A DNA stretch of 35,195 bases, taken from assembly GCA_028873515.1 (NCBI GenBank), contig JAGWIG010000026.1, positions 1-35,195 on the forward strand. The letters are read 5' to 3'. The position numbers were made by a program, and so were the translations under genes. This document shows positions 1 through 35,195 of this stretch, one piece after another. The stretch comes from Pseudomonadota bacterium. GTDB taxonomy: Bacteria > Pseudomonadota > Gammaproteobacteria > Burkholderiales > REEB80. Position 1 is the first letter of the stretch; each line of letters opens with the position of its first letter. A model generated the notes under the pieces. It saw nothing but the letters and a program-made list of their open reading frames with translations. It searched no databases and was not told the DNA's origin.

Positions 1-19
1 CCCGCTTGAGGAAGAAGGC

Positions 20-1213
20 TCAGCTATCCTGATGAAGCAGTCTTTGCATGACGAAATCGGGAGTGATTTCCTCACCGGATAACAGCATGGCCAGTAGCTC
101 GCCCCCGAGTACCTGGGGAGCGATAATGACATCCGGCTGCACCAGCTTGATGCGTTTCAGATGGCGGGCATCATTGACTGCCGCAATGGTCTGGGCTGTC
201 ACTCCGAGTTCTTTTGCAGCGAGGATGACAAAAGCGTTCTCAGAGTCATCTGAGAGCATTGCCAGGATGGCTGTGGCTTTCTTGGCTCCGGCCTGCTCGA
301 GTATCTCTTCGTTGCTGGGATCGCCAATGATGATATCAGCGTCATCGAATTCGTTCTGGTCAACCGCTTCGCGCATGATAAGGGTAACTGGACATCCTCG
401 CTTGTTCAGCTCACGCCAGGTATTGAAGGCTAAAGGCGTCTTGCCAATGACGATAAAGTGGTTTTCGCGTTTCATGCGTTTGCCTTTGTGATTGAGGAAG
501 TGCTGCAGGTTCTGGTTTACCAGTGGAACGATCACGGCGGTGAGGGAGGTGGCGAAGACGGTGATGCCCAGCACGATGATCGATACGGTGAACAGCATGG
601 CTTCGTGGGTTTTGGGAATGATGTCCCCATACCCTACTGTACTCATGGTGACCATGGAGTAATACAGGGCCGTGACCAGGTTGGAGATGGGTGGGTTGTA
701 ACCTGCGCCCAGATAATAGCTGCCGAATGTGGCATAGAGGATAAGCATGATGGCTGAGGTCAGGGCGAACAGCGAGCTTGCGGCAATGCTTGACTGGTTG
801 AAATGTTTCCAGTTGAGTGTCATTGCCAGCAGAAGGGTAAAGAAATATAGAAGCAGCCAGTATTCATGAACAGGCCTGATGAAGAGAATGCTGGCGCAGG
901 CCGTGACAAGCAGCAGCAGGGTCATCGTCCATGCGGTGCGGGACCGTAGCAGAAGGCCTGTTGCCATGATGAACAGGGCGCCTCCGATGAGGAAAGGGGG
1001 AAAGCGTATTGGCTTGAGATAGTGCGATCCATAAAGGAGTTCATGGACGTAATGTTGCCAGTGTGGCCCAAGCTCGCTACGCAATAGCCAGATCCCTCCT
1101 GATCCGACAAGGAAAGCGAGGGGCAGATGGGGAAACCAGCGGGGTGCCTGGAGCTTTCTGTTCAGACGGCGTAGCTGTCTGCGTACCGATTCAATCCAGG
1201 GATGTGTTATCAA
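20..1213 (-). CDS. kch: Kch-type voltage-gated-like potassium channel with RCK (TrkA-N) domain
   Basis: A 397-residue inner-membrane potassium channel. The selectivity filter TVGYGD is at residues 192-197, followed by the last membrane helix. Several hydrophobic segments lie before it (about residues 30-45, 70-90, 93-112, 117-132, 143-165), giving a six-helix layout. From about residue 250 a cytoplasmic RCK/TrkA-N domain begins with HFIVIGK and continues to the end. From memory, the order, length and wording (FNPxI, MSTVGYGDI, GITVFATS, DNAFVxLAAKE, HPDxIxxPQ) track E. coli Kch closely along the whole length, so this is probably an orthologue rather than a generic channel. Met247, just before the RCK domain, matches the internal start of E. 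coli Kch and has an AAAGG 7 bases upstream. The gene diverges from the c-di-GMP gene at 1459 across 245 bp. The ATG at 1213 is the natural start. Confidence 0.93.
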   Translation of the reverse strand: MITHPWIESVRRQLRRLNRKLQAPRWFPHLPLAFLVGSGGIWLLRSELGPHWQHYVHELLYGSHYLKPIRFPPFLIGGALFIMATGLLLRSRTAWTMTLLLLVTACASILFIRPVHEYWLLLYFFTLLLAMTLNWKHFNQSSIAASSLFALTSAIMLILYATFGSYYLGAGYNPPISNLVTALYYSMVTMSTVGYGDIIPKTHEAMLFTVSIIVLGITVFATSLTAVIVPLVNQNLQHFLNHKGKRMKRENHFIVIGKTPLAFNTWRELNKRGCPVTLIMREAVDQNEFDDADIIIGDPSNEEILEQAGAKKATAILAMLSDDSENAFVILAAKELGVTAQTIAAVNDARHLKRIKLVQPDVIIAPQVLGGELLAMLLSGEEITPDFVMQRLLHQDS

Positions 1214-1458
1214 GGGCAGTAAATCCTGATTATGGGTTGCTGTTGCGGAGTGTATCAGGATAGCCCATTTTGTTCATTCAATGGAATGCCGGACTGATGC
1301 GGGTATCCATAAAAACGAAGGACTGGAGTAAACTAGCTTACTCTCAGGTTTGGCCACTCCAGCGTATTTTAAGATTAAATATCATCCAGTCTATATTCTG
1401 TGTAGCTATACTGTAATATACAGAAACAGAAAATATCAATAAATCCAGGGGGCTGTTT

Positions 1459-4400
1459 TTGAAGCGTGATGAATACAGGATTACTTTCATCGGTTTTCTG
1501 ATTCTGATGCTTTTGACCTGTGTAGCCGGACTATCCGTCTATGTTGTCATGCAGCACCAGGTTAAATCCATCCTGAGTCAGAGTCTTGAAGTTTCCCTGA
1601 AGAACCGCATCCAGATATTTGATAACCAGATCCTGCAAGGGATGGCACAAACGCAAAGGATTGCGGCCCGCCCCGCACTCATCAACAGTCTTGTAAGGCT
1701 GAGATCCATTCCTGGAAATCCAGGAAAGGGCACACAGAACCAGTTGCAGCAGTTTGCCAGGTCTTTTCTGACCCAGGAATATCAGGGCGTCTCTATCTTG
1801 AACAGCCGAGGAAAGGAGCTGGCCCATGCAGGATATTTCCTGCAGAAACCGGAATTTCATGTCGCTCTGGATGCGCATCCCGGTGCGGCCCTGCTGTGGG
1901 ATGGGCAATTTGTTCTGCAGGCGCATAGCAATATCCTTGACAATCAAGGCCAGCGCATTGGGCAGGTGACAACACAGAAGGTTCTAGGACTTCTGACCCG
2001 GGATTTTACTGAATTGACACCCATTGGAAAAACAGGTGAATTTGCCTTGTGTGCCCCACTGGAAAATGGATCAAAGGATATGGACTGCCTTCTGAGCGGA
2101 AGCTCGGGCAGGAAGGTCAGGCAGCTTCCCCGTGTGATTGCGAATCAGGGCTTGCCCATGAATTATGCCCTGGATGGGAAAACCGGCATTGTCTCTGCCA
2201 GGGATTACCGAAGAAGAAAAGTGGTCGCAGCCTTTGCCCCTGTTGGCAGGTATGGCCTTGGCATGGTGTTGAAGGTTGATGAGGCGGAACTGTACCACCC
2301 GGTCACAGCCCAGCTGGAATCCATTGCATTCCTATTGATGATCCTGCTGGTCATTGGGGGGCTGCTGCTGTACTGGCTGGTGATGCCCCTGGTGCGCAAG
2401 CTTGTCAATTCGAGACGGGAACTGTCTGAGACGGGAGCTAGGCTCCAGGCCATCCTTGACAATGCGCCTGCTGGAATCTGGCTCATTGGAGTGGATGGAC
2501 GGTTTCGCTTCATGAACAGGACGCTGTGCAATGCGATAGGGGTGAAGGAAGAAGGGATTCTGGGAACAGGCCAGCCTGAAGAACTGCTAAGCCCGCATGG
2601 GGTTGCACAGCAGGGGGAGAGGCATCCTGGGCAGGAAAGCCCATATACCTACTGCCAGAGTCTGGCTTATGCGGATGGTCATCGTCACCTGCTGGAAATA
2701 ACGCAGGTCAGGCTTTGTGATGACACCGGGAAAATCCTTGGTACCCTGGGCATTTCCATAGACATTACCGAACGTCAGCGGGTAGAAACTGCGTTGAAAA
2801 GGGAGTGTGAGAAGAACCGGACATTCCTGCGTAATGCCAGCGACGGCATACATATTCTTGACAGGCATGGAAAAATTATAGAAGCCAGCGAGGCGTTCTG
2901 TGCCATGCTGGGTTACCGGCATGATGAAATGATCGGGATGAAGGTTTCCCAGTGGGAGGCTAACTTCAATGAAGCCGAAATTGCCGAAATTCTCAGGAAA
3001 CTGTTTGAACAGCAGGAGCGTTTTCAGTTTGAGACCCGCCAAAGACGCAAGGACGGGACGGTTTTCGATGTTGAGGTGAGCTGCAGCCCCCTTAAGCTGG
3101 ACGATGAGGTTTTGTTTTTTGCCGCCTCACGTGATATTACCGGGCGGAAGAAAATAGAGAATGAACTCCGTATCGCAGCCATTGCCTTTGAATCCCAGGA
3201 AGGGATCCTGGTTACCGATGCCCATAGCGTGATCCTGAAGGTTAACCCGGCCTTTACGGCCATTACGGGTTATACCCCTGCGGAAGCCATAGGCCAAACC
3301 CCGCGTATCCTCAGGTCCGGCCGCCAGGATGCAGATTTTTATGCAAGGATGTGGAAAAGCATCCATACCCTGGGTAAATGGGAAGGTGAAATCTGGAACC
3401 GTCGCAGGAATGGCGAGATTTATCCGGAATATCTCACCATTACTGCAGTCAGGGATCCGGATGGCAATGTGACCAATTATGTCGCCATTCTTTCCGATAT
3501 TACCCTGCGCAAGGAGTCGGAGGAAAAGATCCGGTATCTGGCCTTTTACGATCCGCTCACGGCATTACCCAATCGCCGCCTGCTGCATGACAGGCTGCAG
3601 CAGGCCATGGCATCCAGTGCACGCTGCAACCAGAAAGGGGCGCTGCTGTTCATTGATCTGGACAATTTCAAGGCCCTTAACGATACCCTGGGACATGCCA
3701 TGGGAGATATGTATCTGCAGCAGGTGGCAAAGCGTCTTGCTACCTGCCTGCGTGAATCTGATTCTGTAGCCCGTTTTGGTGGGGACGAATTTGTGGTGAT
3801 GCTGGAAAACCTGAGCCAGCATGATTTTGAGGCGGCGAGACAGACGGAGGCTGTCGCCGCAAAAATTTTTGCAGTTCTGGGTGAGCCATACCAGCTAGAA
3901 ATGCATGAATACCGTAGCAGCTCCAGCATTGGTGCCGTTCTTTTCAGTGGTACGGATCTTAAAGCAAATGATCTGTTCAAGCAGGCGGACATTGCCATGT
4001 ACCAGGCCAAGAAATCCGGTCACGACGAACTGCGGTTTTTCGACCAGCAGATGCAGGAAAGGATTGATGCACGGGTAAAGCTTGAAGATGAGCTCTATAA
4101 GGCCATTGAGAAAAAACAGTTTCAACTGTATTACCAGATTCAGGTTGACCACTCGAACCGTCCATTGGGTGCAGAGGCCTTGATTCGCTGGATGCATCCT
4201 GTGCGGGGTCTGGTAGCGCCTTGCGAATTCATTCCGCTTGCGGAAGAAACGGGCCTGATTCTTCCACTGGGAATGTGGGTTCTGGAAACGGCCTGCGCCC
4301 GGATCAAGGTCTGGGAGCAGAATGATCTGACCCGGAATCTGGCCTTGTCCGTAAATGTCAGTGCCAGGCAGTTCCACCAGAGCAGTTTTGTCGCACAGAT

Positions 4401-4851
4401 CCAGTCCCTGGTTCAGCGTTATGCCATCAATCCGGCACTTCTCAAGCTGGAACTGACTGAAAGCATGTTACTGGACAATACCGAGCATATTATTTTAACC
4501 ATGAACGCATTGGGAAAAACGGGCGTCCAGTTTTCGCTGGATGACTTTGGTACCGGCTATTCTTCCTTGCAATACCTTAAACGACTGCCCCTTCATCAAC
4601 TTAAAATCGATAAATCGTTTGTCGATGACATTGCTACCGACAGCAGCGATATGGCTATTGTCACAACCATTATAGCCATGGCACGCAGCCTGAATCTTCA
4701 GGTCATCGCCGAGGGGGTGGAGACAGACGGACAAAGACAGATTCTTCTGAAGCAGGGTTGCGAGAATTTCCAGGGATACCTGTTTAGCAAACCGGTTCCG
4801 ATAGAGCTGTTTGAAGTATTGCTGCAGGAAATGCAGGGACTGTCGGTGTAG
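1459..4851 (+). CDS. Membrane sensor diguanylate cyclase/phosphodiesterase (Cache-like, three PAS, GGDEF, EAL)
   Basis: A 1130-residue c-di-GMP enzyme. A membrane helix at about residues 9-31 and a second at 287-310 enclose a roughly 255-residue periplasmic part that looks like a Cache-type sensor. Three PAS domains follow (about 325-445, 453-570, 571-690), each ending in a DITxR-like PAC signature. GGDEF is at residues 774-778 with an RxxD inhibitory site (RESD) exactly five residues upstream. EAL is at 906-908, and the later EAL-domain motifs ELTES, DDFGTGYSSL, KIDKSF, AEGVET and QGYLFSKP are all present. Both catalytic halves therefore look intact and the protein may be bifunctional. The ligand is unknown. 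The start is TTG with a CAGGGGG Shine-Dalgarno a few bases upstream. No partner gene is evident; the next gene begins 110 bp downstream. Confidence 0.93.
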   Translation: MKRDEYRITFIGFLILMLLTCVAGLSVYVVMQHQVKSILSQSLEVSLKNRIQIFDNQILQGMAQTQRIAARPALINSLVRLRSIPGNPGKGTQNQLQQFARSFLTQEYQGVSILNSRGKELAHAGYFLQKPEFHVALDAHPGAALLWDGQFVLQAHSNILDNQGQRIGQVTTQKVLGLLTRDFTELTPIGKTGEFALCAPLENGSKDMDCLLSGSSGRKVRQLPRVIANQGLPMNYALDGKTGIVSARDYRRRKVVAAFAPVGRYGLGMVLKVDEAELYHPVTAQLESIAFLLMILLVIGGLLLYWLVMPLVRKLVNSRRELSETGARLQAILDNAPAGIWLIGVDGRFRFMNRTLCNAIGVKEEGILGTGQPEELLSPHGVAQQGERHPGQESPYTYCQSLAYADGHRHLLEITQVRLCDDTGKILGTLGISIDITERQRVETALKRECEKNRTFLRNASDGIHILDRHGKIIEASEAFCAMLGYRHDEMIGMKVSQWEANFNEAEIAEILRKLFEQQERFQFETRQRRKDGTVFDVEVSCSPLKLDDEVLFFAASRDITGRKKIENELRIAAIAFESQEGILVTDAHSVILKVNPAFTAITGYTPAEAIGQTPRILRSGRQDADFYARMWKSIHTLGKWEGEIWNRRRNGEIYPEYLTITAVRDPDGNVTNYVAILSDITLRKESEEKIRYLAFYDPLTALPNRRLLHDRLQQAMASSARCNQKGALLFIDLDNFKALNDTLGHAMGDMYLQQVAKRLATCLRESDSVARFGGDEFVVMLENLSQHDFEAARQTEAVAAKIFAVLGEPYQLEMHEYRSSSSIGAVLFSGTDLKANDLFKQADIAMYQAKKSGHDELRFFDQQMQERIDARVKLEDELYKAIEKKQFQLYYQIQVDHSNRPLGAEALIRWMHPVRGLVAPCEFIPLAEETGLILPLGMWVLETACARIKVWEQNDLTRNLALSVNVSARQFHQSSFVAQIQSLVQRYAINPALLKLELTESMLLDNTEHIILTMNALGKTGVQFSLDDFGTGYSSLQYLKRLPLHQLKIDKSFVDDIATDSSDMAIVTTIIAMARSLNLQVIAEGVETDGQRQILLKQGCENFQGYLFSKPVPIELFEVLLQEMQGLSV

Positions 4852-4963
4852 GTGATCCCTTCCTGTTTACCCTGTTCATGGCATTTACCTGTCATGCCGG
4901 ATGTGGCAAAACCGTACCAAACGGGTAAACTGGCTATTCTATATTTTGACAGAGGAGCGCTTG

Positions 4964-5431
4964 ATGGAAACCAAACCTCCCGTTCCCCCTTTCACGCGGG
5001 AATCGGCCATCCAGAAAGTACGCATGGCTGAAGATGCCTGGAATACACGTGATCCAGACCGGGTCGTGCCTGTCTATACCGTGGATACGGTTTGGCGTAA
5101 CCGTGGTGAGTTCCCTTCGGGGCGGGAACAGGTGCGCCAGTTTCTGCAGCGCAAGTGGGCGAAAGAGCTGGATTACCGGTTGATCAAGGAACTGTGGGCC
5201 TATACCGGAACCCGTATTGCTGTGCGTTTTGCCTACGAGTGGCATGACGATTCCGGCCACTGGTTTCGTTCCTATGGCAACGAGAACTGGGAGTTCAATG
5301 CCCAGGGACTGATGGCGCACCGTTTTGCCAGTATCAATGATCTTCCGATCCAGGAAACGGATCGCAGGTTTTTCTGGGCATTGGGCCGCCGCCCTGACGA
5401 TCATCCCGGATTAAGTGATTTGGGGCTGTAG
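4964..5431 (+). CDS. DUF1348 family protein (NTF2/SnoaL-like fold)
   Basis: A 155-residue soluble protein with the full DUF1348 pattern: an N-terminal [13 protein letters not shown] helix, TVWRNRGEF, the [20 protein letters not shown] segment, then [25 protein letters not shown] and a C-terminal ASINDLPI. The family adopts a small cone-shaped NTF2-like fold; its members have no firmly established reaction, so no substrate is proposed. I chose the ATG at 4964 because AGAGGAG sits six bases ahead of it; an upstream in-frame start at 4901 would add residues that are not family-like. The 3' end overlaps the tail of the opposite-strand ORF at 5411 by 21 bp. Confidence 0.9.
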
Positions 5432-5746
5432 GTTTTTTTGTTGTCTGGTTCTACCCAGGCTGGATATCATGGTGTCCTGGTCCGGTATTCCTGGGGGATA
5501 CCAGGCCTGTTCCGGCCAAAACCCTGATTGGCCCATGGATTCTGAAAAAGAAGATTTGACAGGTTCTTCTGGGTCTGGATAAGATACGCCCATCGGGTTC
5601 ATTCGGTCGTGAAGCTGGCCCACCGTTATGGCGAGTCTATCAAGTATCAAATCTTCCTGGGAATCCTGTTCCCAGCCGGCGTACAGAGCAATCTTCAAGA
5701 GCGCAGCATTTAAATCGAACCAGACAGGCTGCCTGTCTGCCTTCAT
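5411..5746 (-). CDS. Hypothetical protein, 111 aa, second of a minus-strand pair
   Basis: I do not recognise this 111-residue product. The first 55 residues look protein-like and mainly helical ([31 protein letters not shown]), while the second half is rich in Pro, Ser and Gln and may be disordered. The ATG lies four bases after the stop of the upstream minus-strand ORF, so translation could be coupled; the Shine-Dalgarno (GAAAGA) is weak. It ends tail-to-tail with the DUF1348 gene, overlapping it by 21 bp. It lies on the integrase side of the core genes, which suggests accessory DNA. It could also be a chance ORF. Confidence 0.42.
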
Positions 5747-5750
5747 TCTT

Positions 5751-5963
5751 TCATGATGCGGGATCCGGGGGGTTTTTCGTCTGCCTCAGGGTGGAAGGAA
5801 GTTTTTTTGTGTCCGTAATGATCACTACAGGCGCTTCATGAAGCGTATCAGCGTGATGAAAATTCACGTCCAGCAAGAACCGGCTTGAGTCCGGTTCCAG
5901 ATGATGCTGTCCGGGCTGAATCGGATCAGGGGATGAAATCATCAGGTAAGTCTTATTCATCAT
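5751..5963 (-). CDS. Hypothetical protein, about 70 aa, first of a minus-strand pair
   Basis: A short ORF of unknown function. The chosen start is one of two adjacent ATGs (5963 and 5960); a GTG at 5999 would extend it by 12 residues. No convincing ribosome site precedes any of them. The middle (RFLLDVNFHHADTLHEAPVVIITDTKKLP) reads like a beta-alpha-beta segment; I see no known motif. An inverted repeat with 7-bp arms (5877-5883 and 5891-5897) lies inside it. The four-base gap to the next minus-strand ORF is the main support for the two being a transcription unit. Confidence 0.35.
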   Translation of the reverse strand: MMNKTYLMISSPDPIQPGQHHLEPDSSRFLLDVNFHHADTLHEAPVVIITDTKKLPSTLRQTKNPPDPAS

Positions 5964-6373
5964 GGCGTGTTCTGAATTCTGGCATGGACAGCAAATCACT
6001 GCTCCATGGGCGTCTTCAGGGCATTCAGGCTCAGGGCAGCTCTTAAGGCCCGGGTTGAAGCTTATTGTATTCCAGTGCCGGGCAGGTCTTCGGTACTGTT
6101 CATTATCCTGCCGTCATGGTCTGCCCAGGTTCACCTGTTTCCCGTTTTCGGGGAAGCGTGCAAGGAGGGCAGGGACTGGTTCAGAAAGAAGCAGGAAAAA
6201 ATGGAAAATGTATGCCAGGCCGGGTTTCAGGATAAATAGTCCTGCAAATCAGGGTCTGGACTATTGATGCTCCCTGTCATGGATTTGGGGCGGGCATCCG
6301 GTTTGGAATCTGCAGGCTCGTTTTGCTGGTATTCCCCATGAGGTCCCGATGGTTGCAGTCGGGAGTGGCCCCT

Positions 6374-6391
6374 TCATGATCAGGATCATGA
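6374..6391. repeat. Perfect inverted repeat, 8-bp arms
   Basis: Arms TCATGATC (6374-6381) and GATCATGA (6384-6391) are separated by two bases. Such a tight dyad suits a dimeric DNA-binding protein better than an RNA hairpin. No gene start is close enough to assign it as an operator. Confidence 0.5.
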
Positions 6392-6432
6392 GCCAGGCTT
6401 CTGTTTGCCGGTAGCAAAAACCGGAAAGATCG

Positions 6433-6464
6433 CAGCCCTCGGGCTGTGCCCTGGCGAACGCCAG
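6433..6464. repeat. Two adjacent perfect inverted repeats, 6-bp arms with 2-base loops
   Basis: CAGCCC/GGGCTG (6433-6438, 6441-6446) and CTGGCG/CGCCAG (6451-6456, 6459-6464) stand four bases apart, both with a two-base centre. Tight tandem dyads like these could be a recombinase or repressor site, or a structured RNA. No T-run follows, so they do not look like terminators. Confidence 0.5.
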
Positions 6465-6577
6465 ACGGTAGATCTGGGCAGAAATGCAACGGTCTGCCGT
6501 ATCACCAGGAAGTTGAATAAAAGCGCATTGGGCCAGAATGTGAGTGTGATTGACCCCTGCCCGGTTCAGGCAGGTTT

Positions 6578-6593
6578 CGGGATGGAGATCCCG
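6578..6593. repeat. Inverted repeat CGGGAT/ATCCCG upstream of the integrase
   Basis: Six-base perfect arms with a GGAG loop, about 110 bp before the integrase start. It could be an operator or part of the leader. Function not shown. Confidence 0.4.
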
Positions 6594-6700
6594 ATGCCAG
6601 GCCGGGCAGGTTTTTGCAGCGGGATGTTAAGACAGGCGAGCCCGGTATTGCATGGGCTTGATTTCGGACTTGTATTAATGGCGATAGCAAGGAGTCGGCC

Positions 6701-7711
6701 ATGCAGAAGAAAAAAACCAGGCCTTTTGTACACCCACCCCATTTATCCTGGAAGGCGCAGCTGATGGCTTATATCAAGGCGCGTTTCGATCCGAAGGCCA
6801 ATGGCCGCTATACGGCTGACTTGACCAAGGATGCCTTCAAAAACAACCTGTTCCTGACTTTCAGGCTCCTGTGGCAGCAAGGCTACAAGGTCCTGCCCCG
6901 AAATCTTCGGGAAAAGCATGTCCACCTGGTGGCCCGCTACTGGGAGCAGCAGGGGCTGTCGGCTTCAACCATACAGAACAGGATTTGTACGTTACGTGTT
7001 TTTGCCGATCAGTGTATTGGCAAACGCGGGATGGTCAAGCGAAGTGCCCATTATGTCAGGGACAGGGCCAGTGTGACGAGAACCTATATCCCCGCCGAAG
7101 AAAAATCATGGACGCGCCGGGGCATCAATCCTTTGACGGTAATCGAGTTTATCGCCCCTTATGATTCCCATGTTGCCCTTCAGCTCAAGATGATGCATGC
7201 GTTCGGACTGCGCTGTGAGGAAGCGGTGTCAATTCGCCCCTGGCGGGCCGATTTTGGCGACAGGCTTTATGTTACGGAAGGCACGAAGGGAGGAAGGGTG
7301 CGCGATATCACCATTCGAAGTGTCTATCAGCGCCAGGTGCTTGATGAAGCCAAGCAAAAGGTCAGGGGAGTCCGGGCATTCCTGGGAGATCCGCGTTATA
7401 CGCAACGTCAGGCCATCTGGCACTTCGCGAACGTGCTGCGCAGGTTCGGCATTACCCGTAAAGGACTGGGAATTACCAGCCATGGACTTCGGCATGGCTG
7501 GGCCAATGATCTGTGCGAGAGCCTGGGGTGGACCCCGCCTCTTCGCCAGGACAAGGATACCTGCCCGGTTCTGCTCTCAGAAGATCAGGTCAGGCAGCGG
7601 CTGGCGCAGGAACTGGGCCATAACCGGAAGAATGTGACCTCGGCCTATGTTGGAGCCCGGATACGTCAGCCAGGTTCCCGCCCCAAAACTTCCCGGGGTC
7701 TGGATAAATAG
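6701..7711 (+). CDS. Tyrosine recombinase / integrase
   Basis: A 336-residue site-specific recombinase that would cut and rejoin DNA through a phosphotyrosine. The N-terminal half (about 20-110) is the DNA-arm/core-binding SAM-like part; the catalytic half begins near residue 130. Catalytic residues are visible: Arg171 in FGLRCEEA, a likely beta-hairpin Lys in GTKGGRVRDI, His261 and Arg264 in HGLRHG, His307 in ELGHNRKN and the nucleophile Tyr316 in SAYVG. There is an insert between Arg264 and His307, as in the integrase subfamily often found in plasmids and islands of proteobacteria. The ATG has AAGGAG seven bases upstream. The gene appears complete. It sits among small unknown ORFs, which points to an integrated element, but I cannot see its ends. 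Confidence 0.92.
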   Translation: MQKKKTRPFVHPPHLSWKAQLMAYIKARFDPKANGRYTADLTKDAFKNNLFLTFRLLWQQGYKVLPRNLREKHVHLVARYWEQQGLSASTIQNRICTLRVFADQCIGKRGMVKRSAHYVRDRASVTRTYIPAEEKSWTRRGINPLTVIEFIAPYDSHVALQLKMMHAFGLRCEEAVSIRPWRADFGDRLYVTEGTKGGRVRDITIRSVYQRQVLDEAKQKVRGVRAFLGDPRYTQRQAIWHFANVLRRFGITRKGLGITSHGLRHGWANDLCESLGWTPPLRQDKDTCPVLLSEDQVRQRLAQELGHNRKNVTSAYVGARIRQPGSRPKTSRGLDK

Positions 7712-7758
7712 GACGGTCAAGAGGAAATTTTTGCGCAGTCAAATCCGGACCATAACAT

Positions 7759-7834
7759 CCAGGGGTGTCCTGGTGTGGCGTACAATCAGCATATGCGCCA
7801 TTCCTTGGCGCATATTGTTCCAGCGCATTCCTGG
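7759..7834. repeat. Cluster of dyads just after the integrase (candidate recombination or operator site)
   Basis: Three symmetric elements occur in 76 bp. CCAGG/CCTGG arms lie at 7759-7763 and 7769-7773. A perfect 10-bp inverted repeat, ATATGCGCCA/TGGCGCATAT, lies at 7791-7800 and 7806-7815 with a five-base centre. CCAG/CTGG arms lie at 7820-7823 and 7831-7834. Arms of about 10 bp around a 5-7 bp centre are the geometry of a tyrosine-recombinase core site, and the element lies 80 bp after an integrase gene. An operator for the next small gene is the main alternative. Confidence 0.5.
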
Positions 7835-7897
7835 CATGGCACAGGTGGGGCAGGATCCATTCGGGCAGGCTTTCCTGGTCCGCGGGGTGAGGTCCGG

Positions 7898-8056
7898 ATG
7901 GATTTTAGTAAATGGCCAGAGGGCGCCATTTCATTGGTAGACAGACAAAAGTTTCGCGACATGCTGTTAAATGGACTGGAGCAGATCCATGAGGGCAATA
8001 TCGCGCGAGACCCGATGAGGCCCGCGGAATCCGTGATCTGGAAAAGCTTCGGGTAG
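7898..8056 (+). CDS. Hypothetical 52-residue protein
   Basis: A very small ORF beginning MDFSKWPEG, with GGTGAGG six bases before its ATG. I chose this start over an in-frame GTG at 7775 because the added segment would cover the dyad cluster and has no ribosome site. The middle, DRQKFRDMLLNGLEQI, is a plausible helix. I do not recognise a family. It lies between the integrase and the double-HTH gene. Confidence 0.4.
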   Translation: MDFSKWPEGAISLVDRQKFRDMLLNGLEQIHEGNIARDPMRPAESVIWKSFG

Positions 8057-8132
8057 CGGGACAGGAGCAGGCACAGTCAGGCAGAAAAGGCATTCCATGA
8101 GCATGAAATCACACCTTGCATGAGTTACAGGC

Positions 8133-8138
8133 TATAAT
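8133..8138 (+). promoter_or_regulatory. -10 box TATAAT giving a probable leaderless transcript
   Basis: A perfect TATAAT ends five bases before the ATG at 8144, so transcription would start at or next to the start codon. No good -35 lies at 16-18 bp spacing (TTGCAT at 8116 is too close), so an activator or an unusual sigma contact may be needed. Confidence 0.55.
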
Positions 8139-8143
8139 CAGGC

Positions 8144-8653
8144 ATGCCTAGAACCAAGGATCCGACAAACCTTCCTGAATTCAGCCGAAACCTGGCTGAG
8201 GCTTTGCATGCATCGGGTCTCACCCAGGATGAATTTGCCGATCAGCTGACCAGCCTGACTGAAACTGCTGTCAGCCGGGCACGTCTGGCCTCCTGGCTTG
8301 CGGGGGTGACCCCACGTTCCGATGCTGAAGGTTACCTGGTTGCTGCCCGGGAGATTTCGGGCGGCGGAAAAATCCCGCTGCCTGTCTGGGTCGAAGGCGC
8401 GATAGTTCAGGCAAGAATCAGGGCCTGGCTTGCCCAGGGGGTAAGCCGCAAGGTGCTCTGGCTGGCTGCAGGAATACCCCAGCAAACCCTGAGTGTTTGG
8501 GAATCTGGCCGGGTACGGGTCAAACGCCGCACCTGGATCCGGGTCGAGGCCTTGACTGAGGCCTGGATTAAAGCCCTGGATGATGCCCTGAAAGCGGCAG
8601 GTGAAATCCGCGATCATGCTGAAAATACCCGTCAGGAGCCGGATGCCCGGTGA
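8144..8653 (+). CDS. Predicted DNA-binding protein with two helix-turn-helix regions
   Basis: A 169-residue soluble protein. Residues 12-68 resemble an XRE/Cro HTH (GLTQDEFADQL, then SRARLASWLAG as recognition-helix region). A second HTH-like region lies near residues 92-140 (GVSRKVLWLAAGI, PQQTLSVWESGRV, then basic KRRTW). The C-terminus is a charged helix. I cannot assign a specific regulator family. There is no Shine-Dalgarno; a TATAAT ends five bases upstream, suggesting leaderless translation. Its position next to an integrase fits a regulator of an integrated element. Confidence 0.68.
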   Translation: MPRTKDPTNLPEFSRNLAEALHASGLTQDEFADQLTSLTETAVSRARLASWLAGVTPRSDAEGYLVAAREISGGGKIPLPVWVEGAIVQARIRAWLAQGVSRKVLWLAAGIPQQTLSVWESGRVRVKRRTWIRVEALTEAWIKALDDALKAAGEIRDHAENTRQEPDAR

Positions 8654-9161
8654 AAAATTTCGTTTTTCCGGTGTTTTGTGCCTGAAAGAGGCTGTGCGCC
8701 AGGGTAACGTTCGGGCCTGGCCCAGTACAGTAGCAACGGGTGTGGATTTGGCGCCTTTTTTTGTCAGCAGGTCCGGTTTTCGGGGAAGGGCTGCAGCTGG
8801 ACTCTTCGCCAGGGCAGCAAGATGCCTGGCGTGTCCAGAGCCTGACACACTCCCGGACTGCCGCTGCAGGCAGACGTCGAGGTAGCCCGTGTCCTGTCCC
8901 ATCAGTTTATTCAGCCCGATGAAAACAAGAATTCCTTAATGGCTTACTGGTTCCCGCGCACTGGGCCTGAATGGATGGGTTCAACCTGCTGTCCCTGATC
9001 CTGCCTTGTATCCAGGTTCGCTGCCCGGGGTTCCCGGGTGATTTATTTTGCCCCATTCAAGCTTTGGGGCTGTTTTTCTGTGTGGTGCAGCTGTGGCGGC
9101 AGGAGTTTTATGGAGAACACGTTATTTTCCGGTATCGGGATCGATCCGGTTTCAGGGATGA
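8654..9161. other. Intergenic, no recognised gene
   Basis: About 500 bp before the copper promoter. The ORFs here are short, mutually overlapping and lack ribosome sites, and I see no RNA gene or clear terminator. It may be decayed accessory sequence. Confidence 0.4.
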
Positions 9162-9191
9162 TTGACCCGATACCCCATAAGGGTATATTAT
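9162..9191 (+). promoter_or_regulatory. Promoter of the copA operon
   Basis: A -35 TTGACC (9162-9167) and a -10 TATTAT (9186-9191), each matching five of six consensus bases, are separated by 18 bp. The spacer is almost filled by the first CsoR-type operator. Confidence 0.7.
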
Positions 9192-9206
9192 ACCGGGGTA
9201 GGGTAT
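9170..9206. promoter_or_regulatory. Two CsoR-type copper operators
   Basis: Two 17-bp pseudo-palindromes of the form ATACC-N7-GGTAT lie at 9170-9186 (ATACCCCATAAGGGTAT) and 9190-9206 (ATACCGGGGTAGGGTAT), with centres 20 bp apart, about two helical turns. The first lies between -35 and -10; the second covers the start point. They resemble the known TACC(C)...GGGTA operators of CsoR repressors, and a CsoR gene ends this operon, so autoregulation is very likely. Cu(I) binding should release the repressor. Confidence 0.78.
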
Positions 9207-9225
9207 ATAGGAACGGGAAACAGGC

Positions 9226-11649
9226 ATGTCCGAGCGTGTATTGAAACAGATTGAGTTCCCCATTGAAGGCATGACCTGTGCGGCCTGCGCAATGCGGGTT
9301 GAAAAGGGCCTGAACCGGCTGCCTGGGGTAGAGGCTTCGGTCAATGCGGTGAATGATGAGGCTCGGGTTGAATTTGACCCGGGCAGGGTGAGTCCTCTGG
9401 AAATGCTGGCTGCAGTGGAGCAGGCAGGTTACGGTGTGCCGCATCAAAGTGTGGATCTGGCCCTCTTTGGCATGACCTGTGCGGCCTGTTCGAGCCGCAT
9501 AGAAAAGATGCTGAACCGGCTTCCTGGTGTGAAAGCGAGCGTTAACCTTGCCACTGAAAAGGCACAGGTGACCTACCCTTCGGGGATGGTGGAGATAGGT
9601 GATCTGATACGCCAGGTTGAAAAAGCCGGGTATGGGGCACAGGAAATCAGGCTTCTTGATTCAGCGGGGCAGAAATCCAGGGATGAGGCACTTTACCGAA
9701 GCGGGGTGAGGCGCTTTGCCGTGTCTGCCCTGCTTACCCTGCCGCTGCTTGCGCAGATGCTGGGAATGTTTACCGGCCAGAGGGCGTTCCTGCCGCTCTG
9801 GCTGCAATGGCTGCTGGCAACCCCGGTCCAGTTCTGGATAGGGGCACGCTTCTACAAGGGAGCCTGGAAGTCGCTCAAGGGAGGCGGGGCCAACATGGAC
9901 GTGCTTGTGGTGCTTGGGACCAGCATGGCCTATTTCTACAGCACGCTCGTTTTCTGGATGGGACTTCATGCCCATGTTTATTTTGAAGCCAGCGCTTCCA
10001 TCATCACCCTGATCCTGATGGGTAAGCTACTGGAAGCCAAGGCCAAGAGGTCAGCCTCTTTTGCGATTGAAAAACTGATCAGGCTGCAACCGAAAACAGC
10101 CCGTGTGGAGCGCGATGGCCAACTCCTTGATGTCGATGTGGCGCAGGTGGCAAAGGGAGAGGTTTTCGTGGTACGTCCAGGTGAGAGCATTCCGGTGGAT
10201 GGTGTTGTTTTATCCGGAGTATCCACGGTCAATGAGGCGATGCTGACCGGAGAAAGCCTGCCCCAGTCCAGGAAAGAAGGAGACCGGGTATTTGCGGCAA
10301 CACTTAACGGCCAGGGCCTGCTGCGCTGTCGCGTTACCGGTGTCGGGCCGGATACGGTTTTGGCCAGGATCATCCGTATGGTCGGCGAAGCCCAGGGTTC
10401 AAAGGCACCGATCCAGCATCTGGCCGACAGGATTTCCGGGGTATTTGTGCCCTTGGTGGTCCTGATAAGCCTGGTTACCCTGCTGGCATGGTGGATTCTG
10501 GGCGCGCATTTTACCGTGGCGCTCATCAATGCCGTAGCGGTTCTGGTCATCGCCTGTCCCTGTGCCCTGGGCCTGGGCACCCCTACAGCGATCATGGTGG
10601 GTACCGGGCGGGGTGCCCAGGCAGGCATCCTCATCCGCAATGCCCAGGCGCTCGAGCGGGCGCACCAGATTGATGTCCTGGTTGTTGACAAGACAGGTAC
10701 CCTGACATGGGGCAGGCCTACGCTTACGGATCTGGTTCCCGAGGGAGAGACTGACGGGGTAGGCACACTGCTCAGTCTTGCTGCCACCCTGGAGCAGGGT
10801 TCTGAACATCCCTTGAGTCAAGCGGTCATGGAACGGGCCAGGCAGGAAGGGATCAAGCCTGGGCCCATGACGGGTTTCAGGGCCGAGCCGGGGCAGGGAA
10901 TCACGGCTAGCATCGATCATGAGCAGGTCTGGCTTGGTGCGCCTGCCTGGCTGCAGCAGCAGGGTATTGAAGTCAATGGGGATCGACTCCGTGACCTGCA
11001 GTCGGAAGGCAAGACCGTGGCTGGACTCGCGAGGGCTGGACAGTGTCTGGGTTTACTGGGCATGACCGATACCCTGCGTCCGAGTGCCCGTCTGGCTGTA
11101 TCAAGACTGCATGAGATGGGGATAGAAGTCATCATGATGACCGGTGATAATGCGGCCACGGCTGGAATGATCGCAGGGGAAGCAGGCATCCACCAGTATT
11201 TTGCCGGAACCCTGCCCCAGGACAAGGCCGAAAAAATCCGGAAGATGCAGCAGGAGGGACGCCTCGTCGGCATGGTCGGTGACGGGATTAATGATGCTCC
11301 GGCACTGGCGGGTGCCGATGTCAGTTTCGCCATGGGTTCCGGTTCCGATATCGCCATGGAAACGGCCGATGTCACCCTGATGCATGGCGATCTGCTTGCT
11401 GTGGCCGATGCCATAGACCTGTCGCGGGCAACCTTACGCAAGATCAGGCAGAATCTTTTTTTCGCCTTTATCTACAACCTTATGGGAATTCCCCTGGCAG
11501 CCATGGGCCTGCTCAATCCTGTCATTGCCGGTGCGGCCATGGCCTTGAGTTCGGTCTCCGTGGTGACCAGTTCCCTCTTGTTACGCCGGTGGAAGCCGAT
11601 GCAGGCGGTTTCCCCGATATCCTTGAACCTGAACCCAATGGAGGAATGA
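9226..11649 (+). CDS. copA: Copper-exporting P1B-type ATPase
   Basis: An 807-residue inner-membrane pump that uses ATP to export Cu(I) from the cytoplasm. Two N-terminal metal-binding HMA domains carry GMTCAAC at residues 15-21 and 82-88. The metal site CPC is at residues 444-446, the phosphorylation site DKTGTLT starts at Asp488, and the hinge GDGINDAPA is at 685-693. HP of the P1B family is present in EQGSEHPL. Membrane helices lie near 160-280, 400-470 and 745-790. The length is usual for a two-HMA CopA. The ATG follows AGGAACGGG. copZ starts one base after its stop, so the two are co-transcribed under the CsoR-type operators. Confidence 0.97.
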
Positions 11650-11650
11650 T

Positions 11651-11863
11651 ATGACCACGACTGCCCGGTTGACGATTCACGGCATGAGCTGCAGCGGATG
11701 TGTGAACAGTGTCAGGCGAGCCTTGAGCAGTATCGCAGGTGTGGGCAAGGTCAGCGTGTCCCTGGAGGAAAGCCAGGCCCTGGTTGACTATGATCCGCAG
11801 AAAGTATCGCTGGAACAGCTTAAAGGCGTGATAGAGGAGGCGGGATATGACGTACCCGGGTAA
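11651..11863 (+). CDS. copZ: Copper chaperone
   Basis: A 70-residue single HMA domain with the Cu(I) motif GMSCSGC near residues 11-17 and the usual beta-alpha-beta-beta-alpha-beta length. It should carry Cu(I) in the cytoplasm to CopA or to CsoR. A strong GGAGG lies six bases before the ATG and inside the end of copA, and its own 3' end overlaps csoR by 17 bp, so all three genes are tightly coupled. Confidence 0.93.
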   Translation: MTTTARLTIHGMSCSGCVNSVRRALSSIAGVGKVSVSLEESQALVDYDPQKVSLEQLKGVIEEAGYDVPG

Positions 11864-12164
11864 GGGGCATGAACTGAAACCGCATGCTGCCCCTGTTGTG
11901 GTGCAGCCCAGGAAAAAACAGCTCCTGACCCGCCTGAACCGCATAGGCGGGCAGGTAAAGGGAGTCGCGCAGATGGTTGAGGATGACCGGTACTGCATCG
12001 ATGTCCTGACCCAGGTCAGTGCCATCAAGTCAGCACTGGACGCTGTGGCCATGCAAATTATTGAGGACCATACCCAGGGGTGTGTGCAAAAGGCGATCAG
12101 GATGGGTAAGGGTGAGGAGGCCATTTCCGAATTAATGGGTGTGCTTAAAAAAATCAGCCGTTAG
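11847..12164 (+). CDS. csoR: CsoR-family copper-sensing repressor
   Basis: A 105-residue all-helical DUF156 repressor. The DNA-binding helix RLNRIGGQVKGV is at about 29-40. Metal ligands Cys50, His75 and Cys79 have the same 25- and 4-residue spacings as the Cu(I) site of M. tuberculosis CsoR, so copper rather than nickel, formaldehyde or persulfide is the expected signal. The ATG lies inside copZ with GAGGAGG six bases upstream, so it is translated with copZ. Two matching operators lie at 9170-9206, pointing to negative autoregulation of copA-copZ-csoR. Confidence 0.92.
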   Translation: MTYPGKGHELKPHAAPVVVQPRKKQLLTRLNRIGGQVKGVAQMVEDDRYCIDVLTQVSAIKSALDAVAMQIIEDHTQGCVQKAIRMGKGEEAISELMGVLKKISR

Positions 12165-12324
12165 GCAGGCCCTGGGTGGCTGCCAAACCGCAATGGTCTG
12201 GTGTGGGTCCAGAACTTAAGCTGTCCTGCCAGGGCCTGGCTCAGGAAGTGATGCCTGTGCGGTAGCAGTCCGATGTGGTCTGGAAAAACAGGATTTCAGG
12301 CAGGTTCCGGGTTGTAGAAGAAAG

Positions 12325-12354
12325 CCGGCCAGTTCAGTACGAGCCGGTTTTTTT
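12325..12354 (+). terminator. Probable terminator of the copper operon
   Basis: A short GC stem, CCGGC (12325-12329) with GCCGG (12343-12347), is followed immediately by seven T. The stem is only five base pairs, so strength is uncertain, but it is the first T-run hairpin after csoR. Confidence 0.5.
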
Positions 12355-12511
12355 GTGTATGAGGGAAAAGGGGCAGTATCCGGGGGGTTCACAGGCAGAA
12401 TCCAGAAAAGTACCCAGACCGGTTTTCAGCAACTTAAGGGCACAGGGAAGCTTCCGGTATTTTTCTCATCGGGTTAAACAGGGCCAGGGTGAGGTTGAAC
12501 CCGGCTTACAT

Positions 12512-12542
12512 TTATGATAAATTGGTTACTGTTTTATCATAA
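12512..12542. repeat. Perfect 10-bp inverted repeat, AT-rich
   Basis: TTATGATAAA (12512-12521) and TTTATCATAA (12533-12542) flank an 11-base centre. It is an AT-rich patch in GC-rich surroundings. It overlaps a possible promoter (TTGAAC at 12495-12500, 17-bp spacing, TAAATT at 12518-12523), so an operator role is plausible. Confidence 0.55.
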
Positions 12543-12613
12543 TATCAATAAACCCGGAGTGGAATCCATCATGATCCGCATCTTGCAGTGCCTGCCCGGT
12601 CCTGGATTGACGA

Positions 12614-12655
12614 GGAACAGGGCAGCGGTACGGTACAGACTGCCTGTTCCTTTTT
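12614..12655 (+). terminator. Terminator-like hairpin or attenuator
   Basis: GGAACAGG(G)CAG at 12614-12625 pairs with CTGCCTGTTCC at 12640-12650 (one bulged G), with a 14-base loop and T5 directly after. It is about 90 bp downstream of the possible promoter and dyad, so a roughly 120-nt transcript could end here before the next genes. Confidence 0.6.
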
Positions 12656-12856
12656 CATCCTGGCATGCAGGCCCGGTGCATTTTCCTGCCTGGACAGGAC
12701 TGTCCCTGCATGTGAAGGGAATTCTTTCTGGATGTTATCTGGATACAGGCAGTCTGGGTCTGCGATCCCGATCCGTGAGCGGCGACGCTTTTTTACGGCC
12801 TGTACCGGGTTATCTGGGAGAAGACCCAGGTTCTCCATCCTGAGGCCAGTCCGTTC

Positions 12857-13132
12857 ATGTACTCACCATTCAGTTACGGGGCAGAACTTGAATATGTGGC
12901 TGGTCTTCTTGCCAATCTCCCTGTCCATGAAGCCATGGGCATACTGGGCCTTTCTGATTACGCGAGTGATATTCCGCAGCGTGAGGATCTGTTTCGCCAG
13001 GCGCTGGGGGTCATTGAGCATTCGGCATCCATCCCGGCCTTCCCTGAAATCGAGACCGACATGACGACCCACCCTGACAAGGAAGCCTTTCTCAACATGG
13101 TCCTGCAGCGGCTGCAGCGGTTTCTATCCTGA
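12857..13132 (+). CDS. Small protein of unknown function, first of a tandem paralogous pair
   Basis: A 91-residue soluble, mostly helical protein that I cannot assign to a family. It resembles the next gene's product along its length: LEYVAGLLANLP aligns with LSLFATLMIELP, then EAMGILGL with RALDLLHL, then EDLFRQALGVI with PELFSLALQAL, then a C-terminal FLNMVLQRLQRFL with FFVAQALHHYRGRL. The stop overlaps the next ATG (TGATG), so the two are translationally coupled. No clear Shine-Dalgarno precedes the ATG. The coupling and similarity make it a real gene despite its size. Confidence 0.62.
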   Translation: MYSPFSYGAELEYVAGLLANLPVHEAMGILGLSDYASDIPQREDLFRQALGVIEHSASIPAFPEIETDMTTHPDKEAFLNMVLQRLQRFLS

Positions 13133-13410
13133 TGCCTTTACCCGGGTCCTTTTTCCAGACGCAGGATTTATCCCTCTTTGCCACACTGATGATTGAACTG
13201 CCGCTTGACCGGGCCCTGGATCTTCTGCATCTGGATGTGCATCCCTGGATCGTGGCTCGTCCGGAACTTTTCAGTCTTGCCTTGCAGGCGCTGGCCCAGG
13301 GGAAAAAAGGCAGGATGGAAGAAAAGGTTCTGGCAGATGCGGACGGGGATGACATGCTGTTTTTTGTGGCACAGGCCCTGCACCATTATCGGGGACGTCT
13401 CGGTGGCTGA
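13132..13410 (+). CDS. Small protein of unknown function, second of a tandem paralogous pair
   Basis: A 92-residue acidic, helical protein, similar to the preceding product and probably arising from a tandem duplication that has since diverged. Its start shares one base with the upstream stop. The centre (GKKGRMEEKVLADADGDD) is charged and likely a loop between two helical parts. There are no Cys or His clusters, membrane segments or signal peptide. A heteromeric pair is the simplest idea, but no function can be given. Confidence 0.62.
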   Translation: MPLPGSFFQTQDLSLFATLMIELPLDRALDLLHLDVHPWIVARPELFSLALQALAQGKKGRMEEKVLADADGDDMLFFVAQALHHYRGRLGG

Positions 13411-13692
13411 AGTTGTCTGTGGCGTTTTTTTCATCTCCGTGCTGCACGGGTTTTCAAAAGGGACGCCAGCCCTGCTGGAAGATGCAGGTTCTGGATTGGG
13501 GGCCTGCCTGGTCAAAGACGATGATGGGCATGAAGGCCGAAAGATTTGCTTTAAGTGCTGGTCCAGTGTTTCATTTATGCAACACATTGGCACATAGCAG
13601 GCTATCAAAACGGTTTTTTTAGGGTAAGAGTCGTGTGATTTATCAAAAACTGGTGCATTATTTTCATTGCTTTGTCATTCGGGAGAATAATA

Positions 13693-14370
13693 ATGCGTCT
13701 ATCCCCTCTTGCTCTGGGACTTCTAGGCCTTTTTTCCATCACTGCCTATGCAGGCGGAACCGTTGCACCAGCACCTGAAGAAGCGCCGGCTGCAGCAACT
13801 GCACCTGCGCCTCTTCCTCCTCAGCCCGCACCGGCGCCAGTTGCTGCTCCGGCTGCCGTGCCCGAGGTTCAGGCCAGTGCACCGCAACCGCTCGAAACCT
13901 CTTTTGAACCGCATCTGTATGCCGGGGCATCCATTGGTGAGACCGATTACTCAGGATCAACATTTCTGGGCGCTACGCTGGTCGAACCCGGTCACACCAG
14001 TGGAGCCAAGTACCTCTTCAACAAGGTGTTCTTTGGTTATCGCTTCATTCCGAATCTTGCCCTGGAATTTGACGAGATTGATCTGGGTAAAAGTGCGAAC
14101 ATCACCGGAATTGGCAGCTCGCTTGATGTACTGGGCATTCTTCCCGTTGGAAGCTGCTTTGATCTTTTCGGAAAGCTGGGTGTGGCTGACATGGAAGCGC
14201 ATGGTGCGACGAGCAATGGTGGTTACCATACCGGGCTGAATTTCGGCATAGGCACCGATTATCACATCAACAAGACCTGGAGTGCCCGTGCTGAAATTGA
14301 ACATTTCAGGAAAGTGGGCAACGATCTGAAGGCCAACCTGTTCAGTCTGGGTCTGCAGTACGGTTTCTGA
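13693..14370 (+). CDS. Outer-membrane beta-barrel protein (OmpA-like barrel) with Pro/Ala-rich N-terminal linker
   Basis: A 225-residue exported protein. A signal peptide with a hydrophobic core (LALGLLGLFSI) ends at AYA, about residue 20. A Pro/Ala-rich linker of about 45 residues follows. From about residue 73 (HLYAGASIGETDY) the chain has the alternating pattern of an eight-stranded barrel and ends GLQYGF, with the terminal Phe recognised by the BAM machinery. There is no peptidoglycan-binding OmpA C-terminal domain. The ATG at 13693 has GGGAGA nine bases upstream; an earlier TTG is less likely. The gene seems to be monocistronic. Confidence 0.85.
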   Translation: MRLSPLALGLLGLFSITAYAGGTVAPAPEEAPAAATAPAPLPPQPAPAPVAAPAAVPEVQASAPQPLETSFEPHLYAGASIGETDYSGSTFLGATLVEPGHTSGAKYLFNKVFFGYRFIPNLALEFDEIDLGKSANITGIGSSLDVLGILPVGSCFDLFGKLGVADMEAHGATSNGGYHTGLNFGIGTDYHINKTWSARAEIEHFRKVGNDLKANLFSLGLQYGF

Positions 14371-14744
14371 GTGGGGGGACTCCAGGATTTGTGCTGCCTG
14401 GCTCCAGGCCAGGCCCCAGGAAAAGGGATAACCGGATTTTTGGGGTGGCTGTTTGCGGTTGGATCCTGGTTGCCATGAAGTGCTGCCGTTTAAGGCTTGG
14501 CTCCTGTCTGGATTGAATCCACTCCTGCAGGCAGGGGGTGTTGTAGCTGTTTTCCCCCTGATCCCGTTCCAGATCCGCTCATCCCGAATGAAATTTAGCG
14601 GGATGGTCCCGTTTATGCTTGCGATTTTGATGGCTAGAGCTTAACATCAATCCGCATTGGATGAGCCGGCATTCGGGGATGTTAATTCAAAAAAACAGGC
14701 CCGGCGATTGGGTAAAATCAAACCGTATATGCAGGGAGAGGCGT
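14371..14744. other. Intergenic region ahead of the polysaccharide locus
   Basis: About 370 bp, probably the leader of the export gene. It contains an inverted repeat with perfect 7-bp arms, CATCCCG (14580-14586) and CGGGATG (14599-14605), and a weaker GCCTGG/CCAGGC hairpin near 14396. No small gene or RfaH-type element was found. A weak promoter (TTGCGA, 17 bp, TAACAT at 14642-14647) is possible. Confidence 0.4.
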
Positions 14745-17132
14745 GTGGGGTTAGGGCAGGCAGCAAAGAGGGGGCTTTGCATCGGGTTGGTCGTGTTTCT
14801 GGGGATGGGATCCGTCACGGTCATGGCGCAGGATTCGGGGGGGTCTGGCACCCAGGGTGGAATGAACTATGTTCTGCCCCAGCTATCCCTGCCGCATGCC
14901 CAGGAAAACGGCATTCCCACCATTACCAATGCCCCTGCCGGACTCCCGGCATATCTGCCAGGCAATAGCAGTCTGGGCCAGGCTCCAGGGCGTATTTCCT
15001 CTTCACATGTTTCGGGATTATCATCCTTACCCGCTTCTCCTCCCGAGCCACCCAACGCCTTCCAGAAATTCGTGCAGCAATCCACCGGCAGGCTTTTGCC
15101 CCTGTATGGCTATAACCTTTTTTCCGGGGCACCCTCCACTTTTGCGCCGGTCCAGCGGATTCCGGTTACGGCCAACTATGTCATCGGTCCTGGAGACGAG
15201 CTCATCCTTCGGGCCTGGGGCCAGATTGACATGAATTACCATGCCGTGGTTGACCGGAACGGCAGTATCTTTATTCCGAAGGTGGGGAATATTCCGGTCG
15301 CAGGCATTGAATACGACAAGCTCGGGGCCTACCTGAAAGACCGGATCGGGCGGATTTACCGTAATTTTGACCTGAACGTGACCATGGGGAAACTACGATC
15401 CATCCAGGTGTTTGTGGTGGGCCAGGCCAGGCGTCCAGGAGTGTATACGGTAAGTTCCTTAAGCACCCTGGTCAATGCCCTGTTTGATTCGGGCGGGCCT
15501 GCCAATACCGGCAGCATGCGTCATATTGAACTCAAGCGGGACAACCAGGCCGTGACGTCCTTTGATCTGTATGACCTGCTGCTCAAGGGGGATAAATCAA
15601 AGGATGTCCGCCTGTTGCCGGGGGATGTCATCTATATCCCGCCTATCGGCCCGGAAGTGGCCATCACTGGAGACGTGCGCGTCCCTGCCATTTATGAACT
15701 ATCCGGTCACGAAACCCTGAAAGATCTGCTGCGTGATGCCGGTGGCCTTTCAGCCACGGCCTCAGGAGAAAAGGTATCGGTGGAACGGATAGTCAACCGG
15801 CGCTCCCGGAAAGTCGAGGATTTGGCCTTAAATAGCCAGGGCCTGTCACAACCCCTGCAGGATGGCGATGTGATCAGGGTCTTTTCAGTTTCCCCGAAAT
15901 TTGCGAATGCCGTGACCCTGCGGGGCCATGTCGCAAGTCCTATGCGTTACCCCTGGCATTCAGGGATGCGCATTCTTGATCTCATTCCCAATGAAGAGGC
16001 GCTTCTTACCCCCAATTACTGGGAAAAGCAGAATGCCAGCCTTACAAGCCCTGCCTTGCATGCTGGATCCGGCCCCCAGGTTCAGGGTGTCAGTCATCCC
16101 CAGGCCAGGGGGATCGTGACCCAGAATACGGTGGGCGGGACGGAAAGCTTTCAGTCTGAGGTGGATCTGGATTCGGCGTCCATCAACTGGGATTATGCTG
16201 TCATCGAACGGTTGAATCCCAAAAACCTGACTACACGGCTCATTCCCTTCAACCTGGGTCAGGCAGTACTGGATAAAAACCCGAGCCAGAACCTTCCGCT
16301 CAGGCCCGGCGATATCGTGACCATATTTTCCAGCAGGGATATCCGCATGCCGGTCGAGCAGCAGCCGATCTACGTCCGTCTGCAGGGTGAGGTGAGTCAA
16401 CCCGGGGTGTTTGAAGTCAAGCCTGGTGAGACGTTGCGTGAGCTGGTGGAAAAGGATGGGGGATTAACACCCGATGCCTATCTGTACGGAGCGGAATTTA
16501 CCCGGGTATCCTCAAAGAAGCTGCAGCAGAAGAACATGGATGAATCCATCGCCCGGATGGAAAAAGAACTGGCCATTGCCCAGCAGAGTGAGTCGCAGAA
16601 CCAGTTGAGTGCCCAGGAAGCGGCCAACAACAAGGCCGAGGTGCAGTCAACAAAGGAATTGATTGAGCGGCTAAAGCAGGTCAAAGCCACCGGGAGGATT
16701 GTTCTGGGCCTGTCTCCCCTGCAGGATAGTGCCCAGGATTTGCCCAATATCCCGCTGGAAAACGGGGACGAGCTGATAGTTCCCGCCCGTCCGGCGACCA
16801 TTAATGTCGTGGGGGCGGTCTATAACCCGGATTCGTTCATTTATCGTCAAGGTGATGAAACCAGTCATTACCTGAACCTTGCCGGGGGTCCGACCCGGGA
16901 TGCGGATACCGGCAGCATCTATGTGGTGCATGCGGATGGGTCGGTTACAAGCAGGGAGCAGTCTGGCTGGGTGTTCGGGAATTTTTCCAGTATGAAGGTC
17001 TTTCCGGGCGACACCGTGATTGTGCCGGAGAAGATTGAGCATACGACCCTTATCAAGGGCTTGAAAGACTGGACCCAAATTCTTTACCAGTTTGGTTTGG
17101 GCGTGGCGGGGATCCATGTGCTGACGCAGTAA
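14745..17132 (+). CDS. Polysaccharide export protein with PES and repeated SLBB domains
   Basis: A 795-residue exported protein likely to form or line the outer-membrane/periplasmic route for a surface polysaccharide (Wza/OPX relative). The signal peptide has a hydrophobic core (GLCIGLVVFLGMG) and ends near MAQ. The PES domain is at about 143-220 (NYVIGPGDELILRAWG). SLBB units start near 218 (VFVVGQARRPGVYTV), 303, 387, 541 (LQGEVSQPGVFEVKPGE) and 685 (VVGAVYNPDSF). A coiled coil lies at about 590-645, and an amphipathic helix ends the protein, as in Wza. I prefer the GTG at 14745 because AGGGAG lies six bases upstream and the signal peptide then begins properly; an ATG at 14661 would add 28 residues without a ribosome site. 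A Wzz gene follows after 36 bp. Confidence 0.88.
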   Translation: MGLGQAAKRGLCIGLVVFLGMGSVTVMAQDSGGSGTQGGMNYVLPQLSLPHAQENGIPTITNAPAGLPAYLPGNSSLGQAPGRISSSHVSGLSSLPASPPEPPNAFQKFVQQSTGRLLPLYGYNLFSGAPSTFAPVQRIPVTANYVIGPGDELILRAWGQIDMNYHAVVDRNGSIFIPKVGNIPVAGIEYDKLGAYLKDRIGRIYRNFDLNVTMGKLRSIQVFVVGQARRPGVYTVSSLSTLVNALFDSGGPANTGSMRHIELKRDNQAVTSFDLYDLLLKGDKSKDVRLLPGDVIYIPPIGPEVAITGDVRVPAIYELSGHETLKDLLRDAGGLSATASGEKVSVERIVNRRSRKVEDLALNSQGLSQPLQDGDVIRVFSVSPKFANAVTLRGHVASPMRYPWHSGMRILDLIPNEEALLTPNYWEKQNASLTSPALHAGSGPQVQGVSHPQARGIVTQNTVGGTESFQSEVDLDSASINWDYAVIERLNPKNLTTRLIPFNLGQAVLDKNPSQNLPLRPGDIVTIFSSRDIRMPVEQQPIYVRLQGEVSQPGVFEVKPGETLRELVEKDGGLTPDAYLYGAEFTRVSSKKLQQKNMDESIARMEKELAIAQQSESQNQLSAQEAANNKAEVQSTKELIERLKQVKATGRIVLGLSPLQDSAQDLPNIPLENGDELIVPARPATINVVGAVYNPDSFIYRQGDETSHYLNLAGGPTRDADTGSIYVVHADGSVTSREQSGWVFGNFSSMKVFPGDTVIVPEKIEHTTLIKGLKDWTQILYQFGLGVAGIHVLTQ

Positions 17133-17168
17133 CGGGGTTTCGTAAATTGAATAAAGGTCAGGTCATTG

Positions 17169-18377
17169 ATGGATGAGGTTGCTCAAAATCCGTTAGCACC
17201 CAGTCAGGAAGAGGAAATCTCGCTTCTGGATTTGCTGATTGTATTGGCAAAACACAAGAAGCTGATTTTTTGGGTGACTTTTTCTGCTGCGGTGATTTCC
17301 ATTATTGTGTCGTTACTCTTGCCGAATATTTATACGGCTTCAACCACGATTCTCCCCCCCCAGGAAAATGAATCTTCGGCGAGTGCCATGTTGGGTCAAC
17401 TGGGAGCTCTGGCTGGTGGTGCAAGTTCCATGCTCGGGATCAAAAACCCATCAGATTTGTATGTCGGAATGCTGAAAAGTCGTACGGTTGCACAGACTTT
17501 GGTTGACCAGTTTAATTTAAAAACTCTTTATCGAGACAAGACGGATGAGGCGGCAAGAAAAGATCTGAAAAAAAATACGGATATTAAAGCGGATAAGGAT
17601 GGATTTATTACGGTGGCTTTTTCGGACAGGAACCCACAGCGCGCAGCGAATATTGCCAATGCATATGTGGATGCTTTGCGAAATGTTAGTCAACGCCTTG
17701 CCGTGACCGATGCGGCAAGGAGAAGGTTGTTTTTCCAGAATCAAATGGCTTTAGCGAATAAGAAATTGGCCGATGCGGAATATGCTCTGGAGCAGACCCA
17801 GGAAAAAACGGGGTTAATCGAATTAAGTTCCCAGGAAAAGGCTGCGATTGAGTCCAATGCGAATTTACGTGCCGAAATTGCAGCGAAAGAAGTGCAATTG
17901 AGTGCAATGCGTATGAGCACCACCGAATCAAACCCTGATTATGTTCGACTTGAACAGGAACTGGTTGAATTGAAATCTCAGCTTTCGAAGCTTCAAAATG
18001 GACAGGATTTGGGCGAAGGAGATATTTTGGTGCCAACTGGAAAAGTACCGCAGGTGGGATTGGAGTATTTAAGAAAAGTTCGCGACGTGAAATACTATGA
18101 ATCAATTACGGAGATACTTGCTAAACAATTTGAAATAGCCAAGATTGATGAGGCAAGAGATGGGCCGTTGATTCAGATCTTGGATAAGGCGATTCCACCT
18201 GAAAAAAAATCTAAGCCAAAGCGTGCATTAATAGTTTTGTTATCGACATTTGCAGCTTTTTTTCTGTCTATTTTAGTAGTTTTTTTAAAAGAATCTATAG
18301 AGCAAATTAAATTAGAAAGGTTAAAGGCCGCACGTTTAAACTTGCTAATAAATTATTTATGGAGAAAGAAAGTTTGA
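17169..18377 (+). CDS. wzz: Wzz-type polysaccharide chain-length determinant
   Basis: A 402-residue inner-membrane protein. One membrane helix is at about 35-56 (VISIIVSLLLPNIY), with the N-terminal Wzz signature before it. A long periplasmic coiled-coil part (about 180-270, ARRRLFFQNQMALANKKL onward) follows, and a second helix lies near 350-372 (VLLSTFAAFFLSILVVFL) after the typical Pro/Lys-rich approach (PPEKKSKPKRA). There is no tyrosine-kinase domain, so this is a Wzz and not a Wzc. It would set polymer length together with Wzy. ATG at 17169 is preferred; AAGG lies 11 bases upstream and a TTG three bases earlier is also possible. Codon use shifts visibly toward A/T within this gene. Confidence 0.9.
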   Translation: MDEVAQNPLAPSQEEEISLLDLLIVLAKHKKLIFWVTFSAAVISIIVSLLLPNIYTASTTILPPQENESSASAMLGQLGALAGGASSMLGIKNPSDLYVGMLKSRTVAQTLVDQFNLKTLYRDKTDEAARKDLKKNTDIKADKDGFITVAFSDRNPQRAANIANAYVDALRNVSQRLAVTDAARRRLFFQNQMALANKKLADAEYALEQTQEKTGLIELSSQEKAAIESNANLRAEIAAKEVQLSAMRMSTTESNPDYVRLEQELVELKSQLSKLQNGQDLGEGDILVPTGKVPQVGLEYLRKVRDVKYYESITEILAKQFEIAKIDEARDGPLIQILDKAIPPEKKSKPKRALIVLLSTFAAFFLSILVVFLKESIEQIKLERLKAARLNLLINYLWRKKV

Positions 18378-19208
18378 TGGATCTGGTTGGTGCATAATAG
18401 GTTTTTTTATATTCATATAGTTAATAATATTAAGTAACTTTGATTGGTTGGCAATATATAAAAAGAAAATTAAATTTGAGACAAATAATGCTCTTTACAA
18501 TTCCGTTAGTTAACTATTAGTCATCTGTATTTAAAAGCTCAAATGTTCTTATAGCTGAGTATTTAGGTGAGGATTTGGAGCAATCAAAGAAAATTCTTCG
18601 GCTTAGAGGTAGTGTGGTCTGAAAGATTTATTTATGAACCACTTGTTGAAAGTAAAATGTAATTTATGGTCAAACAGACCATATTTTTATCTAAAAAAAC
18701 TGAAAGGTGGGGCAGTAGTAAAGATAATTTCAGATTTTGTTGCGAAACTTGCTCAATTACAATCGTTAGAGGATCTTTTGAAGATTCGAAGGAGAACAAA
18801 TCAGTTCGGTGTGCAGGATGCGTTGAATTTTTTATGCGCCTATAATCTAAACTTATGGACCAAAAGAGCGAGGGTTGTTTTTTAGAAGTAGTTTTAAAAA
18901 AAGAGTAAGCGATGCTCTAGTTGCTGTGGAGTTACCCTTAAGAAAGCTTCGGAAATTTGTTCCAATATAATCCAATAAACATGATGATGTGATTATTTAA
19001 GCCGCTGCTGGTTTACGTGAGCAGAGGCCAGCCAAGGAAATTGTAGAAGGCCTGCAATATCTGAGTAGAATCACGCCTTTTGTGTCAAGTGTGGCTTGGT
19101 GTCCCAGTGAAGCTGCATAATGCTGCTTGAGCAATTTCATTCTATAGAGTGTTAATGGCAAGAAAAGTGAAATTGGTGCTGACCGTTTTAATTTTACAGG
19201 AGCTGTAA
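18378..19208. other. AT-rich gap with decayed sequence
   Basis: About 830 bp, the most AT-rich part of the window, between wzz and the tviB-like gene. Apart from one short open frame (18634-18885) I find nothing intact. It looks like a remnant of a gene lost or replaced in the locus, or a recombination junction. A weak similarity to the 5' part of the JUMPstart element lies at about 18914-18934, but the ops core does not follow. Confidence 0.5.
18634..18885 (+). pseudogene. Short open frame, probable gene remnant
   Basis: An 83-residue frame containing a helix-like segment (FVAKLAQLQSLEDLLKIRRR). It has no clear ribosome site, no recognisable family and stops abruptly. In this AT-rich gap it is more likely a fragment than a functional gene. 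Confidence 0.25.
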
Positions 19209-20489
19209 GTGAAAATTGCAGTCGTTGGCCTAGGTTATGTGGGCTTGCCGTTAGCAGTCGAATTTGGTAAAAAATTCACCACCGTTGGTATTGATCTTTC
19301 GATAGATAAAATCACAGCGTACCGTAATTTCATTGACCCGACTGGCGAAGTATCTTCTGAAGAGTTGCGTGCTGCAACACAATTAAGCTATCAAACCGAT
19401 CCACAGTTATTATGCGGTGCGGATTTTATTGTTGTTGCTGTGCCTACACCGGTGGATCAAGCACATCAGCCTGATCTTAATCCGCTAATAAAAAGCTCAG
19501 AGAGTGTTGGCAAGTACATCAAGCGTGGTGCGATTGTCGTCTACGAATCCACCGTCTATCCCGGCGCAACCGAAGAAGTTTGCATACCACTAATTGAAAA
19601 ACATTCAGGCCTGAAATGGAAAAAAGATTTTTTTGTCGGGTACAGTCCAGAGCGTATCAATCCTGGTGACAAAGAGCGCACGCTTACTAAAATTATCAAG
19701 ATTGTGTCTGGTGATACACCAGACACACTGAAAATGGTCAGCGAAGTCTATGGTTCGATCATTACAGCAGGCGTCTTTCCTGCTAGTAGTATTAAAGTGG
19801 CAGAAGCCGCCAAAGTGATTGAGAACACCCAGCGCGACCTGAATATCGCGCTGATGAATGAATTTTCCATTATTTTTAACAAAATTGGAATTGATACATC
19901 CGAAGTGTTAAAAGTGGCGGGCACCAAGTGGAACTTTCTCCCATTTCGTCCAGGGCTGGTTGGCGGACACTGCATTGGAGTTGACCCGTATTACTTGACC
20001 CATAAAGCTGACATGCTCGGATATCATCCTCAAGTCATATTGGCAGGTCGGCGTATCAATGATGGTATGGCTGCCTATGTGGCACAGCAAACGGTGAAGA
20101 AAATTATTCAGGCGGGGCGAACGGTCAAAGGGTGTAAGGTTATTGTGCTCGGTCTCACCTTTAAGGAAAACTGCCCCGACCTGCGCAACAGTAAGGTTGC
20201 TGATTTGGTAAAAGAACTGCAAGAGTTTGGCTGTGAAGTTAGTGTGCATGATCCACTGGCTGCCCCTATCGAGGCGATGCACGAATATGGCATTAAACTG
20301 ACCGAATGGAATTCCTTGCCGGATCAGGTGGATGCCATCATTGCTGCTGTTTCGCATAGCGAATACACCAACCAGCCTATCTCTCAATTATTGGCTAAGC
20401 TAAAGAAGGACGGATTGTTTATTGATATTAAATCTGCTTTTCCACCCGAATTTGTTGAGGCAATTGGTTGTAAGCTCTGGAGATTGTAA
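19209..20489 (+). CDS. tviB: UDP-N-acetylglucosamine 6-dehydrogenase (TviB/WbpO-like)
   Basis: A 426-residue cytoplasmic enzyme of the UDP-glucose/GDP-mannose dehydrogenase family that should oxidise UDP-GlcNAc (or UDP-GalNAc) at C6 with two NAD+. The NAD-binding GLGYVG is at residues 7-12, the middle domain has the [11 protein letters not shown] helix, the catalytic Cys255 is in [12 protein letters not shown], and the C-terminal UDP-binding domain starts with [14 protein letters not shown]. The wording is that of the TviB/WbpO branch that makes N-acetylhexosaminuronic acids; exact substrate is inferred. The GTG start has AGGAG six bases upstream. The epimerase gene follows after two bases. 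Confidence 0.93.
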
Positions 20490-20491
20490 AT

Positions 20492-21604
20492 ATGACTGAT
20501 GCTTACACTAAGCTTAAAACCCGTCTTGCTACTGAACAACATACATGGCTTATCACCGGTGTTGCGGGCTTTATCGGCAGTAATTTGTTGGAAATCCTGC
20601 TCAAACTCAACCAACGTGTAGTTGGGTTGGACAACTTTGCCACCGGTTACCAGCACAATCTTGATGAAGTTCAATCATTGGTAACACCAAGGCAATGGCA
20701 AAACTTTCATTTTATTCAAGGTGATATTCGTAACCTGGATGATTGCAGATGTGCTATGCATTTTACATATGCTCAGAAAAGTATTGCTCCTTATTTGCAT
20801 ACGGGGGATAAGCTCGGGGAGAAAGTAGTAGAAAAAAACAATGTGGTTGAATACGTCCTTCATCAAGCTGCCATAGGTAGCGTCCCACGTTCTATCGAAG
20901 ATCCCATCACCACTAATGAAACAAACATTAGCGGATTCCTTAATATGCTTGTTGCTGCTCGTGATGCAGGCGTAAAAAGTTTTGTCTATGCCGCTAGCAG
21001 TTCCACTTATGGTGACCACCCCGACCTGCCAAAAATTGAAGCCAAAATTGGCAAACCATTGTCTCCCTATGCTGTAACCAAATTGGTTAATGAAATCTAT
21101 GCGGATGTCTTTGCCCGAACCTATGGTTTCAATACTATTGGTCTGCGCTATTTCAATGTCTTTGGCCCACGCCAAGATCCAAAGGGGTGTTATGCTGCTG
21201 TCATACCAAAATGGATCGCTGCCATGATTAAAGGCGAGCCTGTTTATATCAATGGAGATGGTGAAACCAGTCGTGACTTTTGCTTTATTGAAAACGTGCG
21301 GCAGATCAATCTGCTTGCTACTACCGTTGAGAACCCTGAAGCAGTCAACCAAGTATACAATGTCGCTGTTGGTGATCGCACTACGCTTAATCAGCTTTAT
21401 GAACAATTATATCTCAATTTGCTCCCAAGTTATCCTCACTTGCAAGGCGTGAAACCCATTTATCGCGATTTTCGTACAGGCGATGTGCGTCATTCACAGG
21501 CCAGTATCAGTAAGGCTGCCATGTTATTAGGATACGATCCAACCTATCGGATAAGCGAAGGCTTGAAAGTCGCCATGGCTTGGTACGTCAACATTCTGAT
21601 ATGA
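20492..21604 (+). CDS. tviC: UDP-N-acetylglucosamine(uronate) 4-epimerase (TviC/WbpP-like) with an internal insertion
   Basis: A 370-residue extended SDR that inverts C4 of UDP-GlcNAc or its uronate to the galacto form. The NAD-binding GVAGFIG is at 23-29, the catalytic Tyr193 and Lys197 are in SPYAVTK, and the family markers [34 protein letters not shown] and [16 protein letters not shown] are present. Unlike the family as I remember it, about 27 residues (about 90-116) separate DDCRCAM from EYVLHQ, where five residues are usual. The reading frame is intact through it. With the preceding dehydrogenase it should supply UDP-GalNAcA. Confidence 0.92.
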
Positions 21605-21674
21605 CCAGACATGACTGCCGTTCTCCATTTCTTGATTACCGGCGCATCATAGACGTTGGGGTTGGGGTAGTGAA

Positions 21675-23102
21675 TTGATCCGGCATAGTTTGCTATATTT
21701 TTTTGTGCGTGCTGGGAATGCTATCTACGCTATTGCCACCCTAGCGATTTTTACGCGTTTATTAAGCCCTCAAGAATATGGTGTGTTTGCACTCGGTATG
21801 GCCATAGCAACTATGGCAAGCGCAGTATTGTATCAGTGGCTTAATGTGGCGGTTGGTCGTTTCTACCAGATGTATCGGGACAATCCCGGTATTGTTATGG
21901 CCGCTGCGGCACGTGGGTTTTGGGTGGCTACGACAGTTGGAGCCATATTTTTTCTCGGGGCACTACAATTCCATAATATGATTGGTGTTGAGCCTATTCT
22001 GTTAGGTATCCTTTTTTTGATTACGGTGGCTCAAGGTCAATATGGTCTGTTCTTGCAGGTAGCCAATGCTCAAAGATCACCCTTACTATATGGCTCTCTT
22101 TCATGGGTGAAAAGCGGAGTAGCTCTCCTGATCGGATTAGCTCTTATTTCCTATGGGCTTGGCGAGCGTGGTGCGCTGATTGGATTTCTAGTGGGGCTCG
22201 TGTTTGCGTTAGTCATATTCAAACCGATGTGCGGCCTAGCTGTAGCATCTGCGGAGGTGGATAAGCATTTGTCGGCAGAAATGTTTCGTTACGGTCTACC
22301 CCTGACACTAACTTTTTTGGCCTTCGTTGTCGTAGATTTGGCGGATCGTTTTATAATCGGCTGGCTATTAGGTGCATCCGCTGTTGGGCCTTATGCAGCG
22401 GTTTATGATCTTGTCCAGCAGTTGATTGGTGCGATTATGAGTGTTTTATTCCTAGCGGCATTCCCTCTGGTTGTTCATGCGCTAGAGGCGGAGGGAGATG
22501 AGCCTGCTCGTGTTCGCTTGCGTGCATTGGGTAGGGGACTTGTTTGCATTGGTTTGCCCGCTGCGGTTGGATTGGGGATCCTTTCGAGCGATATTGCTGA
22601 GGTTATTTTTGGGGTGGGCTACCGATTAGATGCCGTGAGTATCATGCCGTGGTTGGCCGCTGCCATTTTCGTTGGCGCCTTTAAAAGTTATTTTCTTGAT
22701 GTGGTGTTTCAATTGCGCCATGCAACTAAATATCAGGGATATATCGCGACTATAATGGCAACGGTGAACGTTTTGCTGAATATCCTTCTTTTGCCTACCT
22801 ATGGTGTCATTGCCGCTGCTTGGGCAACGTTTGCCGCTTTTTCAGTTGGTGCTTTGGCGAGTTGGCATGTCGGGAAGGGGGTATTTTCACTGCCTTCTCT
22901 GGGAAATGATTTATTGGGTAGTGCAATCTCCAGTACCGTTATGGCTATTACTATTTACTCGCTACCCCCATTGTACGGGATTATCTGGCTATTTGTTAAG
23001 ATCTCATTGGGTATTATCATTTATTTGGCAATGGCTTGGCTGCTGAACGTTGCGAGTTGTCGTAGTTTGTTTCATGCCGTTATTCGTTGGAATATTAAAT
23101 GA
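21675..23102 (+). CDS. wzx: Wzx-type repeat-unit flippase (polysaccharide biosynthesis/MOP family)
   Basis: A 475-residue integral membrane protein with about 12-14 hydrophobic segments spread over its length and the N-terminal signature RLLSPQEYGVFAL of the oligosaccharide-flippase family. It should move undecaprenyl-linked repeat units across the inner membrane. The start is TTG at 21675; the GTG just before it is out of frame and stops at once. It lies 70 bp after the epimerase gene and precedes a GT2 gene. The assignment to Wzx is supported by the wzy and wzz genes in the same locus. Confidence 0.87.
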   Translation: MIRHSLLYFFVRAGNAIYAIATLAIFTRLLSPQEYGVFALGMAIATMASAVLYQWLNVAVGRFYQMYRDNPGIVMAAAARGFWVATTVGAIFFLGALQFHNMIGVEPILLGILFLITVAQGQYGLFLQVANAQRSPLLYGSLSWVKSGVALLIGLALISYGLGERGALIGFLVGLVFALVIFKPMCGLAVASAEVDKHLSAEMFRYGLPLTLTFLAFVVVDLADRFIIGWLLGASAVGPYAAVYDLVQQLIGAIMSVLFLAAFPLVVHALEAEGDEPARVRLRALGRGLVCIGLPAAVGLGILSSDIAEVIFGVGYRLDAVSIMPWLAAAIFVGAFKSYFLDVVFQLRHATKYQGYIATIMATVNVLLNILLLPTYGVIAAAWATFAAFSVGALASWHVGKGVFSLPSLGNDLLGSAISSTVMAITIYSLPPLYGIIWLFVKISLGIIIYLAMAWLLNVASCRSLFHAVIRWNIK

Positions 23103-23154
23103 CCAATATGGTGGCACGTGATGAGCGGATTTTGGTTTCTATTATGGAGGTAGA

Positions 23155-24063
23155 TTGAGTCAAAACTTTCCACACCGCTTCACCGTATTCACCCCCACTT
23201 ATAACCGCGCCCATACCTTGTTGCGTGTCTATGAAAGCCTGAAAATCCAAACCTACAAAAATTTTGAATGGCTGATTGTAGATGACGGTTCAAGTGATGG
23301 CACTGCGGGTATGGTAGAACAGTGGCAAGAAGAGGATTCTCTCACGATACGCTATTTCTATCAGGAAAATCAAGGTAAGCATGTCGCATTCAACCGTGGG
23401 GTTCTGGAAGCGCAAGGCAATCTGTTCCTGACGCTCGACTCTGACGACACTTGTGTCTCCAACGCCCTTGAGCGGTTCGTTTACCATTGGCAAGGCATTC
23501 CTGTTGCAGAACGTGAAAATTTTTCCGGCGTTACCTGTTTGTGCATGGATGCAGAAGGAAAAGTTGTCGGAACAAGATTTCCATTAGCCGTCATGGATGC
23601 AGACCTTATAACATTCACAATAAGATATAAGCAAGTAGGAGATAAATGGGGCTTTCATCGCACAGACATACTTCGACAATACCCTTTCCCGATATTTTTT
23701 GGCGAACGCTTTGTTCCGGAAGGGGTGGTTTGGAATAGAATTGGCCGCAAATTCAAGTTGCGTTTTATTGATGAGCCACTGAGGATTTGCGAATATCTAT
23801 CAGATGGGTTAACCGCATCCATTATTCGCCTTAGAGCGCGGAACCCACTGGGAGTGCGTTGTTATTATTTTGAATACTTGCAATTGGCTGTCCCTTTTCG
23901 GTATAGATGGAAAGCCATTATTAATTATTTCCGTTTTTCTGCGCATGCGGGAATGCCTCCCTTGGAGGCTCTACGAGATCTGGGGAATTTTCTTGAAGGT
24001 TTGTTATTGCTTCCGGCGGGTTACCTTTTTTATCTCGCTGATTGCTGGGCAATCAAGAAGTAA
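23155..24063 (+). CDS. Family 2 glycosyltransferase
   Basis: A 302-residue GT-A fold enzyme. The N-terminal nucleotide-binding strand FTPTYNRAHTL is followed by EWLIVDDGSSDGT and the metal-binding DxD region TLDSDD near residue 100. The C-terminal third is basic and hydrophobic, suited to membrane association. Donor and acceptor sugars cannot be read from sequence. TTG start with a GGAGG five bases upstream. It belongs to the repeat-unit assembly genes; wzy starts 12 bases after its stop. Confidence 0.88.
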   Translation: MSQNFPHRFTVFTPTYNRAHTLLRVYESLKIQTYKNFEWLIVDDGSSDGTAGMVEQWQEEDSLTIRYFYQENQGKHVAFNRGVLEAQGNLFLTLDSDDTCVSNALERFVYHWQGIPVAERENFSGVTCLCMDAEGKVVGTRFPLAVMDADLITFTIRYKQVGDKWGFHRTDILRQYPFPIFFGERFVPEGVVWNRIGRKFKLRFIDEPLRICEYLSDGLTASIIRLRARNPLGVRCYYFEYLQLAVPFRYRWKAIINYFRFSAHAGMPPLEALRDLGNFLEGLLLLPAGYLFYLADCWAIKK

Positions 24064-24075
24064 GGAATTTAACGC

Positions 24076-25341
24076 ATGTTGATATTAACAATCTTCGCCA
24101 TGCTCTGCCTATTGTTGGTCATGTACATGATCAGCCGAGACTTCCTTTATCCGCCGGTAATTTTTACTGGCGTGTGGCTGATCAGTTTGGTCGGAGTTTT
24201 GCTTAGTGGAGACCTTTTTTACGAGCTATATGGGACTGCTCTGCTGGTTTACCTGATTGGGGCGATCGCATTTTCCGTAGGCGGTGTCTTGGGATTTTGG
24301 TTAATGTGTGGAAATACTAAACATGCTCAGATTGGTACGTCGAATGCATATTCGCGCCGTGCGATTTACCGTTTTCTTGATGTCGTGCTAATTGTCTTGG
24401 TCACGGGGTTGCCACTCTATTGGCGGGAAATTTCTAGCGGCGTTAGTAACGTAAATACGGAGTTGATGCTGTATACAATACGTCACAACGAAGTTGAAGC
24501 TAGTGGCAGCGCAGGTTCTTTTAATTTGATAAACAATTTTGGTGGCCTGGCGCAGTTCTTGGCTTTGGTGATGTTTTACGAAATAGATGGATCCTTCGAG
24601 AGAAGTTGGCGTGCCATCATTTCGGTTGTTCTCGCAATTGTGTATGGTGCAATGACTGGTACAAAAGGGGGGGTCGTCATCTTGTTGTTGACCCTCTACT
24701 TTATCTCCGCAATCAAGGGGCGTCGGTTTCGAGTTCTACCCCTGTTGGGAACCATTGGACTCGCTCTCTTTGGTTTTGCCGTTGGTGTGGTTGTTATTAA
24801 TTTGACATTCGAATCATATGCGAGCACGGGCGTCATGTTATCCGAGATTGCTGATCAGATACTTACCTATTGGCTTGGTGGCATTGTTGCTTTTCAGCGC
24901 ATTGCGGAAAATCCCAACGCCATCGAATCTACCCAGCCGATCTATCGTTTTTTTCTTGAGACAGCACACAGCTTGGGTATAAACGTGAAAGTCCCGTCTA
25001 TCCATGCAGACTACACCATGATCGGACCATCTATAAACGGTAATGTTTACACAATTTATTTTACTTATTTCAAGGATTGGGGGTGGTTTGGGACGGTTAT
25101 CATCATGTTGGTATTGGGGATGGGTTTAACATTTCTTTACAAGCGAGCAATGCAGGGAAAGACTATTGCAGTTTTGTTCTATGCCATGATGCTTGTTGGT
25201 TTGGTGATAAGTTTTAATGGTGAGCATTTTTTTCTTGGTCTTAACGGTTATATAAAAGCGTTTATATTTTTTTACGTTGTATACCAGCTTGTCCCGAACA
25301 TGGCGCGCAAGCCATATTGGAAATGGGAAGGACATGTTTAA
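24076..25341 (+). CDS. wzy: Wzy-type polysaccharide polymerase
   Basis: A 421-residue polytopic membrane protein with about ten hydrophobic segments and a large loop near residues 270-320 (between AFQRIAENPNAIE and TMIGPSINGNVYTIYFTYF), as in oligosaccharide-repeat polymerases. Sequence conservation in Wzy proteins is always low, so the call relies on topology, the GPSxNGNVYT-like loop and its position between wzx and the glycosyltransferases. It would join repeat units in the periplasm. Its last eight bases overlap the next gene. Confidence 0.8.
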   Translation: MLILTIFAMLCLLLVMYMISRDFLYPPVIFTGVWLISLVGVLLSGDLFYELYGTALLVYLIGAIAFSVGGVLGFWLMCGNTKHAQIGTSNAYSRRAIYRFLDVVLIVLVTGLPLYWREISSGVSNVNTELMLYTIRHNEVEASGSAGSFNLINNFGGLAQFLALVMFYEIDGSFERSWRAIISVVLAIVYGAMTGTKGGVVILLLTLYFISAIKGRRFRVLPLLGTIGLALFGFAVGVVVINLTFESYASTGVMLSEIADQILTYWLGGIVAFQRIAENPNAIESTQPIYRFFLETAHSLGINVKVPSIHADYTMIGPSINGNVYTIYFTYFKDWGWFGTVIIMLVLGMGLTFLYKRAMQGKTIAVLFYAMMLVGLVISFNGEHFFLGLNGYIKAFIFFYVVYQLVPNMARKPYWKWEGHV

Positions 25342-26350
25342 AGTCGCAGCTTTTACTGGCGGTATTGTTGTGCCGAGTGCTCGCTTCCGCGTCAGACAAT
25401 ATATACCGACTCTACAAGGCTACGGGGTGGCTTTGGAAGAAATGTGGTCCCGCTTTGGCTGTTATCCTCCGAAAGCCAAGTGGAAGCGCCCGATTTGGGC
25501 ATCTGCGACGCTCGCTGTTCAACTTCCTAATGTGGTCAAGTCTTGGCATTATGATGCGGTACTGTTGCAGCGGGAGATGCTCTCTACTTTTGTTACGCTT
25601 GAATCCTTGACTGGCAAGCCGAGAATCCTGGATGTGGATGATGCAATTTTTCTTAACCGGGGCGATTGTTTTGCTCGCCGTTTGGCTCAACTTGCCGATC
25701 GGGTAATTTGTGGGAATGCGTACTTGGCAGAGCGCTTCAGTGTTTGGAACCGAGACGTGACGGTTATTGCAACCACAGTGGATGCACAGCGGTATATACC
25801 GATAGCTAAGGGGACGGAGCGGGGCGACTCCATTGTGATTGGCTGGATAGGCACGTCTGCAAACTTGAAATACCTTTATGATCTTGAAGCTGCAATTGCA
25901 CAGGTGATGAAGTCCGTTCCTGGTGCACGGCTAAGGATTGTTTGCGATAAATGTCCAGCATTCCAAATAATTTCGAGCGATCGCGTAGATTTTATTCGCT
26001 GGAGTGAGGAAATAGAGGTGGCAAGTATTCAGGGGATGGACATCGGAATTATGCCGCTTGAGGATACAGAGTGGGCCCGCGGTAAATGCAGTTTTAAGAT
26101 GCTCCAATATATGTCCTGTGGCCTTCCTGTGGTGGTTTCACCGGTTGGCATGAATTTGGAGGTGCTTGCCTTGGGGACTGTGGGAATTGGAGCTGCGACC
26201 ATGGATCAGTGGATCGATGCGTTGCTGGTTTTGCTGAAGAACGCAAAATTGCGGACATGTATGGGAGTGGTGGGGCGTCAAGTGGTGGAAACATATTTCA
26301 GTATCGAGGTATTGGCGCCAAGGTTGGCTGTTGTTCTGAAAGGTGAGTGA
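25334..26350 (+). CDS. Glycosyltransferase, GT4-like
   Basis: A 338-residue GT-B fold protein. An N-terminal PSARFRVRQYIPTL segment is typical of a group of surface-polysaccharide transferases; the C-terminal half has WIGTSANLKYL and the SFKMLQYMSCGLPVVVSPVG donor-binding region. Substrates cannot be assigned. The ATG at 25334 has GGGAAGGA just before it; an earlier in-frame ATG at 25277 lies deep inside wzy and is less likely. It overlaps wzy by 8 bp and the next gene by 4 bp. Confidence 0.83.
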   Translation: MFKVAAFTGGIVVPSARFRVRQYIPTLQGYGVALEEMWSRFGCYPPKAKWKRPIWASATLAVQLPNVVKSWHYDAVLLQREMLSTFVTLESLTGKPRILDVDDAIFLNRGDCFARRLAQLADRVICGNAYLAERFSVWNRDVTVIATTVDAQRYIPIAKGTERGDSIVIGWIGTSANLKYLYDLEAAIAQVMKSVPGARLRIVCDKCPAFQIISSDRVDFIRWSEEIEVASIQGMDIGIMPLEDTEWARGKCSFKMLQYMSCGLPVVVSPVGMNLEVLALGTVGIGAATMDQWIDALLVLLKNAKLRTCMGVVGRQVVETYFSIEVLAPRLAVVLKGE

Positions 26351-27507
26351 GTCGTGAACTCGGTAAAGTTAAGTTGAAAACTCCAATCTGTCATATTATC
26401 GTTGGCCTAGACGTAGGTGGTGCCGAGACCATGCTCAAGCGGCTGATTGAGTCGAACCCTTCGAGTATTTCTGAGACCGTCGTTGTTTCTCTTACTTCAC
26501 TTGGCGTTATTGGTGAATCATTGCGTGCTCGGGGTGTTTGTGTGCATGCGCTAGGGATGTCATCGTTATGGCATTCTCCAATTATTCTGTTGAGATTGAT
26601 TCGTCTTATTCGTCAATATCGCCCTGCAGTTGTACAAACTTGGATGTACCATGCTGATCTGTTCGGTGGTTTGGCTGCGCGTTTGGCAGGTTCTTGTTCT
26701 GTTGTGTGGAATATACGTTCTACCGCTATTCCACAGGGCGCATTAAGCATTACGTTTTGGCTAGTTCGTTTTTGTGCAGTTTGCTCCTATTTTATTCCTG
26801 ATCGAATCATCTGCTGTGCCATCTCTGCCAAAACTGCGCATATTAAGTTGAGGTACGCGGAGCACAAAATGACTGTTATCCCTAATGGCTATGATTTTTC
26901 CGCTTTTGAACTTGATTTGAATTCAAGGGCAAGAATTCGGTTGGAGGCGGGAGCTAATGATGGCGATATAGTTATCGGCGTTGTCGGTCGCTTTGATCTG
27001 ATGAAAGATTATCATAATTTTGTCAATGCCGCATCCTATGTAGCTGCGAAACGTAGCGGTGTTAAATTCATTATGGTTGGACGTGGGAATGAATGGTCAA
27101 ACGATACACTCCGCGGCTGGATTGGAAAGGCGAATTTGATGAAGAGATTTCATCTGGTCGGGCAGCAAGCCAATGTCGTTCATTATCTTTCTGCTATGGA
27201 TGTTTTTTGTCTTTCATCAGTCAATGAAGCATTCCCGAATGTAGTGGTTGAAGCCATGGCGATAGGGTTGCCATGCGTCGTTACTCAGGCTGGTGACGCT
27301 GCCGATATTCTTGGAGACGCTGCCTTTGTTGTTCCAGTAAAAGATCCCGTTTTGCTTGCTGACGCTTTGTTGCGAATGTGTCACCTCAATCCGGTTGACC
27401 GCAGAATGCTTGGTGAAAGAAATGTAAAAAAGGTGAGGGAAGAATATGGTATTGAAAAAATAAGACGAAAATATGAAGAGGTTTACGATGAGGTATCAAG
27501 AAAATGA
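26347..27507 (+). CDS. Glycosyltransferase family 4
   Basis: A 386-residue GT-B retaining glycosyltransferase. The N-terminal GLDVGGAETMLKRLIE is the usual GGAE acceptor-loop motif, and the C-terminal EAFPNVVVE gives the E-x7-E donor-site pair. The central VVGRFDLMKDYHNFVNA begins the second Rossmann domain. The GTG start overlaps the previous stop (GTGA), and the stop overlaps the next start (ATGA), so the genes are coupled. Sugar specificity is unknown. Confidence 0.9.
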   Translation: MSRELGKVKLKTPICHIIVGLDVGGAETMLKRLIESNPSSISETVVVSLTSLGVIGESLRARGVCVHALGMSSLWHSPIILLRLIRLIRQYRPAVVQTWMYHADLFGGLAARLAGSCSVVWNIRSTAIPQGALSITFWLVRFCAVCSYFIPDRIICCAISAKTAHIKLRYAEHKMTVIPNGYDFSAFELDLNSRARIRLEAGANDGDIVIGVVGRFDLMKDYHNFVNAASYVAAKRSGVKFIMVGRGNEWSNDTLRGWIGKANLMKRFHLVGQQANVVHYLSAMDVFCLSSVNEAFPNVVVEAMAIGLPCVVTQAGDAADILGDAAFVVPVKDPVLLADALLRMCHLNPVDRRMLGERNVKKVREEYGIEKIRRKYEEVYDEVSRK

Positions 27508-28352
27508 ATAGAACCCAATTTAATAATTTGGACGTCAAAACTGTGGAAGGGTTTGGGGATGAATGGTCACGGTTTGATCAGACAGGTATGGCCGATATGG
27601 ATACAAAGCGACTATTTGATGGTTATTTTTCAGTTTTTCCTTGGGATGATTTGCCAAAGAATGCAATTGGTTTCGATCTTGGTTGCGGTAGTGGCCGTTG
27701 GGCAAAATTAGTTGCTCCGCGAGTAGGTCAACTGCACTGTATTGACCCAAGTGTTTCAATAGAGGTAGCACGAAAGAACCTACGCACTTTAGCTAATTGC
27801 GAGTTTCATCAGGCGGGTGTGGATGCCATTCCTTTACCTGACCAGTCTATGGACTTTGGTTATAGCTTGGGTGTGCTTCACCACATACCAGATACAAGTG
27901 CCGCGCTTGCTGCATGTGTGTCCAAGCTCAAGCCGGGAGCACCATTTTTGTTGTACCTGTACTATGCGTTCGATAATCGGCCAATGTGGTTTCGCATGCT
28001 CTGGCAAGTGAGCAACTGGGTTCGTAAGGTTGTGTCGCGTATGCCCCATGGCTTGCGGTATGTGACGAGTCAAACAATAGCGATTCTAGTTTATTTGCCT
28101 TTGGCACGATCAGCCAAGTTGATTGAAAATTTGGGATTTAAGGTTAATAACCTTCCACTTGCGCTATATCGCAATTGTGGGTTTTATGTGATGCGAACTG
28201 ATGCATTGGATCGCTTTGGTACACGCTTAGAGCAGCGCTTTACCAAGCAGGAAATTAAGAAAATGATGGAGTCTACCGGGTTGGAGAACATCAAGTTTAG
28301 CGAAGAAATTCCTTATTGGTGTGCGGTGGGTTACGCGAAGGCTAATTACTGA
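27504..28352 (+). CDS. Class I SAM-dependent methyltransferase
   Basis: A 282-residue soluble enzyme. Motif I FDLGCGSGRW is at residues 57-66, followed by an acidic HCIDPS at the end of strand 2 and LGVLHHIPD further on, as in small-molecule and sugar methyltransferases. It may O-methylate a sugar of the repeat unit, but no substrate can be read. Starts are coupled by ATGA to the preceding GT, and its stop overlaps the asparagine-synthase-like start (TGATG). Confidence 0.87.
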   Translation: MNRTQFNNLDVKTVEGFGDEWSRFDQTGMADMDTKRLFDGYFSVFPWDDLPKNAIGFDLGCGSGRWAKLVAPRVGQLHCIDPSVSIEVARKNLRTLANCEFHQAGVDAIPLPDQSMDFGYSLGVLHHIPDTSAALAACVSKLKPGAPFLLYLYYAFDNRPMWFRMLWQVSNWVRKVVSRMPHGLRYVTSQTIAILVYLPLARSAKLIENLGFKVNNLPLALYRNCGFYVMRTDALDRFGTRLEQRFTKQEIKKMMESTGLENIKFSEEIPYWCAVGYAKANY

Positions 28353-30301
28353 TGTGTGGTTTGGCTGGATTTCTCGGTGGCGTAGTTGATGTGGTGGGTG
28401 ACGAGACTTTGCTGAGCCACATGGCGGATACGCTTATCCATCGTGGGCCAGATGATGGCGGGGTTTGGTGTAACAGTGAACATCGAATTGGTCTGGTGCA
28501 TCGGCGTTTATCGGTTCTTGATCTATCGCCCAACGGGCATCAACCGATGGTTTCGGCGAGTGGTCGGTATGTGCTTTCGTTCAATGGGGAAATCTATAAC
28601 CATCTAGATTTAAGGTGCAAGATTCAAGGTGCTAGTGGCAAAGAACAAAACTGGCGCGGGCATTCGGATACTGAGACTTTACTTGCGGGGATTGAGGCTT
28701 GGGGGCTGGATGCCACACTTAAGAAATCAATTGGCATGTTTGCCATTTCCTTGTGGGATAGAGAAACAAACACGCTGGCATTGGCACGTGACCGGGTTGG
28801 CGAAAAGCCTCTGTATTACGGTTGGCAGGGCAGCGGCAAGAAGCGAGTGTTTTTGTTTGGCTCGGAGCTCAAGGCTCTTAAGGCGCATCCTGCTTTTGGG
28901 GCAGACATTGACCGTGGAGCACTTTGCTTGCTGTTGCGATACAATTATATCCCTGCACCGTATTCCATTTATCAAGGGATCGCCAAGCTGGAGCCTGGTT
29001 GTTTGTTGTCTGTTTCGCTGGCGCAACCTGAACCCAAAATTTGGAAGTATTGGGATGCGGTTGAAATGGCACGCGCTGGGGTGGCTCAACCATTTGCGGG
29101 CACGCCAGATCAGGCTGTTGACGCACTGGAAGTGTTGATCAAAGACGTGGTGCGCCAGCAGATGATGACGGATGTGCCGTTGGGCGCATTTTTGTCGGGG
29201 GGCATAGATTCCAGCACGGTGGTGGCGTTGATGCAGGCACAGTCTTCGCGCTCGGTCAAAACGTTCACCATCGGCTTCAACGAAAACAGTTACAACGAGG
29301 CCGTTCATGCCAAGGCCGTGGCGCGCCATTTGGGCACGGAGCATACCGAGCTATATGTCACGCCAGAACAGGCGATGGGAGTGATCCCACGTTTGCCTGC
29401 TTTATATTGCGAGCCATTTGCGGATTCATCGCAGATACCTACTTTTTTGGTGAGCCAGTTGGCCAAACAGCAAGTTACGGTGTCGCTGTCGGGTGATGCG
29501 GGCGATGAGTTGTTTTGCGGTTATAACCGTTATCAGTTGACTAACAACCTATGGAAAATACTGGCGCTCGTGCCAGCGCCGCTGCGTGCTTTGGTGGCGA
29601 AGGGCATTACTGCTGTTTCACCCGCTGGATGGGATAGTGTGGCTGGCATTATTCCGGGTGCGGGGCGCTCGGGCGACAAGTTGCACAAGGGGGCAGGCGT
29701 GTTGGCCAGTACTACGGTGAATGAGTTGTATCTGGGCATGGTGTCACATCTGCGTAAGCCGGCGGATTGGGTTATTGAGGGGCAGGAGCCTCCTACCTAT
29801 TTGACTGGTCTGCGCCCGGAGTTGGGTGCTTTGGGTGCAGTGGAACGAATGATGGCCCTGGATATGATCAGCTATTTGCCGGACGATATTCTGGTCAAGG
29901 TGGATCGTGCGGGGATGGGTGTATCGCTGGAAGGACGGGCGCCATTTCTGGATCATCGGATAGTCGAGTTTGCGTGGAGCTTGCCGTTGGAATACAAACT
30001 GCGCGATGGCCAAACAAAGTGGCCGTTGCGCCAAGTGCTTTACCGCCATGTGCCGCGCGAATTGATTGATCGTCCCAAGATGGGTTTCGGTGTGCCATTA
30101 CACGATTGGCTGCGTGGGCCATTACGAGATTGGGCAGAAAACTTGTTGAGCGAAGCGCGCTTGCGGCGCGAGGGATATTTTCGCCCGGAACCGGTTCGGG
30201 AAATGTGGGCAGAGCATTTGAGTGGTCGGCGAAACTGGATGGCCAATTTGTGGAGTGTGTTGATGTTTCAAGCATGGTTGGAAATGGAGAACATGAATTG
30301 A
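28352..30301 (+). CDS. Asparagine-synthase-type glutamine amidotransferase
   Basis: A 649-residue two-domain protein. Cys2 of MCGLAGFLGG is the class II glutaminase nucleophile, and HRGPDDGG and SFNGEIYNH complete that domain. The synthetase domain has the PP-loop SGGIDSS at residues 282-288, GFNENSYNEAVHAK and SLSGDAGDELFCGYNRY. All catalytic motifs are intact. In polysaccharide loci such AsnB paralogues (for example WbpS of P. aeruginosa O6) are associated with amidated uronic acids. With TviB- and TviC-like genes here, amidation of a GalNAcA-type residue is a reasonable inference. A housekeeping asparagine synthetase is less likely in this context. Confidence 0.92.
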   Translation: MCGLAGFLGGVVDVVGDETLLSHMADTLIHRGPDDGGVWCNSEHRIGLVHRRLSVLDLSPNGHQPMVSASGRYVLSFNGEIYNHLDLRCKIQGASGKEQNWRGHSDTETLLAGIEAWGLDATLKKSIGMFAISLWDRETNTLALARDRVGEKPLYYGWQGSGKKRVFLFGSELKALKAHPAFGADIDRGALCLLLRYNYIPAPYSIYQGIAKLEPGCLLSVSLAQPEPKIWKYWDAVEMARAGVAQPFAGTPDQAVDALEVLIKDVVRQQMMTDVPLGAFLSGGIDSSTVVALMQAQSSRSVKTFTIGFNENSYNEAVHAKAVARHLGTEHTELYVTPEQAMGVIPRLPALYCEPFADSSQIPTFLVSQLAKQQVTVSLSGDAGDELFCGYNRYQLTNNLWKILALVPAPLRALVAKGITAVSPAGWDSVAGIIPGAGRSGDKLHKGAGVLASTTVNELYLGMVSHLRKPADWVIEGQEPPTYLTGLRPELGALGAVERMMALDMISYLPDDILVKVDRAGMGVSLEGRAPFLDHRIVEFAWSLPLEYKLRDGQTKWPLRQVLYRHVPRELIDRPKMGFGVPLHDWLRGPLRDWAENLLSEARLRREGYFRPEPVREMWAEHLSGRRNWMANLWSVLMFQAWLEMENMN

Positions 30302-30318
30302 ATTTTTTGAGAACGTTC

Positions 30319-31054
30319 ATGAACGCAAATATAAGCCTCAGTAAATGGTTTGATAAGCAATTCTTGCCTACATCTTTCATTAAAGATGGAAATAAGGATT
30401 TCATTGTTGAAATGGCCCCATCCTATTTGCGTTACGGAATGAAAATTTACGATGTTGGGTGGGGGTAAGCAGCCCTTTGTGTCCCCCGAAAAGAAAGCCG
30501 CTTTAAGCTTAAATGTTGTAGGTATAGATATTAGTCAGTCAGAGTTGGATATTGCCCCCGTTGGGGGCTATGACGAAACGGTGTGTGCAGATATTGCAAA
30601 CGTTCATGGGGTCGGTGATGGTGACTTGGTGATTTGCCAAGCCGTGTTGGAACACGTTAAAGACACTGAGGGAGCGATGAGATCCATTGCTTCATTGTTA
30701 AAGCCAGGTGGGAAGGCTTTTTTTGTGCCGAGCCAAAACGCAGTGTTTGCCCGGCTTAACGTGTTGTTGCCAGAAAATCTTAAGCGGAAAATTTTGTATG
30801 GTGTTTACCCAAATGCTCGTGCTGCACAGGGATTTCCGAGCTTCTACCATAAATGTACCCCGGATGATTTCATCGATATGGCAAAACATAATGGATTGAC
30901 AGAGGTTGAATCACGCTATTACTACATTAGTAGTTATTTTAGTTTTTTGTTTCCCGTTTACTTAATTTGGCGAATTTGGGTTGTCTTATTCAAATTTTAT
31001 GCGAGTCACCAAGCGGCTGAAACCTTTTCGATGGTGTTGGTGAAGAATGCTTAG
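30319..31054 (+). pseudogene. SAM-dependent methyltransferase split by a +1 frameshift
   Basis: The first frame (30319-30468) reads YLRYGMKIYDVG and then hits a stop. The second (from about 30458 to 31054) continues GGGKQPFVSPEKK, VVGIDISQSELDIA and VCQAVLEHVKDTEG-like motifs through a C-terminal membrane-like segment (FSFLFPVYLIWRIWVVLF). Removing one G at 30457-30459 joins them as YDVGGGKQPF, a normal motif I, giving a roughly 245-residue protein. The damage lies in a G-rich stretch (GGGTGGGGG). It may be a real inactivating change, a sequencing error or, less likely, recoding. ATG at 30319 follows the asparagine-synthase gene by 17 bp. Confidence 0.85.
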
Positions 31055-31101
31055 TGCGCGGGTATTGAGGGAATGCGTTCAGTGAAAAAAATGATCTGTA
31101 T

Positions 31102-32229
31102 ATGAAAATAGTTATCGCTCTGAACACAGCCTGGAACCTAGTCAATTTTCGCGCAGGTTTGATAAGAGCATTTGTTGCAGATGGGTATGAGGTAGTGGCG
31201 GTTGCGCCTAATGATGAGTATGTCCCGCGCTTGGCGGAGTTGGGCTGTCGGTTTGTCGCGTTACCGATGGACAACAAGGGCACCCATCCCGGTCGCGATT
31301 TGTTGCTTTGTTTTAGATTTTTGAAATTGTTAAGACGTGAGCGACCTGATGTGTACCTGAGTTACACGGTCAAGCCGAATGTCTATGGATCGTTGGCTGC
31401 CCATGTTTTAGGAATTCCGGTGGTGAATAATATTGCCGGTTTGGGCGCGGTATTCATTCACAGTAACTGGGTTACCCGATTGGTGAAGCTACTTTACAAG
31501 ACGGCTCTGTCGCGTTCGCGACATGTGTTTTTCCAGAATGATGAAGACTTGCGGCAGTTCGTTGAGCAGGGTTTGGTTGTAAAAGATAAGGTGAGCAGGT
31601 TACCCGGTTCGGGAATTGATTTGAGCACTTTTGGTTATGCACCCATGGCAATATTGGGGAATCACCCCCTTGTTTTCCTGTTTGTTGCACGTTTGTTGTG
31701 GGATAAGGGCGTGGGCGAGTATGTTGAAGCAGCACGCATGGTTCGATGTCAATATCCGACGGTAAAGTTTCAGCTACTTGGCTTCATGGATGTGAAAAAT
31801 CCGACTGCAGTTTCTAGTGCCCAAGTGGGCGATTGGATAAAGGAGGGTGTAATTGAGTATCTTGGCGTGACGGATGATGTGAAACCTTATTTAGTTGAGG
31901 CCGATTGCATAGTGTTACCCTCATATCGCGAGGGTGTGCCACGCTCTTTGCTTGAGGCAGCTGCCGTAGGCAGGCCCATTGTGACGACCGATGCGGTAGG
32001 GTGTCGAGATGCTGTAGTTGATGGTGTAAATGGTTTGTTATGCCGTGTGGGAGATGCGGCTGATTTGGCCGTAAAATTGTTGCGCATGATAGAAATGAAT
32101 CCTGAAGAACGTATGCTGATGGGGTTGGCAGGCAGGAAAAAAATGGAGTGTGAGTTCGATGAAAAAATTGTGATTGATCGCTACTTGCGCGTTATTGAGG
32201 AGATTATTCCAAGTTCTGTTGCTATATGA
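31102..32229 (+). CDS. Glycosyltransferase family 4 (PglA/WbnH-like)
   Basis: A 375-residue GT-B enzyme. The N-terminal ALNTAWNLVNFRAGLI and the SYTVKPNVYGSLAA and NNIAGLG motifs match the group of GT4s that add the second sugar to an undecaprenyl-PP-linked N-acetylhexosamine, such as PglA and WbnH. The donor-site pair is EGVPRSLLE (E-x7-E). A GalNAc-type donor is therefore suggested but not shown. The ATG has no strong Shine-Dalgarno. It is the last plus-strand gene of the locus; manC converges on it. Confidence 0.88.
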   Translation: MKIVIALNTAWNLVNFRAGLIRAFVADGYEVVAVAPNDEYVPRLAELGCRFVALPMDNKGTHPGRDLLLCFRFLKLLRRERPDVYLSYTVKPNVYGSLAAHVLGIPVVNNIAGLGAVFIHSNWVTRLVKLLYKTALSRSRHVFFQNDEDLRQFVEQGLVVKDKVSRLPGSGIDLSTFGYAPMAILGNHPLVFLFVARLLWDKGVGEYVEAARMVRCQYPTVKFQLLGFMDVKNPTAVSSAQVGDWIKEGVIEYLGVTDDVKPYLVEADCIVLPSYREGVPRSLLEAAAVGRPIVTTDAVGCRDAVVDGVNGLLCRVGDAADLAVKLLRMIEMNPEERMLMGLAGRKKMECEFDEKIVIDRYLRVIEEIIPSSVAI

Positions 32230-32388
32230 TCTAATAGTTTTTGAGATGTGAGCCTTCTTGGAAAAGAGAATATATCAGGAGTTGTGAAAGTCAGGCAATA
32301 GACTGTATGAACCACTGGTCAATCGGGTTGAAATAATCTCTGAGAAAGTCTCTAAGTATAAATTTGTTTTGAATTGTGAAGAAGATGT

Positions 32389-33882
32389 TCAAATTGTACT
32401 TTTCTGAATCCTCCCATAAATATCATCAAACCGCACAATGTCATCCTCCCCTAAATACTGGCCACTCTGAATTTCGATGATTTCAACCGGAATGCGTCCC
32501 GGATTTTCAAGGCGGTGTTTCTGGGTCTTGGAAATGTAGGTGGACTGATTGGCCTCCAGATAGATTTCCGCTTCTCCCACACTTACTTTGGCCGTGCCGG
32601 AAATGACCACCCAGTGTTCAGCACGATGATAATGCATCTGCATGGAGAGTTTGGCACCGGGGTTGACGACAATGCGTTTGACCTTGAAGTGCGGCCCTTC
32701 TTCCAGTACCGTATAGGACCCCCAGGGGCGGGTGACTGTTTTATGAAGCTCAGCCAGTTCCGGATAATGGGCTTTGACCAGCGAGACAATCTCTTTCAAA
32801 TCTTGTGCCCGATCCCGGGAGCAGACCAGAGTGGCATCCCGTGTCTGGATAACGGCGAGATTCTGGATGCCAAGAGTTGCCAGGACGCCATGATCTGACC
32901 AGAGCAGATTGTCTTTACTATCCAGGTTCAGAATGTCTCCATGGGCCAGGTTTCCTGTTTTGTCTTTGTCCAGTTGCTGATAAATGGCTTCCCAGTTGCC
33001 GAGATCACTCCAGCCGATGTTGGCCGGAACTACGGCGACCCTGTTTGAGTTTTCCAGTAGGCCATAGTCGATAGACAGGTCAGGAAAACACTGATAGTGC
33101 TCCACTTTTGCTGATTTACAGGGCGTGGCCATGAGTTGACCAAGGGTTTGGTGTATTTCAGGCTGGAACTGGGCCAGACGATCTAACAGCTCAATCGCCC
33201 TGAACACAAAGATGCCTCCATTCCAGTAATAGCCACCTTGCTGAAGATAGGTTCGGGCGGTTTCTTCATCCGGTTTTTCGGTAAATTTCAGGACTTCATA
33301 GACATTCCGGCTAAAACCAGGGCAAGGTTGAAGTGGTTTTAAGGGCTCGGATTGTGCATGGATATAGCCGTAACCTGTGGCAGGATGATCAGGGGTCATT
33401 CCGAACAGGCTGATAAAACCTTCCGCTGCAGCACTTTCAGCACTGAGCCAGACGGCTTCGAATTCTTTCTGGTTGGCAATGGCATGATCGGATGAGAAGA
33501 CCCCGATCAGGGCTTCCGGATCTTTTGCATGGATGGTGGCACTAGCCCAGGCTATGGCTGGAAGCGTATTGCGCCCTATCGGTTCAATGAGCAGGTTGTC
33601 TGCAAGGGCGGGTGAGACCGCCAGAAGCTGGCCTGCCACTTCAAACTGGTAGTCCTGATGGACGACGGTCACGATATTTTGGGGGGTAACCAGGGGCAGG
33701 AGTCTTTTAGCCGTTTGTTGCAGGAGAGTTTCATCCCCGTTGAGGGCGAGCAGCTGTTTGGGTTTGGCAGAACGGGATAACGGCCACAGACGCGTGCCCG
33801 AGCCCCCTGCAAGGATGACAGCGAATCGATGGATATTTTGATTATTCGTTGCTGGCTGCGTTTCAGAATCTGTTGTGGGCAC
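32389..33882 (-). CDS. manC: Mannose-1-phosphate guanylyltransferase / mannose-6-phosphate isomerase
   Basis: A 497-residue bifunctional enzyme of the ManC/AlgA/WbpW type that makes GDP-mannose. The pyrophosphorylase signature LAGGSGTRLWPLSR is at residues 24-37, and KFTEKPDEETA lies in the sugar-binding part. The C-terminal cupin (about 385-490) has QMHYHRAEHW and the isomerase metal ligands, so both activities may be present. GTG start with AGGA eight bases upstream. An extended -10 (TGATAAAAT) precedes it on the minus strand. It converges on the polysaccharide operon with a 160-bp gap and has GC-rich codon use like the flanks, so it may be part of the core chromosome. Confidence 0.94.
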   Translation of the reverse strand: MPTTDSETQPATNNQNIHRFAVILAGGSGTRLWPLSRSAKPKQLLALNGDETLLQQTAKRLLPLVTPQNIVTVVHQDYQFEVAGQLLAVSPALADNLLIEPIGRNTLPAIAWASATIHAKDPEALIGVFSSDHAIANQKEFEAVWLSAESAAAEGFISLFGMTPDHPATGYGYIHAQSEPLKPLQPCPGFSRNVYEVLKFTEKPDEETARTYLQQGGYYWNGGIFVFRAIELLDRLAQFQPEIHQTLGQLMATPCKSAKVEHYQCFPDLSIDYGLLENSNRVAVVPANIGWSDLGNWEAIYQQLDKDKTGNLAHGDILNLDSKDNLLWSDHGVLATLGIQNLAVIQTRDATLVCSRDRAQDLKEIVSLVKAHYPELAELHKTVTRPWGSYTVLEEGPHFKVKRIVVNPGAKLSMQMHYHRAEHWVVISGTAKVSVGEAEIYLEANQSTYISKTQKHRLENPGRIPVEIIEIQSGQYLGEDDIVRFDDIYGRIQKSTI

Positions 33883-33928
33883 GTGAATTATCCTGGAGTC
33901 CGATGTAGGGTTGATACTCTAGAGCCTG

Positions 33929-33939
33929 ATTTTATCAGG
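33929..33939 (-). promoter_or_regulatory. Possible extended -10 of manC
   Basis: Read on the minus strand, TGATAAAAT (TG, one base, TAAAAT) lies about 47 bp before the GTG start of manC. It sits in a small dyad (CCTGAT/ATCAGG, 33925-33939), which could be an operator. There is no clear -35. Confidence 0.35.
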
Positions 33940-34322
33940 GCAGCATAAAATGATCGAAGCTGTTCCCCGTTTTGGTTTATAACACCCATTCTTATGAAAC
34001 AGGTTGAAATAGCTTCTTGTTCAAGTTCCATTTTTAATCCATGCCAGGGGCCAGGGCAGGATTGGTTTAAGGAGCAGGGCTATTCTATCTTATTTGAGCA
34101 GTTTCTTGCAGATGCTGGCCATGTTCGGTTTGCAACATGAAGGTTCTCTGGATTTGCCATCAACCTGTTCATGCAGGTTCTGGCTTGCTGGAGTCAGCCT
34201 AAAGGCCGTTTTACTTGATGTGAAGTCTGGATTATTTCCGGAATGCTTTTTCTACAGGATCAGGATCCTGATCGATGTTGAGTGATCAGGCCCGACCATG
34301 TCATGGATAAAGGGGATTTAGC
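33940..34322. other. Intergenic region between the LysR gene and manC
   Basis: About 380 bp without a credible gene. It contains a perfect 16-bp palindrome, GATCAGGATCCTGATC (34258-34273), and a further TGATCAGG about ten bases on. No terminator with a T-run is evident after the LysR gene on the minus strand. Confidence 0.45.
34258..34273. repeat. Perfect 16-bp palindrome
   Basis: GATCAGGATCCTGATC reads the same on both strands. It lies 50 bp beyond the LysR stop, and the 8-base word TGATCAGG recurs just downstream. It may be a protein-binding site or, as a hairpin, help end the LysR transcript. Confidence 0.5.
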
Positions 34323-35195
34323 CTATTTGCTGGAAAGGGTGGAAGGTTGAACCAGTTTGGCTACCAGAAACTCCACAAAGGTTCGAACCTTGGCAGAGAG
34401 ATATTTTCGGCTGGGGTAGAGGGCATAGATGCCGAATTCATCCGAAGTGTAAGTATTGAGTACCTGTACCAGCTTTCCGGACTGCAGATCTTTCTCGACG
34501 ATGAAAAGCGGCTGGTAAACCAGCCCTGCTCCATTGAGGGCGGCAAGACGCAGCAGATCTCCGTTGTTGGCCTTGATGGCCCCGGATACAGGAATGGTTT
34601 TTTCTGCTTCCTGGTTTCTGAAGCGCCATTCGGTACCGCTGTTCGTGTAGGTGTAGCCCAGGCAGGAGTGATGAATGAGATCTTCTGGTTGCATGGGATA
34701 ACCGTGCTGTTCCAGGTAGGTGGGGGAAGCACAGATGATGGAACGGGTTACTCCCAGTTTTCTGGCGACGAGGTCTGATTCGGGGAGCCTGCCGATCCGG
34801 ATCGCGAGATCAAAGCCTTCTTCTACCAGATCAACATACCGGTCACTTAGGGAAATATCGAGCCTGACTTGCGGGTGCAGTGCCGTATATTCGGCCATGA
34901 GCTGTCCGAGCTTATGCAGTCCGAAGGCAACGGGTATGGTTACTTTCAGGCTGCCCCGAGGAATCTGGGTCATCTGTGCCGCCACCTGTTCAGCTTCTTC
35001 CACATCACTAATAATCTGCAGGCAGCGCTCATGATAAGCCGCTCCTGATTCGGTCAGGCTGAGCCGCCGGGTAGTCCGGTTCAGAAGGCGGGTGGCCAGG
35101 TGTTTCTCAAGATTAAAGACCTGCCTGGAAACCATCGCCTTGGACAGGTTGAGCCGATCGGCTGCAGCCGTGAAGCTTCCCGTTGCGACAACCGT
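34323..35195 (-). CDS. LysR-family transcriptional regulator, 5' end outside the window
   Basis: At least 290 residues; the frame is open to the right edge, so the first few residues are missing. The HTH is visible (GSFTAAADRLNLSKAMVSRQVFNLEKHL, split here as GSFTAAADRLNLSKA then MVSRQVFNLEKHL), followed by RLLNRTTRRLSLTESG and a linker helix. The rest is the periplasmic-binding-like effector domain (PVAFGLHKL, DLAIRIGRLPESDLVARKLG). The CrgA-type subgroup is likely. The inducer is unknown. It does not start at the internal Met at 35135, because the HTH would be truncated. Confidence 0.9.
   Translation of the reverse strand, partial: TVVATGSFTAAADRLNLSKAMVSRQVFNLEKHLATRLLNRTTRRLSLTESGAAYHERCLQIISDVEEAEQVAAQMTQIPRGSLKVTIPVAFGLHKLGQLMAEYTALHPQVRLDISLSDRYVDLVEEGFDLAIRIGRLPESDLVARKLGVTRSIICASPTYLEQHGYPMQPEDLIHHSCLGYTYTNSGTEWRFRNQEAEKTIPVSGAIKANNGDLLRLAALNGAGLVYQPLFIVEKDLQSGKLVQVLNTYTSDEFGIYALYPSRKYLSAKVRTFVEFLVAKLVQPSTLSSK

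Follow-up and report, generated by a model that had tools for sequence, protein, structure and literature searches.

Two predicted CsoR operators flank the −10 element of a betaproteobacterial copA-copZ-csoR operon in a 20-bp layout that recurs in a second family

The window analysed here, that is, the whole stretch of 35,195 nucleotides of DNA, carries what we consider, with a probability of roughly 0.9, to be an autoregulated copA-copZ-csoR copper-efflux operon of a betaproteobacterium, in which two putative type 2 CsoR operators are placed round the −10 element of the promoter. Judged from its sequence, this would be a copper switch of a familiar, ordinary type whose tandem operator is recurrent. 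Paired sites have been described before in the CsoR/RcnR family, and CstR probably has two operators; what is added here is that the 20-bp layout of the pair is kept in a congener and recurs in a second family. The features concerned are as follows.

9162..9167, + strand: −35 hexamer TTGACC, from the promoter scan; the consensus match is 10/12 when it is paired with either −10 hexamer
9170..9186, unstranded: predicted CsoR operator box 1, ATACCCCATAAGGGTAT, TAC-X9-GTA, 12/12 arm positions, inside the −35/−10 spacer
9184-9189: alternative −10 hexamer TATATT, spacer 16, from the promoter scan
9186..9191, + strand: likely −10 hexamer TATTAT, spacer 18, at the junction of the boxes, from the promoter scan and by inference from the promoters of relatives
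9190..9206, unstranded: predicted CsoR operator box 2, ATACCGGGGTAGGGTAT, TAC-X9-GTA, 11/12 arm positions, over the expected start point
9226..11649, + strand: copA, copper-exporting P1B-type ATPase with two N-terminal HMA domains and a CPC motif, ATG at 9226
11651..11863, + strand: copZ-like HMA copper chaperone (PF00403, 68 bits)
11847..12164, + strand: csoR, CsoR/RcnR-family repressor with C50-H75-C79 (PF02583, 103.2 bits, cut-off 22.8)

Positions 9162-9206 read TTGACC-cg-ATACCCCATAAGGGTAT-att-ATACCGGGGTAGGGTAT, with the linker att at 9187-9189. Boxes were scored against ATACCC-N5-GGGTAT, which has 12 arm positions, and box 2 deviates from the palindrome by CCG vs GGG. Both boxes follow the type 2 CsoR operator rule, TAC-X9-GTA with G/C tracts, and, being two separate sites in one promoter, they form a tandem operator by sequence. 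Each is 17 bp long and their centres lie 20 bp apart, or 1.9 turns at 10.5 bp per turn; the first-pass annotation had described paired CsoR-type operators two turns apart, of which the pair stands and the two turns are an approximation, and it was right to put one 17-bp site between −35 and −10 and the other across the expected start point. A sigma-70-like promoter with its −10 flanked by the two boxes is predicted 5′ of copA-copZ-csoR, although the scan of 3.7 kb that returned it found 4 promoter-like sites vs 2.0 expected and is thus weak evidence by itself. We predict with high confidence that both boxes are CsoR operators.

The motif by itself means little, since with one mismatch allowed it occurs at the genomic background (41+32 places vs 34+33 for the reversed control), and the evidence accordingly lies in position and conservation. 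Box 1 is nevertheless the sole 12/12 match in the 3.42-Mb source genome. A wider CsoR regulon was not apparent there, in that none of the 15 other sites scoring at least 11/12 lies 5′ of a recognised copper-related gene, as judged by eye. Thirteen of these sites were inspected, 10 of them overlapping an ORF of at least 90 aa and 3 not, and the remaining two (contigs C11 and C92) lie within repetitive ORFs. These two motif matches fall inside a coding repeat of the GAA(A/T)NSG type, and related ORFs with long runs of such repeats are present on small contigs (L046:650-1495; L047:2746-3672 and 5490-6050).

The genes behind the promoter are those of a copper-efflux operon. CopA matches TIGR01511 with 595.8 bits (cut-off 397) and PF00403 in two stretches, and the copZ product matches the NCBIfam CopZ models below cut-off. 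The three genes lie on the + strand with short or overlapping junctions, copZ and csoR overlapping each other, and their order confirms the earlier statement that csoR is the last gene of the operon. Because csoR stands last in the operon that it is predicted to repress, behind its own putative operators, the closed feedback loop proposed at first pass is likely to exist as negative feedback. After csoR, at about 12310-12360, there is a possible terminator, a hairpin with seven T at the end of its 3′ arm; it was seen in the fold (z only −1.2 for the entire folded segment) and was not picked by the promoter scan. Upstream of the operon the window encodes a tyrosine recombinase (PF12835, PF00589; 6701-7711) and an HTH protein (8144-8653), and the copper operon may thus border a mobile segment.

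The regulator itself is most similar, among solved structures, to CsoR 4m1p (E 1.8e-25), and its Cys50, His75 and Cys79 stand where solved CsoR chains have their C-H-C copper ligands. These residues are invariant in an alignment of five sequences, namely this CsoR, three relatives and a distant paralogue; as the paralogue is among them, the C-H-C ligands alone do not prove copper. The sequence RLNR at residues 29-32 corresponds to the RLXR motif, which is named for Streptomyces lividans CsoR together with a Gln contact. Only the RicR, FrmR and RcnR models of NCBIfam matched the regulator, all below cut-off, and since these models name other branches of the family such matches do not exclude CsoR. 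The protein that would bind the operators is very probably the operon's own copper-sensing repressor.

From these elements a working model can be drawn. Apo-CsoR would occupy the two operators that flank and overlap the −10, with box 1 filling the −35/−10 spacer and box 2 covering the start point, so that RNA polymerase would be kept off; as the boxes meet at the −10, CsoR on either of them should block polymerase. Cu(I) filling the C50-H75-C79 site would make CsoR release the DNA, CopA and CopZ would then be produced to handle and export copper, and the additional CsoR made along with them would shut the operon again. DNA binding, release by Cu(I) and the presence of two tetramers per box we infer from CsoR proteins that have been studied.

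Conservation was assessed in 399 genomes of the order, 73 of which have CsoR at E≤1e-18, and the pieces round all 73 csoR genes were examined. In 59/73 loci copA precedes csoR in the same orientation; 14/73 loci without a copA match on the piece and 3 with truncated promoters were dropped, leaving 56 complete promoters of 320 bases. A box scoring at least 11/12 is present in 52/56 of these promoters vs 2/5600 Markov controls, that is, a type 2 operator is conserved at orthologous promoters. The best score was 12 in 38 promoters, 11 in 14, 10 in 1 and 9 in 3, as against 10 in 9 promoters, 9 in 21 and 11 or more in 0/56 when the reversed pattern was applied to the same set. The right end of the box continues as a −10-like TATA in 37/52 promoters whose box scores at least 11, and TTGNNN ends 0-2 bases 5′ of the main box in 26/52; among the other 26/52 the box is often elsewhere, for example directly 5′ of TTGACA. 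The four promoters without a box of at least 11 are those of loci L152, L153, L178 and L187. Three of these (L152, L153 and L187) have no two-armed box of at least 10 and carry instead G-rich sites resembling ATAGGGTATGGGGGTAT, which are perhaps type 1 sites.

Outside these promoters, 12 of the 14 loci without a copA match have a box of at least 11 in the interval that opens 4 kb ahead of csoR and closes 1.5 kb past it. In family f27 (L162-L166 and L168) csoR has no nearby copA match, and five of the six loci carry a 12/12 box some 1.6-1.7 kb upstream of it, L163 having none. In 16 more distant loci with a copA match (from 68; L071 in this set is from the same genome as L060), scanning of the pieces gave a box of at least 11 in 10 and none in 6 (L079, L088, L127, L128, L132 and L134), which suggests that the box either is not universal among more distant csoR loci or stands beyond the piece that was scanned.

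A second box at exactly +20 bp is present in 8/56 promoters (the window, L049, L060, L146, L157, L175, L178 and L180). They come from the two species sampled within the genus and from six genomes in the family of Andreprevotia, so that the pair spans two families and, by the genome labels, five genera. Weak second boxes count by position only, because 10.6% of the Markov controls have a 9-of-12 match somewhere, and position is what sets +20 apart: among 51 promoters with a main box of at least 11, seven have a second box of at least 9 at this offset, where 0.04 would be expected if the genomes were independent, compared with 10/13945 positions for all other offsets combined. The binomial figure for +20 makes that assumption of independence although the genomes are related, and is therefore far too small. 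The mean score at +20 is 4.39 vs 3.01 (sd 0.285), the next being 3.64, and +20 is the sole clear peak.

It might be supposed that box 1 is the sole operator and that box 2 matches by chance or has decayed, since box 2 scores lower and 40/56 promoters have no second box of at least 9, which does imply that box 2 is not needed for CsoR control. We regard this as very unlikely, given the peak at +20 and the behaviour of the congener. The congener's promoter, L049, keeps both boxes, the 20-bp step and every arm position, including an unusual G at position 6 of box 2, while its four differences from the window in the 37-bp block are confined to the N5 centres.

In the eight 20-bp promoters the linker of 3 bases is att or aat, and in most of them it completes a −10 resembling TATATT or TATAAT. 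The pairs are not all equally good. In the other family, a TAC or GTA anchor is missing from one or both boxes in five of six 20-bp promoters (box 1 of L146, L175, L178 and L180; box 2 of L060 and L180), and for that reason these pairs may be weaker; the two boxes score 10 and 10 in L178 and 11 and 9 in L180. The same defects bear on the idea that the two boxes form one composite operator, in which the inner GTA-X5-TAC dyad over the junction (GTATATTATAC at 9183-9193) would provide an extra binding mode like that of the external GTA dyad of S. lividans copZA1. The excerpted text of PMC3902906 does report that external GTA dyads gave an 11 nM site in copZA1-EXT. However, the inner dyad is broken in five of six 20-bp promoters of the other family, where box 1 of L146, L175, L178 and L180 ends in GCA or GTT and box 2 of L060 begins with CAC, and a composite operator therefore appears unlikely.

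Other spacings exist as well. Pairs 34 bp apart are found in L066, L067, L068 and L155, and also in L183, a locus without a copA match; pairs 23-24 bp apart are found in L055, L141 and L181. Further weak 9-of-12 boxes occur in L057 and L146, and in the distant locus L070 two 12-of-12 boxes stand at a distance of 25 bp.

The history of the 20-bp pair was traced on a quick CopA tree of 57 rows, the deepest forks of which are weak and from which the short CopA rows of L158 and L171 were left out. The window and L049 are sisters (98), joined next by L137 (100), which has one box only, and their clade lies inside a set of 27 rows (96) that contains no other 20-bp pair and is apart from the other family. 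Taken over all rows, the 20-bp label must change 4 times, and well supported branches account for 2 of these changes by necessity, which makes separate origins of the pair likely on the sequences compared. The alternative is a single gain followed by losses, or transfer.

Why the 20-bp step should recur can be read in two ways. Contact between the CsoR assemblies on the two boxes might be the reason why the pair arose repeatedly in betaproteobacteria, in which case it would repress more tightly, and respond to copper more steeply, than the single box that most sampled relatives use; we consider this possible but doubtful. Alternatively, the boxes may be two independent CsoR operators without contact, their 20-bp step being set by the fact that both abut one −10 hexamer, and we give this even odds. 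Conservation of 20 bp fits the cooperative repression suggested at first pass, and it fits simple promoter geometry equally well, given that the two boxes meet at the −10. Independent operators are favoured by the linkers, which complete a −10-like hexamer in most of the eight promoters, and by the relatives with 23, 24 and 34 bp, spacings that also appear to speak against a strict one-face rule. No direct evidence counts against independence, although an exact 20 bp in two families would be expected from contact just as well.

Control of copA by CueR is usual in many proteobacteria, and a MerR-type activator such as CueR, or another regulator, could in principle use the palindromes. This is scarcely credible here. 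MerR-type promoters have a spacer of about 19, as against 16 or 18 in the window, the boxes accompany csoR operons across the order, and CueR control was rejected on finding 0 matches to the CueR model in the source genome (G000) at E≤0.001; the congener's genome (G001) has one such match, below cut-off, at 83 bits. The annotators' remark that CsoR control is worth noting here, many proteobacteria using CueR for copA, draws a weak contrast: CueR is above the curated cut-off in 17/100 relatives and CsoR reaches E≤1e-18 in 21/100 (own genome included in both counts). The comparison is rough, because at E≤0.001 the CueR model finds a MerR-type match in 71/100 relatives, and the weaker of these matches may include functional CueRs.

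The source genome contains one other CsoR-family member, 26% identical to the regulator, which adjoins a cation-exporter-like protein and is divergent from a second copper-type ATPase. Between that ATPase and the paralogue lies TTACCCTGAAACAGGGTA (L048:3168-3185, equal to contig C234:8167-8184 of G000), a TAC-X11-GTA site with the same half-site as the boxes and 2 bp wider. It is the sole exact match in the source genome, and with up to 2 mismatches it occurs in 21 places vs 4 for the reversed control; it is possibly the paralogue's operator. The congener's piece L198 contains no exact TAC-X11-GTA match.

Comparison with known systems places the predicted operon close to several of them. S. 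lividans CsoR requires TAC-X9-GTA and binds as two tetramers per box, with external GTA dyads altering the binding mode, and some organisms are stated to have sites of type 1 or type 2 in tandem (PMC3902906). The S. lividans system (csoR, copZA1, copZA2) shares with the present one the TAC-X9-GTA type 2 boxes, a C-H-C CsoR and a copper ATPase and chaperone as targets. As far as the excerpted text of that paper goes, each promoter there has one consensus box, with an external GTA dyad in copZA1, whereas two full boxes 20 bp apart are found here, and csoR here lies inside the copA-copZ operon, unlike in S. lividans (PMC3902906). Escherichia coli RcnR likewise has two sites of one family per promoter, although these are type 1 (TACT-G6-N-AGTA) and serve nickel/cobalt, whereas those described here are type 2 and, by the ligands, presumably for copper (PMC3902906). 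In Bradyrhizobium liaoningense a proteobacterial CsoR controls a copper ATPase through a CsoR box at csoR-cueA, and csoR itself is derepressed in the mutant; there the genes are divergent with one putative 19-bp box, in contrast to a single operon with csoR last and two boxes (PMC5057107, in part). The Staphylococcus aureus CsoR sites at copA and copX, examined by EMSA on promoter fragments, are boxes of the same ATACC...GGGTAY form, one of 16 bases at each promoter compared with two boxes here (PMC5947656, in part). Among the matches listed from the open-licence PMC literature, none dealt, by its title and the opening of its abstract, with a tandem CsoR operator at the copA gene of a betaproteobacterium.

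CsoR lacks a DNA-binding domain of the usual sort, and two of its tetramers are reported to bind a single site. The copA promoters of this one order provide a natural series, with one box or with two at 20, 23-24 or 34 bp, which allows a test of whether CsoR cooperates between sites. For annotation, the counts suggest that CsoR control of copA may be roughly as common in the order as control by CueR.

Follow-up and report, generated by a model that had tools for sequence, protein, structure and literature searches.

Two overlapping, probably paralogous orphan genes between a copper operon and polysaccharide export genes

In the gap between a copper operon and a group of outer-membrane and polysaccharide export genes, the window (the whole stretch of DNA that was analysed, 35,195 nucleotides) holds two short open reading frames, here named P1 and P2, that meet at a single shared base. 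The locus raises the question of whether these are real genes, whether they descend from one ancestor and have relatives elsewhere, and whether their products may act together.

The gene pair and its products

The preliminary description had placed genes of 91 and 92 codons with a one-base junction at this site, and both ORFs were found exactly there, as follows.

12857..13132, + strand: P1, orphan gene of 91 aa (ORF list, codon-usage score, AF2 model)
13132..13410, + strand: P2, orphan gene of 92 aa (ORF list, codon-usage score, AF2 model)
13130..13134, + strand: TGATG stop/start overlap of P1 and P2 (read from the sequence)

ATG is the start codon of both genes, and the single A of TGATG is common to the stop of P1 (TGA) and the start of P2 (ATG). 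P1 and P2 thus have the stop/start overlap (TGATG, 13130-13134) by which coupled gene pairs are recognised; such an overlap is typical of translational coupling, which we infer for this pair.

Coding character was assessed by a codon-usage log-odds score trained on the 13 longer ORFs in the window (Pfam assignments for most of those scanned). P1 scored +0.189 and P2 +0.286 bits/codon; right-frame segments of the window's known genes average 0.158 bits/codon, the wrong-frame distribution has its 95th percentile at 0.076 and its 99th at 0.149, and alternative ORFs on the P1/P2 DNA score near or below zero. Both genes lie well within the known-gene range and exceed ~99% of wrong frames. Because of these scores, P1 and P2 are very likely real, translated genes, with the codon usage of real coding sequence that is expected of genuine orphan genes. 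Chance ORFs in an intergenic region would fit the lack of a homologue in the collections searched and the lack of a clear Shine-Dalgarno (no convincing one was seen before P1, where TGAGG lies ~11 bases upstream, nor before P2), but they would fit neither the codon usage of both frames nor the perfect register in which the stop of one ORF meets the start of the next, and are very improbable here.

Both products are acidic and Cys-free (pI 4.5 for P1, 5.4 for P2), and no signal or membrane segment was found in either (maximum 19-residue Kyte-Doolittle mean 1.38 and 1.12). AlphaFold2 was given a two-row alignment, the other protein of the pair being the sole alignment row for each model. The P1 model is all-helical (pLDDT 70, pTM 0.62) and unstable between runs (pLDDT 48-70 over five models); the P2 model is likewise all-helical (pLDDT 80, pTM 0.69). 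The order of helices matches between the two models, a likeness that is partly circular because each protein was modelled on an alignment with the other. Foldseek searches of both proteins against the PDB, and of P2 only against viral models, gave no match below E 0.9, and the best VIA-align Z values (3.0 and 3.9) were to unrelated chains. These low-depth models suggest that both proteins are soluble, all-helical and of no known fold.

Relatives and probable common ancestry

No match to P1 or P2 was found in Pfam, NCBIfam, PHROG or PADLOC; among the sequences of solved structures (PDB), P1 had two matches and P2 had one, all with E >= 0.18 and unrelated. The earlier statement that the pair has no recognisable family therefore holds for these collections; homology to a known family, named beforehand as the finding that would speak against it, was looked for and not found. 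A possible resemblance of the pair to helices of the EAL/HDOD (YuxH-type) kind was a lead that no Pfam match supported.

P1 and P2, each queried against 150 related genomes including the only congener, returned self-matches only, and their own genome has one P1/P2 pair only. A two-sequence P1/P2 profile gave nothing credible in 200 relatives, 369 class genomes and 398 phylum genomes (sets that overlap one another), and no homologue was found in viral contigs, plasmids and phages. In a collection of genome contigs, queried with P1 only, the sole match was a TPR protein of Paraliomyxa sharing 'ALGVIEH', which was set aside as chance. From relatives to phylum level, and in the viral, phage and plasmid collections, the pair is thus without homologues outside its lineage; 'orphan' is meant relative to the collections searched, because only two species of the host's family are among the genomes searched.

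The commonest sub-threshold match of the P1/P2 profile was rplV, and the N-terminal helix motif of ribosomal protein L22 (...LPVxxALxIL...) aligns to both P1 and P2. That the pair is an offshoot of L22 is nevertheless hardly credible: the similarity is limited to ~30-45 residues, P1 and P2 are acidic, all-helical in the models and without the basic C-terminal part of L22, and the match was picked from ~1,000 genomes, with a best E of 0.0015 for a single genome. A Pfam scan at a maximum E of 10 gave no L22 (PF00237) match to P1 or P2, and a home-made L22 profile aligned only ~27 residues of each, short of domain length. L22 was rejected as a relative, its recurrent appearance being explained by one helix motif and the many genomes searched.

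Compared with each other, P1 and P2 gave no alignment in BLASTP. No similarity was found at the DNA level, and any duplication would therefore be old. MAFFT aligned the two co-linearly and near full length; few gaps were needed, and 24 columns (28%) are identical. The Smith-Waterman score (47) was matched by 13 of 10,000 full shuffles and the semi-global alignment (Z 5.6) by 4 of 10,000; of shuffles that preserve the hydrophobic pattern, 86-118 in 10,000 (~1%) reach the local score and 31 in 10,000 (0.3%) the semi-global one. L22 of the own genome and of the congener scores 45 against P2 through one helix, nearly as high as P1 does (47), so part of the P1/P2 likeness is the common amphipathic helix pattern.

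On these alignments, an old duplication is the somewhat probable origin of the pair. P1 and P2 may instead be unrelated, adjacent by chance and both helical, with an amphipathic pattern behind their likeness and ordinary tight operon packing behind their coupling. The blank BLASTP, the ~1% of pattern-preserving shuffles that reach the score and the like scores of L22 helices agree with this; equal length, an alignment that is co-linear from the N- to the C-terminal part, and the fact that a single a-priori comparison was made (semi-global, 4 of 10,000 full and 31 of 10,000 pattern-kept shuffles) argue against it, and chance adjacency is regarded as possible but rather unlikely. The preliminary description had spoken of similar helical proteins and of an ancient duplication whose copies have stayed coupled. 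In the shuffle tests the similarity is moderate, and it escapes BLASTP; the duplication is plausible on moderate shuffle statistics, and paralogy is no more than probable.

Upstream sequence and neighbouring genes

Two elements precede the pair.

12512..12542, unstranded: operator-like dyad of the TTATGATAAA-N11-TTATCATAA(A) type, with perfect 10-bp arms and an 11-base spacer
12630..12762, unstranded: long imperfect hairpin with 12-bp perfect outer arms at 12636-12647 / 12745-12756 (repeat search, folding)

The dyad (TTATGATAAATTGGTTACTGTTTTATCATAA) is AT-rich; perfect 10-bp-arm matches in the whole window number five, at four sites. It occurs once in the own genome (G000) and, in the congener (G001), only at the extreme end of contig C18; at <=3 mismatches it was found in 0 of 298 other related genomes, and with no copy there it was discarded as a regulon marker. 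Together with its upstream flank (12494-12542) it is kept in the congener at 82% over 49 bases (C18:1-49), downstream of csoR, beyond that gene and a short gene of the opposite strand, and the contig ends inside the palindrome. TTGAAC...TAAATT, with 17-base spacing, is also kept there and is a possible promoter overlapped by the dyad. Because the congener keeps the dyad although neither gene of the pair could be detected there, the dyad is older than, or independent of, the two genes. Of the operator-like dyad claimed before the pair, the dyad itself is real, but its 3' end lies 314 bases before the P1 ATG and it stands beside csoR in a congener without a detectable pair; a link to P1/P2 is no more than conjectural.

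The hairpin, between the dyad and P1, spans ~130 nt, has folding z values of -5.3 on the + strand and -4.6 on the - strand, and is present in a single copy in the genome. Rfam gave no credible family for it; it could be a structured RNA or a relic of a small mobile element. The terminator-like hairpin of the preliminary description corresponds at most to a marginal GC hairpin (at best 5 pairs) with a T run near 12776-12794, for which the terminator scanner made no call, the scanner finding terminator-like sites in the region at about chance frequency.

The small size and coupling of the two genes, the AT-rich dyad before them, their patchy occurrence and an integrase gene 5 kb upstream would suit a toxin-antitoxin-like or other selfish or defence pair. 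There is no match in PADLOC, Pfam, NCBIfam or PHROG, collections from which a new kind would be absent, and the congener keeps the dyad without a detectable pair. Paralogous partners with a shared layout are, to our knowledge, not typical of toxin-antitoxin pairs, which was counted against such a reading of P1/P2; it is considered quite improbable.

Upstream of the pair lie copA-copZ-csoR, with csoR ending at 12164; downstream lie an OMP_b-brl gene from 13672 or 13693 and then Poly_export and Wzz genes, all on the same strand as P1/P2; polysaccharide synthesis genes also belong to this downstream block. The pair occupies the gap between these two functional blocks, at flanking distances of ~690 and ~260 bases. 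Position and common strand could make it an accessory of a neighbour, either of the copper operon or of the downstream outer-membrane barrel and polysaccharide export genes. The width of both gaps is against this, as is the lack of Cys in P1/P2, which leaves no thiolate copper site. In the congener the copper operon and OMP copies are present but neither P1 nor P2 could be detected, so no functional link can be drawn, and an accessory of either neighbour is unlikely. The congener carries the 5' part of the OMP gene at two loci, which are situated elsewhere in its genome and cut at contig ends, with no P1/P2-like ORFs beside them.

Some features of the surroundings are recorded here. The OMP beta-barrel gene (13672-14370) is one of a set of multiple copies in each of the two genomes, and several contigs are broken within such copies (ends of G001:C13, C15 and C28; ends of G000:C111 and C250). 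At 8138-8902 (- strand), between the phage-type integrase gene (6701-7711) and copA, is a 254-aa ORF without a Pfam match. At 24076-25341, in the polysaccharide cluster, is a 421-aa ORF without a Pfam match; a polymerase or some other divergent polysaccharide protein is a possible product.

Joint reading and comparison with known systems

Genuine lineage-restricted genes, arisen as old tandem duplicates, coupled, and perhaps forming a heteromer with an accessory or regulatory role: this joint reading is offered tentatively. An old tandem duplication would have given the lineage-restricted P1 and P2, which would share one message, their translation coupled by termination-reinitiation at TGATG. 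Coupled translation would yield near 1:1 amounts of two proteins that are both small, acidic, cytosolic and all-helical and alike in layout, and P1 might pack against P2 in a heterodimer or mixed oligomer serving, at a guess, as an accessory or regulatory protein. In this chain the two reading frames, their coding signal, the one-base junction, the lack of homologues in the collections searched and a moderate likeness to each other are observed; we infer common ancestry, coupling and fold, and guess at the heteromer and its role. Neighbouring subunits encoded in operons tend to form complexes (PMC4742563); a P1/P2 heteromer is reasonable from operon adjacency, as a general tendency and not one specific to this case.

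The suggestion of an undescribed two-component module is conjecture: the pair is not conserved in other genomes, there being no homologues in the collections searched, nothing points to a partner or a function, and the dyad is present in a congener in which neither gene could be detected. A new lineage-specific heterodimeric regulator or effector, of unseen fold and controlled by the conserved dyad and by the strongly structured leader that separates it from P1, is far from probable. The best reading is an ordinary orphan gene pair, a common class, coupled in translation, probably a product of duplication and perhaps forming a heteromer. If both duplication and interaction were true, the locus would illustrate on a small scale how an orphan gene can duplicate and so supply its own partner; as long as homologues and function are lacking, it is one more entry in the large orphan-gene pool.

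Among known systems, the first helices of L22 (PF00237) have one helix-turn-helix stretch, with the pattern VAxxIRGLPVxxALxIL, in common with P1/P2, which is not counted as homology. Operon-encoded heteromers of paralogous subunits resemble the pair in their adjacent genes, coupled start, and similar size and layout; unlike them, P1 and P2 belong to no known family and form a heteromer only putatively. Orphan bacterial genes are short and without homologues outside their lineage, with coding features that are credible despite the lack of homology (PMC1824705). Such taxonomically restricted genes (orphans, ORFans) are like P1 and P2 in shortness, in having no homologues beyond the lineage and in credible coding features; P1 and P2 differ from the usual orphan gene in being two, coupled and probably paralogous.
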